From: Alphaproteobacteria bacterium
GTDB lineage: Bacteria > Pseudomonadota > Alphaproteobacteria > UBA6615
Direction of reading: 5' to 3'
Assembly (NCBI GenBank): GCA_021774575.1
Contig: JAJFIX010000009.1
Span: 186,001-250,000, forward strand
Length of the DNA: 64,000 nucleotides
Positions 1 to 64,000 of this stretch are shown piece after piece. Made by a program: the position numbers and the translations under genes. The notes under the pieces were generated by a model. It did no database searches and had not been told where the DNA came from. It saw only the letters and a program-made list of their open reading frames with translations. Positions within the stretch are counted from its first letter, which is position 1, and each line of letters opens with the position of its first letter.

Positions 1-1
1 C

Positions 2-661
2 GCCATGTCTAAGCTGGTTGGGAGTGGCTTGGTTGCGGTGCCGCCGTTGCGTGAACGAGTGGAGCCGGAGATTCCGCTTAGAGACAGCCGACTTTGCACT
101 GGCGACGTCATCACCGCGGTCAATGCGCTGTTCGATGAAATAGGCGGGCCGATGCCGATTGCGTCGGATACCGGCGACTGTCTGTTCGCCGCGGTGGATA
201 TGGAAAATGCCGGCATAATAGGTCCGGGATATTATGCGTCGATGGGATTTGGGGTACCTGCCGGAATCGGCATTCAGGCCGCTTCGGGGGTGCGTCCGCT
301 AATATTGGTTGGCGATGGCGCTTTTCAAATGACTGGTTGGGAGTTGGGCAATTGCCGTCGCTATGGTTTCGACCCGATCGTCCTCTTATTCAATAACCGT
401 TCCTGGGCGATGTTGGAGGCGATCCAGCCGGGCTCTTCTTTTAACGAACTTGATGATTGGCATTTTGCCGACATGGCCCCCCAACTGGGTGGCGGCGGCG
501 AACGCGTGTCAACTCGACACGGATTGAAAGCGGCGTTGACGCGGGCGGTGGCGGCGAAAGGGCAGTTTTATCTCATTGAAATTATGCTGGCCTCGCATGA
601 GATTTCGACGACATTGAACCGGTTTGTCGAGGCGGTGACCGGTCGACAAAAGTCCGGCTGA
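2..661 (+). CDS. Thiamine-diphosphate decarboxylase, C-terminal part (indolepyruvate/phenylpyruvate decarboxylase-like), cut by the window edge
   Basis: The frame is open through the left edge, so only the C-terminal third is present. The TPP-binding signature is visible: GDG at the start of the motif (near 313) and NN about 25 residues later (near 394), with a conserved N-terminal part of the domain reading GPGYYASMGFGVPAGIG. Residues after the motif (SWAMLEAIQPG) resemble the aromatic 2-keto acid decarboxylases (indolepyruvate/phenylpyruvate decarboxylase) of Azospirillum and relatives. These enzymes decarboxylate an aromatic pyruvate to the aldehyde in the cytoplasm. Substrate preference cannot be judged without the N-terminal and middle domains. 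An ATG at 5 exists but is internal by family length. Confidence 0.75.
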   Translation, partial: AMSKLVGSGLVAVPPLRERVEPEIPLRDSRLCTGDVITAVNALFDEIGGPMPIASDTGDCLFAAVDMENAGIIGPGYYASMGFGVPAGIGIQAASGVRPLILVGDGAFQMTGWELGNCRRYGFDPIVLLFNNRSWAMLEAIQPGSSFNELDDWHFADMAPQLGGGGERVSTRHGLKAALTRAVAAKGQFYLIEIMLASHEISTTLNRFVEAVTGRQKSG

Positions 662-694
662 CCGAAGCCGCTGGCTGAACTTGGAGTGCTCCAA

Positions 695-731
695 CAAAAA
701 AGGACGACCGGTTCTACGGAAACCGGTCGTC
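695..731 (-). terminator. Rho-independent terminator of the porin gene
   Basis: An 11-bp perfect stem (703-713 with 721-731, loop of 7) is followed on the minus strand by a run of six T (696-701). It lies 42 bases past the porin stop codon. Confidence 0.8.
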
Positions 732-772
732 AGGATCATGAAGAAGATTTTGGTTTTAAAAACGCGCCTTTG

Positions 773-2023
773 TCAGAACGTTACCTGCGTTGACAAAGTG
801 AACGTTGTCGCTTCGTTGTCCCCGCGTTGCGGTGCGGGTCCGCCGAATAGTGCTGCATTGGCCAATGAGTCCGGGTCCCCATTGTGCAGAGTATTATCGA
901 GAATGAAGTGGGTCACGCCACCCATCAGTGAGAGGCCCGGCGCAATATTGTAATTGAATGACCCGGAATAGACGTAAGCCTCACCGATAACACCAGCGCC
1001 TTCCTCATCCTCTAGATAAAGGGCGCCGCCGGAAAAACCCCAGGCGCCATATTCATAGGTCAATGCGACGTCGATCCATTGACGGTCATTTTCCAGGCCG
1101 ATCGGTCGGTCGTGTTTGGCATAGCCATACCCGGCGCCAAACCCGGTCCCCATAGCGGTCACCTTGGCGCCGACGGAAACAAGCTGTTGTCCGTTGGCAT
1201 CTTCGGGTGTGTTCTTGTCGTTGCGATTACTATATTCGTAACCGGCGTAAAGGACCGTCGTATAGGGCCCATAAGTCGATACATGCTGACCGGCCAGGGA
1301 GACAATGTCTTCACTGCCGATCCATTGGAAGCCGAGGCCGTGGTTTGACTGCACCACCTGGTTGAAGGCGACCGCACCGTCAATCATGTCGATATCGGAT
1401 TCTTCTGTGTAACTGGCCGAGAGCGTAATGCCGCCATATGTCGGTGTGGTGTAGCGGACGGTCCCCCCCTGGCCGCGATAGGAAACAACCCGCGCACCGG
1501 CAAGGGATCCAAAATTGACATTTTTTCCGCCACCGCGGGCATAATGCCCAGTTCCGACCATGACGCTGCCGCCATCGACGCGGAGCGACTGTGTTGCCGA
1601 ACGCGTATCACCAAGACTTAGGCGGCCATAGGAATTGGACATATAAACTTGCCCGCGCCCGGCGCCGACATCAATGGCAAAGCCATAACTAAGGCCCGTA
1701 TCCGCCGTGCCGCCGCCCAGAACGAAAAAGTCACGGCGATTATCAAATATGGAAAGACCAGGGCGCATGGCTCGGAAATCTTGGTCCACGACCTGAACGT
1801 CGGTTCTAACGACACCGGCGAGCCTGATCTCCAAATTCGGGATGATACCTCGCCCCGGGGTTTCACGGTCCAGATATTGCGAGCTGAACTCGGCAAATTC
1901 TCCGCCCTGACTGCGCGCGCCCAATAGTTCGGGCGTTTCGGCGACTGCATATCCTGCCGAAACAATGGCTGCGGAGATAATGGTCGCCGAAAAGGCGGTT
2001 GCCAGAAAAAGTAGTTTCTTCAT
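773..2023 (-). CDS. Outer-membrane porin (general trimeric porin family)
   Basis: 416 residues. The start is the ATG at 2021-2023, which has a strong AGGGGGAG ribosome site; the frame opens further upstream but without such a site. The N-terminus (MKKLLFLATAF...) is a signal peptide ending near AVAET. The mature protein is rich in Gly, Tyr and alternating polar/aromatic residues. It has repeated beta-strand patterns (for example YTTPTYGGITLSASY, YGAWGFSGGALYL) and ends in a C-terminal aromatic residue (QVTF), which is the outer-membrane assembly signal. It probably forms a 16-strand channel for small hydrophilic solutes. It stands alone, with its own terminator, and its leader lies beside the DnaA-box region. 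Confidence 0.85.
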   Translation of the reverse strand: MKKLLFLATAFSATIISAAIVSAGYAVAETPELLGARSQGGEFAEFSSQYLDRETPGRGIIPNLEIRLAGVVRTDVQVVDQDFRAMRPGLSIFDNRRDFFVLGGGTADTGLSYGFAIDVGAGRGQVYMSNSYGRLSLGDTRSATQSLRVDGGSVMVGTGHYARGGGKNVNFGSLAGARVVSYRGQGGTVRYTTPTYGGITLSASYTEESDIDMIDGAVAFNQVVQSNHGLGFQWIGSEDIVSLAGQHVSTYGPYTTVLYAGYEYSNRNDKNTPEDANGQQLVSVGAKVTAMGTGFGAGYGYAKHDRPIGLENDRQWIDVALTYEYGAWGFSGGALYLEDEEGAGVIGEAYVYSGSFNYNIAPGLSLMGGVTHFILDNTLHNGDPDSLANAALFGGPAPQRGDNEATTFTLSTQVTF

Positions 2024-2420
2024 ATTTCGATTCTCCCCCTTTGGGACCCAAGTACTAATTGCCAGGGTGGTCCCAAAAACATGATCCAACCCGAGGCGGC
2101 CTTGTCGGGTATTGGCCCGGTCTGGCTTTGCTCCGAGCGGTGCTCAGACGTGCCAGCGTCTGTTTCCCGCGTAGGCCCGGATCCTCTTCATGGAAGGACC
2201 CGGTCGGATGCCCCGAATTTGTGTGTCGCCGAAGGTTTTGCCTCCAGTTCTTATCGATTAAGCCTAGGTTTCTCTCGCCGGCTTATGTTCTCGCATCCTC
2301 ACTTGCCTCTGCTTATCCGCTTTTGGCGGTGTATAACCCGCACATTCTGTGGATAACTGATATTTTTCCGCCTTAACAACGTTAGACCAGTGGATAACAT
2401 GCTTTAGTTGTGGATAACTT

Positions 2421-2520
2421 TTCGGGTTCAAAATTTTTTTAAAATGTAAGATTTTCCGCATATCCGAATAAATATATAGTCTGGATATGCTGGTATATAT
2501 CTGTTTTTATTGGGTAAAAT
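2421..2520. other. AT-rich segment inside the DnaA-box cluster (possible unwinding element)
   Basis: Counted by eye, 27 of 100 bases are G or C. The stretch holds an A/T tract (about 2430-2445) and alternating TATATA runs near 2472 and 2494. It starts just after the exact DnaA box at 2409-2417 and lies between boxes, as expected of a DNA unwinding element. There is no ORF of credible coding character in it. Confidence 0.45.
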
Positions 2521-2710
2521 TGGATGTTCGGCTCAAGTGACGGGCGTCAAGCGGGGGCCGAAATTGGCCTGTTATGCGATGGGCGGTCCAGTTTTGATTA
2601 AATAATAGGCAACTTTTGTCGGCAAGAGGATCAAATTTGTGGATAACCGTGTAGATAACTTTGCAGCTCTTCGCCGTGCGTGATGAATTTTCACTAAAAT
2701 CGATGAGTTG

Positions 2711-2748
2711 AAAAAGCCAGCGGGCGGTTCCCAAGGGAACCGCCCGCT
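2711..2748 (-). terminator. Rho-independent terminator, minus strand
   Basis: A perfect 14-bp inverted repeat (2719-2732 with 2735-2748, two-base centre) is followed on the minus strand by GGC and five T (2711-2715). It ends whatever is transcribed leftward from 3.9-2.75 kb. Confidence 0.75.
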
Positions 2749-2995
2749 AAAAGCCCAGAACACCATCCTTTGAACGAATGGCGTCTTGAAAAGGGTGTGT
2801 CCATTGGGCGTTGGCACTATCCGTTACTTATGGATATGTCGCCAGCGATGCCCTTTGGTCCCCCCCCAACTGCCTGGTTGCCGTGGCGCGCCGAAAATGA
2901 ACCCCCCCACTTCGGCTGCCAATCAAGGCTACAGGCCCGGCTGGCAATCTTAAAGAACGTCGTTGCCTGACCGAGGGCGAATTAGACCCTCGGAC
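2711..2995 (-). ncRNA. Possible structured non-coding RNA or long 3' UTR ending at a strong terminator
   Basis: The minus strand between the SDR stop (3082) and the terminator at 2711-2748 has no credible ORF but several paired segments. These are CCGAGGG/CCCTCGG (2971-2977 with 2987-2993), GGTTGCC with GGCAATC (near 2876 and 2943), GCCGAA/TTCGGC (near 2899 and 2921), and a TATCC/GGATA hairpin (near 2818-2835). The terminator implies a transcript on this strand. It could be a free-standing RNA of the 6S type or the 3' UTR of the SDR gene. I could not match it to a known family from memory. Confidence 0.25.
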
Positions 2996-3081
2996 CGGGG
3001 TAGATTCCAGCGAATAATTGGCGCAGCCTGTGGATAAGCTCGAATTTCTGTGGATAACTTCTCCTGGCGGCTGTGACGGCG

Positions 3082-3912
3082 TTACGTCGCCGTGTAACCG
3101 CCGTCAATATATAGCGTCTGTCCGGTGCAAAAAGCCGATGCAGCCGAGACCAAAAACATGAGGGCGCCAACAAGATCCGAAGGCTCACCGAGCCGTCCCA
3201 GAGGAATGCGCTCGAGCATGCCTTCGCGCACGGCGCGGCCGGGTCCCTCGGCGTCATACATCCATTTGGTTAAATTCGACCGAAAAACCGTCGGACCGAT
3301 GGCATTAACGTTGATCCCATGGCGGCCCCATTCGCAGGCGAGGGTTCGGACCAGTCCATCAATTGCTGCTTTTGACGTGCAATAGGCGCTGTAACCGCCA
3401 TCGTGGCCATGTCGGCCTCGGGTTGACGAGACGAGAACGATTTTACCGCCTGATGCGCCGGAACGTCCATTGGCCTGTTTAATCATTTGGCGTCCGGCAG
3501 CTCGGCAAATAAGCCACGGTCCGGTGGTATTAGCTTCAATAACGCTGTTCCAATCGGCGACCGGCATTTCGGTTGCAGGTGCGACAATATTGATCCCCGA
3601 CGCGACAATAACAATATCGAGGCTACCATGGGCGGCCACCGCCGTTTCGACCAATTGTTTAGCCAAGGCCTCGCTATTGGGTCGCAAATTCAGAATATTA
3701 GGCTCTGTCCCGGTGAGGGCGCTGATCTCGGCGCGTAGATCAGCGAGTTCGGCCTCTCCTTCTCCCGCCAGGGTGAGCTTGGCACCGGCGGCCGCAAGAG
3801 CAAGGCTGGCGTTTCGTCCAAGTGTGCCATTCGCGCCGGTGATAAGCGCGGACTTTCCGGCAATGGCGAATAGGTCGAAGGGGGCGTGCAATGGTGTCGA
3901 GTGGTTTGGCAT
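3082..3912 (-). CDS. Short-chain dehydrogenase/reductase (SDR), classical type
   Basis: 276 residues, starting at the ATG at 3910-3912 behind an AAGGAC ribosome site. The Rossmann cofactor motif TGANGTLG is at residues 25-32, the catalytic Ser is near 162-163 (VLVSST), and the YxxxK pair is Tyr177/Lys181. The C-terminal motif DGGYT is typical of the gluconate 5-dehydrogenase/3-oxoacyl reductase group. It catalyses NAD(P)-dependent oxidation or reduction of a hydroxyl/keto group in the cytoplasm; the substrate is unknown. It is divergent from a small membrane protein gene and two zinc alcohol dehydrogenases, so a shared polyol or sugar-acid pathway is possible but not shown. Confidence 0.85.
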   Translation of the reverse strand: MPNHSTPLHAPFDLFAIAGKSALITGANGTLGRNASLALAAAGAKLTLAGEGEAELADLRAEISALTGTEPNILNLRPNSEALAKQLVETAVAAHGSLDIVIVASGINIVAPATEMPVADWNSVIEANTTGPWLICRAAGRQMIKQANGRSGASGGKIVLVSSTRGRHGHDGGYSAYCTSKAAIDGLVRTLACEWGRHGINVNAIGPTVFRSNLTKWMYDAEGPGRAVREGMLERIPLGRLGEPSDLVGALMFLVSAASAFCTGQTLYIDGGYTAT

Positions 3913-4128
3913 GTTTGAGGTCCTTGTGGTTCTTAAAAGAGCATTCCACAAAAAGATGCGGTCGCATGACATATTCGTGCAGGAAGGCCTGGATTTTGGG
4001 TGCCGGTCGAGGCACACTAGAGAATACGGGCGCGTTCTTTAGCACCCATGAGGGGGCATGTTTTATCACACTCTTATATCCGGGCGGCTCGTTTTGTCTG
4101 GAGAGGGTGCTGGCCGGGGGGACCAGGG

Positions 4129-4422
4129 ATGGACAGGAAGACGCATATTTTCCTTGTCATGATTGTCGGCAGCTTGTCGCTTGCCGCGTTTGTCGTGTTG
4201 TCAAATAACCCGTTAGGGTTTCAGGCGACCGGGTTTTATTGGGCGGCTGGCGTTGGCGCTGCGTGGGCGTTGATGCCGTGGGCGGGCGGATTATTGGTGA
4301 CCGGGCTTAATGCTGGGTTTGCAATTGCGCGGCGGCGGCATGTTCAATTCACCCGCGATTTAATTTGGTCAACTGGTTTGATGATGATCATGGTCGTGGT
4401 TGCGACGGTTGCTAATATATAG
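4129..4422 (+). CDS. Small integral membrane protein of unknown function
   Basis: 97 residues, with its start set at the ATG at 4129 (MDRKTHIFL) after a G-rich stretch. About three hydrophobic helices are visible (roughly residues 7-25, 36-55 and 75-95), with a basic loop ARRRHVQF between the last two. I do not recognise a family. It precedes the two alcohol dehydrogenases by 42 bases and might be co-transcribed with them. Confidence 0.55.
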   Translation: MDRKTHIFLVMIVGSLSLAAFVVLSNNPLGFQATGFYWAAGVGAAWALMPWAGGLLVTGLNAGFAIARRRHVQFTRDLIWSTGLMMIMVVVATVANI

Positions 4423-4464
4423 TGATCGGGCGTTAACCTTTGAATTAGCATAGGTCTGTTTGAG

Positions 4465-5526
4465 ATGATCGCCTGTCGGCCCCGATGCAATGCTATAACA
4501 TGCCTCGGCGACGGCAAAACGATGCTCGAGCAGCGCGACGTGCCGGACCCGGGGGCTGGCGAGCTGCTGCTGCAAATGCGGGTTGTTGGATTTTGCGGCA
4601 CCGATTTATTCAAGCTCGATACCGATAACGTGGCCAAGGGGACGGTACTTGGTCATGAGATCGTCGGTGAAATTATCCAAATGGGCCGTGGTGTCGGGAC
4701 GTTTTCGGTTGGCGACCGGGTGGCTGTTCCCCACCATGTGCCGTGTGGTGTCTGCACCCTGTGTCGACGGGGCAACGAGACCATGTGCGATGTTTTTCGC
4801 GAGAATTTGATGGAGCCCGGCGGCTTTGCCGACACGATCCTCATTGGCAGCAGAGCAACCGAATTGGCGGCCCATCGTTTGCCCGACGGGCTGGTTGATG
4901 AAAAGGCGGTGTTTATGGAGCCTGCGGCATGTGTTTTACGCGGGGTCTATCGTTCAGGCTTGGACGGCCAAGGGGTGGCGGTCGTCACTGGCGGCGGCAG
5001 TATGGGCTTGCTGCATCTGCTGGTGTTGAAGGCGGTGGTGCCCGAGGTCAAAGTGATTGTTGTTGATCCAATGGAAAAACGCCGAGAGATTGCGCGTTCT
5101 CTGGGGGCCGATGGTGCGGTCGAGCCGGGCGATGCGGCGAGCGATGCGGTCGGGTCGGCGTCTCAAAATTTGGGCGCCGATGCTGTCTTCGACACGGTTG
5201 GCGGTGCGGCGACATTGTCGGCTGGATTAGCGCTCAGCCGGCAAGGTGGGACGGTGGTCTTATTCGCCCACGCGCCGGAATATGCTGTCGCAAAATTTGA
5301 TCTCAACGATTTATTTAAATTCGAGCGCCGGGTCATCGGCAGTTATTCGGGCGCGGTGCGCGAGCAGGGCGAAATCCTTGACTTGATTTCGCAGGGTCTG
5401 CTCGACCCATCACCATTAGTGACCCATAAAATGCCTCTCGACGAATTTGATCGTGGCGTGGCTTTGGTAAAGAGCCACCAGGCGCTGAAAGTTTTGTTTA
5501 CGCCATCCCTAGGGGCGGCGGCATGA
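4465..5526 (+). CDS. Zinc-dependent alcohol dehydrogenase (MDR superfamily), first of a coupled pair
   Basis: 353 residues. The catalytic zinc ligands are Cys44 (GFCGTD) and His64-Glu65 (GHE). The structural zinc cysteines Cys94, Cys97, Cys100 and Cys108 are all present. The nucleotide-binding segment VVTGGGSMGLLHL sits near residue 170. This resembles sorbitol/threonine dehydrogenase-type enzymes, which oxidise a polyol or secondary alcohol with NAD(P). Its stop codon overlaps the start of the next gene (ATGA), so the two are translationally coupled. The substrate cannot be read from sequence. Confidence 0.85.
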   Translation: MIACRPRCNAITCLGDGKTMLEQRDVPDPGAGELLLQMRVVGFCGTDLFKLDTDNVAKGTVLGHEIVGEIIQMGRGVGTFSVGDRVAVPHHVPCGVCTLCRRGNETMCDVFRENLMEPGGFADTILIGSRATELAAHRLPDGLVDEKAVFMEPAACVLRGVYRSGLDGQGVAVVTGGGSMGLLHLLVLKAVVPEVKVIVVDPMEKRREIARSLGADGAVEPGDAASDAVGSASQNLGADAVFDTVGGAATLSAGLALSRQGGTVVLFAHAPEYAVAKFDLNDLFKFERRVIGSYSGAVREQGEILDLISQGLLDPSPLVTHKMPLDEFDRGVALVKSHQALKVLFTPSLGAAA

Positions 5527-6593
5527 TGAACCGTGTCGGTTCGACGATGCGCGGCGCGGTCCTAATTGGGCCCGAAAAGATCGAGATACGCGACGTGCCG
5601 GTGCCCGCGCCCCAGGCGGGAGAAATTCTCTTAAAGGTCGAGGCGGCAACGACCTGCGGCACCGATGTGAAAGTCTTTATACGCGGCGGCCATCCGCGAA
5701 TGCTGAAGGTGCCGACCCTATTCGGTCATGAGATGGCCGGTCGCGTCGCCGTCGTGGGTGACGGGGTCGTTAGGTTCAAAGAAGGCGATGGGGTCGTCGT
5801 GGCAAATTCCGCCCCTTGTGATATGTGCCAGCCGTGCCTCATGGGCCGGGAGAATTTGTGCGAGGATTTATACTATCTGAACGGCGCATATGCCGAATAT
5901 CTACTCGTGCCCGAACGGTTTGTGGCGCGTAATACGCATCACATTCCCGAGGGACTATCGTTTGACCGCGCGGCCCTCACTGAGCCCTTGGCCTGTGTGC
6001 TACATGGGATGGCGGCGTGCGAACTCGATCGGTATGGCGTTCGCGGGCCGGTCGATATTGTTGTCTATGGCGGGGGGCCGATCGGGCTTTTGTTCGTCGG
6101 CGCCTTGGCGATGGAAGGGCACCGCGTCGTCTTAGCCGATCCAAACCCGAACCGGCTGGCCGTCGGCGCTAAATTAGGCGCATCGGAAACGGTTGAGATC
6201 CGTCGTGGCGGTGGGCAAGTGGGAAAACTGCGTGCGGTCACGAATGGCGGCCCCTGGGTCGCCGTCGATGCGACGGGCGTGCCCGAGGTTTGGCACGACG
6301 CGATTGCCACAGTTCGACCAGGCGGTCTGGTAAACCTGTTTGGCGGTTGCGCCCCAGGTACATCCATTGAGCTAGACACTCATTTACTTCACTACAGTGA
6401 GATTACGGTAAAAGGCGTTTATCACCACCGTCCGGAAACGGTGCGGCGCGCCCTGGCGTTGCTGGCCAACCCGGAATTTAAAGCAGATCTCTTGCTTGGC
6501 AGGCGAATGCCGATCGAAAATGTCGAACAGGCTCTGCGCGCAATGATTGCCAAGGAGGCCTTAAAGGTCGTGATAAGCGCCGACGCTGAGTAA
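5523..6593 (+). CDS. Zinc-dependent alcohol dehydrogenase (MDR superfamily), second of a coupled pair
   Basis: 356 residues, starting inside the stop of the preceding gene. The zinc ligands are Cys45 (TTCGTD), His69-Glu70 (GHE) and the structural set Cys99, Cys102, Cys105 and Cys113. The Rossmann motif is VVYGGGPIGLLFVG. The overall layout is the same as its neighbour but the sequence is clearly diverged, so this is an old duplication or a two-step pathway rather than a recent copy. Both probably act on related polyol or sugar alcohol substrates in the cytoplasm. A second in-frame Met nine codons in (MRGAVLIG) could be the true start. Confidence 0.85.
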   Translation: MMNRVGSTMRGAVLIGPEKIEIRDVPVPAPQAGEILLKVEAATTCGTDVKVFIRGGHPRMLKVPTLFGHEMAGRVAVVGDGVVRFKEGDGVVVANSAPCDMCQPCLMGRENLCEDLYYLNGAYAEYLLVPERFVARNTHHIPEGLSFDRAALTEPLACVLHGMAACELDRYGVRGPVDIVVYGGGPIGLLFVGALAMEGHRVVLADPNPNRLAVGAKLGASETVEIRRGGGQVGKLRAVTNGGPWVAVDATGVPEVWHDAIATVRPGGLVNLFGGCAPGTSIELDTHLLHYSEITVKGVYHHRPETVRRALALLANPEFKADLLLGRRMPIENVEQALRAMIAKEALKVVISADAE

Positions 6594-6679
6594 TCATTCG
6601 GATTATGGGCGCGGTCCAAAGGTGCGCATAATATGTTCTGGCCATCATATGGTTTTTCGCCGGAATGGGAGTGGTTGAT

Positions 6680-9600
6680 ATGGCGCGGAAAACGTCAGAG
6701 CAAAACGCCAAGACAATAAAAAATATTGTCGCATTGGTTAATAGGCGGGTCGCCCCGGCTGAGGCCGATATTGCGGCAAAATTCACCAGGCTTTTTGTTG
6801 CCGGCATGCCGGCCACTGACCTTGGGGGGCAGGAACCAGGCGATATCGCAAGTGCGGCATTGTCTTTTTGGGAATTTGCGCGCGATCGACGTCGCGATAG
6901 GGCAAAGATCCGGGCCTATAACCCGGATGGTGATCACCATGACGGCTCGCAGGTCTTCACCATTGTTGAAATCGTTATCAATAACTCGCCCTTCCTGGTC
7001 AGTAGCCTGACCGCCGCTCTCAATCAGCTCGGTCTGACTGTGCATTTGATCGTTCACCCGATGGCGCAGGTGGTTCGCGATGGTAATCGGCTGGTTGAGC
7101 TGGTGCCTTCGGGGCGCGCCCGACGTCCCACCGGAAAAAGGGCGACTGAATCCTTTATTCATTTCCATGTCGACCAGAGGAGCGACGATGCGACCCTTCG
7201 CGAGATCGAACAACGGTTGAGTGTGGTGCTTGGTGAGGTCGGCGTTGCCGTGAGCGATTGGGTCGCGATGCAAGATAATGTCGCTGAAGCAATCGGCGAA
7301 ATCGAGCGATGTGACTTGGCCGACTTGGGCGATGAGTTGGATGAGGCGCGGTCGTTTTTAAGCTGGGTTGCGGAGGATAAATTTACGCTCCTCGGTTATC
7401 GCGAGTATCGTTTTTCCCGGCGAGGTAACGGCACATACCTTAAGTCGCAACCCGGCGCTCTTGGTTTGATGCGTAACGACGAAAAGTTGATTTTCGAAAA
7501 TTGGCGGGACGGCAAGCTATTGCCGCCGGAAGCCGCTGCATATCTATCGCGTCGCGACCTTATCGCCGTGACGAAATCCCATATAAAGTCGAGCATTCAT
7601 CGTCCGGTTTTTCTGGACATGATCGGCATTAAGGTTTTCGATAAAAAGAACAGGGTGTGCGGTGAACGGTTTATCGTCGGACTCTTTACGTCTGCTGCTT
7701 ATAGCCTCAGCCCCCTCGACGTGCCGATACTTTCGCGCAAATTGCGGCAGACTGAATCTTTGCCTCGCTTTGATCCGACTGGCCATAGTTTTAAAGCGCT
7801 CGCCCATATTCTCGAAAACTATCCGCGCGACGAATTATTTCAGATTGATGAGCAGACGCTGCTGGCCAACGCGAAAGGCATCTTGACTTTGCAGGAGCGC
7901 CAGCATGTGGCCGTATTCATGCGACGCGACGTGCAGGATCGATTTATTTCGATGCTGGTCTATGTTCCACGCGAACGATTTCACACGCCACTGAGATTGA
8001 AAATTGCCGAAATACTGGAAGATGTTCTTGACGGCACGCTAATTGATTTTACCCCCGAATTTAGCTCTGAATCGATGCTCGTCCGGGTTCTATATGTGAT
8101 TAAGACGGATCACGGAACTCGGCGAACCATAAATTTGAAACGGTTGGCAGAACGGGTGACCGAGGCGGCGCGCAATTGGGAAGATCGCCTGGAAGATGTC
8201 TTGTTGACCCGCCATGGCGGGCAACAGAGCGGTATCTTGGCCGACCGGTTTAGAGGCGCTTTTACATCTGGATATCAGGATACTTACGATGCGGCTGAAA
8301 CCGCCGACGATATTGGCTGTATCGAATTTGTCGCGGCGGGGCCGTTGCTCGAGCCGCGCTTTTATCGACGGCAGGGAGATCCGGCCGATCTTTTTCACCT
8401 TAAGCTCTACCGCCCCGATGCCTCTGTTCCCCTCTCCGATGTTATTCCGATGTTGGAAAATATGGGGCTCAAAGTCATTGGGGAAATTCCCAACGCGGTT
8501 CACCTAAAGGCGTTGACGCCGAAACAGGCGGAGCGAATAATTTGGATCCACGATTTTGCCGCTACACTCAGCGCCGGTGAGGGCAGCATTTCGGGAGTTG
8601 AGTTTGAGCGCGTGGAACAGAATTTTCACGACGCGTTTATTCGTGTCTTTCACGGCGATACCGAAGATGACGGATTTAACCGCTTGGTCATCGAAGCCGG
8701 CCTGACTTGGCGCCAAGTCGTTATTATACGGGCAATCTGTAAGTTCTTATTGCAAGCGCGAATAGCCTATAGTCAAGCCTATATGGAGGCGAGCTTGGCT
8801 GCTAACCCCGCCATTACCAGGCTCATCGTTTCGATGTTTGAGGCCAAATTCGATCCCGATTGGCAACCGCCGAGGCAGAAACGGCAACGCCGCAATCTAA
8901 CAAAGACGGCACTTAAAAAACGCCACCATGCTGTCCGGTCGATTGCAAAGCGCATCAATGCCAGCTTTGATGGGGTGGCCTCCCTTGATGAGGATCGCAT
9001 ATTGCGGCGCTTTACCAATGTGGTTGAAGCAATTTTGCGCACCAATTACTTTCAAGAAACGCCTGAACAAAAGTTCAAACCATACCTCTCTTTTAAGGTC
9101 GATGGTGCCGTGGCTGAAGGTTTGCCCAAGCCGCGTCCCTGGGTTGAGGTTTTTGTCTATTCGGCTTGGATGGAAGGGTGCCATTTGCGCGGCGGGCCAA
9201 TTGCACGGGGCGGCATTCGCTGGTCTGACCGGCCCGAGGATTTTCGGACAGAAATACTCGGCCTGATGAAGGCGCAAATGGTCAAAAATGCGGTGATTGT
9301 TCCGACCGGCGCGAAAGGAGGTTTTGTCGTCAAGCGCGCCGCGACCTTGGCAGCAAGCAACCAGCCCAATGATGAAAAGCAGCGGGGAGTAGCCAGTTAC
9401 CGCACATTAATCTACGGCCTGCTTGATCTCACAGATAATTTGCGCGACGGCAAAATGGCACCACCACCGGACACGCTTTGCTATGACGCGGCTGACCCCT
9501 ATCTGGTGGTTGCGGCGGATAAGGGGACTGCGACTTTTTCCGATATTGCCAACGAAATATCGGGGCAATACGGACATTGGCTCGGTGATGCTTTTGCGTC

Positions 9601-11587
9601 GGGCGGCTCGGCTGGCTACGACCACAAGAAAATGGGCATTACTGCGCGTGGGGCCTGGGAATCGGTCAAACGTCATTTTCGCGAGCTTGGAACCGATATT
9701 CAAAAATGCGACTTCACTGTTGTCGGGATCGGCGATATGGGCGGTGATGTATTTGGCAATGGGATGTTGTTGAGCCGTCATATTCTTCTGGTAGGCGCCT
9801 TTAATCATCGCCATATTTTTATTGACCCAAACCCCGATTGCGCAATTGCATATAAAGAAAGGCGACGGCTGTTTCGCCGGGCTGGGGGATGGTCCGAGTA
9901 TAACCCGGCGCTTATTTCGCGTGGTGGCGGGGTGTTTGATCGCACTGCCAAGTCGATAAATGTGAGCCGCGAGATCGCCGCGGTGTTTTCACTGAACCGC
10001 CGGACGATGACGCCGGCGGAATTAATCACCGCCATGCTCCGCGCCAAGGTTGATCTCGTTTGGTTCGGCGGCATTGGAACATATGTGAAAGCCGGAGTTG
10101 AAGCCGAAATTGACGTCGATGACCGGGCCAATGATGCGGTGCGTATTAATGGCGCCGATCTTGCGGCACGGGTGGTCGGTGAGGGCGCCAATCTCGGCGT
10201 TACCCAACTTGGCCGGATAGAGTTTGCTCAATCGGGGGGCAAAATTAATGCCGACTTTATCGATAATTCCGGGGGCGTGGATTGTTCGGACCGCGAGGTA
10301 AATATCAAGATTGCGCTTAATCAAGTAGTCGAAAGCGGCCGATTGAGGCCGGCCAATCGCAATAAACTGCTTGTGCAAATGACCGATGACGTTGCCGAAC
10401 AAGTGCTCAACGATAATTATTTGCAAGCCCAGGCAATTTCTCAGGCGATGCTGACGGCGCCCCAGAGATTGGACGCCCACTGGAGTTTGATCCGCGAGCT
10501 AGAACGTATCGGCATGCTCGACCGGGAGGTCGCGCAATTGCCTGACGATGACGCCATGAAAGAGCGGAGCGAGCGTGGGGAAGGCTTGAGCCGCCCCGAA
10601 TATGCACTGTTGCTGGCCTATGGGAAAATGCACCTCTATGCCGCTCTTATCGCCAGCGATGTTCCAGACGACCCCTACTGCATGCATGAATTGCAGATCT
10701 ATTTTCCCGGCCAACTGACGCGTCGATATCCGGCGCAAATTAAGGAGCACCGCTTGCGGCGCGAAATTATTGCGACGCATACGACAAATTCAATTGTCAA
10801 TCGGATGGGGGCGTCCTTTGTCAGCGAAATAGCAGAAACCACCGGTGCCGAGACCACGGATATTGCGCGCGCCTATATTGCCGTGCGCAGCGTATTTGAT
10901 CTGCGATCAATTTGGAGCCAGATTGAGGAGCTCGACAATAGTCTCTCGCCGACGTGGCAAGGCGAAATGCGGCACAGTCTGGAAAATCTGGTGCGCCGGA
11001 CAACACGTTGGTTTCTCTCGAAAATTGAAAAACCGACGACGGTTTCGGCCTTGATCGATGCTTATGGGCCGCCCATTGAGCAACTCGTAAAATTATTGCC
11101 GGATCTGGTTACGCCAGCCGGCGCGAAAGCGATTGGCGCTCAAATATCCATTCTGACTGGTGGCGGTGTGCCGGAAAAATTGGCACGCAGCATAGCCGTG
11201 ACCGAGGCCTCTGTCGGTGTCTGCGATATTGCATTCGCGGCGCAGAAATCGAAGCGCCCAATTGCTGAAATGGCGCGGCTTTATTTTGAACTCGGCCACC
11301 GTCTCGGTCTCGATTGGTTGCGGGCGGCGGCAAAAAACCTTGCTCCGGCAAATTCGTGGGAGAAGATTGTGATCGGCAATATCATTGAAGATAGCTATGC
11401 CGCTCAATCACAAATAACGATCAATATTTCACAAAGCGGCACTGCAATCGATGAGTGGATTGTTGCGCGTAATTCGGGCGTGGATCGTGCCCAGGAGTTG
11501 CTGGGTGAAATTCGAGTGGCCTCAAAAATAGACCTGGCGATGCTGACTGTCTTCAATCGGCGATTGCTTGAGTTATCAGTTGTATAG
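6680..11587 (+). CDS. gdhB: NAD-specific glutamate dehydrogenase, large (180 kDa) class
   Basis: 1635 residues, typical of the GDH180 family. The ATG at 6680 is chosen because GGGAG lies 8 bases upstream; an ATG at 6665 lacks a ribosome site. The N-terminal half holds ACT-like regulatory regions. The catalytic core begins near residue 840 with GGIRWSDRPEDFRTE and AKGGFVVKR, followed by GDMGGDVFGNG (near 1020) and WFGGIGTYVK (near 1130). It oxidatively deaminates glutamate to 2-oxoglutarate and ammonia with NAD, a catabolic cytoplasmic reaction, and is usually under allosteric control by amino acids. Downstream peptide uptake genes would supply its substrate. The symbol follows the Pseudomonas usage. 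Confidence 0.95.
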   Translation: MARKTSEQNAKTIKNIVALVNRRVAPAEADIAAKFTRLFVAGMPATDLGGQEPGDIASAALSFWEFARDRRRDRAKIRAYNPDGDHHDGSQVFTIVEIVINNSPFLVSSLTAALNQLGLTVHLIVHPMAQVVRDGNRLVELVPSGRARRPTGKRATESFIHFHVDQRSDDATLREIEQRLSVVLGEVGVAVSDWVAMQDNVAEAIGEIERCDLADLGDELDEARSFLSWVAEDKFTLLGYREYRFSRRGNGTYLKSQPGALGLMRNDEKLIFENWRDGKLLPPEAAAYLSRRDLIAVTKSHIKSSIHRPVFLDMIGIKVFDKKNRVCGERFIVGLFTSAAYSLSPLDVPILSRKLRQTESLPRFDPTGHSFKALAHILENYPRDELFQIDEQTLLANAKGILTLQERQHVAVFMRRDVQDRFISMLVYVPRERFHTPLRLKIAEILEDVLDGTLIDFTPEFSSESMLVRVLYVIKTDHGTRRTINLKRLAERVTEAARNWEDRLEDVLLTRHGGQQSGILADRFRGAFTSGYQDTYDAAETADDIGCIEFVAAGPLLEPRFYRRQGDPADLFHLKLYRPDASVPLSDVIPMLENMGLKVIGEIPNAVHLKALTPKQAERIIWIHDFAATLSAGEGSISGVEFERVEQNFHDAFIRVFHGDTEDDGFNRLVIEAGLTWRQVVIIRAICKFLLQARIAYSQAYMEASLAANPAITRLIVSMFEAKFDPDWQPPRQKRQRRNLTKTALKKRHHAVRSIAKRINASFDGVASLDEDRILRRFTNVVEAILRTNYFQETPEQKFKPYLSFKVDGAVAEGLPKPRPWVEVFVYSAWMEGCHLRGGPIARGGIRWSDRPEDFRTEILGLMKAQMVKNAVIVPTGAKGGFVVKRAATLAASNQPNDEKQRGVASYRTLIYGLLDLTDNLRDGKMAPPPDTLCYDAADPYLVVAADKGTATFSDIANEISGQYGHWLGDAFASGGSAGYDHKKMGITARGAWESVKRHFRELGTDIQKCDFTVVGIGDMGGDVFGNGMLLSRHILLVGAFNHRHIFIDPNPDCAIAYKERRRLFRRAGGWSEYNPALISRGGGVFDRTAKSINVSREIAAVFSLNRRTMTPAELITAMLRAKVDLVWFGGIGTYVKAGVEAEIDVDDRANDAVRINGADLAARVVGEGANLGVTQLGRIEFAQSGGKINADFIDNSGGVDCSDREVNIKIALNQVVESGRLRPANRNKLLVQMTDDVAEQVLNDNYLQAQAISQAMLTAPQRLDAHWSLIRELERIGMLDREVAQLPDDDAMKERSERGEGLSRPEYALLLAYGKMHLYAALIASDVPDDPYCMHELQIYFPGQLTRRYPAQIKEHRLRREIIATHTTNSIVNRMGASFVSEIAETTGAETTDIARAYIAVRSVFDLRSIWSQIEELDNSLSPTWQGEMRHSLENLVRRTTRWFLSKIEKPTTVSALIDAYGPPIEQLVKLLPDLVTPAGAKAIGAQISILTGGGVPEKLARSIAVTEASVGVCDIAFAAQKSKRPIAEMARLYFELGHRLGLDWLRAAAKNLAPANSWEKIVIGNIIEDSYAAQSQITINISQSGTAIDEWIVARNSGVDRAQELLGEIRVASKIDLAMLTVFNRRLLELSVV

Positions 11588-11752
11588 ATAGATAGTAGGA
11601 TAAGCGAATTGTGCGTATTGGACGAGCGGCGCACGGCTGATATCGTTCTAACGATCCGGCGGGCAAAGAAATCGTCGGACATAGAAATAGCATGCACGTA
11701 GCTGCCCACCGACCAAAGATGGGCAGACATAATAACGAATAGGGAGACCGTG

Positions 11753-13282
11753 ATGAAATATCAAATGAGTAAGCCACTTGCCGCGTCGGTTGCCGCGCTG
11801 GCTTTTTCGGCAGTTTCCATGGGTGGATCTATTAGTGCGTTTGCCGAGCCCACTAGCTTAACCTTGCTACATACCAACGATCTTTATCAAATTTCACCCT
11901 CCGGCGGTCAGGGTGGTATTGCCGAATTAATGACTGTTTTGCAGCAGGAGCGGGCGGCAAACCCAAATACGATTACCACCTTTGGCGGTGATGTTCTGTC
12001 ACCTTCGGTCCTATCGGGGCTGACAAAAGGTGAGCAAATGATTGACCTTTTCAATGCAATTGGGATGGATGTCGCGGTCTTTGGGAACCATGAATTTGAT
12101 TTCGGTAACGAAGTTTTGGCCGAACGCGTCGGTGATTCCGATTTCCCGTGGCTCGGCACAAATGTTGTTGATAATAGCGGAGCCCCGGCTTTTGGCTCGG
12201 TCTCGACCTGGACCAAACAGGTCGGCGAATTTACCATTGGGTTTTTCGGTTTATTGACACCTGAGACAGAAACCTTGTCGTTCATTCAGCCCGGGGTTTC
12301 TTTCAATCCGATTATTGCGTCGGCGGAAGAGGCTGTCGCCGACCTGCAGGGGCAGGGCGCCGACGTGATTATCGCGCTGACCCATCAGGAAATCGGGGAG
12401 GATCGTACTCTCGCCGCCCAAGTCGACGGCATTAACATAATATTGGGTGGTCATGACCATGACCCGATTACTTTTTATGAGCGCGACGTGCTGATCCATA
12501 AATCAGGGACAGATGGCCAATTTCTCGGTGTGGTGAACCTGGTCATTGATGAAGTTGAGGGGCGTCGTGGGCCTGAAATTACCATTCAGCCCGACTGGCG
12601 GATGGTTGCCGTGCGCGACGTTGCACCGGACCCATCGGTTCTGCCGATGATTGAAAGCTTCAACGCGGTTTTGGATGCGGAACTCGGCGTCGAAATTGGG
12701 TCGACAAATGTCGAGCTGGTTTCTGTTCGGGCTTCGGTTCGTAGTGAAGAAACGGCGATGGGAAATGTCATCACCGACGCCATGCGTGATGGTGTTGGAG
12801 CCGATATTGCGATCACCAATGGCGGCGGCATTCGCGGAGACAAGGTCTATGATGCGGGCACGGTTTTGACCCGCGCAGATATTCTCACCGAATTGCCGTT
12901 CGGTAACACTACTGTTTTGATCGAAATTACCGGCGCCGATGTGCGGGCCGCCCTCGAAAATGGGGTCAGCGCCATCGAAGATGGGGCTGGTCGTTTCGCC
13001 CAGGTTTCCGGGCTAACCTTTGCATACGATTTGGCCGCACCGGCTGGGCAAAGGGTCACCGACGTTTCTGTGGATGGCGGACCTCTTGATCTGGCGCGGG
13101 TTTATAAAGTCGCGACCAACAATTTCCTGTTGGCCGGCGGTGACGGCTATTCAATGTTTGGAAGCGGGAATGTGCTTGTTGACGGTAGTGCCGGCAAGCT
13201 GATGGCATCGACGGTCATGGATTATATCTCTGGCCTGAACGGGGTGTTGCCCGACGTTGAAGGTCGTATTACCCAAAACTAG
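11753..13282 (+). CDS. Periplasmic 5'-nucleotidase / 2',3'-cyclic phosphodiesterase family
   Basis: 509 residues. The ATG at 11753 is preferred (AGGGAG six bases upstream) over the GTG at 11750. A signal peptide ends at ...ISAFAEP. The metallophosphatase domain shows LLHTNDLYQ, GGDVLSPS, FGNHEFDFG and GGHDHDP, which are the dinuclear metal ligands. The C-terminal nucleotide-specificity domain carries ITNGGGIRGD and the GDGYSMF motif. It hydrolyses nucleotides or related phosphoesters in the periplasm. One oddity is TNDLYQ, where the family usually has TND(I/F)HG or similar. It directly precedes an ABC transporter, which fits nutrient salvage. Confidence 0.9.
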   Translation: MKYQMSKPLAASVAALAFSAVSMGGSISAFAEPTSLTLLHTNDLYQISPSGGQGGIAELMTVLQQERAANPNTITTFGGDVLSPSVLSGLTKGEQMIDLFNAIGMDVAVFGNHEFDFGNEVLAERVGDSDFPWLGTNVVDNSGAPAFGSVSTWTKQVGEFTIGFFGLLTPETETLSFIQPGVSFNPIIASAEEAVADLQGQGADVIIALTHQEIGEDRTLAAQVDGINIILGGHDHDPITFYERDVLIHKSGTDGQFLGVVNLVIDEVEGRRGPEITIQPDWRMVAVRDVAPDPSVLPMIESFNAVLDAELGVEIGSTNVELVSVRASVRSEETAMGNVITDAMRDGVGADIAITNGGGIRGDKVYDAGTVLTRADILTELPFGNTTVLIEITGADVRAALENGVSAIEDGAGRFAQVSGLTFAYDLAAPAGQRVTDVSVDGGPLDLARVYKVATNNFLLAGGDGYSMFGSGNVLVDGSAGKLMASTVMDYISGLNGVLPDVEGRITQN

Positions 13283-13295
13283 TAGTTTCCAGTCG

Positions 13296-13334
13296 TCCGG
13301 CGGAGTTGCGATACGCATTGCAAATCCGCCGGAC
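13296..13334 (+). terminator. Strong hairpin after the nucleotidase gene (no T tract)
   Basis: A 10-bp stem GTCCGGCGGA/TCCGCCGGAC (13296-13305 with 13325-13334) encloses a further TTGC/GCAA pairing. No T run follows, so it may be an mRNA-stabilising or attenuating hairpin between nucleotidase and transporter rather than a classic terminator. Confidence 0.35.
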
Positions 13335-13336
13335 AT

Positions 13337-13372
13337 CCCGGATTATTCGCTCTACCCGGATTATTCGTTCTA
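13337..13372 (+). repeat. Two tandem 18-bp repeats upstream of the ABC permease gene
   Basis: Copies at 13337-13354 and 13355-13372 read CCCGGATTATTCG(C/T)TCTA and differ at one base. They lie between the nucleotidase hairpin and the permease start. They could be a duplicated binding site or simple slippage. Confidence 0.7.
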
Positions 13373-13434
13373 AGTGTTATCCGGTTCGTTACGAGTATGT
13401 GCCCATTTTGGACATTGAGCGGGATCCGGTTTTA

Positions 13435-14421
13435 ATGATTGCCTTTGCGGTACGACGTTTTATTCAAGCTATCGTCGTATTGTTGGCGGTGTCGCTTATT
13501 GCTTTCGTCATGTTCAAATATGTCGGGGACCCGATTTCACAGATGGTCGGGCCCGAGACGCCTATTGACCAGCGCGAGGCTCTGCGCGAGCAGCTTGGTC
13601 TCAACGATCCCGTTCCACTGCAGTTTATGCATTATCTGGGCGACGTCGTGCAGGGCAATTTCGGGAGATCGTTTCGCACCGGTTTGGCCGTTGATCGGGT
13701 TCTACTCGAACGCATACCGGCGACTCTGGAATTGGCAATTGTCGCCGTTCTTTATGCTGTCGTTGCCGGGATCCCGATGGGGGTTTATTCGGGGCTCTAT
13801 CCCGATAGATGGCTGAGCAAGTTTTTTCAGACGGTCTCGTTAATTGGTATTTCGCTGCCGACCTTTTTTGTCGGCGTTATCCTGATTTATATATTTGGAC
13901 CAACCTTGAATTTACTGCCGACTTTTGGCCGAGGGGAGGTTGTGCATATCGGCTTTTGGTCGACGGGATTGCTGACCGTCAGTGGCCTGAAGTCAATTAT
14001 TTTGCCGGCTTTTACCCTCGGAATGTTTCAGCTCACGCTGATCATGCGCTTGGTCAGGTCGGAAATGCTCGAAGTTCTGCGCACCGATTATATCAAGTTT
14101 GCACGAGCGCGGGGCCTGAGTAACCGGGCGGTAAATTTTGGTCATGCTCTGAAAAACACACTGGTTCCGGTGATTACGGTCATCGGATTGCAGCTTGGCC
14201 AAGTGATTGCTTTTGCGATAATTACCGAGGCGGTTTTTCAGTGGCCGGGCATGGGGCTGTTATTCCTGCAGGCAATCCAGTTTGCCGATGTGCCGGTCAT
14301 GTCGACCTATCTTTTGGTGGTGGCGGTGTTTTTTGTGGCGATCAATTTGGTCGTCGATTTGCTCTATTATGTCATAGATCCGAGGTTGCGCCTTGATCGC
14401 GCCGTGGCTCAGGGCGGTTGA
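13435..14421 (+). CDS. Peptide/nickel-type ABC transporter permease (DppB-like)
   Basis: 328 residues from the ATG at 13435 (MIAFAVRRFIQ); the frame extends upstream but without similarity. Six hydrophobic segments are visible, with the first at residues 9-31. The extracytoplasmic stretch VGPETPIDQREALREQLGL is typical of DppB/OppB. The coupling motif region EMLEVLRTDYIKFARARGLS (near 210) contacts the ATPases. It is the first of five consecutive transporter genes, in the order permease, permease, ATPase, ATPase, binding protein. Confidence 0.92.
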   Translation: MIAFAVRRFIQAIVVLLAVSLIAFVMFKYVGDPISQMVGPETPIDQREALREQLGLNDPVPLQFMHYLGDVVQGNFGRSFRTGLAVDRVLLERIPATLELAIVAVLYAVVAGIPMGVYSGLYPDRWLSKFFQTVSLIGISLPTFFVGVILIYIFGPTLNLLPTFGRGEVVHIGFWSTGLLTVSGLKSIILPAFTLGMFQLTLIMRLVRSEMLEVLRTDYIKFARARGLSNRAVNFGHALKNTLVPVITVIGLQLGQVIAFAIITEAVFQWPGMGLLFLQAIQFADVPVMSTYLLVVAVFFVAINLVVDLLYYVIDPRLRLDRAVAQGG

Positions 14422-14433
14422 TCGGGGATCCAT

Positions 14434-15360
14434 ATGACTGATACCAACACAAGATTGCTGTACCGGATTTACGATAGCGATATCGGCTATAGTTTCCGCA
14501 AATCGCGCATTGCAGTTGCCGCGACAATCGTCACGCTAATTTATTTTTTGGCGGCAATTTTTGCTCCTCTGGTGGCACCGACCAATCCATATGATTTGGC
14601 GTCGCTTAATCTTTCAGACGCATTTACGCCGCCGGCATGGGTCGAGGGCGGGTCGTCGAAATTCCTTATCGGAGCGGACGATCAGGGGCGCGATCTTTTG
14701 TCGGCGATAATTTTTGGTGCGCGGATGTCGTTGCTGGTCGGCTTTGCCAGCACATTTCTGGCCTTTGTCATCGGTGTTTCGGTCGGCTTGGTGGCCGGAT
14801 TTCGCGGGGGGATGGTTGACGCCATATTGATGCGCATTGCCGATATCCAACTGAGTTTCCCAGCGATATTGGTAGCTTTGCTGATCGACGGTGTCGCGCG
14901 CAGTGTCATGCCATCGGATATGCATGATACGATCGCACTTTGGGTGTTGATTTTTTCCATCGGTATTTCCGGCTGGGTGAATTTTGCTCGCACCGTCCGG
15001 GGGTCGTGCATGGTCGAACGTGGCAAGGAGTATGTGCAGGCCGCACGGGTGATCGGCATCAAATCAACGACGATTATGGTGCGCCACCTATTGCCGAATG
15101 TAATGGGGCCGGTACTGGTTATCGCGACCATTCAGTTGGCGGTGGCGATCTTGCTTGAGGCGGCGCTGAGCTTTCTCGGTGTGGGCATGCCGCTGACCAA
15201 ACCCAGCCTTGGGACATTGATCAATACCGGGCAGAATTTTCTCTATTCGGGAGAATGGTGGATCACGATTTTCCCCGGCGTCGCCCTGGCGATTTTGGTG
15301 CTGGCGGTTAATCTGGTTGGCGATTGGATGCGCGACGCGCTCAATCCGAAGCTTCGATAG
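14434..15360 (+). CDS. Peptide/nickel-type ABC transporter permease (DppC-like)
   Basis: 308 residues, beginning 12 bases after the first permease behind GGGGA. It has an N-terminal DppC-type leader with a helix (residues 30-52), the conserved segment LIGADDQGRDLLSAIIFGARMSLLVG and the EAA coupling loop near EYVQAARVIGIKSTTIM. It pairs with the preceding permease to form the membrane channel. Confidence 0.92.
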   Translation: MTDTNTRLLYRIYDSDIGYSFRKSRIAVAATIVTLIYFLAAIFAPLVAPTNPYDLASLNLSDAFTPPAWVEGGSSKFLIGADDQGRDLLSAIIFGARMSLLVGFASTFLAFVIGVSVGLVAGFRGGMVDAILMRIADIQLSFPAILVALLIDGVARSVMPSDMHDTIALWVLIFSIGISGWVNFARTVRGSCMVERGKEYVQAARVIGIKSTTIMVRHLLPNVMGPVLVIATIQLAVAILLEAALSFLGVGMPLTKPSLGTLINTGQNFLYSGEWWITIFPGVALAILVLAVNLVGDWMRDALNPKLR

Positions 15361-15375
15361 GGCCGGATTATAACC

Positions 15376-16374
15376 ATGGCACCGCAGAACGATAGCCCGC
15401 CTCTTCTCGAAGTTAGGAACCTATCTATCGAATTTCCGACCCGGCGCGGCACCTTGGTCGCGGTTGATGATATCTCCTTGCACATTGATCAAGGAGAAGT
15501 TCTCGGGGTTGTGGGTGAATCCGGGGCGGGTAAATCGTTGACGGGAAATGCCATCATTGGTTTGCTCGAACATCCCGGCCGAATAGCAAGCGGTGAGATT
15601 TTATTAAACGGCAAGCGCATCGATAATTTGTCCTACGAGCAAATGCGCCGTATTCGCGGGCGCGATATCGGCGCGGTGTTTCAAGACCCGCTGACCAGCC
15701 TGAACCCGCTTTATACGGTTAGCCGACAATTAGTTGAGACGATCAAGGTCCATACCGATCTCGACACCGGTGCGGCACGGGCGCGGGCGTTGGAGTTATT
15801 GGAGGCGGTCGGCATACCTGCCGCCAAGGAACGGCTATCGTCTTATCCTCACGAATTTTCCGGCGGCATGCGTCAACGGGTGGTGATTGCCCTGGCCTTA
15901 GCCGCCGAGCCGCGATTAATCATTGCCGATGAGCCAACGACGGCGCTCGATGTTTCGATCCAGGCTCAAATCATCGCACTTTTAAAACGCTTATGCGCCG
16001 AGCGGGGCACTGCCGTCATGCTGGTCACCCACGATATGGGGGTGATTGCCGAGACCGCCGACCGAGTGGCGGTGATGTATGCCGGGCGTGTAGTCGAGAC
16101 GGGGCCGGTTGCCAGCGTCATCCAAAATGCCCACCACCCCTATACGTCGGGGTTGATGGGCTCAATTCCTCACATGAAGCATGGGGTCAACCGATTGACC
16201 CAAATTGACGGGGCAATGCCGCGCCTGAACGCCATTCCACAAGGTTGTGCATTTAATCCACGGTGCGAAAAAGTCTTCGACCGTTGTCGCAAAGAGCGGC
16301 CGGAACTTATCTCTATCGAGCAAAATGAAGTCGCCTGCTGGCTCTATCAGTCGGACGTTGGGGGGGTGAGCTGA
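15376..16374 (+). CDS. Peptide-type ABC transporter ATPase (DppD-like)
   Basis: 332 residues. Walker A is GESGAGKS (near 51), the signature is SGGMRQRVVIA, Walker B is LIIADEPTTALD and the switch His is in VTHDMG. The C-terminal oligopeptide-transporter extension with the GCAFNPRCEKVFDRC cysteines is present and in this family binds an iron-sulfur cluster. The stop codon shares one base with the next start. Confidence 0.93.
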   Translation: MAPQNDSPPLLEVRNLSIEFPTRRGTLVAVDDISLHIDQGEVLGVVGESGAGKSLTGNAIIGLLEHPGRIASGEILLNGKRIDNLSYEQMRRIRGRDIGAVFQDPLTSLNPLYTVSRQLVETIKVHTDLDTGAARARALELLEAVGIPAAKERLSSYPHEFSGGMRQRVVIALALAAEPRLIIADEPTTALDVSIQAQIIALLKRLCAERGTAVMLVTHDMGVIAETADRVAVMYAGRVVETGPVASVIQNAHHPYTSGLMGSIPHMKHGVNRLTQIDGAMPRLNAIPQGCAFNPRCEKVFDRCRKERPELISIEQNEVACWLYQSDVGGVS

Positions 16375-17420
16375 TGTCGGATGCACCGGTTATCGGTCCG
16401 GCAATGACGAAATCCGGCACCCTGATGCGTGTCGAGGGCCTCAAACGCTATTTCGACGTGTCGCCGCCGCTGCTCAATCGATGGTTTGAAGGGCGACCCC
16501 GCCAGATACTCAAAGCGGTCGACGACGCGACGTTTGATGTGGAACGCGGCAAAACCCTTAGTTTAGTTGGCGAATCCGGCTGTGGAAAATCGACGGTTGC
16601 GCGCTGTCTCGTCGGATTGCACAAGCCGACCGGTGGCAAGATTGAATTCGACGATATCGTCGTGACCGCAAGTGGCACGGATCACTTTGCGCAAGTGCGC
16701 CACCGGATGCAGATGATTTTCCAGGACCCGTTTGCCAGTCTCAACCCGCGTTGGCGGGTCTTTAATATAGTTGCGGAGCCTATTCGTGCCTTTGGTCTTA
16801 TCGATGCTGGTGTGGCGTTAACCCGGCGCGTCCACGAGCTGCTTGATTTGGTTGGTTTGACAGCGGAAGACGGCAAGAAATATCCCCACGAATTTTCAGG
16901 GGGGCAGCGTCAGCGGATTTCAATTGCCCGTGCTCTGGCCTCTAATCCGGAGTTTTTAATCTGCGACGAGCCGACATCGGCCCTCGACGTTTCCGTTCAA
17001 GCGCAAATTTTGAATTTGATGAGGGATCTTCAGGATGAGTTTGGCCTGACTTATCTCTTCATCAGTCATGATCTTTCCGTCGTTTATCACATGTCCGATA
17101 GTGTCGGTGTCATGTATCTCGGGCGGATCGTTGAAATCAGATCCGCCGCGGAATTTTTTGCAGGCCCGTTGCATCCCTATTCTCAGTTGCTGTTGGAAAC
17201 GATCCCCAGTCTGGAAAATATCGGTGTTGCGCGGGCGCCCTTGGCCGGTGAGGTTCCCAATCCCCTAAGCCCACCCACGGGTTGCGCGTTTCATCCGAGA
17301 TGCCCATTTGCCAATGATCGTTGTCGCAGTGAAAGACCTAGCTTGCGCGAGGTTAACGGTGGCTTGGCGGCATGTCATGGCGTTGAGGAAAACCGTATTT
17401 CCGAAACCCAGCAACTCTAA
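16374..17420 (+). CDS. Peptide-type ABC transporter ATPase (DppF-like)
   Basis: 348 residues, with its start overlapping the DppD stop by one base. Walker A is GESGCGKST, the Q-loop is MIFQDPFASLNP, the signature is SGGQRQRISIA, Walker B is FLICDEPTSALD and the switch is ISHDLS. The C-terminal cysteine-containing extension is GCAFHPRCPFANDRC. It is the second ATPase of the heterodimeric importer. Confidence 0.93.
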   Translation: MSDAPVIGPAMTKSGTLMRVEGLKRYFDVSPPLLNRWFEGRPRQILKAVDDATFDVERGKTLSLVGESGCGKSTVARCLVGLHKPTGGKIEFDDIVVTASGTDHFAQVRHRMQMIFQDPFASLNPRWRVFNIVAEPIRAFGLIDAGVALTRRVHELLDLVGLTAEDGKKYPHEFSGGQRQRISIARALASNPEFLICDEPTSALDVSVQAQILNLMRDLQDEFGLTYLFISHDLSVVYHMSDSVGVMYLGRIVEIRSAAEFFAGPLHPYSQLLLETIPSLENIGVARAPLAGEVPNPLSPPTGCAFHPRCPFANDRCRSERPSLREVNGGLAACHGVEENRISETQQL

Positions 17421-17685
17421 GTTCGGGGGCTGGTTTTTCTGCGACATTTTTGCGCCCTAAGGTGGTGTTTTCGTTCACGGGGATTGACATTTTCGTGAAT
17501 AAGATTTTCTCTGTTGGTGTATTTGATCAACCTCGCGACGTATCCGCATTCTTTGTAGCAGTTTTACTTTCGGCGGCTAGGTGTTCGAGAGCGATCAATT
17601 TTGGGGCGGCGGGCCCGGCGCAAAAAAATTTGCGTCGTCAATTTGCGGTCATCGTCGTCCAATAAAAACGCTAGGGAGGACGAGA

Positions 17686-19263
17686 ATGAATTTCCGGAAA
17701 ATGCTTTTATTGTTGGCGATTGGTACCACTTCGGCCACGCTCGCGACCGGTGTGGCGGCGGAAGAATTCCGCTGGGCCGGCCAGGGTGATCCGTCTTCGA
17801 TGGACCCCCACGCGGCGGCGGTTGGAACAAATCTCAGTTTTCTAGGCAATATCTACGATGGTTTGATGCGGCGTGGCAGAGACATGTCGTTGCAGCCTTC
17901 CCTGGCGTTGAGTTGGGCCCCGGTGGGCAGCGATGGCTGGCGGTTCAATTTGCGCCAAGGCGTTACCTTCCACGACGGCGCCAGTTTCACCGCAGACGAT
18001 GTTTTGTTTTCGTTTGAGCGCGCCACAGGTGAAGGATCCGACGTCGGCACGTGGTTTGCCAGCATCGACCATGCCGAAGTCGTCGATGATTTTACCATCG
18101 ACTTTATTACCAAGCAGCCAAATCCGCTCTTTCCCAATGAAATCGCCAACTGGATGATTATGGATCGGGACTGGGCCGAAGCAAACGGCGCGACTTCGGC
18201 GAGTAAGGAAGAGCCGAACTTTTCGCGCTTTAACACCAACGGTACCGGGCCGTTCAAACTCGAATCACGCCAAGCCGATGTACGCACGGTTTTGGTTGCC
18301 AATGACGGTTGGTGGGATACGGCCGAGCACAATGTCACCCGGGCGACCTATACGCCTATCGGCACCGACGCGACGCGCATTGCCGCGCTGCTATCGGGCG
18401 AAGTCGATTTCGTAAACCCCATTCCGCTGCAAGATGTCGCCCGAGTTAACGGGGCCGGTGGCTTCAGTGTCATTGAAGGCGTCGAGACCAGGGTCATCAT
18501 GCTGGGTATGGAGCATCAGAACGACACCCTGCATGATTCCAATGTGACCGGCGTCAATCCAATGAAAGATGTCCGGGTTCGCCAGGCCGTCTACCACGCC
18601 ATCGATATCGACTCGATTATTGAAAACGTAATGCGTGGCCAGGCGTTGCCAGCGGGCCTGCTTATCTCTCCGGGTGCAAATGGGTTTAAAGACGAATTTA
18701 ACACACGCCTGCCCTACGATCCCGACCGCTCAAGGCAGTTACTGGCGGATGCCGGGTATCCGGATGGATTTTCGCTGCTGTTCCGTTGCCCGAATGATCG
18801 CTACATCAATGATGAAGCCATTTGTCAGGCGATCACCGCAATGCTGGCCCAGGTTGGCATTCAGGCAAATCTGCAAACGATCACGGTGAGCAACTATTGG
18901 CCGTTGCTGCGCGAGGATGATTTCGACATGTATTTGCTTGGCTGGTCGCCGGGCGGATCTCTCGATGCGTCTCATCCAATGCGTTTCTTGATGCACACGC
19001 CGGATCCAGAGAAGCGCTTAGGCAGCTGGAATTTTGGTAAATTTTCCAATGCGACGATCGATTCTCTCGTGCCGCAAATTGTTTCGGAAGTCGATGCCGG
19101 ACGGCGTCAGGACATGATCGACCAGGTGCACGGGATTATGCGCGACGAAGTTGCCTATGTGCCGTTGCATGTTCAACCGCTGGTCTGGGCGAAATCCGAC
19201 AATGTGGAGCTGACCCAGCGGCCCGATAATTTCTTTAATCTCTATTGGGTTCGTGTGAACTGA
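17686..19263 (+). CDS. Periplasmic substrate-binding protein of the peptide ABC transporter (DppA/SBP family 5)
   Basis: 525 residues from the ATG at 17686, five bases after AGGGAGGA. The signal peptide ends at VAAEEF. Family hallmarks are DPSSMDPHAAAVGTN near the N-terminus, GVTFHDGASFTADDVLFSFERA, and the C-terminal NLYWVRVN. It captures peptides or peptide-like solutes in the periplasm. It has its own 265-base leader, so it may be transcribed separately at a higher level than the permease and ATPase genes. Ligand identity is not deducible. Confidence 0.93.
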   Translation: MNFRKMLLLLAIGTTSATLATGVAAEEFRWAGQGDPSSMDPHAAAVGTNLSFLGNIYDGLMRRGRDMSLQPSLALSWAPVGSDGWRFNLRQGVTFHDGASFTADDVLFSFERATGEGSDVGTWFASIDHAEVVDDFTIDFITKQPNPLFPNEIANWMIMDRDWAEANGATSASKEEPNFSRFNTNGTGPFKLESRQADVRTVLVANDGWWDTAEHNVTRATYTPIGTDATRIAALLSGEVDFVNPIPLQDVARVNGAGGFSVIEGVETRVIMLGMEHQNDTLHDSNVTGVNPMKDVRVRQAVYHAIDIDSIIENVMRGQALPAGLLISPGANGFKDEFNTRLPYDPDRSRQLLADAGYPDGFSLLFRCPNDRYINDEAICQAITAMLAQVGIQANLQTITVSNYWPLLREDDFDMYLLGWSPGGSLDASHPMRFLMHTPDPEKRLGSWNFGKFSNATIDSLVPQIVSEVDAGRRQDMIDQVHGIMRDEVAYVPLHVQPLVWAKSDNVELTQRPDNFFNLYWVRVN

Positions 19264-19300
19264 CATCGGTCGGCCCAACCGGCTTTTGTAGATTGTTAAT

Positions 19301-19334
19301 GCCCGTTCTTCTTTCGTGTGAAGGGAGAACGGGC
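19301..19334 (+). terminator. Hairpin after the binding-protein gene, probable terminator
   Basis: Stem GCCCGTTCT/AGAACGGGC (19301-19309 with 19326-19334), 37 bases past the stop. The following sequence is only modestly T-rich, so it may be a partial terminator allowing some readthrough into the amidase gene. Confidence 0.5.
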
Positions 19335-19360
19335 TGACTTTGACCTGCGAAAGATAAGTA

Positions 19361-20167
19361 ATGGACATGATGGCAACAACAACCGTGCCACCGATGATCG
19401 GTGTTACCTCTTGCAATCGGTCATTTGACGGCGGACTTTATCATGCCGTTGGCCATAATTTTGTTGCTGCGGTTAAGGTGGCTGCCGGTGGCATGCCGAT
19501 GGTCGTTCCGTCGACGGTTGAAACCAGTACCGATGCGCTGGTTTGTTGCATGGACGGCCTTCTGGTGACCGGAAGTAAGAGCCATATCAATCCGGCCCAT
19601 TATGGTGCTGCGACCGCGACAACAGATCATATACATGACCATGACCGGGATGCGACGACCATGCCGTTGATCCGGGCGGCTATTTCAGATGGAATTCCAT
19701 TGCTCGCTATTTGCCGCGGGATCCAGGAGCTCAATGTGGCTTTTGGCGGCACCTTGCACCAGCAGGTCCAAGAGATTGACGGCATGATCGATCATCGCAA
19801 GCCCGATACCGATGACCCCGATATCCGCCATGCCCCCCGTCACGGTGTGGATTTGACACCGGATGGCGTTCTCGCGGGGCTAGCGCGCGAGCTTTGCATT
19901 GAACCGAAATCGCTGAGGGTGAATTCGTTGCACGAGCAGGCGATTGATAGATTGGCGCCGAACTTGGTCGTGGAAGCGGTTGCCGAAGACGGAACAATCG
20001 AGGCCGTACGTGTCGAGGACGCAAAGGCCTTTGCCATTGGTGTTCAATGGCATCCGGAATATAAATCCTTGGAAAACCCCTTTTCTGCCGCACTGTTTAA
20101 GGCCTTTGGCGCCGCGTGCCGGGCGCGCACGGCGGCGCGTATGGCTCTTTTGTCAGCGGCCGGATGA
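19361..20167 (+). CDS. Class I glutamine amidotransferase-like gamma-glutamyl-GABA hydrolase (peptidase C26, PuuD-like)
   Basis: 268 residues. The nucleophile is Cys118 in LLAICRGIQELN and the dyad partner is His231-x-Glu233 in VQWHPEY. The family hydrolyses gamma-glutamyl bonds, classically gamma-glutamyl-GABA to glutamate and GABA during putrescine catabolism. It follows a peptide importer and precedes a LysR regulator gene on the other strand. Inference: imported gamma-glutamyl compounds are opened here and the glutamate feeds the large glutamate dehydrogenase. Three ATGs (19361, 19367, 19370) are possible starts. Confidence 0.88.
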   Translation: MDMMATTTVPPMIGVTSCNRSFDGGLYHAVGHNFVAAVKVAAGGMPMVVPSTVETSTDALVCCMDGLLVTGSKSHINPAHYGAATATTDHIHDHDRDATTMPLIRAAISDGIPLLAICRGIQELNVAFGGTLHQQVQEIDGMIDHRKPDTDDPDIRHAPRHGVDLTPDGVLAGLARELCIEPKSLRVNSLHEQAIDRLAPNLVVEAVAEDGTIEAVRVEDAKAFAIGVQWHPEYKSLENPFSAALFKAFGAACRARTAARMALLSAAG

Positions 20168-20226
20168 CGGTTTTTGCTGCGTCATAGCACCATGATCGAT
20201 CATTGCCGAGACGAGATCATGCATTC

Positions 20227-21120
20227 TTAGTCGGCCGCGACTGAGATTGAAAGTTCCTTTTCCAACCAAGCATGAAAGGCCCGAATGTGCGGGTTTGGCG
20301 CGCCTCCGCGACCGGTCACCAGCCAGTAGGAGAGGCCGGTTCGGTATCTGCCTGGAAAAGGCGCGATAAGCTGATCCATGCGTATGGCGTCGTTAGCAAG
20401 TGTTTCCCAGGCCAGAAACGCGCCCTGGCCCGCTATAGCGGCGTCTAGACAAAGGGAGGCATCGGAAAAAACAGGCCCGTCGCCCAGCATTGCTGAATCC
20501 AACTCGTTTGGGCCAAGCCAAACGTCCCAATCAAACATGGCCTCGGTATCGCGGATAATTGGCACATCGGCAAAATTGCGCGGGTTTTTCAGGTGCTTTC
20601 CAACGGCCGGACTACAAACCGGAAAGACGCGATGGTCCAAGAGTTTTGTCGCCTGCACTCCGGCCCAGTCGCCGTGACCAACGCGGATGCAGACGTCAAC
20701 ATCGGAGAAGTTTGGATCGGCGAGGGCGCTATTGGCATCGATGCGAATGCGAATATTTGGGTATTGCTCGTTAAAACGATTGAGGCGCCAAACGAGCCAT
20801 TTCCCCGCAAAGACAGGGGCGACGGAGACCGTGAGAGTATCTTGGCTGCGTCCCTCGGCGAGCGCGACGGCGGCAGCAAGTTTGGCCATGCCGGATGTCA
20901 GGTGGTGCAGAATTTCCTCGCCCAACGGGGTCGGGCGGATACCTTTCGGCAACCGATCGAAAACCGGCCGACCGAGTTGTTGTTCGGTCTTCTGTATTTG
21001 CTGGCTGACCGCACCGATGGTGACCCCAAGCTCTTCGGCGGCCGCTCGTAAGCCGCCTAGTCGGCCTGCGGCTTCGATGGCACGCAGGCCTTTGAGCTGA
21101 ATGCGGTTTAGTTCTTTCAT
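20227..21120 (-). CDS. LysR-family transcriptional regulator (GcvA-like)
   Basis: 297 residues. The N-terminal winged helix (residues 5-62) includes LRAAAEELGVTIGAVSQQIQ and GRPVFDRLPKG. A LysR substrate domain follows, with FSDVDVCIRVGHGDW and the GQGAFLAWE effector-pocket segment. The pattern matches the GcvA/AmpR branch. It is divergent from a small ORF, with a dyad at 21123-21136 in between, which suggests autoregulation. Its target may be the neighbouring amidase/transport block or the small protein. Confidence 0.9.
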   Translation of the reverse strand: MKELNRIQLKGLRAIEAAGRLGGLRAAAEELGVTIGAVSQQIQKTEQQLGRPVFDRLPKGIRPTPLGEEILHHLTSGMAKLAAAVALAEGRSQDTLTVSVAPVFAGKWLVWRLNRFNEQYPNIRIRIDANSALADPNFSDVDVCIRVGHGDWAGVQATKLLDHRVFPVCSPAVGKHLKNPRNFADVPIIRDTEAMFDWDVWLGPNELDSAMLGDGPVFSDASLCLDAAIAGQGAFLAWETLANDAIRMDQLIAPFPGRYRTGLSYWLVTGRGGAPNPHIRAFHAWLEKELSISVAAD

Positions 21121-21122
21121 AT

Positions 21123-21136
21123 AGTTTTTCTAAACT
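21123..21136. promoter_or_regulatory. Candidate LysR operator dyad
   Basis: AGTTT-TTCT-AAACT, a 5-4-5 perfect dyad directly upstream of the lysR start in the gap before the small divergent gene. LysR regulators bind such T-N11-A type dyads, usually in this divergent position. Confidence 0.45.
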
Positions 21137-21192
21137 AGAACTAATATAAACTCCATATCAAAGGGGCAATAATTCATTAATCTATAGTTATT

Positions 21193-21378
21193 ATGAAACA
21201 TATACAAAACATCAGACAAACACTGCGGACCCTTTTCCCACGCGCTCAAGGCGACAGGCGTCTCGATTGTCAGATCGGATGGAACGACCCGTTTTCTCAT
21301 CCAGATCTACAGAAGATGACGCCAGCCGAACTTGCTGATCTGCCGTCAAATAGAAGGCCGATTACAGTTAAGGTTTAG
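21193..21378 (+). CDS. Small protein, weakly DUF1127-like, divergent from the LysR gene
   Basis: 61 residues. The C-terminal half (LQKMTPAELADLPSNRR) resembles the short helical DUF1127 motif (LxxLxDxxLADIGLxR) found in many alphaproteobacterial small proteins, which commonly lie next to GcvA-like regulators. The N-terminus is basic. No clear ribosome site precedes the ATG at 21193, so the start and even coding status are uncertain. Confidence 0.4.
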   Translation: MKHIQNIRQTLRTLFPRAQGDRRLDCQIGWNDPFSHPDLQKMTPAELADLPSNRRPITVKV

Positions 21379-21410
21379 CGTGGCTGTCGCGAGACTTATT
21401 GTGGGTGAGC

Positions 21411-21453
21411 TAAAAATCATCAAGGGGCTAGCCGTTTCCAGCTAACCCCTTGA
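21411..21453 (-). terminator. Terminator of tRNA-Asn
   Basis: A stem of 12 pairs with one mismatch (21420-21432 with 21441-21453) is followed on the minus strand by a T5 run (21412-21416), seven bases past the tRNA 3' end. Confidence 0.75.
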
Positions 21454-21459
21454 ATAATT

Positions 21460-21535
21460 TGGCTCCGCGGACAGGACTCGAACCTGTGACAAGGTGATTA
21501 ACAGTCACCTGCTCTACCAACTGAGCTACCGCGGA
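21460..21535 (-). tRNA. tRNA-Asn (anticodon GTT)
   Basis: 76 bases, with an encoded CCA end. The acceptor TCCGCGG pairs with CCGCGGA, the D-arm is GCTCAGTTGGTAGAGC, the anticodon loop is CTGTTAA, and the T-arm contains GGTTCGAGTCC. Confidence 0.97.
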
Positions 21536-21737
21536 TCAGTGGTCTTTCGTAGCGAAACTCGCTAGCCGAAAAAGCCAACGGGTCGCCAGGGGGATTTCTA
21601 TATCACAACCATGCCTGGGGACAAGGGGCAAATGGGGTTTGTGGTGTCGGTGGTGTGAGTGCCTGTGCAAGTGGGGCTTGACGGGCGGCGCGACATGTCC
21701 CCTAATCGGCGGCGGGATAATGAGAAAGGGTGGACCA

Positions 21738-21974
21738 ATGGTCGATGGGGCGAGCGATTTGAGGCCGGTTCTGTCGCAAACGGACAGAGTGTCGTCCGAC
21801 ATGGTTCTGTCCAATGCGGCACCGGTCGCATTGTCAGAGGTAAATCTTTTAACCGTGGCAGTTTTGGTTGTGTTCGGGTCCGTTCTGCTTTTCGGCGCCG
21901 GGTTTGCCCATGCCGATCTCATGCACAACGCGGCCCACGATTCACGCCACGCCTTCACTTTTCCTTGCCACTAG
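21738..21974 (+). CDS. cbtB: Cobalt transporter subunit CbtB
   Basis: 78 residues from the ATG at 21738; an ATG at 21720 is an alternative. There is a single transmembrane helix (about residues 37-58). The C-terminal His-rich signature HADLMHNAAHDSRHAFTFPCH is divided by a few residues and defines CbtB, a metal-binding partner of CbtA. The pair is predicted to import cobalt for cobalamin synthesis. It lies 21 bases before cbtA. No cobalamin riboswitch motif was found in the 200-base leader, which is unusual for this pair. Confidence 0.88.
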   Translation: MVDGASDLRPVLSQTDRVSSDMVLSNAAPVALSEVNLLTVAVLVVFGSVLLFGAGFAHADLMHNAAHDSRHAFTFPCH

Positions 21975-21995
21975 CGCAACGGCTGGGTTCGGCCG

Positions 21996-22658
21996 ATGAT
22001 TTTTCGTGCTGTCCTGGTGGCGCTGATCACCGGGCTCGTCGCCGGGCTCTTTGTCACGGCCATTCAGTCGATTTCGGTTGTCCCTCTGATTACCCAAGCC
22101 GAAACCTATGAGACGGCAAGCCATGACGAGCACGCTGAGGAGGCCTGGACCCCACGAGCGGGGTTGGAGCGAGCTGCTCTAACCGGGGTTGCCAATAGCC
22201 TCATCGGCATGGGATTTGCGGCGCTGCTTATTGCCGGTTTCCTTGTGCGCCGCCGCCCGGTCGGATGGCGGCGTGGCCTGCTTTGGGGCGGGGCGGGGTT
22301 TTATGTATTTGCCGCCGCGCCGGCGCTCGGCTTGCCGCCTGAATTGCCCGGTGTCGATGCGGCAGCGCTTTCGGCCCGGCAAATGTGGTGGGGTGGCACT
22401 GTACTGGCATCCGCCACCGGTATTTGGGCGCTGGCATTTGGCCGGAACTTGGCGGTTAAAACTGTTGGTGCTTTATTGCTCGTCGGCCCCCACCTTGCCG
22501 GTGCGCCTCGGCCTGAAGTCTTGACCTCCCATGTGCCTGCCCTGCTGGCGGCGGAATTTGCGGTTGCATCGCTGGCGGCGTCGGTAATTTTTTGGGTTGT
22601 GCTCGGGACTGTGGCGGGATCGCTGTTTGACCGGTGGGTCATCGGGCAGGGCGACTAG
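21996..22658 (+). CDS. cbtA: Cobalt transporter subunit CbtA
   Basis: 220 residues with about five transmembrane segments. The family hallmarks are the acidic/His loop ASHDEHAEEAW after the first helix, the segment APALGLPPELPG and the motif ARQMWWGGT. It forms the membrane part of a proposed cobalt importer with CbtB. The ribosome site is weak, consistent with coupling to cbtB upstream. Confidence 0.9.
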   Translation: MIFRAVLVALITGLVAGLFVTAIQSISVVPLITQAETYETASHDEHAEEAWTPRAGLERAALTGVANSLIGMGFAALLIAGFLVRRRPVGWRRGLLWGGAGFYVFAAAPALGLPPELPGVDAAALSARQMWWGGTVLASATGIWALAFGRNLAVKTVGALLLVGPHLAGAPRPEVLTSHVPALLAAEFAVASLAASVIFWVVLGTVAGSLFDRWVIGQGD

Positions 22659-22740
22659 AGGCACTTCTTGCCTTTAACGTCAAACCGGTTAAATTGCCGT
22701 TGCTTGTCACTCTTTTTCATTTCAAAAACAGGGGGTTCTT

Positions 22741-23031
22741 ATGACTGCATACATTGTTGCCCAATTAAACATCCAAGACGATAGCTGGATTGCCGATTAT
22801 ATTCCCAAGGTCCATGCGATGGTTGAGGCCGCTGGCGGACGCTATCTCGTCCAGACCCCTGAAGCCGAGCATCTCGAAGGCGATGCTGCCGCGCCGTCAA
22901 TAACCGTCGTCATAGAATTTCCGAGCAAAGAGGCGGCAATGGGCTTTTATCGGTCGGCGGAATATCAACCGCAGCTCAAAGCGCGCCTTGCCGGGTCGAA
23001 CGGTGATTTATGGCTGTTGGACGGGGCATAA
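22741..23031 (+). CDS. DUF1330 protein
   Basis: 96 residues behind GGGGG. The family pattern is visible in YIVAQLNIQDDSW..Y near the N-terminus and in IEFPSKEAAMGFYRSAEYQP, the conserved core of this dimeric ferredoxin-like (alpha/beta barrel) fold. Function is not established. It has an independent leader after cbtA. Confidence 0.88.
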   Translation: MTAYIVAQLNIQDDSWIADYIPKVHAMVEAAGGRYLVQTPEAEHLEGDAAAPSITVVIEFPSKEAAMGFYRSAEYQPQLKARLAGSNGDLWLLDGA

Positions 23032-23056
23032 GCGTCAGCTATAGGGTTTTATTGAC

Positions 23057-23812
23057 GTGCCGTTGATTGAATACCCCTTTCCGACCTTGGCTTTTTTCGC
23101 CGTCGCGGTAGCAGCTGGCGGTCTGGTGAAGGGGATTTCCGGATTTGGCATGCCAATGGTATCGGTGTCGCTGGTCGCATCGGTGACCGGCCCTGCCCAG
23201 GCAATTGCTTTGGTCGCGGTGCCGAATATGGGGGCTAATGTTTGGCAGGCTATTCATTCCGGTCGCTATCGCGAAATGCTCACCAGACTATGGCCCCTAC
23301 TTATTCCACTCTTTGTCGTGACCTACTTTTCGGCGCAGGTCCTGACCAAGATTGATGCCGCCTTGGCATCGCGGGCTTTGGGTGTTCTGGTGATCGCCTT
23401 CGGTATTATCCAATTTACCAAATTCTCGATGCTGGTGTCGCCGCGCCGGGAGCAGGTCATGTCGCCCTTGGTCGGGGCAACCGCCGGGCTCGTTGGCGGT
23501 TTGTCGAGTTTTTTTGGACCGCCGGTCACCATGTATTTGATCGCGTTGAAGCTGCCGAAAGAAGATTTTATCGCGGCGACCGCAGTTTGTTTTCTGGTTG
23601 GCGGTGTCGCGCTTTATACAAATTTTGCGATCAACGGAATTCTCGATGGCCCGGAATTTGGCGCGTCGACCCTGGCCGTCATTCCCGTGGTTTGTGGTAT
23701 TGCAATGGGCCGGGCTCTATCGCGCCGCATTCCGCAAAAATCATTCGAGCACTTGGTTCTGGTGATCTTGGTTCTGGTCGGGCTTAATCTTTTGCGGCGT
23801 GGTTTGGTCTGA
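23057..23812 (+). CDS. TauE/SafE-family permease (sulfite/anion exporter type)
   Basis: 251 residues starting at GTG 23057; no ATG lies nearby upstream. About eight hydrophobic helices are seen. The two inverted-repeat glycine motifs of the family are present: GGLVKGISGFGMPMVS near the start and GATAGLVGGLSSFFGPP in the middle. Members move sulfite, sulfoacetate or other small anions across the inner membrane. The substrate here is unknown. A second paralogue lies 3 kb downstream. Confidence 0.88.
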   Translation: MPLIEYPFPTLAFFAVAVAAGGLVKGISGFGMPMVSVSLVASVTGPAQAIALVAVPNMGANVWQAIHSGRYREMLTRLWPLLIPLFVVTYFSAQVLTKIDAALASRALGVLVIAFGIIQFTKFSMLVSPRREQVMSPLVGATAGLVGGLSSFFGPPVTMYLIALKLPKEDFIAATAVCFLVGGVALYTNFAINGILDGPEFGASTLAVIPVVCGIAMGRALSRRIPQKSFEHLVLVILVLVGLNLLRRGLV

Positions 23813-23822
23813 TGGCATTAAA

Positions 23823-23852
23823 ACGGGGCCTGGAAAACTCCAGGCCCCGTTA
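23823..23852. terminator. Bidirectional terminator between converging genes
   Basis: A 12-bp perfect stem AACGGGGCCTGG/CCAGGCCCCGTT (23823-23834 with 23841-23852) lies between the permease (+) and the OmpA lipoprotein (-). Short T/A runs flank it, best on the minus strand. Confidence 0.65.
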
Positions 23853-23937
23853 ATACTCATCTGGTTCGAACGGCCAGAACTATGCCCAGAACTGTGCGTT
23901 GTCCCCAGATCGGGGAGACGCCAATCCTAGCTGGCAG

Positions 23938-24432
23938 CTACCAGTTACTGCCACCTATGATGACGGCCTCGACAGTTACGCGCCGGTTTGCTTGCTCGGG
24001 CACGCCGTCGCCGGTTTTGACGGCCGGGTTCGTTTCGCCGTCCCCATAAATGTCGACCCGTGTGTTGTCATATTCCACACCGGCGGACATGAGGGCGTCG
24101 CGTACTGCTTCGGCCCGGCGCTCGGATAGATCCTTATTGTAGGTAGGATCGCCGGATGTATCGGTATGGCCGGTTATGACCACGCCAACGCTGTCATTGC
24201 CAGCGACGCTGGCGGCAAAGGTGTCGATGCTTTTTGCTGCTTCCGACGTGATATCATCCATATCGAAGTCAAAATAAACAATAAGGTCCGCATCTGAGCT
24301 ATAGGCGGTGCCATGCTCGTATTGATAATCGGCATATTCGAGGAAGTCATTCCAAGTACTCTGTGCTCCAGTACAAGCCGACAATACAAACATTGCAGAA
24401 ACGGCGGTCAAAGCCGATGCCAGTATCTTCAT
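23938..24432 (-). CDS. OmpA-family lipoprotein (peptidoglycan-binding domain)
   Basis: 164 residues. The signal peptide ends in the lipobox LSAC, so the mature protein is lipidated. The OmpA C-like domain begins near DLIVYFDFD and has the peptidoglycan contacts GHTDTSGDPTYNKDLSERRAEAV and the terminal EQANRRVTVEAV. It anchors the outer membrane to peptidoglycan in the periplasm. It is Pal-like in size but there is no tol gene nearby, so a stand-alone paralogue is more likely. Confidence 0.9.
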   Translation of the reverse strand: MKILASALTAVSAMFVLSACTGAQSTWNDFLEYADYQYEHGTAYSSDADLIVYFDFDMDDITSEAAKSIDTFAASVAGNDSVGVVITGHTDTSGDPTYNKDLSERRAEAVRDALMSAGVEYDNTRVDIYGDGETNPAVKTGDGVPEQANRRVTVEAVIIGGSNW

Positions 24433-24532
24433 CTTAGTCTCCCCTCGCTGGGTATAAGGTCAAATAGAGGCACTCACGGAATGGCCGAATCAGCTGCGTT
24501 GATTCTGCCAAGAGTCCCTTGGAGGTTAAGTC

Positions 24533-24646
24533 ATGAAGCGGGTGCACCCATTCGCGACGCCATTATCCGCGCAGCCGCAAATAGATACGAAAAACACAAT
24601 TACAAAAAAGACTGATACTAAAATTGCCTGGAGGAGGCGGAATTAA
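24533..24646 (+). CDS. Possible 37-residue small protein with a strong ribosome site
   Basis: The ATG at 24533 is seven bases after GGAGG. The peptide begins MKRVHPFATPLSAQ and is basic (ends WRRRN). No similarity was recognised. It stands alone in the gap between the OmpA gene and tRNA-Cys. Only the ribosome site supports translation. Confidence 0.3.
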   Translation: MKRVHPFATPLSAQPQIDTKNTITKKTDTKIAWRRRN

Positions 24647-24795
24647 GGAACAAATTGCTATACGGACTATCCAGAGTCACTGCTGATAATAGCTCATAAG
24701 CGTAAAAACGCCAATTAACAAGGGGGTAAGCGCCTCTTGCCGGTCACCTGACGCGACTGCGAAAAGCGGGTCTTGCTCATGTCTGCACTGAGGAG

Positions 24796-24869
24796 TGGAG
24801 GCCCGGGCCGGAATCGAACCGACGTACAAGGATTTGCAATCCTCTGCATAGCCACTCTGCCACCGGGCC
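24796..24869 (-). tRNA. tRNA-Cys (anticodon GCA)
   Basis: 74 bases with encoded CCA and the U73 discriminator typical of tRNA-Cys. The acceptor GGCCCGG pairs with CCGGGCC, the anticodon loop is TTGCAAA and the T-arm carries GGTTCGATTCC. Confidence 0.97.
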
Positions 24870-25142
24870 AACTTCTTGATATTGCTTAATTAAATGGAGT
24901 TTCTATCTTCATTTGCCTGGCGGGTTACACCAAAAACTCCATTCTAATCTTCTCACCGCGATTAAGCTCGAAGGTCGTGTTTTACACGGTTCGTCGGCTG
25001 TATAAACCTAAATGGCGGAAGCCTCAACCGTTGCCTTTGACGCATCTTTTGGCCCGAGAACGAATCGGGCGTGTATTTGGGCTCGTACTCGGCAAAGTCT
25101 AGGATCGTCTAGGCGGCGTTATGTTGGTTTCGCGGCCGAAAT

Positions 25143-25895
25143 TCATCGCGGCCGTTCGGCAACCACCTTTTGGAAGAGTCCGCCGAAGTACAAATCTGTG
25201 CGCCAGCTAAAACGGCTCGGCTCAGAGGCGTAGCTTGCAACGTCGTTGTGCCATAGGTCTTTGGCGAAGGGTTCCAGGCTATCAAAAATTACGCTGGTAA
25301 CGGGTTTTAGCGGGTGCGCCCAATGGGGTTTATGGTAATCGACGAAGACCACCCTGCCGCCAGGCACGATGTTTGCCAAAAGTGCATCGACAACCTCGTG
25401 CTTACAATCGATCGGCAGTTCGTGCAAAAGGAAATAGCAGCAGACGGCGTCATATAAATCTGGGGCGATGGTCGCATCGGCGTTGCTGTGCAGGCTGCGA
25501 GCATCGGCGTGCTGGACCGTCGCATGGGGGAATGCCTCCAATTTTTTACGACAATTGGCCACCTGGACCGGCGCAATGTCGGTCACATCAAGGTGGCCCC
25601 TTGGGCCCAAATGACGCGCGAGTGCAGGAGAAAAATCGCCATAAACGGCGGCTGGCTGTAAGACCGAAAGGCCCGGTGCCAATTCGGAAAAGGCGGCGCG
25701 CTGCAGCCGGCGGTGCTGGCCCCACAGGATGACCGAGACTATAAGTTCGTGGTCCAACAGAGCGACGTTACGCGGATTAAGATAGGCCCAATTATATGTA
25801 TCGCGAAGGTAATTAGGGATTTCCAGGTTGCTCTTATCGCGGTACTGGCTCGGCCTTCTAGGTCCAACATTTACGTTATTTGCTATTGCGTCCAT
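25143..25895 (-). CDS. rquA: RquA, rhodoquinone biosynthesis methyltransferase-like enzyme
   Basis: 250 residues, starting at the ATG at 25893-25895 with AGGTGA five bases upstream. The N-terminal block IPNYLRDTYNWAYLNPRNV (26-44) and IVSVILWGQ match the RquA signature. The SAM-binding motif I position reads AAVYGDFSP (82-90), not the GxGxG of UbiE/UbiG, which is diagnostic of RquA. VDYHKPHWAHPL (185-196) and the C-terminal LYFGGLFQKVV are also conserved. RquA converts ubiquinone to rhodoquinone by putting an amino group in place of a methoxy group, with SAM as cofactor. This allows fumarate-reductase-type reverse electron flow under low oxygen. It is monocistronic here. Confidence 0.9.
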   Translation of the reverse strand: MDAIANNVNVGPRRPSQYRDKSNLEIPNYLRDTYNWAYLNPRNVALLDHELIVSVILWGQHRRLQRAAFSELAPGLSVLQPAAVYGDFSPALARHLGPRGHLDVTDIAPVQVANCRKKLEAFPHATVQHADARSLHSNADATIAPDLYDAVCCYFLLHELPIDCKHEVVDALLANIVPGGRVVFVDYHKPHWAHPLKPVTSVIFDSLEPFAKDLWHNDVASYASEPSRFSWRTDLYFGGLFQKVVAERPR

Positions 25896-26096
25896 GGTTT
25901 CACCTGCGTTTTTCGAGCGCATAGATGTTGGATTCAATGCTCGGGCATTTTGAATATTTTATTTTTCCAGACTGTTCGGCGACTGCCCGTTGTCTGTTTC
26001 CTTCATTTATCCAACAATATTGAAAATGGTTGCTAGGGGAATGACTTGCATCAAACACCATGATATCGACGTTGCAAACCTGAAATAATTTTGGCG

Positions 26097-26879
26097 ATGG
26101 CCGGTATGTCTGAATTTTTTGCGCATCTTATTTCGAGCACCGGTCTCGATCCGGTGATTTTCTTCGGTTTGTGCGCCGTCTCCTACCTGGCCAGCATGAT
26201 CGCGGCCTCAATTGGTCTGGGTGGCGGCGTTCTATTGCTCGGCGTTATGTCGGTTGTGTTACCACCGGCGGTGCTCATCCCGGTCCATGGCGTTGCCCAG
26301 TTGGGGTCCAATGCTGGGCGGGCCTCGTTGATGATTGGCCAGGCGGAGTTTCGTTTTCTTCTGCCTTTTGCGGTGGGGACGTTGGTCGGGTCGGTTGTTG
26401 GGGCCAATCTCTTTGTTGCGTTGCCTCTCTGGCTGCTGCAATTAGCGCTTGCTCTGTTTGTGCTCTACGCAACCTGGCTTCCTGGATTTCAGGCAAAGCG
26501 GCCGAGCCGGGGCGCTTTTCTCGGCGTAGGCATGGCGAGTGGTTTCGCGACCTTGTTCATTGGCGGCTCGGCGCCGTTTGTTGCGCCCTTTGTGCGTGCG
26601 GCTACGGCCGATAGACGGCAATTCGTTGCGACCCTGGCCCTGCTTATGGTGGTGCAGCACGGGGTTAAAATTGCTGCATTTGGATTTATCGGATTTGCGT
26701 TTAGTTCATATTTACCGCTTTTGGTGGGATTGGTAAGTTTTGGTTTTGCTGGCACCTTGACCGGGCGCCTGCTGCTTGATCGATTGCCGGAGCGGGTTTT
26801 TGCGGTCGCCTTGAAAAGTGTCCTAACGGTACTTGCTGGACGGCTTTTATATGCGGCGAGTGGCAATTTTTTTAATTAG
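26097..26879 (+). CDS. TauE/SafE-family permease, second paralogue
   Basis: 260 residues. The frame opens at a TTG (26091); the ATG at 26097 or 26106 is the likelier start, with only weak ribosome sites. Eight hydrophobic segments are seen. The family motifs are SMIAASIGLGGGVLLLG near residue 35 and GVGMASGFATLFIGGSAPFVAPF in the middle. It is an inner-membrane anion or organosulfur permease of unknown substrate. It is divergent from rquA with about 200 bases between them and is not closely similar to the copy at 23057. Confidence 0.85.
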   Translation: MAGMSEFFAHLISSTGLDPVIFFGLCAVSYLASMIAASIGLGGGVLLLGVMSVVLPPAVLIPVHGVAQLGSNAGRASLMIGQAEFRFLLPFAVGTLVGSVVGANLFVALPLWLLQLALALFVLYATWLPGFQAKRPSRGAFLGVGMASGFATLFIGGSAPFVAPFVRAATADRRQFVATLALLMVVQHGVKIAAFGFIGFAFSSYLPLLVGLVSFGFAGTLTGRLLLDRLPERVFAVALKSVLTVLAGRLLYAASGNFFN

Positions 26880-27000
26880 AAATATGGGTTTATCAACCTT
26901 ATCAACAGAATTATTTCTGCCCTGACGATCTCGTGTTTGTTCCGACTCGCGTCGATTTTGTACCAAAAAGGCGCATGGTTAAAGGCCGGGTCAAACACCA

Positions 27001-27029
27001 CCTTTGCTAATATCGGCCTTTGCTAATAT
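27001..27029 (+). repeat. Two 13-bp direct repeats in the gap before the metallopeptidase-like gene
   Basis: CCTTTGCTAATAT occurs at 27001-27013 and 27017-27029 (16-base period). The rest of the 263-base gap 26880-27142 shows no other clear feature. Confidence 0.6.
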
Positions 27030-27142
27030 TGACGGAAAAATGGATCGTCAAATTACTTCGCTGTTCTAACTACGATTATGGAAGCCATGCAGTTTTCGTC
27101 GGCTGAGAATCAGGCCGATAAAGAGTGTGCATGGAGGCCAAG

Positions 27143-27874
27143 ATGGCGATTGTGAGCTATGTTCCCCGCAAAATGCCGGCCCTAATACGTGGGCTGGTGA
27201 CTGCTGATCAAGCCTTGGCGCGACCGCAAAAACACGCGTTCACATTTGCATCGGCCATATTTGCATTAACGCTGGTTGCTATCATTACGGTGGCCAATAT
27301 TAGTTCGGCGCAAGCACAAGGTGGCCCAGGTGTGTTCGCTCCGGGTGCCTTTTCACAGGGTCCGCTTCCCAGTATGCTGACGGCCCGTATGTCCAATCAG
27401 GCCTTAAGCTATTCCGGCTGTGTCGATTTTCGTGGTCAGGCCGTTGGAATTTTGTCGGATAGGTCCATACCCGATGTCGCCCGGGCGTTTGTTGAGCCGG
27501 AGAGTGGCCTTTCCTTGGTCGCTGTTAATCCCGATGTCATGGGTTGGCTAAAACCCGAAACTCGACTGTTCTTTTTTGTTCACGAATGTGGGCACCACGT
27601 TATGGGGCATACAGTTGGGCGTTCTTCACCCCAGGTCATGGAGCAGGAAGCAGATTGTTGGGCCGTAAAGCAGCTTCATGACACGGGTTTATTGGGGGCA
27701 AACGAAATACGGACAATTCAAGCGGACCTGAGGCGTTTTGGTCGTGGCGACAGTACTCATCTACCCGGCGATTTTCGTGCGGCAAATTTAGCGGCATGCA
27801 TCGGCGGCGGTGGATTTATTGATGCTACCGGCGATATTTCAGCAAATATTAGGCCCGTAAACCCGGTGCGCTAA
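27143..27874 (+). CDS. Secreted or membrane-anchored HExxH metallopeptidase-like protein
   Basis: 243 residues. The start is the ATG at 27143, five bases after GGAGG; the frame extends upstream to 27125. A hydrophobic segment near residues 35-57 ending AQAQGG is a late signal peptide or membrane anchor. The zinc-site pattern is HECGHH (HExxH) in FFFVHECGHHVMGHT, and EQEADCWAVKQL about 20 residues later supplies the third-ligand Glu of the M48-like arrangement. It probably cleaves or once cleaved proteins in the periplasm. It is half the usual M48 length and no membrane-protease partner is nearby. Confidence 0.6.
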   Translation: MAIVSYVPRKMPALIRGLVTADQALARPQKHAFTFASAIFALTLVAIITVANISSAQAQGGPGVFAPGAFSQGPLPSMLTARMSNQALSYSGCVDFRGQAVGILSDRSIPDVARAFVEPESGLSLVAVNPDVMGWLKPETRLFFFVHECGHHVMGHTVGRSSPQVMEQEADCWAVKQLHDTGLLGANEIRTIQADLRRFGRGDSTHLPGDFRAANLAACIGGGGFIDATGDISANIRPVNPVR

Positions 27875-27937
27875 AGAAGTTTACCGCAAATTAATCGACC
27901 AATTATTTTGGGCAATGGGCATTTGGCACGCGGGACG

Positions 27938-27966
27938 TTGATTTGCCGATGTGCGGTAAATATACC
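27938..27966 (+). promoter_or_regulatory. Candidate sigma70 promoter overlapped by the orphan operator
   Basis: TTGATT (27938-27943), a 17-base spacer and TATACC (27961-27966). The operator at 27952-27969 covers the spacer end and the -10 element, an arrangement expected for repression. Confidence 0.45.
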
Positions 27967-27969
27967 GCA
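27952..27969. promoter_or_regulatory. Orphan operator, same class as the S24 repressor operators
   Basis: TGCGGTA-AATA-TACCGCA, a perfect 7-4-7 dyad. It has the same spacer (AATA) and nearly the same arms as TGCGGGA-AATA-TCCCGCA at 29317-29334. A half-site CGCGGGA begins exactly 23 bases upstream, as at the repressor locus. Confidence 0.65.
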
Positions 27970-28509
27970 TTCTGGCTGCTTGCACTCCTGTGCCTGTGGA
28001 TATTCGTATAAATAGCTGCGGCTCGGCAAGATTCTTGAGTTGAGCTCCAGCAATAATTTCCCCTTATACCCAGAATGCGTTTCCCTCTAGATACGCATGC
28101 TTCGGCGGGTATTTTATGGGGGGCACATTAATATTTGGGGCTGTTGCTTGGCGCAATGTCAAACTGCGGGGTAAATGGAGAGGGTTTGTTTTTGCACCGG
28201 TTTTCACGAAATGCAGCGCGAAAACACCCATATTGAAAATTGACTAAGCGCTGCGAAATTACTTCAGAATTGTCTTATCCGAGAAGAAATTGGTGGTGGG
28301 ATATTCTCTGCACATTTATCAATACTATCTATGATTATTGACGTTGTCCTGGGCGAAATCCCGATTGAGATCGGTATAGCAAAACCAAAGGGAAAATGTG
28401 TCGGTCTCAAAAAGTGCAATATATTGGGCTCGGGATTTCATTCGGAGATTCATCCGTATCACATTTCTCGCCTATAAACCGGCCTTGCTATGGCAGGGCA
28501 GGCTGAGGC

Positions 28510-29256
28510 CTAGCGCAATTCCCCGGCCCACACGACACGGTGCATGGAAACAACATCACGGGTGTTGAATTCGAGCTCACGGCCGGGGTTGAGTTGGCTC
28601 AGAGTAATTTTAGCTGATGTTCTTCTAATGAGTTGTTTTATCAGAGCTTTTGGTGGGTCGCCCTCCTTGTCCGGGCGGAGCTGAATGACGACAAAGCACC
28701 CCATGGTTAAAGGGCGTCCGGGGTGGACATAAACGACCTCACCCGGCATATAGCGCGGCACCATGCTCTCTTCTTCGATATAAATCGCATAAGCTTCCGC
28801 TATGCCGAAGAGTTGCTGTGGGCGTTCTATGTAATCCTTAACCTGGCCGTTCAAGTCGAAGAACCCGTCCTGCCCCCCCACCGCTGTTCCAAGGACCGGT
28901 AAATCATTCGGTCCAATCTTCGGTGCTGTGTATCTATTGAGTAGAATTGCACTACTTTTGCCTGTTGTCGATCCCTCATTTTCGCCCTCAGCGATTTTGA
29001 CTTCCGGGCGCGGGGCGGTGGGGGCCGCCTGAAGATCATCGCTGGTGCAGCCAAGTACCGTGGCGATCGCTGAAAGTGTGTCCGAGCGCGGCAGACTTCC
29101 CTTGCGCATATTGCGAATAACATCGGGGTTTCCCTTGGCCGCAAGGGACAATGCCCGATCACTGATATTCAAGGCTTTAGTCCGCGCGTCAATATTCGCC
29201 AAGAGGCGAAGGCGCAAAGTTTCCTTAATGTTGTCTGTTGGTTTGGCTTTTGACAT
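28510..29256 (-). CDS. CI/LexA-like repressor: helix-turn-helix plus S24 peptidase-fold domain
   Basis: 248 residues from the ATG at 29254-29256. The N-terminal helix-turn-helix region is residues 12-75 (ISDRALSLAAKGNPDVIRNM). The C-terminal S24 domain has the Ser-Lys dyad Ser164 (EEESMVP) and Lys207 (KALIKQL). Where LexA and CI have the Ala-Gly cleavage pair, this protein has TAVGG (124-128), so RecA-stimulated self-cleavage is uncertain. It is divergent from a GcrA-like gene, with dyad operators between them. A TGCGGGA half-site overlaps the likely -10 (GATAAT on the minus strand), suggesting autorepression and a near-leaderless mRNA. It is typical of prophage or prophage-derived switches. 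Confidence 0.85.
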   Translation of the reverse strand: MSKAKPTDNIKETLRLRLLANIDARTKALNISDRALSLAAKGNPDVIRNMRKGSLPRSDTLSAIATVLGCTSDDLQAAPTAPRPEVKIAEGENEGSTTGKSSAILLNRYTAPKIGPNDLPVLGTAVGGQDGFFDLNGQVKDYIERPQQLFGIAEAYAIYIEEESMVPRYMPGEVVYVHPGRPLTMGCFVVIQLRPDKEGDPPKALIKQLIRRTSAKITLSQLNPGRELEFNTRDVVSMHRVVWAGELR

Positions 29257-29293
29257 GAGGCAGACATTATCCCGCAAAAGTGTCCCCGCATCA

Positions 29294-29311
29294 CGCGGGA
29301 AATTTACCGTT
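29294..29311. promoter_or_regulatory. Imperfect repressor operator
   Basis: CGCGGGA-AATT-TACCGTT, a degenerate 7-4-7 dyad. Its left arm begins 23 bases before that of the perfect operator at 29317. It lies between the repressor gene and the GcrA-like gene. Confidence 0.5.
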
Positions 29312-29316
29312 GACAG

Positions 29317-29334
29317 TGCGGGAAATATCCCGCA
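29317..29334. promoter_or_regulatory. Repressor operator between the S24 repressor and the GcrA-like gene
   Basis: TGCGGGA-AATA-TCCCGCA, a 7-4-7 dyad. It overlaps the spacer of a plus-strand promoter whose -35 is TTGACA (29310-29315), so binding should block the GcrA-like gene as well as affect the repressor promoter. Confidence 0.7.
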
Positions 29335-29393
29335 CATTGTGTCCCTGATACAGCAAGTAGCGTTATTAAAGTTCGTACAAGAGGGCGTACAAA

Positions 29394-30032
29394 ATGGGAC
29401 GGCATCATTACTTTGACTGGTCGCCAAGAACGAGGGTGAGATTAACCGATCTTTACCGGCAGGGACTGAGCTTCGGAATTATCGCTCGTACATTAGGGTG
29501 CACGCGTGCGTCGGCAATTGCCAAGGCACGACGGCTCGGGATTACCAACCGGGAAAGTCCCATTCATCGGAATGGGGCGCCGATTGGGGCGGGCCCTGGT
29601 AATTCTGGCTTGGCATGTGTCTCCCGTGTCCGTGCCGCAAGGCAGGAAGCGCACACGACCTATACCGAAACCAGGGAATTTCCTGGAATTGATGACGATA
29701 TCAAAACCGAAGAATGCCCAAACGGCCGCAATCCTGCGGACCTTTCTGATTTACCGGGATTTAGTAATTTTGGTGTGAGTTGGGAAGAGCGGTGGCGATT
29801 TGGTGGGACGGCGCCGGGAATGGGGTTTTGGCGGCCAAGAACCTGCCAATTTATAGGCCGCCCGGAAGATCGAGAGCAGCGAAAATGTGGCGCTGACGTG
29901 GTCGTTGGTCGCGCATACTGCGCGCGCCATCTTGCGATTTGTACCGTTCAGCCCCCAGGCCAAACAATTGCGGCGGGACAATCGGACACCGCAAATCCGA
30001 CGCAGGCGAGCAATGATGTGTGTGACCAGTGA
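29394..30032 (+). CDS. GcrA-like protein in a repressor-controlled operon
   Basis: 212 residues. The N-terminal domain WSPRTRVRLTDLYRQGLSFGIIARTLGCTRASAIAKARRLGI (in short runs, residues 9-50) matches the DNA-binding part of GcrA. The C-terminal domain has CQFIG...KCGADVVVGRAYCARHL, the GcrA-type Cys/His cluster that contacts sigma70. GcrA activates cell-cycle genes at methylated GAnTC promoters in alphaproteobacteria. Here it is divergent from a phage-type repressor, so it is probably a paralogue that takes over host transcription in an inducible element rather than the housekeeping GcrA. The middle region is unusually long and acidic. Its stop overlaps the next start (TGATG). Confidence 0.75.
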   Translation: MGRHHYFDWSPRTRVRLTDLYRQGLSFGIIARTLGCTRASAIAKARRLGITNRESPIHRNGAPIGAGPGNSGLACVSRVRAARQEAHTTYTETREFPGIDDDIKTEECPNGRNPADLSDLPGFSNFGVSWEERWRFGGTAPGMGFWRPRTCQFIGRPEDREQRKCGADVVVGRAYCARHLAICTVQPPGQTIAAGQSDTANPTQASNDVCDQ

Positions 30033-30784
30033 TGGGCGCTACTTCGGGGGGTGGCGTATCACCCGGCAAAAAAAACACGATGCCTGTTGATCCAAGAACC
30101 CGTGGCGGCCGAAAACAGGCCTTCGATTCCCGTGGTCGCCGGGATAGGGTTAGCCATAAGCGCCCCGCGGATTTAGGAACGCCTGAATTGCGGGCCAAAC
30201 GCGCGGCGGCGGTTGCCTATTGCGATGTTGACCAGGCAGTTTTGCGGGAAGTCACCAGCTATTTGAGTGTCTCCGACCATCGGTCAAGACGGAAATTGGC
30301 TGACCAGCTATCTCCGGCGGCAAAGGCGTTGCTCTCCCAAAATGTCGATGCGGCCCTATCTGTCCATCCGCTCGGGGCCATATATGCGCGCCGGTTGACA
30401 GTTTCGGCCGGGCGCCAAGTGGTTACCGAGGCCGGGTTGTGTGCCGCGGCCCGTTATGGGGCGTTGCACCATCGCGTCTTTCAGTCGCGAAGGACCCAAG
30501 TCTCGTGTTTTTTTCGAGTTTATGTGGCTCGAACCCTTGAGCTGCACCATGATCTGTCGACCCATGAGCTGACAAAACTCGCCGCCGCACAAGTGCGCTT
30601 GGATCGAGCAGAGTCGGCTCTTCGTGCTGCTGGCAATCGATCGAGACGCCTTGTGCGCAGCATGGCGATATTCGACGAATGGCCACCTATTCCGGCAGGG
30701 GGCAAGCATCCCGGCACGGCCTATGACCACCATATGACCGCAATACTGAACGGGCTTGCCGCCCTGGAACGCACCCTCCTATAG
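30032..30784 (+). CDS. Uncharacterised protein co-translated with the GcrA-like gene
   Basis: 250 residues from the ATG at 30032, which overlaps the previous stop. The N-terminus (to about 50) is basic and low complexity. The rest is mostly helical, with many Arg and His residues: YCDVDQAVLREVTSYLSV, LGAIYARRLTVSAG, ARTLELHHDLSTHEL. No family was recognised. It ends 16 bases before the uspA gene on the opposite strand. Under the same operator it would be expressed with the GcrA-like regulator. A role in the mobile element is inferred from position only. Confidence 0.6.
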   Translation: MGATSGGGVSPGKKNTMPVDPRTRGGRKQAFDSRGRRDRVSHKRPADLGTPELRAKRAAAVAYCDVDQAVLREVTSYLSVSDHRSRRKLADQLSPAAKALLSQNVDAALSVHPLGAIYARRLTVSAGRQVVTEAGLCAAARYGALHHRVFQSRRTQVSCFFRVYVARTLELHHDLSTHELTKLAAAQVRLDRAESALRAAGNRSRRLVRSMAIFDEWPPIPAGGKHPGTAYDHHMTAILNGLAALERTLL

Positions 30785-30800
30785 GGGGCGAGATGTCAAC

Positions 30801-31241
30801 CTAGCGAACCGTAATGCAGGTGCATTTGGCATGGGCGGTTACTTTTGTCGAAACGCTGCCGACGAGAAGGCCTTTTAAGGTCCCGTGTCCGTGGCTGCCC
30901 ATGACAATGGTGTCCACTTTTTCGGCCTTGGCGGTGTCAAGAATTTGGCTTGCGGCGTCGCCTTTGCGAACTAAGGTCACGACATTCTCTACCCCGGCGT
31001 CCGCTGCCTGATTGGCCGCCGTCTTGACGGTTTTTTCGGCAAATTCGCGTTCGGCTTGAAGTTCCCGGGCAATCGCGTCGGCAGTTGCGGCACCCATAAC
31101 TTCCGGTGGAAAATAGTCCTGACTATAGACAGTCAGCAAAATTAGCTTGGCGTCATGTTTGCTTGCCAGCTCGGTGGCAAGGGCCGTCGCAGATCCAGCG
31201 TGTCCGGACCCGTCAACAGCGGCGAGGATAGTTTTGAACAT
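30801..31241 (-). CDS. Universal stress protein, UspA family
   Basis: 146 residues, starting at the ATG at 31239-31241 behind GGAGG. It begins MFKTILAAVDGSGHA and has the ATP-binding glycine motif VMGSHGHGTLKGLLVGS near the C-terminus, so it is the nucleotide-binding class. It is a cytoplasmic stress-associated dimer. It lies between the repressor operon and ald, transcribed towards the former. Confidence 0.92.
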   Translation of the reverse strand: MFKTILAAVDGSGHAGSATALATELASKHDAKLILLTVYSQDYFPPEVMGAATADAIARELQAEREFAEKTVKTAANQAADAGVENVVTLVRKGDAASQILDTAKAEKVDTIVMGSHGHGTLKGLLVGSVSTKVTAHAKCTCITVR

Positions 31242-31324
31242 GAAAGCCTCCTTTCCAACCAACGATACTCAACAGGGTTATTACAGCTTCGTTCGTCTGC
31301 CAAGGCCATGACCCAGGTCAATCT

Positions 31325-32410
31325 TCACTTTTTGAGTGCTTCGGCAACAACCTCATGCGTGATCGCGCCATTTTGCACGTTTAGTCCGGCGCGCAGGTGT
31401 GGGTCCGCTGACATTGCCTGGTCGGCGCCATTATCTGCCAATACCAAGGCGTAAGGCAAAATGGCATTGGTCAAGGCGTGGGCAGCACTGCGCGGTACGG
31501 CGCCGGGCATATTTGCAACGCAATAATGGACGACGTCATCGACGATATAAACCGGGTCGCCATGGGTGGTCGGGCGGCTAGTTGCGGCGATCCCACCCTG
31601 GTCAATGGCGATATCGACCAACACGGCGCCGGGCTGCATCTGGGAAATTAATTCCGCGCTAATCAATTGCGGCGCTTTGCCACCGGCGACCAAAGCTGCC
31701 CCAATGACGAGATCGGCATCAATCACGGCGTCGGCAATCACCGACTTGGTCGCCGCCAGGGTTGTCACCCGACTGTCAAAAAAATCGTCGAGACGGCGCA
31801 ATGCGGTTGGCGACCGGTCGATAATGACCAGGCTAGCGCCAAGTCCGACAGCCATCCTGGCGGCATTTCCGCCAGCCATGCCGCCTCCCAGAATAACGAC
31901 CTTACCCGGCGCCACGCCTGGAATGCCGGCGAGCAGGACACCGCGCCCGCCATGGGCGCTTTCGAGAAAATGGGCCCCCGCCTGAATTGACAGGCGGCCA
32001 GCGATTTCACTCATTGGCGCGAGCAGGGGGAGCCCACCGTAAATATCGGTCACGGTTTCGAAGGCGATGGCGGTGCAGCCAGATTTTTGTAACGCCGTTG
32101 CCTGGGCCGGATCGGCGGCAAGATGCAGATAGGCAAAAATGGTGTGATCAGCACGAATAAGCGGCCACTCGGCCTCCATCGGCTCCTTAACTTTGATGAT
32201 CATCTCGGCGGTGGCGTAAAGCTCTTCTGCGTTACCGAGGATTTTGGCGCCGGCGGTTTGAAAATCTTGATCGCGGAAACCCGCGCCATCACCGGCCCTG
32301 GTCTCGATAAAAAGTTGGTGCCCATGGGCAACCAGCTCGGCAACGCCATAGGGCACCATCGCGATCCGGTACTCTTGGGCCTTGATTTCTTTTGGTATGC
32401 CGATTTTCAT
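31325..32410 (-). CDS. ald: Alanine dehydrogenase
   Basis: 361 residues, the full family length. Substrate-site residues Arg15, Lys75 (VKVKEP-type segment IIKVKEP) and His96 (AYLHLAAD) are in place. The NAD-binding Rossmann motif is VVILGGGMAGGNAARMA (near 171). It catalyses reversible oxidative deamination of L-alanine to pyruvate and ammonia in the cytoplasm. The leader is unusual: the ribosome site GAGGAAA is repeated four times in tandem (32414-32469). Confidence 0.95.
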   Translation of the reverse strand: MKIGIPKEIKAQEYRIAMVPYGVAELVAHGHQLFIETRAGDGAGFRDQDFQTAGAKILGNAEELYATAEMIIKVKEPMEAEWPLIRADHTIFAYLHLAADPAQATALQKSGCTAIAFETVTDIYGGLPLLAPMSEIAGRLSIQAGAHFLESAHGGRGVLLAGIPGVAPGKVVILGGGMAGGNAARMAVGLGASLVIIDRSPTALRRLDDFFDSRVTTLAATKSVIADAVIDADLVIGAALVAGGKAPQLISAELISQMQPGAVLVDIAIDQGGIAATSRPTTHGDPVYIVDDVVHYCVANMPGAVPRSAAHALTNAILPYALVLADNGADQAMSADPHLRAGLNVQNGAITHEVVAEALKK

Positions 32411-32413
32411 TGT

Positions 32414-32469
32414 TGTTTCCTCTGCGTCGTTTCCTCTGCGCCGTTTCCTCTGCGCCGTTTCCTCTGCAG
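32414..32469 (-). repeat. Four tandem 14-bp repeats, each carrying a Shine-Dalgarno-like core, upstream of ald
   Basis: On the minus strand each unit reads close to GCGCAGAGGAAACG. Units lie at 32414-32427, 32428-32441, 32442-32455 and 32456-32469, the inner two identical. Each contains GAGGAAA, and the copy nearest the ald ATG acts as its ribosome site. Confidence 0.85.
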
Positions 32470-32656
32470 CTTTTTTCTGGGAAGGGATCCGCCCTCCACC
32501 CGACTATCATTACAGGCTAATTTTGGTTCTATGGGAAGCTCTGTCGCATCGAAATTGCCGGTATTTAGTTGGATGGGCGATCAATTTAGAATTGAATATA
32601 ACTGATTTACGCTCAATTTTTTGTTGACTCGCGACCGGAGAGCTGTGGTATCAATT

Positions 32657-32730
32657 CGCGAAATGACACGCTGGGGAAACACGCCCAGCTGATTGAGCCC
32701 ACGGTGATTGAGTTTGCCGGGGCTTTTTTT
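32657..32730 (+). ncRNA. Possible small RNA or leader with two hairpins ending in a T7 terminator
   Basis: Hairpin GCTGGG/CCCAGC (32670-32675 with 32684-32689) is followed by the terminator at 32696-32730. A possible promoter lies upstream (TTGACT near 32624, TATCAA near 32649, though the spacing is about 19). No ORF spans it. It could also be the attenuator of the downstream phage-like genes. Confidence 0.35.
32696..32730 (+). terminator. Rho-independent terminator
   Basis: Stem AGCCC-A-CGG / CCGGGGCT (32696-32704 with 32717-32724), eight pairs with one bulge, followed by T7 (32724-32730). Confidence 0.75.
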
Positions 32731-32845
32731 ATGTCGCGATGCCTTTGCTTGGCAATTAGGGCGGGCAATTCCAGTCATCAGATTAGTTGCATAGGGTGCC
32801 GGCAAGCGCCGGTCGATTTGCCGTCTATGGTTTCAAAAAAAAGGG

Positions 32846-33205
32846 GTGGGGCTGATTACCGTTGCGCCGCCATTGGGCCGATCCCACACGATTGTGGCAG
32901 CAGTCCAAAAATCACTTGGGATAGAACCGCAAGATCGCTCAATGGATCCGCTACTGGTGGGCATGATTGGTCGGGCAAGCGCAGAAATAGAAGAAGTGGC
33001 AGGGTCGCAATTTGCCGCCGAATGTCCACACCGGTTTGAAGCAGCAGTAATTGAGGCGGTAAATTTTTATCTCGCCGAGCGCGCCCGCGATCTACGGGCA
33101 GAAAAGCCGCTGATTGGCGACTATGCGGCAGCCTATTATGCGGGCCGGCTAAATCGCCCTGCATCAAAATTACCGCCGACCGTGATTGATTTGCTCAATA
33201 GCTAG
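32846..33205 (+). CDS. Uncharacterised small protein upstream of the lysis-like cassette
   Basis: 119 residues if it starts at GTG 32846; the ATG at 32943 would give 87. A helical, acidic/aromatic body includes RASAEIEEVAGSQF, AVNFYLAERARDLRAEKP and DYAAAYYAGRLNRP. I do not recognise it. It is not lysozyme-like (no catalytic motif). It precedes the holin-like gene by 117 bases, on the same strand. Confidence 0.5.
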   Translation: MGLITVAPPLGRSHTIVAAVQKSLGIEPQDRSMDPLLVGMIGRASAEIEEVAGSQFAAECPHRFEAAVIEAVNFYLAERARDLRAEKPLIGDYAAAYYAGRLNRPASKLPPTVIDLLNS

Positions 33206-33322
33206 CTCGCTCCATCACTCTCAACGACTTCATTTATTCGCACGACCCGTGGGTTCTACCCGAACGGGCGCCGGACATTCCGTCTGCGTGCCCATTTTTT
33301 ACCTCAAAAGGAGTAATTTTCC

Positions 33323-33520
33323 ATGTTCGAAACCGTTATAGCGTTTTTTGACACTCTGCCGGCTTGGGTCAATGCACTGGCCGGGTTGGTCACTGCGGCG
33401 ACGGCGATCACTATCCTGACGCCGACAAAATCAGATGACCGGGTGATGAATGTCATTTTAGGGCTGTTGAATAGCCTGGCCGGCAATATCGGTAAGAACA
33501 AAAACGCCGATACCGAATGA
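33323..33520 (+). CDS. Small holin-like membrane protein
   Basis: 65 residues behind AAGGAG. There is one clear hydrophobic helix (about 14-33, WVNALAGLVTAATAITIL) followed by a polar, Lys/Asn-rich tail (GKNKNADTE). Size, topology and position directly before a spanin-like pair match small phage holins. No sequence family was confirmed, so pore formation is inferred. Confidence 0.5.
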   Translation: MFETVIAFFDTLPAWVNALAGLVTAATAITILTPTKSDDRVMNVILGLLNSLAGNIGKNKNADTE

Positions 33521-33529
33521 GCTGACACC

Positions 33530-33724
33530 ATGACTTGGGCCATCATCGCCGGTGTGCTCCTGGTCCTCCTGGCAGGGTTTTATGGCCTTGCCAGGAGCCA
33601 GGGTTCGGCGCACCAGAAACTTGAACGGCATAAAATCAATGAAAAAATTCGTAAAAAATTGGCCAAGGTGCCTCGCCCTAGCCTGCGCGACACAATTGAC
33701 CGCCTGCGCCGCGGTGAATTCTGA
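33530..33724 (+). CDS. Inner-membrane spanin-like protein (Rz-type)
   Basis: 64 residues. An N-terminal membrane helix (WAIIAGVLLVLLAGFYGLA) is followed by a charged helical tail (HQKLERHKINEKIRKKLAKV). This is the i-spanin layout, though shorter than most. The 3' part overlaps the next gene in a different frame by 86 bases, exactly the architecture of Rz/Rz1 lysis genes. Spanins join inner and outer membranes at the end of phage lysis. Confidence 0.55.
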   Translation: MTWAIIAGVLLVLLAGFYGLARSQGSAHQKLERHKINEKIRKKLAKVPRPSLRDTIDRLRRGEF

Positions 33725-33899
33725 GGCCGTCGCGCCCCCTGTTGCCGATTACGGAGCGCCGGTTCAAGCCCTAGCGGCCGAGGAACTCGATGGAATGGGA
33801 CCACCGTGCCCCGAGGATACGGTGCTTGCCGATTGTTCAGCCGTCAAACGCATGATCCTCGATTACCTTTGGCTGCGAGACCAAATCCGCGTGTTCTGA
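33639..33899 (+). CDS. Outer-membrane spanin-like lipoprotein (Rz1-type), overlapping the preceding gene out of frame
   Basis: 86 residues from the ATG at 33639, in the +1 frame relative to the i-spanin-like gene. The signal peptide MKKFVKNWPRCLALACATQ ends in the lipobox LTAC (Cys23). The mature part is proline-containing near its start (VAPPVADYGAP) and has a C-terminal helix (AVKRMILDYLWLRDQ). A lipoprotein gene starting inside a small membrane-helix gene is the hallmark of Rz/Rz1. Confidence 0.6.
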   Translation: MKKFVKNWPRCLALACATQLTACAAVNSEAVAPPVADYGAPVQALAAEELDGMGPPCPEDTVLADCSAVKRMILDYLWLRDQIRVF

Positions 33900-33952
33900 A
33901 AACGTTGATTTTGAAGCACCTAACGACACTGATTGCGTGGGTCTCTAAACCA

Positions 33953-33981
33953 TTGCCGTTTAGGGCATAAAGCGGTATACA
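33953..33981 (+). promoter_or_regulatory. Candidate promoter of the pcm-tolC-popZ-valS group
   Basis: TTGCCG (33953-33958), a 17-base spacer and TATACA (33976-33981), about 110 bases before pcm. Confidence 0.5.
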
Positions 33982-34091
33982 GGGGCAGCTTGGGCGGGGG
34001 CCTTCCTGGCAGAATGGTCTTGTCGTCCATATCGGATACTCTGGCGTTCAAGAAATATGAGGATCATGTACGCGTGCCATGACAGACATCC

Positions 34092-34751
34092 ATGACTGAA
34101 TTTGAGGCAGCAAGAAGAAATATGGTGGACTGTCAGCTCCGCCCGAACGCCATCACCGATGAAGCGGTTTTGGCGGCGATGGGTGCCGTGCCGAGGGAAG
34201 TTTTCGTGCCCAAGGCGCAGCGGACAGTTGCTTATGTTGATGAAGATATTGATCTGGGTGACGGGCGATATTTGATCGAACCATTGGTCTTGGCGCGTCT
34301 TTTGCAGATGGCGGAGATCGCCCCCGGCGACGCTGGATTGGTGATCGGATGTGGCACCGGCTATGCCGCTGGTGTTATGGCACGGTTGTTGAGTTCTGTT
34401 GTTGCAGTGGAAGCAATTGCGGCCCGGGTCGACGCGTCCGGGGCAATTTTGCGCGATTTAGGTTGTGACAATGTCGCGGTTGTTGAGGGTGATGTTCGGA
34501 CCGGCTATGCCGATCAGGCGCCCTATAACGTAATTTTATTTAGCGGTGCCGTTGCCGAAATTCCCGATGCCATTACCGAGCAATTGGACGATGGAGGCCG
34601 GTTGGTCTGTGTCGTCGATGCCGACTGCCAAGGATTGGGGCAGGCGGTTCTAGTCACCCGCCAAGACGGTATTCTTTCAGAACGGATCGTTCTCGATGTG
34701 TCGACGCCGATATTGCCCGGCTTCGCGCGCGAAGAAGGGTTTGTATTTTAG
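34092..34751 (+). CDS. pcm: Protein-L-isoaspartate O-methyltransferase family protein
   Basis: 219 residues. It starts with the family block MVDCQLRPNAITDEAVLAAM and VPREVFVP. The SAM motif I is LVIGCGTGYAAGVMARL (near residue 83), followed by VVAVEAIA. The family methylates isoaspartyl residues for repair. Alphaproteobacterial members located beside tolC, as here, often lack confirmed repair activity, so the substrate is uncertain. The tolC gene follows after a 55-base gap. Confidence 0.85.
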   Translation: MTEFEAARRNMVDCQLRPNAITDEAVLAAMGAVPREVFVPKAQRTVAYVDEDIDLGDGRYLIEPLVLARLLQMAEIAPGDAGLVIGCGTGYAAGVMARLLSSVVAVEAIAARVDASGAILRDLGCDNVAVVEGDVRTGYADQAPYNVILFSGAVAEIPDAITEQLDDGGRLVCVVDADCQGLGQAVLVTRQDGILSERIVLDVSTPILPGFAREEGFVF

Positions 34752-34806
34752 ATAACTGCGGCGTTCCGGCCTGGCAAAATACCGGAATGCCGATGGAGGG
34801 GGGATG

Positions 34807-36243
34807 ATGTATCGTCCAACGTTGGGTGTAAGATCAATTTTACTGTCGCTTGCGGCGGCATTCGTCGGGCTAACGTTTGTTGGAACTGCGACCGATATGC
34901 GCGCGTTTGGCCAAGAAGCCGGGGCCCGGAAATCTGTCACTGCACCGCAATTAACGCTCATTCAGGTGTTGGTTGCGACCTATCAGACCAATCCTGCTCT
35001 GCAGGCGCAACGGGCGTCATTGCGCGGCACCGATGAGGAAATTCCACAGGCACTCTCCAATTGGCGCCCAACCGTTACCATTAATGAAAGTTTCGGCGTG
35101 TCGGCGCGGGCATCCGATTTACCGGTGGCGAGCACGGTCAGGTCCGATCGCGTCGATCAAAATATCAATCTTTCGTTCAGCCAGCCAGTTTTTCGCGGGT
35201 TTCGCACCCTGAACCAAACGGCTCGGGCCCGCAATAATATCCGGGCAGCAAGGGCAACGTTGCGCCAGGTCGAGCAAGCCACACTATTGAGTGCCGTTGA
35301 GGCCTATACGGCGGTGGTGCGTGATAAAGCGGTTCTGGAGCTAAATCACAATAACGAACGGGTTTTAAGCCGCCAGCTAGAGGCGACGCGCAGCCGGTTT
35401 GAGGTCGGTGAGCTGACGCGAACCGATGTTGCTCAATCGGAAAGCCGCTGGAGTTCTTCGACGGCGGGTCGGATTGCAGCGGCGGGCGATCTCGTTGGCG
35501 CGCAGGCGGAATTTGTTCGCGTGACCGGCATGGCGCCGGGTGAGCTGGCCGATGTCGGCGCACTTGAAAGATTTTTACCGGCCAGCCTCGAATTGGCCGT
35601 CGAGACGGCACGCCATGAGAACCCGGCCGTTCTCGCGGCCCGTTATCGCGAAGCGGCGGCGCAGGAAAATGTCGATTTGGTCGAGGGCGAATTGCTGCCT
35701 TCGCTAACAGTGGACGGGTCGATCAGCCATAATGCCCAGCTTCATGGTGCCGATACCGATATTACCGCCGGCAGCATCACGGCAAATTTGCGGGTGCCGC
35801 TCTATCAATCCGGTTCGGTCTATTCGCGGGTTCGTCAGGCAAAGCAGGTGGCCAGTCAACGGTTACTCGAACTTGCCGACGCCGAACGCGAAGCCGTACG
35901 CCAAGCAACGGAAAGTTGGGAGGCGCTGGAAACAGCCCGGGCCCGCATTGTCTCATTCACATCCGAAGTTGGGTCCCAGGAAATAGCCCTGGAAGGCGTT
36001 CGCCAAGAAAGTCAGGTCGGCGCACGTACGGTACTCGATGAGCTTGACGCTGAACAGGAATTGCTCGACGCCCAAGTTAGTCTCGTCCGGGCCCAGCGCG
36101 ATGAAGCGGTGGCGGCGTTCCGTCTACTGTCGGCGCTTGGTTGGTTGATTGCAGAGCATCTTGGGCTGCCGGTAGGGATTTATGACCCAGGTGTCCATCT
36201 AGAAGGGGTTGATCATCTGCCCATTGGAACCGGCATTAATTAG
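34807..36243 (+). CDS. tolC: TolC-family outer-membrane efflux protein
   Basis: 478 residues (ATG at 34807, seven bases after GGAGG; ATG at 34804 is also possible). A signal peptide precedes AFGQEAGARK. The two repeated TolC halves show LIQVLVATYQTNPALQAQRA and LELAVETARHENPAVLAARY, plus the long coiled segments of the trans-periplasmic tunnel. It forms the exit duct for type I secretion and tripartite pumps. The order pcm-tolC-popZ-valS is a conserved alphaproteobacterial arrangement. Confidence 0.93.
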   Translation: MYRPTLGVRSILLSLAAAFVGLTFVGTATDMRAFGQEAGARKSVTAPQLTLIQVLVATYQTNPALQAQRASLRGTDEEIPQALSNWRPTVTINESFGVSARASDLPVASTVRSDRVDQNINLSFSQPVFRGFRTLNQTARARNNIRAARATLRQVEQATLLSAVEAYTAVVRDKAVLELNHNNERVLSRQLEATRSRFEVGELTRTDVAQSESRWSSSTAGRIAAAGDLVGAQAEFVRVTGMAPGELADVGALERFLPASLELAVETARHENPAVLAARYREAAAQENVDLVEGELLPSLTVDGSISHNAQLHGADTDITAGSITANLRVPLYQSGSVYSRVRQAKQVASQRLLELADAEREAVRQATESWEALETARARIVSFTSEVGSQEIALEGVRQESQVGARTVLDELDAEQELLDAQVSLVRAQRDEAVAAFRLLSALGWLIAEHLGLPVGIYDPGVHLEGVDHLPIGTGIN

Positions 36244-36264
36244 ATAAAATTGGGTGGGGGCACC

Positions 36265-36864
36265 ATGACGGAAAAGGGACAGTTGGCGGGAAATCTGGCG
36301 AGCAGCGAAAGCGCTTCCATGGAAGAGGTTCTTTCCTCGATCCGCCAAATTATCGCTGAAAGCAATGCGACCTCGGATCGGGAAACCGAGCCGCCGCAAG
36401 CGAGCGTCGGCGAAACATATGCAGCCGCCGGGATCGGCGACGCTTATCTCGGCAGGATTGAAGAGGGGCGTGGTGGTGATGAAATTCTGCGTCTGACCAA
36501 TCGAATTGACGATCCGAAACCCGCATCGAATGTCCCGGAAGTTGCACCTTATCGGTCATCGCATAGGTCATCGCGGCGCGCCGACCTTGGTGCGCGTCCG
36601 CCCGAACCCATTGCTGAGAAGCGGACTGAGGGGCTGGTCCTATCCTATGAACCGTCGGCATCTGCCGGGCGATCCTTTGCAGCGCTCAATAGCGCGCTCG
36701 ATACGCATCAACCGGTGCAGGCCGAGGGCAGGACCGTCGATAGCTTGCTGGTGGAATTGTTGCTGCCGATGCTGCATGAATGGATGGATACCAACCTGCC
36801 AAACCTTGTCGAACGCCTGGTGTCCGAGGAAATCAGCCGTATCGCCAAGGAGTCTAGCCGTTAG
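36265..36864 (+). CDS. popZ: PopZ-type polar organising protein (DUF2497)
   Basis: 199 residues from the ATG at 36265 behind GGGGG. The N-terminal helix SMEEVLSSIRQIIAES and the C-terminal oligomerisation region LLPMLHEWMDTNLPNLVERLV plus SEEISRIAKES are the two conserved parts of PopZ. They are separated by a disordered, Pro/acidic linker. PopZ forms a polar matrix that anchors the ParB-origin complex and recruits cell-cycle regulators such as ChpT and ClpX adaptors. ctrA and chpT are 18 kb downstream in this window. Confidence 0.9.
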   Translation: MTEKGQLAGNLASSESASMEEVLSSIRQIIAESNATSDRETEPPQASVGETYAAAGIGDAYLGRIEEGRGGDEILRLTNRIDDPKPASNVPEVAPYRSSHRSSRRADLGARPPEPIAEKRTEGLVLSYEPSASAGRSFAALNSALDTHQPVQAEGRTVDSLLVELLLPMLHEWMDTNLPNLVERLVSEEISRIAKESSR

Positions 36865-36912
36865 GCCCTGATTTTCCTTGGCCTGGGTCCTGCCCGGCGC
36901 TAAACAAATTCC

Positions 36913-39642
36913 ATGTTAGATAAGAAATATCAGGCTGAAGAAGCCGAACAGCGGCTCTATCGAATTTGGGAGCAAAGTGGCGCGTTTTCCTGCGGTGTAA
37001 AGAACACTGCAGGAGGGGCCAAAGCAGGTGCGCCGTTTTCTATTGTCATCCCACCGCCAAATGTGACCGGCAGTCTGCATATTGGTCATGCCCTCAATAA
37101 CACCTTGCAAGATGTCTTAACCCGCTTTGCCCGTATGCGCGGCAGTGACACGCTGTGGCAGCCGGGTATGGACCATGCGGGCATCGCGACCCAAATGGTG
37201 GTTGAACGCCAGCTGGGTGAAGAGGGCATTGTTTTAGACCGGGGGATCGACCCGCGCGAGGACGCGGTAAATTCGGATCGAATTGGCCGCGAAGATTTTG
37301 TTGAACGGGTCTGGCAGTGGAAGGAGCAGTCTGGTGGCACGATTTTTAATCAGCTGCGCCGTCTTGGCGCGACCTGTGATTGGGACCGCCAGCGTTTCAC
37401 CATGGATGAAGGACTCAGCCGCGCCGTCATCAAGGTCTTTATTCAGCTGCATAAAGAAGGGCTGATTTATAAAGATAAGCGGTTGGTCAATTGGGACCCG
37501 AAATTTCACACCGCCATTTCCGATCTCGAGGTTGATCAGCGGGACATTAAAGGCCATCTCTGGCACATAAACTATGAAATTGAAGATCAGCCGGGACGGT
37601 TCATTACCGTTGCGACAACGCGGCCCGAGACGATGCTCGGCGATACGGCGATTGCCGTCCATGCCGATGACGAACGCTATAAGGATCTGATCGGCAAGCA
37701 TGCAATCTTGCCGCTGGTCGGGCGCCGATTGATCATTGTCGCCGACGAAATTGCCGACCCCGAAGAGGGATCGGGCGCAGTCAAAATCACGCCAGCTCAT
37801 GATTTTAACGATTTTGAGGTCGGGCGGCGTCATGGGCTCGAAATGATCAATATTTTCGATGCCGACGCGCATTTAAATGACGACGTACCTGAGGCATATC
37901 GTGGATTGGAACGATTTGCTGCGCGCAAGCAGATCCTGGCTGATCTGGAAGCGTTGGGTATTCTTGGTGAGATTGAAGACCGCGCTCATTCGGTGCCCTA
38001 TGGCGACCGATCCGGCGTGGTGATCGAGCCGTGGCTGACCGACCAGTGGTATGTGAATGCAGAGGAATTGGCCCGCCCGGCGATTGAGGCGGTCGAGACC
38101 GGTCGGGTGCGCTTCGTACCCGAAAACTGGTCGAAGACCTATTTTGAGTGGATGCGCAATATCCAGCCTTGGTGTATTTCGCGCCAGCTTTGGTGGGGGC
38201 ACCGGATCCCGGCTTGGTACGGGCCCGACGGCACGGTTTTTGTCGCCGAGTCCCAACACCAGGCACGAGACGCGGCGGCGGCCCATTATGGCGGCGAGGC
38301 GCCGGAATTGGTGCAAGACGAAGATGTTCTCGATACTTGGTTTTCCTCCGCGCTGTGGCCATTCTCGACCATGGGGTGGCCGGACGAGACGCCGGAATTA
38401 GCCAAATATTATCCGACCAGCACGTTGGTTACCGGCTTCGATATTATCTTTTTCTGGGTTGCCCGGATGATGATGATGGGGCTGCATTTCATGGACGAAG
38501 TGCCGTTCCACGATATCTATATTCATGCCTTGGTGCGGGATGAAAAAGGGCAAAAAATGTCGAAATCCAAGGGGAACGTTCTCGACCCCCTGGATCTGAT
38601 CGATGAATATGGTGCCGATCCGGTGCGCTTTACCTTGACCGCGATGGCGGCAATGGGCCGAGACATAAAACTCGCCACGTCCCGGGTGGAAGGTTATCGC
38701 AATTTCTCAACAAAACTGTGGAATGCGGCGCGTCTTTGCGAAATGAACGAATGTCGGCTCGATAAGGAATTTGATCCGACCGCCTGCACACAGACCGTCA
38801 ATCGATGGATCGTTGGCGCGGTGGATCAAGCAACTTCCCAGGTTTCGGGCGCTCTTGAGGCCTATAAATTCGATCAGGCAGCAAATGCGATCTATCAGTT
38901 CACCTGGCGCAATTTTTGCGACTGGTATCTTGAATTTATTAAACCGATCATGTTTGGCGGCGATCAGGCGGCGATTGCCGAGACCCGGGCCACGGCGGCC
39001 TGGGTGCTTGACCGGATATTGCGCCTGCTGCATCCGTTCATGCCGTTTGTTACCGAAGAATTATGGCAGAAGCTCGAATTTGCTGCCGCTGAAGGCGAGG
39101 GAGCCTTGCTGATTACTGCGACTTGGCCCGAGGCTGGCGTCTTCACAGATCAGGCGGCGGCGGCGGAAATGGACTGGGTTGTCCGGCTGATTTCGGAAAT
39201 TCGCGCCGTTCGGTCCGAGATGAATGTGCCGGTCGCCGAAAAAATTCCGGCGATCCTCAGTGGAGCCGATGCGGTAAACGCGCGGCGGCTTGAGGTTCAT
39301 TTTGACCAGATCACGCGACTGGCCAGATTGAGCCAGATCGAGGCGGTGGCCGATGGACAGGCCGAACCGCCGAAAGGGTCGGTGCAGACACTGATCGACG
39401 AGGCATCGCTTATATTGCCGCTGGCCGACGTGATCGATCTAGGTCAGGAAAAGGCACGACTGGCAAAAGAGATCGCTAAACTCGAAGGCGAGATCGTCGG
39501 ATACACCAAAAAACTCGCCAACGAAAAATTCACCGCCAAGGCGCCAGCGGCGGTGGTCGAGGAGCAAAAGACGCGACGCAGCGACGCCGAGGCGGCGCGT
39601 GACAAACTCCAGACCGCTCTCAATCGGTTGAACGCCGCCTGA
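36913..39642 (+). CDS. valS: Valyl-tRNA synthetase
   Basis: 909 residues. The class I signatures are HIGH as LHIGHALNNT (near residue 57) and KMSKS as GQKMSKSKGN (near 551). The editing domain is marked by GSGAVKITPAHDFNDFEVG. The C-terminal coiled coil begins near LGQEKARLAKEIAKLEGEI. It charges tRNA-Val in the cytoplasm. Confidence 0.98.
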   Translation: MLDKKYQAEEAEQRLYRIWEQSGAFSCGVKNTAGGAKAGAPFSIVIPPPNVTGSLHIGHALNNTLQDVLTRFARMRGSDTLWQPGMDHAGIATQMVVERQLGEEGIVLDRGIDPREDAVNSDRIGREDFVERVWQWKEQSGGTIFNQLRRLGATCDWDRQRFTMDEGLSRAVIKVFIQLHKEGLIYKDKRLVNWDPKFHTAISDLEVDQRDIKGHLWHINYEIEDQPGRFITVATTRPETMLGDTAIAVHADDERYKDLIGKHAILPLVGRRLIIVADEIADPEEGSGAVKITPAHDFNDFEVGRRHGLEMINIFDADAHLNDDVPEAYRGLERFAARKQILADLEALGILGEIEDRAHSVPYGDRSGVVIEPWLTDQWYVNAEELARPAIEAVETGRVRFVPENWSKTYFEWMRNIQPWCISRQLWWGHRIPAWYGPDGTVFVAESQHQARDAAAAHYGGEAPELVQDEDVLDTWFSSALWPFSTMGWPDETPELAKYYPTSTLVTGFDIIFFWVARMMMMGLHFMDEVPFHDIYIHALVRDEKGQKMSKSKGNVLDPLDLIDEYGADPVRFTLTAMAAMGRDIKLATSRVEGYRNFSTKLWNAARLCEMNECRLDKEFDPTACTQTVNRWIVGAVDQATSQVSGALEAYKFDQAANAIYQFTWRNFCDWYLEFIKPIMFGGDQAAIAETRATAAWVLDRILRLLHPFMPFVTEELWQKLEFAAAEGEGALLITATWPEAGVFTDQAAAAEMDWVVRLISEIRAVRSEMNVPVAEKIPAILSGADAVNARRLEVHFDQITRLARLSQIEAVADGQAEPPKGSVQTLIDEASLILPLADVIDLGQEKARLAKEIAKLEGEIVGYTKKLANEKFTAKAPAAVVEEQKTRRSDAEAARDKLQTALNRLNAA

Positions 39643-39670
39643 CGGGATAAATTGAAAGGTCGATTTAGTA

Positions 39671-40675
39671 ATGAGCGATACATTCCGGGCCCTGGTCATT
39701 GACCAGAAGGACGAAAAAATTGTCAGCGATATAAGATCGCTCGATCCGGCGGATTTGCCGACTTTCGATACGCCTTCGGTGACTGTTGCCGTCGAATATT
39801 CTGATGTGAATTATAAAGACGGGCTGGCGATGAACGGGCTAGGCGGTTTGGTCAGGTCTTACCCCCATGTCCCGGGCATTGATCTTGCCGGTATTGTCGA
39901 GGCGTCGGACGATCCACGCTATCAACCCGGCGACCGTGTGATGAGTACCGGTTGGTATGTCGGTGAGCGATATTGGGGCGGTTTTGCACAAAAAGCACGG
40001 GTCAAGGCGGGTTTTATCGTGCCCATTCCCGATGCTCTGACTTCGCGCCAGGCAATGGCGGTCGGCACGGCTGGATTGACCTCCATGCTGGCAATCCAGG
40101 CTCTCGAAGATCATGGGATGACCCCTGAAACCGGGCCTGTTCTGGTGACCGGCGCGGCCGGTGGGGTTGGGTCTGTCGCGACGGCTATTCTAGCCAATTG
40201 CGGCTATGAGGTGATTGCCTCCACCGGGCGACGCGAACTTGATGGATATTTAACCGATTTGGGCGCGGCGTCTATCATTGATCGGGCGGAATTGTCGGAA
40301 GGAAAACCCCGGCCTCTCGACAAACAACGCTGGGCAGCTTGTGTCGACAGTGTCGGCGATACCACCTTGGCGACCGCCCTGGCCCATTTGCAGGCTCGCG
40401 GTTCGATTGCCGCCTGTGGGCTCGCCGGTGGGGCGGCGTTGCCAACGACGGTCATTCCGTTTTTGTTGAGGGGGGTCAATTTGCTTGGCATAAATTCTCT
40501 CGATACGCCCTTTGAGACGCGGGTCGCCGCCTGGGACCGGATCGCCCGAGATCTTCCTATGGCCAAGTTGGAGGCGATGATGAGCGAGGTCGGGTTGCAA
40601 GAGTTAGTCGGCCTAGGTGGTGACATTCTTGCGGGCAAGGTTCGTGGCCGCACCGTGGTCGATGTTAACCGCTGA
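39671..40675 (+). CDS. acuI: Acrylyl-CoA reductase-type quinone oxidoreductase (AcuI/YhdH family)
   Basis: 334 residues. MDR fold without zinc ligands: EYSDVNYKDGLAM and PGIDLAGIV near the N-terminus, VTGAAGGVGSVATAIL as the NADPH motif, and GTAGLTSMLAIQ. These match the AcuI/YhdH group, which reduces acryloyl-CoA to propionyl-CoA and protects against acrylate, including that made from DMSP. It lies 28 bases after valS and may be cotranscribed. No other DMSP genes are in the window. Confidence 0.88.
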   Translation: MSDTFRALVIDQKDEKIVSDIRSLDPADLPTFDTPSVTVAVEYSDVNYKDGLAMNGLGGLVRSYPHVPGIDLAGIVEASDDPRYQPGDRVMSTGWYVGERYWGGFAQKARVKAGFIVPIPDALTSRQAMAVGTAGLTSMLAIQALEDHGMTPETGPVLVTGAAGGVGSVATAILANCGYEVIASTGRRELDGYLTDLGAASIIDRAELSEGKPRPLDKQRWAACVDSVGDTTLATALAHLQARGSIAACGLAGGAALPTTVIPFLLRGVNLLGINSLDTPFETRVAAWDRIARDLPMAKLEAMMSEVGLQELVGLGGDILAGKVRGRTVVDVNR

Positions 40676-40848
40676 AACCATTTATCACGAAAATGTGAGC
40701 TACTTCATTCCCCCCTGAAGTGGCGGACTCTGTTATTGAGAAATGCTAAAATTTTTCAGTACGTTTCCGTCAATTTGCTCCCCCCCGATCATTTTATTTG
40801 ATGATAGGTGCGCGGAGCTTTGTGTCCATACTGGGGAGTAACGCAAAA

Positions 40849-41721
40849 ATGACAATTGTACGCGGTATCTATGATCAGATGATCGGTGCCATGAACGTGG
40901 CTGAACTTGAAATTCCAACTGCATGCGTAAAATTTTATAAAAAGGGAGACGATATCCCGCAAGCCGTGCTCGATTGCGAGCCCGAGGGTTTGACCCTGAC
41001 AAGTTGTCAGAGTACGCGCCAGGCTGGGTTTGGCGACAATATATTGCTCACCGCCGAGACAGTTGGGTGCGTTGCCGCTGCAATCAGTTTTGGCCTAGTG
41101 GATCAAAACCAGGACCAGCCGATGGGCGACAGCCTCGTCTATACCGATATCATGAAAGACCAGTCTGGCAAGGGTGAAGGTTTTGTCCCGCCGAGCCCAA
41201 AAGACTTTTCCGACGGAACCGTCTATGCCTGCGCTGCAGCCGGACGACCGGAGTTCGCTCTGTTTGGTGACGACGATACGGGAAGGTTCGAAAGTGTCGA
41301 CGCCGCGCGCAGTGCCATGGCTGACATGATGGCAATACAGCCCGGCGATACACAGGCGGTCTTTATCTATTCTCTCGATTTTGATGACGCCGACATTGTG
41401 CCCGATGTTGTTGTTCAAGCGGCGCGGCCGGTTGAACTCACGCGCATCATTCAGGCCTATCAGTTCAAAACCGGCAAGCGGGTCAATGCCAGCATGGGTG
41501 GCCTCAGGGTTGTCAATTCAGACTTGATCGTGCGGCCATATATATCGGGTGAGATGAATATCTCGACTGCCTGCTTGGGCGCACGCCTGATCGCAAAATG
41601 GGACGCGGATCGAATGGGGCTGGGTATTCCGTGGGCACAGTTCTCCGACATTGCCGACGGGATGGTTGCGTCACAAGGCGGTTTCCCATTCCAAGCCTAT
41701 CCAGGTGCCGCACCAAGCTGA
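40849..41721 (+). CDS. DUF169 family protein
   Basis: 290 residues from the ATG at 40849 (GGGGAG upstream). The DUF169 pattern is seen in the mid-protein motif TVGCVAAAISFGL (near 71-83) and in the C-terminal block NISTACLGARLIAKW with GIPWAQFSDIADGM. Several conserved cysteines occur in the N-terminal half (CVKFY, DCEP, SCQS, VGCV) and one in STACLG. Function is unknown; the domain is associated with anaerobes and sulfur or metal contexts. It immediately precedes a DsrC-cysteine desulfurase fusion (42-base gap), so a shared role in sulfur transfer is the working inference. Confidence 0.8.
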   Translation: MTIVRGIYDQMIGAMNVAELEIPTACVKFYKKGDDIPQAVLDCEPEGLTLTSCQSTRQAGFGDNILLTAETVGCVAAAISFGLVDQNQDQPMGDSLVYTDIMKDQSGKGEGFVPPSPKDFSDGTVYACAAAGRPEFALFGDDDTGRFESVDAARSAMADMMAIQPGDTQAVFIYSLDFDDADIVPDVVVQAARPVELTRIIQAYQFKTGKRVNASMGGLRVVNSDLIVRPYISGEMNISTACLGARLIAKWDADRMGLGIPWAQFSDIADGMVASQGGFPFQAYPGAAPS

Positions 41722-41763
41722 ACTGCGCTGAACATAAACCCGTAGATCCGTGGGAGGCTGAGT

Positions 41764-43224
41764 ATGACGCTGCATTCGCTTGCGTTAAACCGCATCTATT
41801 ACATGTCGCGAACAACCGATACGCCGTTGACCGAGGCGCATATGCGCGTCTTGGAATATGCGTGGAATTACTATCGCAAAAACAGCGTCGGACCGCTTTT
41901 TCAAAACATAAAAAAGCATACGGGAGTCACCAAGGAAGAGCTGTCGTCAATGTTTCCGTCGGGCATCAGCTCGCTCTACACCTGGGTTGGTATTCCCATA
42001 CAAAGTCGCGATAAAGGCTGCAAACCCATGGCGACAATTGACGTTGAGAATCCGCGCGAGGTCTATTTTGATCACAATGCGACGACGCCTTTGCGGCGCG
42101 AGGTTGTTGATGCAATGGTCGATTTTCTGCAAGACCCCCAGTCCCATGGCAATCCATCCAGCTCCTACGATATCGGCAGTCGGGCCTATGACGTTATCGA
42201 ACGCGCCCGGGGCCAAATCGCCAAAGGGCTGGGTGTCGATTCCGGCGAAATTTACTTTGTTGGGAGTGGGTCCGAGGCAAACAACCTGGCGATAAAGGGG
42301 GTCGCTGAAAAATTTATCCAAGCAAATGCCGACGGTGATGCACCCGGCCATATCATCTGTTCGCGCGTCGAACACCCGTCGGTGTTGGAGACCGTTCGCT
42401 ATTTAGAGGATAATGGTTTCGATGTGACCTGGCTCGATGTGGATCGGGACGGGGTCCTTGGCGCCGATCAGGTCGCCGCTGCCATACGCGACGATACGGC
42501 AATCGTTTCGGTGATGGCGGCGAATAATGAAATTGGGACAATATACCCTTATGCCGAAATCGGCTCGCTCTGTGCGGCGCGAAATATTCCGTTCTTTGTT
42601 GACGCTATCCAGGCTTACGGGAAAATTCCGATCCGGCCGAAGGAAATGGGGATTTCCTTGCTATCGCTATCGGGACATAAAATTTACGCCCCTAAGGGGG
42701 TTGGGGCGATTTACATCGATAAGGACCTAGACCTTGCGCCGCTCATCCACGGTGGGTCGCAGGAATTGGGGGTCCGCGCTGGGACGGAAAACGTGGTCGG
42801 CATTATGGCCCTGGGTCTTGCCGCAGAGTTGTCATATGCGGAAATGGAAAGCCAGACGGCGCGCTATATAGAATTGCGGAGCTATTTTCTGGAACGACTG
42901 ACTGGGATTGTGCCCGGGGCAATTGTCAATGGAACGTTGGAAAACCGGCTGCCGCACAATCTGAGTATCGGGTTTCCTGGTGTGGATAGCGGCTCTTTAT
43001 TGCTCAGTCTCAACCAAATCGGCGTTGCCGTCTCGGCCGGGTCGGCGTGTAGCGCCAGCAGCAATAAAGTCTCGCATGTATTGGAGGCGATTGGTGCCGA
43101 CATTGATAAATTCGGCACGCTTCGCTTTAGCTTCGGCAATCAGACCGATATCGAGGATATTGATTATTTATTCACCCATATGCCGGCGATCTTAGCGCAG
43201 CTTGCGGCTGATGCGCGGGGTTAA
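41764..43224 (+). CDS. DsrC/TusE-like sulfur-carrier domain fused to a class V cysteine desulfurase (NifS/IscS type)
   Basis: 486 residues behind GGGAGG. Residues 22-90 resemble TusE/DsrC: LTEAHMRVLEYAWNYYRK matches the conserved LxxEHWEVVxFxRxFY helix, and MFPSGISSLYTWVGIP matches LFPxGPxxQxxxxAGLP. Cys86 (DKGC) stands at the carrier-cysteine position of the DsrC arm, while the second DsrC cysteine is absent, as in TusE. Residues 100-480 are a complete desulfurase: YFDHNATTPL, His204, PLP Lys306 (SGHK) and active Cys429 (GSACSASS). The enzyme would take sulfur from cysteine as persulfide and could pass it to its own carrier arm. An internal ATG at 42028 might also yield a free desulfurase. 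Confidence 0.85.
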   Translation: MTLHSLALNRIYYMSRTTDTPLTEAHMRVLEYAWNYYRKNSVGPLFQNIKKHTGVTKEELSSMFPSGISSLYTWVGIPIQSRDKGCKPMATIDVENPREVYFDHNATTPLRREVVDAMVDFLQDPQSHGNPSSSYDIGSRAYDVIERARGQIAKGLGVDSGEIYFVGSGSEANNLAIKGVAEKFIQANADGDAPGHIICSRVEHPSVLETVRYLEDNGFDVTWLDVDRDGVLGADQVAAAIRDDTAIVSVMAANNEIGTIYPYAEIGSLCAARNIPFFVDAIQAYGKIPIRPKEMGISLLSLSGHKIYAPKGVGAIYIDKDLDLAPLIHGGSQELGVRAGTENVVGIMALGLAAELSYAEMESQTARYIELRSYFLERLTGIVPGAIVNGTLENRLPHNLSIGFPGVDSGSLLLSLNQIGVAVSAGSACSASSNKVSHVLEAIGADIDKFGTLRFSFGNQTDIEDIDYLFTHMPAILAQLAADARG

Positions 43225-43230
43225 CCGGAT

Positions 43231-43713
43231 TTAACTGAGAAGGTTTTTTCGGTAAACGTCGATCTGGCCACGCAGGGACGATGTGTGGCCAATTTTTTTC
43301 CAGTCGCGACGGGTTAATATTCGTCCGGCGGTTTCGGTTGACGTATAAATTTTGCTACTTCCGAGGCGTTCCGCCTCAAACTCAAGTCGCGCGACAAGGG
43401 CGGTCGCGATCCCTTTGCCGCGTTCAGCAGGGGTGACCAGTAGTGCGGCCAGCCAGGGCCCTGAGCCAGTTTCTGCGCCAACAGAGTCTGATTTTAGGGC
43501 CGCAGTACCGACGGGCTGGTCATTCTCATCAAGGGCAACCAAACAGAGTGGTATCGCGTCGCGATTGCGACAGGCGGCAAGATCGGATGCGGCATCACCT
43601 GCGCCGCCAGGGCCGTACCACGGCGCCCACGCGTCGGCGTACCATCGAACGAGGTCCGGCTCCAACGCGGGTCGATCAGCGAGGTATTCGATTTTGAAAA
43701 TTGGCTCACCCAT
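43231..43713 (-). CDS. GNAT-family N-acetyltransferase
   Basis: 160 residues from the ATG at 43711-43713; a GTG at 43720-43722 is an alternative start. The acetyl-CoA loop motif is LLVTPAERGKGIATALVARLE (VxPxxRGxGxA). The C-terminal IYTSTETAGRILTRRDWKKIGH is typical of GNAT motif B. The substrate is unknown. It is convergent with the DsrC-desulfurase fusion, with only 6 bases between stops. Confidence 0.85.
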   Translation of the reverse strand: MGEPIFKIEYLADRPALEPDLVRWYADAWAPWYGPGGAGDAASDLAACRNRDAIPLCLVALDENDQPVGTAALKSDSVGAETGSGPWLAALLVTPAERGKGIATALVARLEFEAERLGSSKIYTSTETAGRILTRRDWKKIGHTSSLRGQIDVYRKNLLS

Positions 43714-43755
43714 GCCCTTCACTATATAGGGCGGGCATGGGTCGGGCCAATTTTC

Positions 43756-44907
43756 CTAATTGAAGCTGTTAAGAGGAACCCTGACAATGGTCGCGGTAAA
43801 AGCGCAATTTACCATCAGGTCGTGCCCAACAATGACAGCCGTTGTCGCCTGAGCGCAGCCGTTGCGATTGGTGCCAACCGGCGGGAATGGGCGGCTGGGG
43901 GCCGGCAGCTCGACCAATGCGTCGAGAGTCGCCGTCTGCCAGCCATCGTGGGACACTAGCCTGACGACTTTGGCTGGCGATCCACCGGGGAACGTCTGTA
44001 CCATATAAAGCTCGCCGTCCGGGCCGAGATAGAGGCCGTCACCAAAAGCCAGTTCAGCGTCCTCGACTTCATTTGTGATCTCAACCTCGCCGACACTGCC
44101 GTCCAGGCCGAGCTTGAAAATGTTGGTAAAGTCACCGCTGCCAAAACGAACCGTCAGCAGATAATTATCTTCATGGCAGACGATGCCATTGAGGCCGATC
44201 TGGTTACGGTTGCCTGCATCGTCGGGGCTGGCGTCAAACCTTGCATCTCGGACCAGGGCTGTGACGCGGTTATTTGCGTCAACCCGCCAAATTTGCCCAT
44301 TGCTGCTATCGGTAACAAAGACCACCGACCGACCGGCCGCATTATTTAAGTGGCAGACATCGTTTGAGCGCCGTGGTTTGGCCGACGTGCCGAAAGTCGT
44401 TGTCAGGTCGATAGTGCGCACCAAATTTCCCGTTTTGAGGTCGATGGTGAGCAAAGACGATTGGCCGAGGGGCAGGCTGGCATCGGGTGGGAATTTAGCT
44501 GCGGCGATGTGTAAAAGATCGCGCTCGGCATCAATGTCGGTGCCGAACGTGCCCGAAAGATGTTCCGGCACCGAGCCCCGCGGCACGACCAGTTCCATCG
44601 ACCCATCTTGTGCGATGCGGGTGATTTCACCACCAAACACATTGCCGATGTAAAATGCTCCTTGATAATATTCGATACCCTCGGGCACGAAAAACGGGGG
44701 CGTGCGAGTCTCGCACTGGATTGATCCATCGCGACACGGCGGCGGTGGCGGCGGCCCAGCGGTCAAGCCAAGTGTGTCGACATTCATCGTGATGATGTTT
44801 TGCGCTAATGCTGGCTGTGCAGTTGCAGCACTTAGGCCGATGGCCGACCCGGCAATGACGGCGGTGGTGGCGGTCACGGCCAAAACAGATGAAATAGAAA
44901 TTTTCAT
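43756..44907 (-). CDS. Secreted beta-propeller protein (SMP-30/NHL-like)
   Basis: 383 residues, starting at the ATG at 44905-44907 with GGGGAGC upstream. The signal peptide ends at ALAQN. A Pro run (GPPPPPPCRDG) precedes the propeller. Repeated blades are seen: FVPEGIEYYQGAFYIGNVFGGEI, NDVCHLNNAAGRSVVFVTDSSNGQIWRVD, NQIGLNGIVCHEDNYLLTV and FGDGLYLGPDGELYMVQTF. It probably binds or hydrolyses a small ligand in the periplasm. Four or more cysteines could form disulfides. No enzyme class can be assigned. Confidence 0.7.
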   Translation of the reverse strand: MKISISSVLAVTATTAVIAGSAIGLSAATAQPALAQNIITMNVDTLGLTAGPPPPPPCRDGSIQCETRTPPFFVPEGIEYYQGAFYIGNVFGGEITRIAQDGSMELVVPRGSVPEHLSGTFGTDIDAERDLLHIAAAKFPPDASLPLGQSSLLTIDLKTGNLVRTIDLTTTFGTSAKPRRSNDVCHLNNAAGRSVVFVTDSSNGQIWRVDANNRVTALVRDARFDASPDDAGNRNQIGLNGIVCHEDNYLLTVRFGSGDFTNIFKLGLDGSVGEVEITNEVEDAELAFGDGLYLGPDGELYMVQTFPGGSPAKVVRLVSHDGWQTATLDALVELPAPSRPFPPVGTNRNGCAQATTAVIVGHDLMVNCAFTATIVRVPLNSFN

Positions 44908-45082
44908 TTTGGTTTGCTCCCCATGGTTCGTGCGGACCGAAATCGATTCTCGGCCGATAATCGTTTGATATGCGAACAGTTGGAGCATGGGATGGTAAAT
45001 GCCGCATTGGAACTTGTCGACGGTTAGGATCTCACTAATGGGGAATGTTGTTCACTATCGTGTGATAGCGTGCCGACAGCCG

Positions 45083-46048
45083 TTAAGCGGCTAATCCGTA
45101 ATGAATGGCCAGAACAAGAGCGACGGAGACACCCAGCCCAACCATCATTTTGACGAAATCCTTGCCGATCAGGGGAAACACATAGCCAAATTTATAGGTG
45201 CTTCGGTAGGTCGTTGCGATGGCGAGTTCGCGGCCCGACAACAGGCCGACAAAGACCCAGGTCGTCGACATCGGTATCGAATTAATTTCCTTAAAGAAAA
45301 TTAACAGGGCGGCATAAATAAGATCGATAATGGTCGCCGATCGCATGAAGCGGGTGCCGGATTTTTCCAGGACAATATTTTGGATTTTGCCCCCATGGCT
45401 CCAGAAAATATAGGCCAACCAGGCGGTTAGTATGGCAATCGCCCCGATCAACATTTCGACGGGCAATTCGCGCGGCAAGAAAACGGCGATATTTGCCATG
45501 TCATGGCTGAGCCAGGAATACCATAAAAATCCTGTCGAAAGCCACTGCAGGGTGCGCCAAATTGCGCGTCGCTCGCGCCGCACTTTGTCATATTTTTCGT
45601 TCAATATGCGCGCAACGATCATCCAGATTGCATAGGCGGTAACAGCGGCCAATCCATAGCCGATTACCGATTTTACCAGCATCTTTTCCAAGATGACGGT
45701 TGAAGCAAAGGTCGACAAAACGAGAAATGTGGTTGAGACCGGAATGCCGATCCGGGTCAGGAGAACAAGCAGAGCCGGGGCGGCGGCATGGTACCACTGG
45801 ACTTCCATATAAGGGATCGTGTCCAGTCGTCCCGACGAGATATCGCCGCCATTGACCAGCCAGCCATAGGTAAGCGTGGCTGCAAGTACCGAGCTGGCGG
45901 CAAGCCATAGCCATTGCCACCTGAAAATTTTGCTATTGGAGGCGATGAATGTTCCAAGGGTCTGGACCGCATCATTGCCCATCACGGCATAGGAGGCGAG
46001 AAGAAATCCGACAGCGGCATAAATCGTGTGGATATCCAAAATAATCAC
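45083..46048 (-). CDS. PiT-family inorganic phosphate transporter-like membrane protein
   Basis: 321 residues with about nine membrane helices. The two inverted PiT repeats are recognisable as AVMGNDAVQTLGTFIAS (near 21) with GIPVSTTFLVLS, and as SHDMANIAVFL with SIPMSTTWVFVGLLSGRELA. Family members import phosphate with a cation. The motifs deviate from the usual GANDVANAFG, so another anion is possible. The start is either GTG at 46046-46048 or TTG at 46037-46039, the latter better spaced from AAGGG. Confidence 0.75.
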   Translation of the reverse strand: MIILDIHTIYAAVGFLLASYAVMGNDAVQTLGTFIASNSKIFRWQWLWLAASSVLAATLTYGWLVNGGDISSGRLDTIPYMEVQWYHAAAPALLVLLTRIGIPVSTTFLVLSTFASTVILEKMLVKSVIGYGLAAVTAYAIWMIVARILNEKYDKVRRERRAIWRTLQWLSTGFLWYSWLSHDMANIAVFLPRELPVEMLIGAIAILTAWLAYIFWSHGGKIQNIVLEKSGTRFMRSATIIDLIYAALLIFFKEINSIPMSTTWVFVGLLSGRELAIATTYRSTYKFGYVFPLIGKDFVKMMVGLGVSVALVLAIHYGLAA

Positions 46049-46150
46049 CCTTCACGCTCTCGTGTTCACCTGTGATTCGAGGGGGACATTATGTGGATTC
46101 TCATTCGCCAGCAAGAGCGTTTTAGGGCTGAATTGCAGTTTAAAGTAGTT

Positions 46151-47233
46151 TTAGCGTTGGCTCGCCCGATAGGCCGCTACATTTGCATTATGCTCGGCCA
46201 GACTATCGGCGAATGCGTGCCCGCCATTGCCGGTGGCAACAAAATATAGGGCGGTTGTTGTCGCCGGATGAAGAACCGCTTCAATCGACGCCCGGCCGGG
46301 ATTGGCAATCGGGCCCGGCGGTAGGCCTGGATAAAGATAAGTATTATACGGGCTATCTATGCGCAAATCTTCGTAAGTTAGGGGGCGGTCAAGGCCATTG
46401 CCGCCACCGACTGCATAAATAATCGTCGGGTCGGTTTGTAAGGCCATGCCAAGCCGCAGGCGGTTGATAAAGACGCCGGCGACCATTGGGCGTTCTGCCG
46501 TCAAACCGGTTTCACGCTCAACGATTGAGGCAAGAATGATCGCGTGCTCCGGTGTTGTGATTGGCAAACCGGTATCGCGTCCGGGCCACAATTGGGCAAT
46601 CGTTTCGCGCATGGCAACGCGCATGCGGGCGACAATTTCATCGGCGCTATCGCCACGGGTAAAATGATAGGTTTCGGGTAGCAACTCTCCCTCGCCGAGA
46701 ATGGGTGTAGCCGTACCGTTGAGGGCTGTTTCAGCATCAATCAGGGCCAGAATTGCGATTGTGGTGAGGCCTTCAGGCACGGTGACACTATGGGCTACGG
46801 TGTCGCCGGTTTGGAGAATTTTGATCGCGGAAAACGCGTTAGCACCGGGGGGGAAGATGAATTCTCCAGCTTGCAATGGTAATTCTCCGGCACCCAAGCG
46901 CACACCGTAATAGAACGGTGTATCAGCCGGCAGCACGCCCTCGGCCTCCAAAAGGGCACCAATGGCGCGTGTTGTTGTACCGGGAGAAATGATAACTGTT
47001 ACCGGTGCGGTTGCGGGTCCTGGAACTGTTAGCCGATAAAAAAGGAAGCCACCGCCGCCGACAACAAGGGTTGCCGCGATAAAAACCAAAATAAACAGCT
47101 GCGAAATCCAGCGGGTGAGGGCACGTCGCACGCGCGGCGGGTTCATGAGCCAGACAGCTGGCGCCGGGGCGTTTGCCGATGCGGCCACGGTCTCGCGAAT
47201 ACCGCGATCGTCATGTCTCGTAGGATCTGCCAT
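46151..47233 (-). CDS. mltG: Endolytic transglycosylase MltG
   Basis: 360 residues. A cytoplasmic N-terminus is followed by one membrane helix (about 45-67). A LysM-like region follows (TVIISPGTTTRAIGALLEAEGV). The catalytic domain has the active Glu in ILASIVERETG and the conserved block VAGVFINRLRLGMALQTDPT. It cleaves nascent glycan strands in the periplasm. It lies after fabF as the last gene of the fatty-acid block, a common alphaproteobacterial order. The start is uncertain (also ATG at 47144-47146). Confidence 0.92.
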   Translation of the reverse strand: MADPTRHDDRGIRETVAASANAPAPAVWLMNPPRVRRALTRWISQLFILVFIAATLVVGGGGFLFYRLTVPGPATAPVTVIISPGTTTRAIGALLEAEGVLPADTPFYYGVRLGAGELPLQAGEFIFPPGANAFSAIKILQTGDTVAHSVTVPEGLTTIAILALIDAETALNGTATPILGEGELLPETYHFTRGDSADEIVARMRVAMRETIAQLWPGRDTGLPITTPEHAIILASIVERETGLTAERPMVAGVFINRLRLGMALQTDPTIIYAVGGGNGLDRPLTYEDLRIDSPYNTYLYPGLPPGPIANPGRASIEAVLHPATTTALYFVATGNGGHAFADSLAEHNANVAAYRASQR

Positions 47234-47319
47234 GTGATTAGTCGCGGTTCTCGGGTTTTAATGCTTTTTCAGCGTCGCCATGCCATTTTGCCTACTCGCT
47301 TTTCAGCGAATGCTGCAAT

Positions 47320-48612
47320 TTATGGTGCTTCGGCAATTACCAGTGATGCATTGGTGCCGCCAAATCCGAACGAATTCGATAGGACGCAGCGGACCTCCCG
47401 CTCTTGCGCCTTGTGCGGCACAAGGTCTATGTCGCACCCTTCTGACGGCGTGTCTAGGTTAAGGGTTGGCGGAACCGTGTTGTTGGCGATGGCCAGAACC
47501 GAATAGATCGCTTCTACCGCGCCAGCGGCACCCAGCAGATGCCCAATCGCCGATTTAGTTGACGACATGCATATTTTATAGGCGTGATCGCCAAACAGGC
47601 GCTTTACCGCACCCAGTTCAATCTGGTCGCCAAGGGGCGTCGAAGTGCCATGGGCGTTGACATAATCGATATCCTCGGGCGACTTGCCAGCCGACCGCAA
47701 CGCGCCGCGCATGGATCGGAACGCGCCATCGCCGTCGGCCGCCGGGGCCGTAATGTGATGGGCGTCACCAGACAGGCCGTATCCGACCACTTCGCCATAT
47801 ATTTTGGCGCCGCGCTTTTGCGCGTGCTCAAGCTCTTCGAGAACCAGCACGCCGGCGCCGTCACCCATGACAAAGCCGTCGCGGCCTTGATCCCACGGCC
47901 GAGACGCTGTTTCCGGCGTGTCATTATATTTTGTCGAAAGCGCCCGCGCTGCAGCAAATCCGGCAATGCCGAGGCGACAAACGGCCGCTTCCGCGCCACC
48001 GGCGATCATCACATCGGCGTCACCGACCTGTATAAACCTGGTCGCGTCGCCGATGGCGTGGGCGCCGGTCGAGCAGGCCGTAACCGGCGCGTGGTTGGGA
48101 CCCTTAAATCCGTACCGGATAGAAACATGCCCGGAGGCCAAATTGATTAACGCGGAAGGAATGAAAAATGGGCTCATCTTGCGCGGCCCATTATTGAGCA
48201 GCACCGCTGACCCTTCATAAATCGTCTGAAGGCCGCCGATCCCCGATCCAATCATCACGCCGGTGCGTTCGCACTCCTCGTCATCGGTGGGCGTCCAACC
48301 AGCATCTTCGATGGCTTCGGCGGCGGCGGCGACGGCATGGACAATAAACTTATCCATGCGGCGCTGTTCTTTGGAAGATAATATGGTGTCGGGGTCGAAC
48401 AGCGCGTCGGCGCTCGATGTGCCCGGCCCATCATCGCCTTCTTTGCCCGCGCGCGGTACCATGCCGGCAATTTTGGCTGGCAAATCCGAGACATCGAAGT
48501 TTTCGATGGCCCGAATACCGGACTCACCGGCAATCAGCCGGCGCCAGTTGACATCAACGCCCGCGCCGAGGGGCGTGAGCAGGCCAAGACCTGTTACCAC
48601 CACCCGTCTCAT
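47320..48612 (-). CDS. fabF: 3-oxoacyl-ACP synthase II
   Basis: 430 residues. The catalytic triad is Cys in TACSTGAHAIGD, His in NAHGTSTPLGD and His in KSAIGHLLGAAGA. There is a full condensing-enzyme fold, with the C-terminal NSFGFGGTNASL loop. It elongates acyl-ACP with malonyl-ACP. It lies 61 bases after acpP in the same direction. Confidence 0.97.
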   Translation of the reverse strand: MRRVVVTGLGLLTPLGAGVDVNWRRLIAGESGIRAIENFDVSDLPAKIAGMVPRAGKEGDDGPGTSSADALFDPDTILSSKEQRRMDKFIVHAVAAAAEAIEDAGWTPTDDEECERTGVMIGSGIGGLQTIYEGSAVLLNNGPRKMSPFFIPSALINLASGHVSIRYGFKGPNHAPVTACSTGAHAIGDATRFIQVGDADVMIAGGAEAAVCRLGIAGFAAARALSTKYNDTPETASRPWDQGRDGFVMGDGAGVLVLEELEHAQKRGAKIYGEVVGYGLSGDAHHITAPAADGDGAFRSMRGALRSAGKSPEDIDYVNAHGTSTPLGDQIELGAVKRLFGDHAYKICMSSTKSAIGHLLGAAGAVEAIYSVLAIANNTVPPTLNLDTPSEGCDIDLVPHKAQEREVRCVLSNSFGFGGTNASLVIAEAP

Positions 48613-48673
48613 GGCGCCTCGCTTATTTTATGGTTCACATATACACCGAAACCGCCTCAATCATTCCCGGCTG

Positions 48674-48910
48674 TCAGCCAGCTGCCTTGAGGAATGTGAC
48701 AGCGTCACCAACAGTTTGAATTTTTTCGGCTGCGTCGTCGGGGATTTCACAGCTGAACTCTTCTTCGAAGGCCATCACCAGTTCGACCGTATCCAGGCTA
48801 TCGGCGCCCAAATCGTCAATGAAGCTGGCGTTCTCCGCCACTTTGCCTTCGTCGACACCAAGGTGCTCGACAACAATCTTTTTAACGCGGTCGGCAATAT
48901 CGTCGCTCAT
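48674..48910 (-). CDS. acpP: Acyl carrier protein
   Basis: 78 residues, very acidic. The phosphopantetheine attachment Ser is in [15 protein letters not shown]. It carries the growing acyl chain in fatty-acid synthesis. The upstream gap of 195 bases (48911-49105) probably holds its own promoter, as usual for this highly expressed gene. Confidence 0.98.
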
Positions 48911-49105
48911 TTTCAGTGTTCCCTGGATACTTCGTGTTTCGTTGAATTAATGCGTCATTCGCGCGGGTTTTTCCCCATTTTTGCTTCGGCCGGCTGGCTA
49001 AACTTTTTGCCAGCGAATTGAGCTTGGGAAAGCACCCTAAAGGGCGGATTATACGTGTTCGTCTCCGTCGTCAAGCGCATCGTTAGGGGGTAACTCAAAT
49101 AGCGA

Positions 49106-49852
49106 TCATATCATCGCCATACCACCGTTAATGTGCAAGGTCTGCCCGGTAAGATATGCGGCTTCATTGCTGGCAAGATATGTGGATGCCGCGCCGATAT
49201 CGTCGGGGACCCCAAGGCGTCCCGCAGGTACCCGGCCAATCAGTATTTCGCGCTGGGCCTCGGGCAGATTTGCCGTCATGTCAGTGTCGATAAAACCCGG
49301 CGCAATGCAGTTGACCGTAATGCCGCGCCCCGCGACCTCCTGAGCCAATGATTTCGACATGCCGATCATGCCGGCCTTGGCGGCGGCATAATTTGCCTGG
49401 CCCGGATTGCCGGTAACCCCAACGATCGAGGTAATATTAATGATCCGGCCGGTTCGTTGCTTAAGCATGCCGCGCAGGCTTGCCCGGCACAGGCGGAAAA
49501 CAGCGCTCAGATTTATATCAAGCACCCGCGTCCATTCCTGGTCTTTCATTCGCATCGCCAAATTGTCCGCTGTAACGCCAGCATTGTTGACGAGAATATG
49601 CAGTCCGCCCATTGCTTCGGTGGCCTGTGCGGGCAGTTTGTCAACCGCGCCGCCGGACGTGAGGTCGGACAGATCGGCGGGCAGGGTGTGAGCGCGCGAC
49701 CCCAGTTCTTGGGCCAAGGCATCGAGTTTGCTCGTGTTCGTCCCACTGAGGGCAACGGTTGCACCGGCATTGTGCAGGGATCGCGCAATAGCCGCACCGA
49801 TACCGCCCGACGCCCCTGTGACCAAGGCGCATTTTTCATCTAGATTAAACAT
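49106..49852 (-). CDS. fabG: 3-oxoacyl-ACP reductase
   Basis: 248 residues behind AAGGAG. The NADPH motif is TGASGGIG, followed by NNAGVT, the catalytic Ser in INITSIVG, the YxxxK pair in NYAAAKAGMIG and the C-terminal LHINGGMAM. It is the first reduction step of each elongation cycle. It lies 30 bases after fabD. Confidence 0.97.
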   Translation of the reverse strand: MFNLDEKCALVTGASGGIGAAIARSLHNAGATVALSGTNTSKLDALAQELGSRAHTLPADLSDLTSGGAVDKLPAQATEAMGGLHILVNNAGVTADNLAMRMKDQEWTRVLDINLSAVFRLCRASLRGMLKQRTGRIINITSIVGVTGNPGQANYAAAKAGMIGMSKSLAQEVAGRGITVNCIAPGFIDTDMTANLPEAQREILIGRVPAGRLGVPDDIGAASTYLASNEAAYLTGQTLHINGGMAMI

Positions 49853-49882
49853 CTGCTGGGTACTCCTTTTGACGGCCTAGCG

Positions 49883-50824
49883 TCAGCGATCGGCCAGAAA
49901 TGCGTCAATATCTTCAGTTGTGGAAATATTCACCGCTTCAAGGTCGCGATTTATGCGGCGGGTAAGCCCGGACAGAACTTTTCCGGTGCCAATTTCAACG
50001 AGCTGGGTCACTCCCGCTGCCGCCATCGCCGCAACACTTTCGCGCCAGCGAACCCGCGCCGTCACCTGTTTAACAAGAAGGGATTTTATGTCCACGGGGT
50101 CAGTGACCGGAGCGGCGGTTACGTTGGCAATGAGGGGAACTGCAGGAGCGGTTATATCGGTGGTGGCCAGTGCGTTTTCCATGATCGTCGCTGCCGGCTG
50201 CATTAGCGCGCAATGAAAGGGGGCGCTGACTGCGAGTTTTATCGACCGTTTGGCGCCCTTTTCCTTGGCGATTTCAATGGCCCGATCGATTGCGCTGGTA
50301 TTGCCGGAAAGAACGACCTGGCCAGGTGCATTATCATTGGCGACAGAGCAAACGCCGTCTTTTGCGGCCAGCGCAGCGACCGCTTCCACGACCGCCATAT
50401 CTGAGCCAATAATCGCCGCCATCGCGCCTTCGCCAACCGGAACGGCCTGTTGCATGGCTTGACCCCGGGTTTTGAGCAGGCGGGCGGCACTGGCGGCATC
50501 TAAGCTGCCCGCTGCGGCAAGGGCTGTATATTCGCCTAACGAATGGCCCGCGACATGGCTTGCCGCAGAGGCGATTTCAAACCCGGCTTCATCGCCCAGG
50601 ACCCTTAATATTGCCATGCTGACCGCCATTAGGGCTGGCTGAGCGTTTTCAGTCAGAGTGAGGGTCTCTTCGGGGCCGTCGAACATAATTTTGCTGAGTG
50701 ATTGGCCGAGAGCCTCGTCAATTTCATCAAATAGGTGACGGGCCGGGGCATAGGCATCGGCCAGGCTCTTGCCCATACCGACGCTCTGGCTGCCTTGGCC
50801 CGGAAATACGAATGCGCGGGTCAT
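49883..50824 (-). CDS. fabD: Malonyl-CoA:ACP transacylase
   Basis: 313 residues. FPGQGSQSVGMGKSL at the N-terminus, nucleophile Ser in AGHSLGEYTAL and the His in SAPFHCALM. It loads malonyl groups onto ACP. It is the first gene of fabD-fabG-acpP-fabF-mltG, divergent from the rpsF operon. Confidence 0.97.
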   Translation of the reverse strand: MTRAFVFPGQGSQSVGMGKSLADAYAPARHLFDEIDEALGQSLSKIMFDGPEETLTLTENAQPALMAVSMAILRVLGDEAGFEIASAASHVAGHSLGEYTALAAAGSLDAASAARLLKTRGQAMQQAVPVGEGAMAAIIGSDMAVVEAVAALAAKDGVCSVANDNAPGQVVLSGNTSAIDRAIEIAKEKGAKRSIKLAVSAPFHCALMQPAATIMENALATTDITAPAVPLIANVTAAPVTDPVDIKSLLVKQVTARVRWRESVAAMAAAGVTQLVEIGTGKVLSGLTRRINRDLEAVNISTTEDIDAFLADR

Positions 50825-50928
50825 GAATTGGTCTGCTTTTTATGGTTGGGGGATGGGAGGCAGTCTTACCTGTTGCATCCGTCGCCTGCAACTTGTGTGA
50901 CGGTTAGGGTGGTTTGGGCGAAATAGGC

Positions 50929-50956
50929 TTGCGTGAAGGGACTTCATGTGTATATT
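50929..50956 (+). promoter_or_regulatory. Promoter of rpsF-rpsR-rplI
   Basis: TTGCGT (50929-50934), a 16-base spacer and TATATT (50951-50956), about 130 bases before rpsF. Confidence 0.6.
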
Positions 50957-50975
50957 CCCGGCCTTCCAACTCCTT

Positions 50976-51068
50976 GCCGGCCATTGTGGCCGGCTAGAGC
51001 CGTGCGGCCAGAATGAGAGCAGTTGCTCGCCAATTGTTTGAAGCTTCCGGCGGCGGTTCGCGGAAAGC
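50976..51068 (+). promoter_or_regulatory. Structured 5' leader of rpsF (possible S6:S18 autoregulatory RNA)
   Basis: Two hairpins follow the promoter: GCCGGCCA/TGGCCGGC (50976-50983 with 50987-50994) and GCTTCCG/CGGAAAGC (51043-51068), the second ending just before the ribosome site. In many bacteria an S6:S18 complex binds such a leader. The exact conserved loop was not verified. Confidence 0.35.
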
Positions 51069-51085
51069 CACAAGGAGCCAAATAT

Positions 51086-51592
51086 ATGGCACTCTACGAG
51101 CATGTTTTTATTGCCCGTCAGGATGTTTCGGCCGCCCAGGTCGAAACCCTGATCGAGGAATTTACGAAAATTATCGAAAATGGCGGCGGCAGCGTCAAAG
51201 GCCACGAATATTGGGGCCTGAAGACGATGGTTTACCGGATTAAGAAAAACCGGAAAGGCCACTACGTCATGATGAATATTGACGCCGAATCAGCCGCCGT
51301 TGCCGAACTTGAGCGCAACCAGCGCATTCATGAAGATATTTTGCGCAACTTGACCCTGAAAGTCGATGCATTCGAAGAGGGGCCATCGGTCATGATGGCG
51401 AATAAGCGCGATGGCGACCGTCGTGGTGGAGGCCGTTTTGAGCGCCGCGACGACAAACCGCATGAGGGTGGCCCGCGAGAGGGTGGCAATAACGAAGGTT
51501 CTTCAAGTGAGCCGAAAGCGGAAACGGTAACGGGCGAAGCGGCCAGCGCAACTGACGCGGCCGCGCCGGCAGCTGCAGAGGAGACAGCCTAA
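51086..51592 (+). CDS. rpsF: Ribosomal protein bS6
   Basis: 168 residues from the ATG at 51086 behind [21 protein letters not shown] and the block [20 protein letters not shown] are the S6 core. After about residue 110 a Gly/Glu/Ala-rich extension begins ([13 protein letters not shown], then an acidic tail), longer than E. coli S6 but usual in alphaproteobacteria. The stop overlaps the rpsR start (TAATG). Confidence 0.97.
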
Positions 51593-51867
51593 TGGCATAT
51601 GAACAAAGTTCAGGTGGCGCCGGCGGCGCGCGTCAGCAGGGCGCGCGGCGGCCGTTCTTTCGTCGGCGGAAAACGTGCCCCTTCTCCGGCGCGAATGCCC
51701 CGAAGATCGATTACAAGGACGTGAAACTCTTGCTGCGGTTTACATCCGAGCGCGGCAAAATTGTCCCAAGTCGCATCACGGCTGTGTCGGCTAAGAAGCA
51801 GCGCGAATTGGCCCGGGCTATTAAGCGTGCCAGGTTCCTGGCTCTGCTGCCCTATGTGGTTCAGTAG
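51592..51867 (+). CDS. rpsR: Ribosomal protein bS18
   Basis: 91 residues. [25 protein letters not shown] and the C-terminal [13 protein letters not shown] define S18. It is coupled to rpsF by a two-base overlap of stop and start (TAATG), consistent with S6:S18 heterodimer assembly. Confidence 0.97.
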
Positions 51868-51923
51868 CCGCTTGGTCCCCCAGCTGTTGCAGTTGGAGTT
51901 TTAGACGTTTGGAGTTTTAAACA

Positions 51924-52610
51924 ATGGAAGTCATTTTATTGGAGCGGGTCGAGAAACTCGGCCAAATTGGCGATCTGGTCAATGTGAAGCCCGGCTACGC
52001 CCGTAATTTTCTGCTGCCGCAGAAAAAGGCGTTGCGGGCCACCGCAGCAAATCGTGAAGTTTTTGAGCAGCGCCGCGTCGAGATTGAGGCGGATAACCTG
52101 ACGCACAAAACCGAAGCGGAAAAAGTTGCCGAGAAACTCGGCGATCTGACCGTAACCTTGATCCGTCAGGCTAGTGATAGCGGTCAGCTTTACGGCTCGG
52201 TTAGCTCGCGCGATGTTGCTGAAGCGGTGAGCGAGGCTGGGTTTTCTGTCGAGCGCCGCCAAGTGGTGCTTGATCGAGCCATCAAAATGCTTGGCCTGCA
52301 CCCGATCCGCGTGCGCTTGCACCCGGAAGTGGTTGTCAGCATTACGGCGAATGTTGCCAAGACCGATGAGGAAGCCGCCATACAGATCGAACGCGGCGGT
52401 GCGATCGGTCAAGCTGACCTCGAGGCAGAGGAAGATGCGGCCGAGGCTGCCTTACAGTCCGCCGAAGCTGCACTCGCGTTGGCCGACGATAATACGGCCG
52501 AGGCTGAAGCTGCTGAAGGTTTGGTCGAAGACGATGTCGAGAAAAAATTGCAATCGGCGGCTACCGATGATGAAGAGGCATCGGACGAAGTCGCAGATAC
52601 GCAAGAATAG
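51924..52610 (+). CDS. rplI: Ribosomal protein bL9 with long acidic tail
   Basis: 228 residues. The N-terminal domain is [32 protein letters not shown], followed by the connecting helix and the C-terminal domain ([25 protein letters not shown]) ending near residue 150. A further 65-70 residues are almost entirely Ala, Glu and Asp ([14 protein letters not shown]...VADTQE), a tail longer than in E. coli (149). It binds 23S rRNA domain V. Confidence 0.97.
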
Positions 52611-52624
52611 GCTTCAAAAGAATA

Positions 52625-52654
52625 AGCCCAGGACGGTTTCCCCCGTCCTGGGCT
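52625..52654. terminator. Terminator after rplI
   Basis: A 12-bp perfect stem AGCCCAGGACGG/CCGTCCTGGGCT (52625-52636 with 52643-52654) lies between the converging rplI and VOC genes. T runs are weak on both sides. Confidence 0.6.
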
Positions 52655-52671
52655 ACTGAGGCTGCCTGGGC

Positions 52672-53127
52672 CTAGGTGGCCGGCGAATTTTCATTTTCGT
52701 AGAAAATCAGACCTTCAATTTCTTCCGGGTTTTGCTCTCTGCCGCGAAGCTCGACGACATTGCGGTCAGGGTCGCGCAGAAATACCGAAATATGGCCGTC
52801 GCCGAAGGTGACGGGACCTTGGGAAATTTCCAGGCCATTTTCTTTGATCGCCGCCAGCGTGTCTCTGATTGAGGCAACCTGCCACGCGGCATGGGTATAG
52901 CCGGGATACTTCTCCGGAACATCCATCAGAATGTTTTTACCGCCGTTATCGGTCGGGGCATTGGTCACCAGGTTAATTTCGACACCGGCCTTGTTCTTAA
53001 TAATGATGACCGGATCGAAATCGATCTCCTTTAAAATTTCAAAACCCAGAATTTTGTAATAGGCGAGCGCTTTCTCGATATTGGAGATACGTATGCCTAG
53101 ATGGTCGACATGGGTGATTTCGATCAT
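52672..53127 (-). CDS. Glyoxalase/VOC superfamily protein
   Basis: 151 residues (ATG at 53125-53127; ATG at 53140-53142 is also possible). Two VOC half-domains are seen: HVDHLGIRISNIEKALAYYKILGFE and THAAWQVASIRDTLAAIKENG. Metal-ligand-type residues His and Glu (VDHLG, VVELRG) are present. Possible activities include lactoylglutathione lyase, dioxygenase or a resistance protein; none can be chosen. Confidence 0.85.
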   Translation of the reverse strand: MIEITHVDHLGIRISNIEKALAYYKILGFEILKEIDFDPVIIIKNKAGVEINLVTNAPTDNGGKNILMDVPEKYPGYTHAAWQVASIRDTLAAIKENGLEISQGPVTFGDGHISVFLRDPDRNVVELRGREQNPEEIEGLIFYENENSPAT

Positions 53128-53189
53128 GGGATGCTCTCTCATAAGGGGATGAATTTTTTCTTATCGCATGGCCCCGTCTGAAATGACAA

Positions 53190-54422
53190 TCAAGCGCTGC
53201 TTCGTGGCTGTTTTTTGCCATTGGCAAGTGGGCGAACGAGTCCCATCCAGAAAATCAAAACCGCGACACCAGCAGCGCCGATAGCTGACACCATTGCGGT
53301 GTGACTGCCATCGCTAAAGAGCGCAATGAGTGTCGCCACGAGGGCCGCACCGGCAAATTGAAGAAACCCCATCAGTGACGCCGCTGCGCCCGCTTTATCG
53401 CCGAACGGCGCCATGGATCCCGCCACCGATGCGGGGATAATGATGGCAAAGGCGATCATAAATAGCGCGACGGGCAGGGCAATGGTGAAGACGATGAGGG
53501 TAGGGTTCCAGGAAGAAGCGCTCGCCCAACCCAATCCGGCGGCGGTCAAGCCGGCAACGGCAGCTAGTACCGCCCCGGCGCCGAGCAGACGGTCCATGCC
53601 ATATCTTTGAACCAGGCGGGCGCCCAATAAGAGCGCGATCATATGCCCGACCATGACCAGGGCAAATATTTGGCCAAATTGGGACGATGATAAATGCAGA
53701 AAATTGATGAAGATGCCCGGCGATGCCGTGAGGAACGAAAATAGCCCGCTGAAGGCGGCGATCCCACATAATCCATAGGCCCAAAAAACCCGACTCGACA
53801 TAATCAGCCGGTAATTTTCGACGATCAATTTAGGGACAAGGGCCTGACGATTGGGCCGAATATTCGATTCGTCGAGGAACCGCCATATTAGGAACCCGAT
53901 GAAGGTCGAATAGAAGGCCAACACGAAAAAGTTCGACCTCCAACCGAAATATTCCGTCAACTGAGCTCCCAGTAGGGGGGCAATGACCGGGGCAAAGGCA
54001 AGACCGATCATCGCCAGCGATAAGAGTCTCGCCGCCTCGTCACGGACAAATTTATCGCGCACGATTGCTCTTGCCAGAATCTGGCCGGTTGACGCCGCCA
54101 ATCCCTGGATAAATCTCGCGGCAATAAGCGCGGTAATTGAGGGGGCGGCGGCGCAAGACAGGCTGGCAAATGTGTAGAGGCACAAGCCAATCAGCAGGAC
54201 CGGTTTACGGCCGAAACGATCCGACGCTGGGCCTTGAAATAATTGGCCGACAGCGATGCCGAGAAGATAGGCGCTCAAGCTTATTTCGACCGCTGTCTGA
54301 CCTGCGCCAAGGCCTAGGCCGATGGCCGGTAAGGCCGGCAAGGTAATGTCGATGGTCAGGGCGTCGAGGGCGATGAGTAACGCCAGCAGCGCTGTTGTGA
54401 CGCCAATATGCCTCTCCGTCAT
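53190..54422 (-). CDS. MFS drug transporter, Bcr/CflA type
   Basis: 410 residues, 12 predicted helices. The DHA1 motif A is GPASDRFGRKPVLLIG and the motif near helix 4 is ARFIQGLAASTGQILARAIVRD, as in Bcr/CflA multidrug exporters. It probably exports a drug or metabolite with proton antiport. It is divergent from ctrA. Confidence 0.9.
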   Translation of the reverse strand: MTERHIGVTTALLALLIALDALTIDITLPALPAIGLGLGAGQTAVEISLSAYLLGIAVGQLFQGPASDRFGRKPVLLIGLCLYTFASLSCAAAPSITALIAARFIQGLAASTGQILARAIVRDKFVRDEAARLLSLAMIGLAFAPVIAPLLGAQLTEYFGWRSNFFVLAFYSTFIGFLIWRFLDESNIRPNRQALVPKLIVENYRLIMSSRVFWAYGLCGIAAFSGLFSFLTASPGIFINFLHLSSSQFGQIFALVMVGHMIALLLGARLVQRYGMDRLLGAGAVLAAVAGLTAAGLGWASASSWNPTLIVFTIALPVALFMIAFAIIIPASVAGSMAPFGDKAGAAASLMGFLQFAGAALVATLIALFSDGSHTAMVSAIGAAGVAVLIFWMGLVRPLANGKKQPRSSA

Positions 54423-54594
54423 GATATTTAGCGTCTTTCAGGGGTAAATTTAAGACATATTGCAAAAAAAGTTAACAAAATGATTCTGGCCTGTATCCCG
54501 CAGAAAATATAGCTATTTCGATCCTGTTTGGGCTCTTTTCCCTGAAAGCACCTCCGGTGGGAAAGCATTTGTTAACCTTTATTGATATAGGATC

Positions 54595-54609
54595 TTAAAG
54601 TACAGTTAA
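54595..54609. promoter_or_regulatory. CtrA-binding site upstream of ctrA
   Basis: TTAA (54595-54598), exactly seven bases, then TTAA (54606-54609): the full CtrA box TTAA-N7-TTAA, 65 bases before the ctrA start. A further TTAA at 54572 and a GAnTC methylation site (GATTC, 54482-54486) lie upstream. Known ctrA promoters are autoregulated and methylation-sensitive. Confidence 0.8.
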
Positions 54610-54673
54610 CCGGTAGCGCAGGTCATCACTTGGTAACTATGACGAAGCGCTGCATAAAAAGTTGGAGCGAGCC

Positions 54674-55390
54674 ATGCGTGTTCTTTTGGTCGAAGACGAT
54701 TCAGCCACGGCAAAAAGCATTCAGTTGATGCTGAAGTCGGAAGATTATGTTTGCGATACGACCGATCTTGGTGAAGATGGGTTGGAAATTGGCAAGCTTT
54801 ATGATTACGACATCATAATCCTCGACATTATGCTGCCTGATATCGACGGCTATGAAGTGTTGACGCGGTTACGTGCGGCACGGGTTGAAACGCCGATATT
54901 GATTTTGTCGGGCTTGAGCGACGCCGATGACAAGATCCGTGGATTGGGCAGCGGCGCCGATGATTATCTAACCAAACCCTTCGATAAGCGCGAGCTAATC
55001 GCCCGTATCCAGGCCATTGTCCGGCGCTCCAAAGGACATTCAGACTCGGTGATCACCACCGGTAAAATGAAGGTCAATCTTGATGCGCGGACGGTCGAGG
55101 TGGCGGGCAGCCCGGTTCATTTGACCGGTAAGGAATATGGCATCCTTGAGCTTTTGAGCCTGCGTAAGGGAACGACCCTCGCCAAAGAGATGTTTCTCAA
55201 TCATCTCTATGGCGGCATGGAAGAGCCCGAACTGAAAATTATCGATGTTTTCGTCTGCAAATTGCGGAAAAAGATTTCCGATGCCGCCGAAGGCGATAAC
55301 TATATCGAGACCGTATGGGGCCGTGGCTACGTGTTGCGCGAGCCGGTGGAAGAGGCCTTGCCAATGGATCGTCAGACCGTCGCCGCCTAG
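54674..55390 (+). CDS. ctrA: Cell-cycle response regulator CtrA
   Basis: 238 residues from the ATG at 54674. It begins [20 protein letters not shown], with phospho-acceptor Asp51 (IIILDIMLP) and TKPF for the conserved Lys. The OmpR-type winged-helix region [20 protein letters not shown] then MFLNHLYGG and [10 protein letters not shown] is near identical to Caulobacter CtrA in the DNA-contacting parts. The C-terminus ends in two alanines (TVAA), as in CtrA proteins degraded by ClpXP. It controls cell-cycle, motility and division genes, binding TTAA-N7-TTAA. It is autoregulated to judge from the site at 54595. Confidence 0.97.
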
Positions 55391-55415
55391 ACCGGCGCGC
55401 CAAGCAAGACATTTA

Positions 55416-55440
55416 GGCCCGGCAATGCCGGGTCTTTTTT
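55416..55440 (+). terminator. Terminator of ctrA
   Basis: Stem CCCGGC/GCCGGG (55418-55423 with 55427-55432, 3-base loop) followed by TCTTTTTT (55433-55440). It separates ctrA from the converging chpT. Confidence 0.9.
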
Positions 55441-55447
55441 GTTGGTC

Positions 55448-56140
55448 CTAACTTGCTACCGGCAATCTGACTTTGAAAGTTACCCCCGCATCGGGACCTT
55501 CGTTGGTTGCCGAAATAGAAACTGCGGTTCCTAAACGCTCGGCAAGAAACCGGGTAAGCGCCCCTTGGGCGGTGCGGGCCGTCAACTCTTTCATGGGTAT
55601 GGTTCCGGCCAATGAAGCCATCATTTCAGCGGTCATGCGCGCATCTGCGGCGGCGGCGTGAATTGAAACGGCGAGCGCGCTGGCTTCTGGCGCGATCGCA
55701 ATGTTCAAGGTTCCGCCGCGCGGCAACGCCTCGACGGAAATCAAGGCGAGATTTAGCAGTAGTTTGATCGCGCCGGGCGCGGGGCGGGGGTCGGCGGGAC
55801 GTTGCTCAGCGGGCCAGTCCATTGTGAGCCGTGGGCTGGTGACCACCGGCTCCAGTAATTTCGCCGCATCGTCAAAAGACAATCCGGTCTGCCGGTTGCC
55901 CGCTTGACCATAAGCCACCCGAAAAAAACTCAGCTTTTCGACCGCTTGTTTCGAGCTGCTGGCGACCAGTGCCATTGCATCGCTATCCTGGCCGTCGCCA
56001 AACTCGGTCATGAGTTCAAGGCCATTACTCACGGCACCAACCGGACTGATTACGTCATGGCATAATCTCGAACAAAGTAACTCTGCCATCCACAATTCAG
56101 GCCAGAGGTCGGGCGCGGATCGGTTTAAATCTTCAGCCAT
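55448..56140 (-). CDS. chpT: Histidine phosphotransferase ChpT
   Basis: 230 residues. The phospho-accepting His is in LLCSRLCHDVISPVGAVSNGLEL (near 29), and the C-terminal pseudo-ATPase domain is degenerate (KLLLNLALISVEALPRGG, VTFKVRLPV). ChpT passes phosphate from CckA to CtrA and CpdR. It is convergent with ctrA, an informative physical pairing of donor and target. No cckA in the window. Confidence 0.92.
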   Translation of the reverse strand: MAEDLNRSAPDLWPELWMAELLCSRLCHDVISPVGAVSNGLELMTEFGDGQDSDAMALVASSSKQAVEKLSFFRVAYGQAGNRQTGLSFDDAAKLLEPVVTSPRLTMDWPAEQRPADPRPAPGAIKLLLNLALISVEALPRGGTLNIAIAPEASALAVSIHAAAADARMTAEMMASLAGTIPMKELTARTAQGALTRFLAERLGTAVSISATNEGPDAGVTFKVRLPVAS

Positions 56141-56296
56141 TATCGTCCTTAATATTGATCGAATGGGAAACTATAACCGGTAGGCAAATCCAACTATCTT
56201 ACTTTAAACAGGTATTCCGATACCATGCCAAGGTCGCAACTCCTAATACGTGACAAGCGGTCGTTGCTGAATAAACTTCGCCGGAGAATTTTGATC

Positions 56297-57991
56297 ATGT
56301 CGCCCAAAAATGTCCGAACCTTCCATCATCCCGGTGCCGGTCGTCGCAAAGCAGGCGCATATCCAAAAGGACGCCAGACTGATGCTCACAGCCTGGAAGA
56401 GGTTCGAGCACTGCTTGGCCCCGCACCGCATCGCCGAGATTTGCTGATCGAGTATTTGCACTTGATCCAGGATCGTTATCATTGCCTGGCGCCCGGGCAT
56501 CTTGCGGCGTTGGCGCAAGAGATGGGGCTGGCAATGGCGGAAATTTACGAAGTGGCGACATTCTATGCCCATTTTGATGTCGTCGATTCGGAGGTGGAAG
56601 GTGCCCCATCGCCGATAACGGTGCGGGTCTGCGAAAGCCTGTGTTGTGGGATGGCGGGATCGAAGAAGCTTCATTCGGGCTTGGTGAGCGAATTTGGGGA
56701 TCGCGCCAGAGTTGTCGCCGCACCTTGCATGGGCGGGTGCGACCAGGCACCGGCGGTGTCTATTGGACCATTGCAAATTGGTGGGGCGACGGTTCGCTCT
56801 GTCGCCGAGGCTGTGACCCGGTTGGAGATCGATGGAGGCCAAGGAGATTCACCACTGCCCAGATATCAGGGGCTTACAGCATACAGGGCAGAAGGCGGCT
56901 ACGAGTTTTTGTCGGCGGCGCGAGCGGGCGATCATACTCCGAGCGAGGTGTTCGACCGCCTCGAACAGGCCAATTTGCGGGGCATGGGGGGAGCATTCTT
57001 TCCAACAGCGCGTAAATGGCGCCTGGTCGCCGATCAACCGTCGCCACGCTTCGTGGCGATCAACGGTGACGAAGGCGAGGTTGGAACCTTCAAAGATCGC
57101 TATTTTCTAGAAACAGCACCGCATAGGGTTCTGGAGGGTATGCTGATCGCTGCCTGGGCGGTTAGCGCCGACGCGATCTATTTTTATCTGCGGGACGAAT
57201 ATGCCGTTGCCCGTGCAATTTTGGAAAAGGAGATAGACCTGCTGACCCGCGCCGGTTTGATCGATGCGGGTTTGAAGGTGGAATTGCGGCGCGGTGCAGG
57301 TGCTTATATTTGCGGCGAAGAAAGCGCGATGATCGAATCGATCGAGGGTAAGCGCGGCCTGCCGCGTCATCGTCCGCCCTATGTTGCCGAGGTCGGTTTG
57401 TTTGGCCGACCGACCTTGGTCAATAATGTTGAAACGGTTTACTGGGTGCCGGACTTAGTTAAGCCGGAGGCCGGTACCCAGCAGACCCGTGCCTATTCGG
57501 TTTCCGGACGGGTTCGCGAACCGGGAGTGAAAATAGCACCTATTGGAATATCGGTTGTTGATTTGATTGAGACGTATTGTGGCGGCATGGCCGAGGGCCA
57601 CGAATTTAAAGCCTATCTGCCCGGTGGCGCCTCGGGAGGTATTTTGCCGGCTCATCTGGGTGATCTACCGTTGAGCCCGGAGGCGCTCGCCGAATATGGC
57701 TGTTTTGTCGGTTCGGCGGCAATTGTCGTGCTCTCCGATCAAGACAATGTGGCGGATGTGGCGCTTAACCTCATGGCGTTTTTTGAACATGAAAGTTGTG
57801 GTCAATGTAGCCCATGTCGTGTCGGCACTGCCAAAGCCGTGCAATTGATGAAGGCTGACCGATGGGAAACGGATCTGTTGACCGACTTGTCGGCGATTAT
57901 GCGCGACGCCTCCATTTGCGGCCTTGGTCAAGCGGCACCAAATCCGGTCGACTGCGTGCTCAAATACTTCCCCGAAGATATTCCGGCCTGA
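56297..57991 (+). CDS. NAD-dependent formate dehydrogenase diaphorase subunit: FdsG (NuoE-like) and FdsB (NuoF-like) fused
   Basis: 564 residues from the ATG at 56297 (GGAG upstream; an earlier ATG at 56225 has none). Residues 30-165 are NuoE-like, with the 2Fe-2S cysteines 112, 117, 144 and 148. Residues about 190-564 are NuoF-like: NLRGMGGAFFPTARKW for NADH/FMN, GAYICGEESAMIESIEG, and the 4Fe-4S cysteines in ESCGQCSPCR. In FDH operons these are usually two genes, fdsG and fdsB. The protein takes electrons from the catalytic subunit and reduces NAD. The partner is at 61013, separated by a GNAT gene and three FKBP genes. Confidence 0.88.
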   Translation: MSPKNVRTFHHPGAGRRKAGAYPKGRQTDAHSLEEVRALLGPAPHRRDLLIEYLHLIQDRYHCLAPGHLAALAQEMGLAMAEIYEVATFYAHFDVVDSEVEGAPSPITVRVCESLCCGMAGSKKLHSGLVSEFGDRARVVAAPCMGGCDQAPAVSIGPLQIGGATVRSVAEAVTRLEIDGGQGDSPLPRYQGLTAYRAEGGYEFLSAARAGDHTPSEVFDRLEQANLRGMGGAFFPTARKWRLVADQPSPRFVAINGDEGEVGTFKDRYFLETAPHRVLEGMLIAAWAVSADAIYFYLRDEYAVARAILEKEIDLLTRAGLIDAGLKVELRRGAGAYICGEESAMIESIEGKRGLPRHRPPYVAEVGLFGRPTLVNNVETVYWVPDLVKPEAGTQQTRAYSVSGRVREPGVKIAPIGISVVDLIETYCGGMAEGHEFKAYLPGGASGGILPAHLGDLPLSPEALAEYGCFVGSAAIVVLSDQDNVADVALNLMAFFEHESCGQCSPCRVGTAKAVQLMKADRWETDLLTDLSAIMRDASICGLGQAAPNPVDCVLKYFPEDIPA

Positions 57992-58323
57992 GGGTCGGTA
58001 GTTAGGCCCGCTTCCGCTTGACCGAATTCTGCGGCTATGGTTAATGCCAGCTCATGAACCAGACCCCCCATATCTCGCGGATAATGCGACGACGTAGGAC
58101 CGACCGCCGAACCAGGGCGTTTGTCGGTCCGCGGTGCGTATGGATAACCGGTTAGCAGGCGCACGATAGCGTCGAAAGAAAACTTTCCACCGAGCAATCC
58201 TTAAATATTCACCCGGATCGGCTGACGCCGTAGTTCGCGTTTCGTCGGGCCAGGCGTCGTTATGAGACGCCGTCCCTTTGTTGAAGCGACGGGCCTGTAG
58301 GGCCTACATCCGGGAATTTGATT
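57992..58323. other. 332-base gap between the diaphorase gene and the GNAT gene
   Basis: No gene supported on either strand. A hairpin GGCGTC/GACGCC (58253-58258 with 58266-58271) and the palindrome GTAGGGCCTAC near 58297 are the only marked structures. No fdsC or fdsD gene is hidden here. Confidence 0.5.
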
Positions 58324-58839
58324 ATGTTTACGAGTGGAAAAAGCGAGAAGATCGACTGGGAGGTCGAAGATAATATTTCCGATATCGATGAGGCTGATAT
58401 CAATTGGCTCCAAATTGCCGAACTTTATGCCGGGGCACCCTTGGTGCGTCGGCCATCCGTTGACTGGAAGAGGGCATTTGCGGCGAGCAGCGAAATCGCC
58501 TTTGTCCGACTGGCATCGCAATTTGGACGGGCGGGGCGAGTCATTGGCGCAGCGCGGGCAATCTCTGACGGGCAGTTTTACGCTACAATTCTCGATGTTG
58601 GCGTTGATGCTGGCTTTCAGCGGCAGGGTATTGGCCGGGCCTTGGTGTCGAATTTGCTTGAACGGTTGAAGGTAGAGCGGGTCTATTTGACCTCGGCGGC
58701 GGGAAAACAGGGTTTTTATCACCGCCTCGGGTTTCTCAAGCTCAATAATGCCTTTGGGTATTACGCACCTGGTCCACGGGCTGAAGCGATGGAATTGGGC
58801 CTTATTTCACCGCCTAACTGCGCCGGTAATGATATATAA
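58324..58839 (+). CDS. GNAT-family N-acetyltransferase
   Basis: 171 residues from the ATG at 58324 (GGGAA eight bases upstream). The acetyl-CoA motif is DVGVDAGFQRQGIGRALVSNLLERL and the C-terminal AGKQGFYHRLGFLKL is typical. ARAISDGQFYATILDV precedes the loop. The substrate is unknown. It sits inside the formate dehydrogenase region without an obvious connection. Confidence 0.88.
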   Translation: MFTSGKSEKIDWEVEDNISDIDEADINWLQIAELYAGAPLVRRPSVDWKRAFAASSEIAFVRLASQFGRAGRVIGAARAISDGQFYATILDVGVDAGFQRQGIGRALVSNLLERLKVERVYLTSAAGKQGFYHRLGFLKLNNAFGYYAPGPRAEAMELGLISPPNCAGNDI

Positions 58840-58977
58840 GTCTTTGATAATTATTGATTTTATAAAAAGAATGACAATGTACAAATCTCGCCTTAAAGCG
58901 GCCAAAAAGCTATGTGACATTGCGCGAATGAAGGGGCGCACAGGCGTTCCCTTGGCTAAATGGATGAGCTCTTCCTC

Positions 58978-59448
58978 ATGAATTGGAACCTGCGGCGATT
59001 TAGATGCGTCTTTCTGGCGACCATTCTTGGCGCTGCGCTTGCGGCTGCGTCGGGCGAATTGGTGCCAGCCCGTGCCCAGGTCAATGGCGGCGCGTTCGTA
59101 CTAACGGATTTGGTTGTCGAAATTCTTGAAGAAGGAGAAGGGGCGGCGATTGAGGTTGGCCAGGAGTTGCTGGTCGAATTTACCAGTTGGATCGTTGAAG
59201 ATGGCGAGCAGGGGCGGCTTTTCGATTCCAGCGAGGAGCGCGGCGGTCCTTGGGAATTCGTTCTTGGCGCTCATCCTGCAATTAAAGGCTGGGATGAGGG
59301 GCTGGAGGGGACGAGAATAGGGACAAGGATCCGGCTTACGATCCCTCCCGATATGGCCTATGGTGATCGCGGATTTAACGGGCCAGTGGCCTTTGTGCCC
59401 CCTGGGTCCTGGATCATATCAGAAATTGTCGTCATCGGTGCGAATTAG
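58978..59448 (+). CDS. FKBP-type peptidyl-prolyl isomerase, secreted, first of three
   Basis: 156 residues (ATG at 58978; an ATG at 58960 in the same frame is possible). The signal peptide ends near ARAQV. The FKBP domain has GQELLVEFTSWIVEDGEQGRLFDSS, FVLGAHPAIKGWDEGL and RLTIPPDMAYGDRG. The region that in active FKBPs reads VHYTG is VEFTSW here, and some pocket aromatics differ, so catalytic strength is uncertain. It lies 110 bases before the second FKBP gene. Confidence 0.85.
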   Translation: MNWNLRRFRCVFLATILGAALAAASGELVPARAQVNGGAFVLTDLVVEILEEGEGAAIEVGQELLVEFTSWIVEDGEQGRLFDSSEERGGPWEFVLGAHPAIKGWDEGLEGTRIGTRIRLTIPPDMAYGDRGFNGPVAFVPPGSWIISEIVVIGAN

Positions 59449-59559
59449 GCCTGATTAGGCTGGCAGAATACTTCAATCAGACTCGGGTTTGAGGTAATAG
59501 AAGGTCTGCAATGCGGGCCGCTGAAGCGACGCACGCCCATTTTTTTGAGGAGTTTGAGC

Positions 59560-60114
59560 ATGAGCGCGACCGGACCGGGTTCCGAACAGGCAAGTATGGC
59601 GGCCAAGATTATTGGCGTTCTATTTGTTGTTGGCGCGCTTGTGGCCATTTATCAAACGTCGACCCGAACATCAGCACATTCATCAGCAATGTCGGGATCC
59701 CATTCTGGATCTGACACTATGGAAGGAAATTCAAACGTGTCTGTAAATGCTATAACAGGCGAGACAGTGACGACAGCATCAGGCCTGCAATATATCGAGC
59801 AGGCGGCGGGTGAGGGCGACCTGCCCGAGGCTGGGCAAACCGTTGTAGTGCACTACACCGGCTGGCTTTACAATGACGGTGAGAAGGGGGCTAAATTTGA
59901 TAGCTCTGTCGATCGTGGGCAGCCCTTTTCGTTCAGATTGGGCCAAGGTATGGTCATTCAGGGCTGGGACGAAGGTTTGGCGTCGATGCGCCCGGGCGGC
60001 AAGCGCACCCTCATTATTCCGGCAAGTCTCGGTTATGGGGCGCAAGGCGCTGGTGGGGTAATCCCTCCCGGAGCGACCTTGATGTTCGATGTAGAGTTAC
60101 TCGAAATACAGTAA
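59560..60114 (+). CDS. FKBP-type peptidyl-prolyl isomerase, membrane-anchored, second of three
   Basis: 184 residues from the ATG at 59560 (GAGGAG-type site eight bases upstream). An N-terminal helix (AAKIIGVLFVVGALVAIYQ) anchors it to the inner membrane. A Ser-rich linker follows, then a canonical FKBP domain: TVVVHYTGWLYNDGEKGAKFDSS, GMVIQGWDEGL, RTLIIPASLGYGAQG and GATLMFDVELLEIQ. All usual active-site residues seem present. The domain faces the periplasm. Confidence 0.92.
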   Translation: MSATGPGSEQASMAAKIIGVLFVVGALVAIYQTSTRTSAHSSAMSGSHSGSDTMEGNSNVSVNAITGETVTTASGLQYIEQAAGEGDLPEAGQTVVVHYTGWLYNDGEKGAKFDSSVDRGQPFSFRLGQGMVIQGWDEGLASMRPGGKRTLIIPASLGYGAQGAGGVIPPGATLMFDVELLEIQ

Positions 60115-60151
60115 ACTGGCTTGGAACGGGCGACCTGAGGGGAGTCACATC

Positions 60152-60946
60152 ATGAATACCGGCAAATCGACGGCGTCTGCGGTTCGATTTTCCACTGTTT
60201 CTGGGGCTGTTGCTAAGGCTGTTGCTAAGGCTGCGGCTTTGGCCTCGGCGATGATTGCACTTTCGGCTTGTGCACAATTTTCCAGTGAGGCCAATGAGCG
60301 GCAAGCAGACCAGGTCTCCGCGTCGCAGTTGGTGGCGCCGCCGGCAGAAGGTCCACAATTATTTGGTCCTTGGGATGACCAAGCGCAGCCGACAAATAGT
60401 AGTCGGGCAAGTCGCAATGGCGATAGCGCGCGGGTGGCTCGAACGCGAGGGGCAATTGCAGCACTCCCGCCTGAGCCGTCCAGAGTTGTTGTCCAGCGAC
60501 AGCGCCAAGCTCCTATTTTGCAATCGCCGCCGCAAATTGCTGCTGCATCACCGCCGCAGCCGCTGATCGGCCGAACGGGGATACCGGCCTTCGAACAGGG
60601 TTTTACCGAAACCGCGTCAGGTTTGAAGTACAAACAGACTCAGGTCGGTCAAGGACCGGTACCGCGACGGGGCGATACTATTATCGCTCGTTATTCGGGG
60701 TGGATCTACGAAGACGGCGAAAAAGGCGACTTATTTGACCGGTCCGGTGATCGGCCTTTCACGTTCCAATTGGGGGCGGGGCGGGTCATTGAGGGCTGGG
60801 ATGAGGCCTTTGCCGGTATGCGTCCGGGCGAAAAGCGCACGCTTATCGTGCCCTCTGAACTCGCCTATGGGCGGACCGGCGCGCCAGGGCTCATTCGCCC
60901 AAATGAAGATCTGGTATTCGACGTGGAGCTGGTGGAAGTACAATAA
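60152..60946 (+). CDS. FKBP-type peptidyl-prolyl isomerase lipoprotein, third of three
   Basis: 264 residues. The lipobox is LSAC after a hydrophobic stretch (residues 28-40). A long Pro/Gln/Arg-rich linker (about 45-145) follows, then an FKBP domain: DTIIARYSGWIYEDGEKGDLFDRS, GRVIEGWDEAFAGMRPGEKRTLIVPSELAYG and DLVFDVELVEVQ. It is lipid-anchored and periplasmic. Three differently anchored FKBPs in a row suggest a duplicated folding set for envelope proteins. It ends 66 bases before the formate dehydrogenase catalytic gene. Confidence 0.9.
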   Translation: MNTGKSTASAVRFSTVSGAVAKAVAKAAALASAMIALSACAQFSSEANERQADQVSASQLVAPPAEGPQLFGPWDDQAQPTNSSRASRNGDSARVARTRGAIAALPPEPSRVVVQRQRQAPILQSPPQIAAASPPQPLIGRTGIPAFEQGFTETASGLKYKQTQVGQGPVPRRGDTIIARYSGWIYEDGEKGDLFDRSGDRPFTFQLGAGRVIEGWDEAFAGMRPGEKRTLIVPSELAYGRTGAPGLIRPNEDLVFDVELVEVQ

Positions 60947-61012
60947 GCGTCGCATTTGTGCTCGTGGGGAAACTCGCGGTAGAGCTATTGGGATATCGAG
61001 GATAATTTGGTG

Positions 61013-63796
61013 ATGAGCGACATAGTCACATTCACCCTCGACGGAGAGGAAATATCCGCCCCTGCCGGTCAATCCATATGGGAAATTTGCAAGGACCGGG
61101 GTGAGATACTGCCCCATCTTTGCCATCGGGACGAGCCCGGATACCGGCCCGACGGCAATTGCCGTGCTTGCATGGTTGAGGTGAAGGGCGAGCGCGCTTT
61201 GGTCGCTTCTTGCATTCGCCAGGCCAGTCCCGGCATGGTGGTCGAAACGCAAAACCAGAGAGCAAAAACCGCGCGGCGCGGAGTCGTTGATATGTTGATG
61301 GCCGATCAGCCGCCCCAGGCCGACGCACATGATAAGGGGTCGCATCTTTGGCGCTGGGCAGAGCAGCTAGAGGTGACCGAGAGTCGGTTTCCAGCCCAGG
61401 AGGTCGGTCAAAAACAGCCGGCCGATACCAGCCATCCGGCGATGGCTGTTCAGCTCGATGCGTGCATTCATTGCGGTTTGTGTGTGCGGGCCTGCCGCGA
61501 GGTACAAGTCAATGACGTCATTGGTATGTCGGGCCGGGGAATAGACTCTAAGATCACGTTCGATCTAAATGATCCGATGGGGGAGAGCAGTTGCGTTGCC
61601 TGTGGTGAATGCGTTTCGGCCTGCCCGACGGGCGCGCTTTTGCCAGCATTGCTGGTTGACGATGTCGGGCGAGACCGGGGTTTGGCGGCGGATAAAATCG
61701 TCGACAGCCTGTGCCCCTATTGTGGCGTCGGTTGCCAGGTTACCTATCATGTGGAAAATAATAAAATCATAAAAGTCGAAGGAAAAAATGGACCGGCCAA
61801 CGAGAATAGGCTCTGCGTTAAAGGCCGGTTTGGTTTCGATTACGCCCAACATCCTCATCGCCTGACTAAGCCGCTCATTCGTAAAGAAGGTGTTGGCAAG
61901 CGCTGGGACGATCAAGTTGACCCGGCCGATCCCAGCAGCCATTTTCGCGAGGCGAGTTGGGAAGAAGCATTGACCCTTGCCGCCGGAGGCCTCTCGGCAC
62001 TTCGTGACACCCATGGGGGCGGTGCGCTGGCCGGCTTTGGGTCGGCAAAAGGGTCGAACGAGGAAGCCTATTTATTCCAGAAAATGGTTCGCGCCGGGTT
62101 TGGCACAAACAATGTCGATCATTGCACCCGTCTGTGCCACGCAAGCTCTGTCGCGGCGTTGATGGAAACCATCGGTTCGGGTTCGGTGACAGCCGATTTT
62201 GGCGCCGCCTTGGACGCCGATGTGATCATTGTTATCGGCGCGCGTCCGGCACAAAATCACCCGGTCGCCGCGACCTATATTAAGCAGGCTGTGGCAAAGG
62301 GAGCGACGCTCATCGTCATGGACCCGCGACGTCAAGGGCTCAGCCGTCATGCGGCGCATCATCTGCAGTTTAAGCCCGGAACCGATGTCGCTCTGCTCAA
62401 TGCGATCATGCATGTCATCCATGATGAAGGCCTGTTTGATCGCCAATATATTCAGGCCCATACGGAAAATTTCGAGGCCCTTGCCGCGAAATTGCCCGAA
62501 TTCTCCCCGGAAAAAATGGCCCCCTTATGCGGCATTGACCCAGAGGTCATTCGCGATGTTGCGCGGACCTATGCGCGGGCTGAAAAGGGACTGATTTTCT
62601 GGGGCATGGGTATTTCCCAGCATGTTCACGGCACCGACAATGCGCGCTCGTTGATTTCGCTGGCGCTGATGTGCGGACATGTTGGCCGCCCTGGAACCGG
62701 CCTGCATCCGCTGCGCGGCCAAAACAATGTCCAGGGCGCCTCCGACGCCGGACTGATCCCGATGTTTTATCCAAACTATAAAGGGGTTGGCGCGGCAAAG
62801 GCGGAATTTGAAGCCTATTGGGGGATCGCGGCGCTGGATCCAAATCCGGGCCTGACGGTCGTTGAAATCATGGGAGCGGCCCTGGCCGGTGACATCAAGG
62901 GCATGTATATTCTGGGCGAAAACCCGGCAATGTCGGACCCCGATCAGCGTCACGTGCGCGAAGCGCTGGCCAATTTAGACCATCTGGTGGTTCAGGAAAT
63001 ATTTCTGACCGAGACCGCCTTTCACGCTGATGTCATACTGCCGGCATCGGCATTTGCCGAGAAATCCGGGACCTTCACCAACACCAATCGCCAGGTACAG
63101 CTCGCCCGACCGGTCTTGGAATTACCCGGTGAGGCGCGACAGGATTGGCAAATCACCCAAGACCTCGCCCGGCGGATCGGGCTCGACTGGGCATATCGGG
63201 ATGTAGGTGAGATCTATGAAGAAATGCGCGGATGTATGCCGTCCCTGGCCGCCATTTCTTGGGATCGATTGCAGCGCGAGGGTGGCGTGACTTACCCATG
63301 TGCGGGCGAAGACGAGCCGGGGCAGGCGATTATTTTCGGCGATGGATTTCCCACGCCGACGGGGCGCGGAAAATTTGTCCCGGCCGATATTGTGCCACCG
63401 GACGAAGTGCCCGACGAAGCTTATCCTTTTGTCTTGACCACCGGCCGCATGCTCGAACATTGGCATACCGGCGCCATTACCCGCCGGTCCGACATTCTCG
63501 ATAGGCTAGAGCCCGAAGCCGTGGCTTGCTTGCATCCGGCAGAGCTTGATCGCCTTGGTGTCATGCCCGGCGAGCATATCCGCGTTGCCTCGCGCCGGGG
63601 TATGGTTGAATTGGCGGCGCGCGCCGACCGGGACGTTGCCCCCGGCATGGTGTTTATTCCGTTTTGTTTTGCTGAGGCTGCGGCCAATCTTTTGACCAAT
63701 CCGGCGCTGGACCCTTTTGGCAAAATCGCCGAGGTGAAGTTTTGCGCCGCCCATGTTGAAAAAGCCCCGACCGGTGATCGGGTGGCGGCGCAATAA
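61013..63796 (+). CDS. fdsA: NAD-dependent formate dehydrogenase, molybdenum/tungsten catalytic subunit (FdsA/FdhF type)
   Basis: 927 residues from the ATG at 61013. The N-terminal 2Fe-2S domain has Cys37, 50, 53 and 67. Two 4Fe-4S motifs are CIHCGLCVRAC (151-161) and CVACGECVSAC (194-204). The molybdopterin-domain cluster is CPYCGVGC (234-241) plus Cys268. The metal-ligand Cys375 with His376 lies in DHCTRLCHASS, so it is a Cys, not a Sec, enzyme. The C-terminal MopB domain is marked by LTTGRMLEHWHTG. It oxidises formate to CO2 in the cytoplasm and passes electrons to the fused diaphorase at 56297. fdsC and fdsD are not in the window. Confidence 0.94.
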   Translation: MSDIVTFTLDGEEISAPAGQSIWEICKDRGEILPHLCHRDEPGYRPDGNCRACMVEVKGERALVASCIRQASPGMVVETQNQRAKTARRGVVDMLMADQPPQADAHDKGSHLWRWAEQLEVTESRFPAQEVGQKQPADTSHPAMAVQLDACIHCGLCVRACREVQVNDVIGMSGRGIDSKITFDLNDPMGESSCVACGECVSACPTGALLPALLVDDVGRDRGLAADKIVDSLCPYCGVGCQVTYHVENNKIIKVEGKNGPANENRLCVKGRFGFDYAQHPHRLTKPLIRKEGVGKRWDDQVDPADPSSHFREASWEEALTLAAGGLSALRDTHGGGALAGFGSAKGSNEEAYLFQKMVRAGFGTNNVDHCTRLCHASSVAALMETIGSGSVTADFGAALDADVIIVIGARPAQNHPVAATYIKQAVAKGATLIVMDPRRQGLSRHAAHHLQFKPGTDVALLNAIMHVIHDEGLFDRQYIQAHTENFEALAAKLPEFSPEKMAPLCGIDPEVIRDVARTYARAEKGLIFWGMGISQHVHGTDNARSLISLALMCGHVGRPGTGLHPLRGQNNVQGASDAGLIPMFYPNYKGVGAAKAEFEAYWGIAALDPNPGLTVVEIMGAALAGDIKGMYILGENPAMSDPDQRHVREALANLDHLVVQEIFLTETAFHADVILPASAFAEKSGTFTNTNRQVQLARPVLELPGEARQDWQITQDLARRIGLDWAYRDVGEIYEEMRGCMPSLAAISWDRLQREGGVTYPCAGEDEPGQAIIFGDGFPTPTGRGKFVPADIVPPDEVPDEAYPFVLTTGRMLEHWHTGAITRRSDILDRLEPEAVACLHPAELDRLGVMPGEHIRVASRRGMVELAARADRDVAPGMVFIPFCFAEAAANLLTNPALDPFGKIAEVKFCAAHVEKAPTGDRVAAQ

Positions 63797-63821
63797 AGGC
63801 TCAGCTTAGTTAGCTCACTGC

Positions 63822-64000
63822 TTAACTCAGTGGTCTTTGAGCACAATATAAGCCATCTTCAAAGCCACTAAATATCTCGCTAAGGAGCGGATTACTGATG
63901 GGTTCGCCACTCGGTTCGCTAGCCAGATTGCGTTCCGCCACATATGTCGTCTCGTCGGATCCATCGACCAGCACGTGATACCAGGGCTGGTCTTTGGGCG
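63822..64000 (-). CDS. hspQ: HspQ family protein, C-terminal part, cut by the window edge
   Basis: 59 codons up to the right edge, stop at 63822-63824. The reading PKDQPWYHVLVDGSDETTYV and then AERNLASEPSGEPISNP matches the HspQ/YccV domain, which affects Lon protease and hemimethylated oriC DNA in enterobacteria. Only the C-terminal half is visible. It is convergent with the formate dehydrogenase gene. Confidence 0.8.
   Translation of the reverse strand, partial: PKDQPWYHVLVDGSDETTYVAERNLASEPSGEPISNPLLSEIFSGFEDGLYCAQRPLS

Follow-up and report, generated by a model that had tools for sequence, protein, structure and literature searches.

We found that two adjacent genes in the window (the whole 64,000-nucleotide stretch analysed, from an Alphaproteobacteria bacterium) encode a DUF169 protein and a 486-residue protein in which a DsrC-like domain is joined to a cysteine desulfurase domain. 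We slightly favor the reading that the pair is a two-gene sulfur-relay unit, in which a persulfide on Cys429 would move to a Cys86-bearing arm and from there to a partner, most likely the DUF169 protein. What is new in such a unit is a relay whose donor and terminal carrier are fused, together with a dedicated DUF169 partner. An earlier note on this DNA, made from the sequence alone, had proposed a sulfur-relay unit of this kind, and our analysis partly supports its interpretation. Of the three outcomes that the note had named as refuting it (a fold other than DsrC for the N-terminal residues, a variable Cys86 and a DUF169 adjacency that is not kept), we obtained none.

The DUF169 gene (PF02596, E = 4.2e-35; 290 amino acids) occupies positions 40849..41721 and the fusion gene (486 amino acids) occupies positions 41764..43224, both on the forward strand and 42 nt apart, as the earlier note had described them. 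By sequence reading, Shine-Dalgarno-like motifs lie 5' of both start codons on the forward strand: GGGGAG at 40833..40838 before the DUF169 ATG and GGGAGG at 41752..41757 before the fusion ATG at 41764. An acrylyl-CoA reductase/YhdH-family gene (39671-40675, forward strand) ends 173 nt 5' of DUF169, and a convergent GNAT gene lies 3' of the fusion. Within the GNAT gene, shortly past the fusion stop codon, is an intrinsic terminator-like hairpin of 10 pairs followed by a T run (43265..43291, forward strand), which is a consensus match only, the regional total of such matches being near the shuffle mean. Because of the 173-nt gap on the 5' side and the hairpin and convergent GNAT gene on the 3' side, the pair looks like a separate two-gene transcript. 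The acrylyl-CoA reductase/YhdH-family gene was not seen at the other four loci at which the pair was found. The G+C content of the pair is 0.538 versus 0.551 for the window, and the flanks are similar. An assembly or binning artefact was rejected, since the pair is located inside a 326-kb contig and is also carried by four other genomes.

The DsrC-like domain comprises residues 1-86 (41764..42021, forward strand), with five helices and a flexible arm starting at approximately residue 81. The match to PF04358 (DsrC) spans residues 14-69 and scores 25.3 bits in the genome search and 23.1 bits in hmmscan of the whole protein, around the cut-off of 24.9 bits, which two orthologues exceed with 36.9 and 32.7 bits; the TIGR03342 cut-off of 53.5 bits is not reached (21.2 bits). 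A profile of three fusion N-termini, searched against 395 Desulfobacterota-group genomes, retrieved DsrC-sized genes with E values down to 1.8e-9, and a four-row N-terminal profile searched against the PDB retrieved DsrC chains at E = 1.6e-9. AlphaFold2 predictions of residues 1-99 from three sequences gave five helices, with a block-mean pLDDT of 78-89 over residues 1-80, and an arm (residues 81-99, including Cys86) with a pLDDT below 50 that is predicted to be disordered. In a Foldseek search against the PDB, the top eight matches all belong to the DsrC family, beginning with the D. vulgaris protein (TM 0.66) and ending with that of P. aerophilum, with TM scores of 0.53-0.66 and probabilities of 0.96-1.00 (1.00 in seven of the eight), and no credible match was found below them. 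Chance resemblance to DsrC is ruled out by the profile, genome and fold searches; judged from these profiles and models, the N-terminal domain is homologous to DsrC, as the E values of 1.6e-9 in the PDB and down to 1.8e-9 in the genomes argue for homology rather than chance.

Compared with TusE, DsrC and DsvC, the domain shares the helical core, the FPxG...G(I/L)P element and a flexible arm with one terminal cysteine, but ~35 residues are missing at its N terminus relative to DsrC, its GxP-to-Cys86 spacing is three residues longer than the GxP-to-CysA spacing of DsrC, and its chain continues into the desulfurase, whereas those carriers are free proteins of ~110 amino acids with CysA in the penultimate position. 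Cys86 (codon 42019..42021, forward strand), the equivalent of CysA, the penultimate DsrC/TusE cysteine, is followed by a lysine and is invariant in all five fusions. In the alignment of the five orthologues with DsrC, the CysB position is occupied by an invariant Tyr72, so that the second conserved cysteine of dissimilatory DsrC is missing. CysB is also missing in DsrC proteins of organisms without DsrAB, which have Ala, Ser or Thr instead (PMC3397948). The earlier assignment of this domain to TusE/DsrC thus stands with regard to homology, fold and Cys86, but the domain is DsrC-like rather than a full TusE/DsrC.

The C-terminal part, residues 100-480 (42061..43203, forward strand), is predicted from profile matches and a tree to be an active NifS/IscS-type (group I) cysteine desulfurase. 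It matches Aminotran_5 (PF00266) over residues 100-469 with E = 4.3e-70, and its best NCBIfam models are NifS TIGR03402 (412.5 of 530.75 bits) and IscS TIGR02006 (333.5 of 643.2 bits), both below the equivalog cut-offs. As had been claimed from the sequence, the domain is complete, at ~390 amino acids, and like the group I enzymes it possesses the PLP lysine, Lys306 in SLSGHK (codon 42679..42681), and the catalytic persulfide cysteine, Cys429 in the mobile GSAC loop (codon 43048..43050), both on the forward strand and invariant in the five orthologues. Unlike those enzymes, it falls in a separate clade, carries an N-terminal carrier domain and is linked to no Fe-S scaffold gene. The only cysteine columns of the fusion that are invariant in the five orthologues are 86, 270 and 429. 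A free desulfurase translated from an internal ATG at 42028, which had also been suggested, finds no support: this codon has no obvious Shine-Dalgarno sequence, and Met89 occurs in only two of the five orthologues.

DUF169 is a family of archaea and anaerobes to which no function has been assigned. The window's protein scores 121.9 bits against PF02596 (COG2043; cut-off 27 bits). It contains six cysteines, in line with the several noted before, and four of them, Cys53, Cys74, Cys128 and Cys242, are invariant in the linked orthologues. Cys53 and Cys74 are common to the linked proteins and to nine unlinked members taken for comparison from three genomes (G025, G819 and G821), and look like features of the DUF169 family. 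In contrast, a ~45-residue insertion with the invariant Cys128 was seen only in the linked proteins and in none of the nine unlinked ones. No solved relative of DUF169 was found by sequence, and a model built from three sequences gave no usable fold (pLDDT 32). In the window's genome, G385 and G024, the linked copy is the single DUF169 gene. In G025, six additional DUF169 genes of other subfamilies were observed (L132-L137), one with a ferredoxin-like 4Fe-4S stretch N-terminal to it in the same ORF; as a family, DUF169 may extend more widely into redox or sulfur functions.

Five fusions were found in all, mostly in metagenome-assembled genomes, and the four besides the window's come from the Thermodesulfobacteriota group. 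Among the 80 loci listed, the genome-contig scan contained at least two full-length fusions, in Syntrophus sp. PtaB.Bin001 (L003) and Thermodesulfobacteriota PL23b_bin.63 (L004), and genome searches added those of G385 and G916. No fusion was detected in a further 23 genomes belonging to the window's order or in 398 additional ones sampled from its phylum, and none in 154 more from the class that includes the Syntrophus genome or in 10 more from the order of G025; within this partial sampling of genomes, the fusions are rare. The earlier note had named adjacency to DUF169 as a point to check, and at all five loci the DUF169 gene lies directly upstream on the same strand, with gaps of 42 nt (window), -4 (L003), 17 (L004), -4 (L096) and 2 nt (L147), the two genes sharing a 4-nt ATGA overlap in L003 and L096. 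No other neighbor is conserved across the five loci. Sequence identities are only 52-59% for the desulfurase domain, 40-54% for the DsrC-like domain and 50-72% for DUF169, which indicates that the linkage has been kept while the proteins diverged considerably.

In a tree, the five desulfurase domains group together in one clade (support 100/100), apart from the housekeeping desulfurases; hence, the simplest reading of the tree is that the fusion arose once. The fusion is isolated in the window's lineage, and the IscS of the window's own genome groups with that of an Azospirillum metagenome-assembled genome, which suggests horizontal acquisition in this lineage, yet the G+C content is host-like. 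Plasmids gave no match to the N-terminal region and one partial DUF169 match only, and viral contigs gave matches to the desulfurase domain but no fusion, so spread by plasmids and viral carriage were both rejected. One viral contig (L180, IMGVR_UViG_3300035497_000275) carries a short ORF that weakly matches the DsrC-like profile (E ~1e-4) and also encodes a desulfurase relative. In the literature, with a search that was light on subscription journals, we found no description of a DsrC-like-desulfurase fusion or of a DUF169-desulfurase pair.

The window's genome is 96.93% complete. Profile searches of it returned no second DsrC/TusE match and no DsrE-family (TusBCD) match, which is consistent with the claim that the fusion skips the intermediate carriers. 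A different contig from that of the fusion (G000 contig C31, L202:4164-16001) bears a housekeeping cluster of iscR, NifS-like, IscS, sufB, sufS and sufU genes, along with IscA/SufA-type and ferredoxin-like genes, and mnmA is close by. With iscR, two NifS/IscS-type genes, sufB, sufS and sufU present there, a housekeeping role for the fusion was rejected; on this gene content the genome has a separate Isc/Suf set, and the fusion is therefore assigned as an accessory desulfurase.

In E. coli, sulfur is relayed by IscS, TusA, TusBCD and TusE in series, TusE being the last carrier before MnmA. The window's pair resembles this relay in having a desulfurase at one end and a TusE-like arm at the other, but the donor and the terminal carrier are one protein, TusBCD is missing from the genome, and the linked gene is DUF169 instead of mnmA. 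In the mechanism we propose, the desulfurase domain would form a persulfide on Cys429, and Cys86, at the end of the tethered flexible arm, would take the sulfur from it, in cis or across the dimer, so that one polypeptide would replace the four serial steps of the E. coli system. The arm would subsequently pass the sulfur to the co-encoded DUF169 protein via one of Cys53, Cys74, Cys128 and Cys242; this transfer is suggested by the gene linkage and the invariant cysteines. A persulfide on Cys86 is plausible by analogy with E. coli, where IscS and cysteine directly persulfurate DsrC, with the penultimate Cys111 as the sole site (PMC3397948), and the mobile Cys328 loop of IscS reaches acceptors from different directions, acting in trans for TusA (PMC2854127). 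More tentatively, the desulfurase with its own DsrC-type arm might charge a DUF169 enzyme that would convert the persulfide into some sulfur-containing product. If DUF169 is charged by the fusion, it would constitute a sulfur acceptor of a new class; the fixed linkage ties DUF169 to persulfide chemistry and provides a first lead on its function. The fusion of donor and carrier suggests that intermediate carriers are dispensable, and it makes it possible to measure transfer from donor to arm within one protein.

The main rival is an iron-sulfur role, in which the DsrC-like domain would serve for docking or targeting and the fusion would be a private cluster-assembly desulfurase for DUF169, itself an iron-sulfur or other metal protein; the sulfur would end in the DUF169 cofactor. 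NifS-type desulfurases serve cluster assembly, Cys53 and Cys74 are conserved in the wider family sample, and the G025 protein carrying the ferredoxin-like stretch would fit such a role. However, docking alone needs no invariant Cys86, and a NifU/IscU scaffold or carrier gene was recognized beside none of the five loci; we consider this explanation unlikely, and the remaining ones less likely again. The fusion might instead substitute for the tRNA-thiolation relay, giving sulfur to MnmA as TusE does, with DUF169 as an accessory. TusE holds the last place before MnmA, the domain is TusE-like with CysA and without CysB, and apart from the fusion the genome yielded no TusBCD/TusE match, but mnmA sits beside the iscR-nifS-iscS-suf cluster on the other contig and was recognized beside no fusion locus, and the fusion is missing from the 23 other genomes searched in the order, which leaves this substitution a slim chance.

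Selenium chemistry, with the fusion acting on selenocysteine and DUF169 in selenium trafficking, seems scarcely plausible: NifS-type enzymes can act on selenocysteine, but no selenium gene was recognized beside the five loci, and the model of the selenocysteine lyase SclA is matched weakly, at 97 bits versus a cut-off of 525. One DUF169 does occur in the co-occurrence list of a selenium study (PMC5322559). Production of sulfide or persulfide for redox signaling or stress defense, with a sensing or regulatory role for DUF169, is a minor possibility. Homologous AraC-type regulators (55% identity) flank the pair in two loci, suggesting inducible expression, but such a regulator was found neither in the window nor in L003 or L004. 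In Desulfovibrio alaskensis, a DUF169 gene, which may lie outside the linked subfamily, is located by a TauE/SafE-type permease gene, and its disruption gave high fitness under nitrate (PMC4001038).

In G385, genes for a PALP-rhodanese fusion protein and an AraC_binding_2 regulator lie upstream of the pair (L138:1572-2906, 2953-3987), and in G916 a convergent AraC regulator, which is 55% identical to that of G385, lies downstream (L147:9688-10707). Neither the PALP-rhodanese protein nor the AraC-type regulator turned up in L003, in L004 or in the window; in the lineage that has them, it is possible that they act as a sulfur source and a regulator of the unit.
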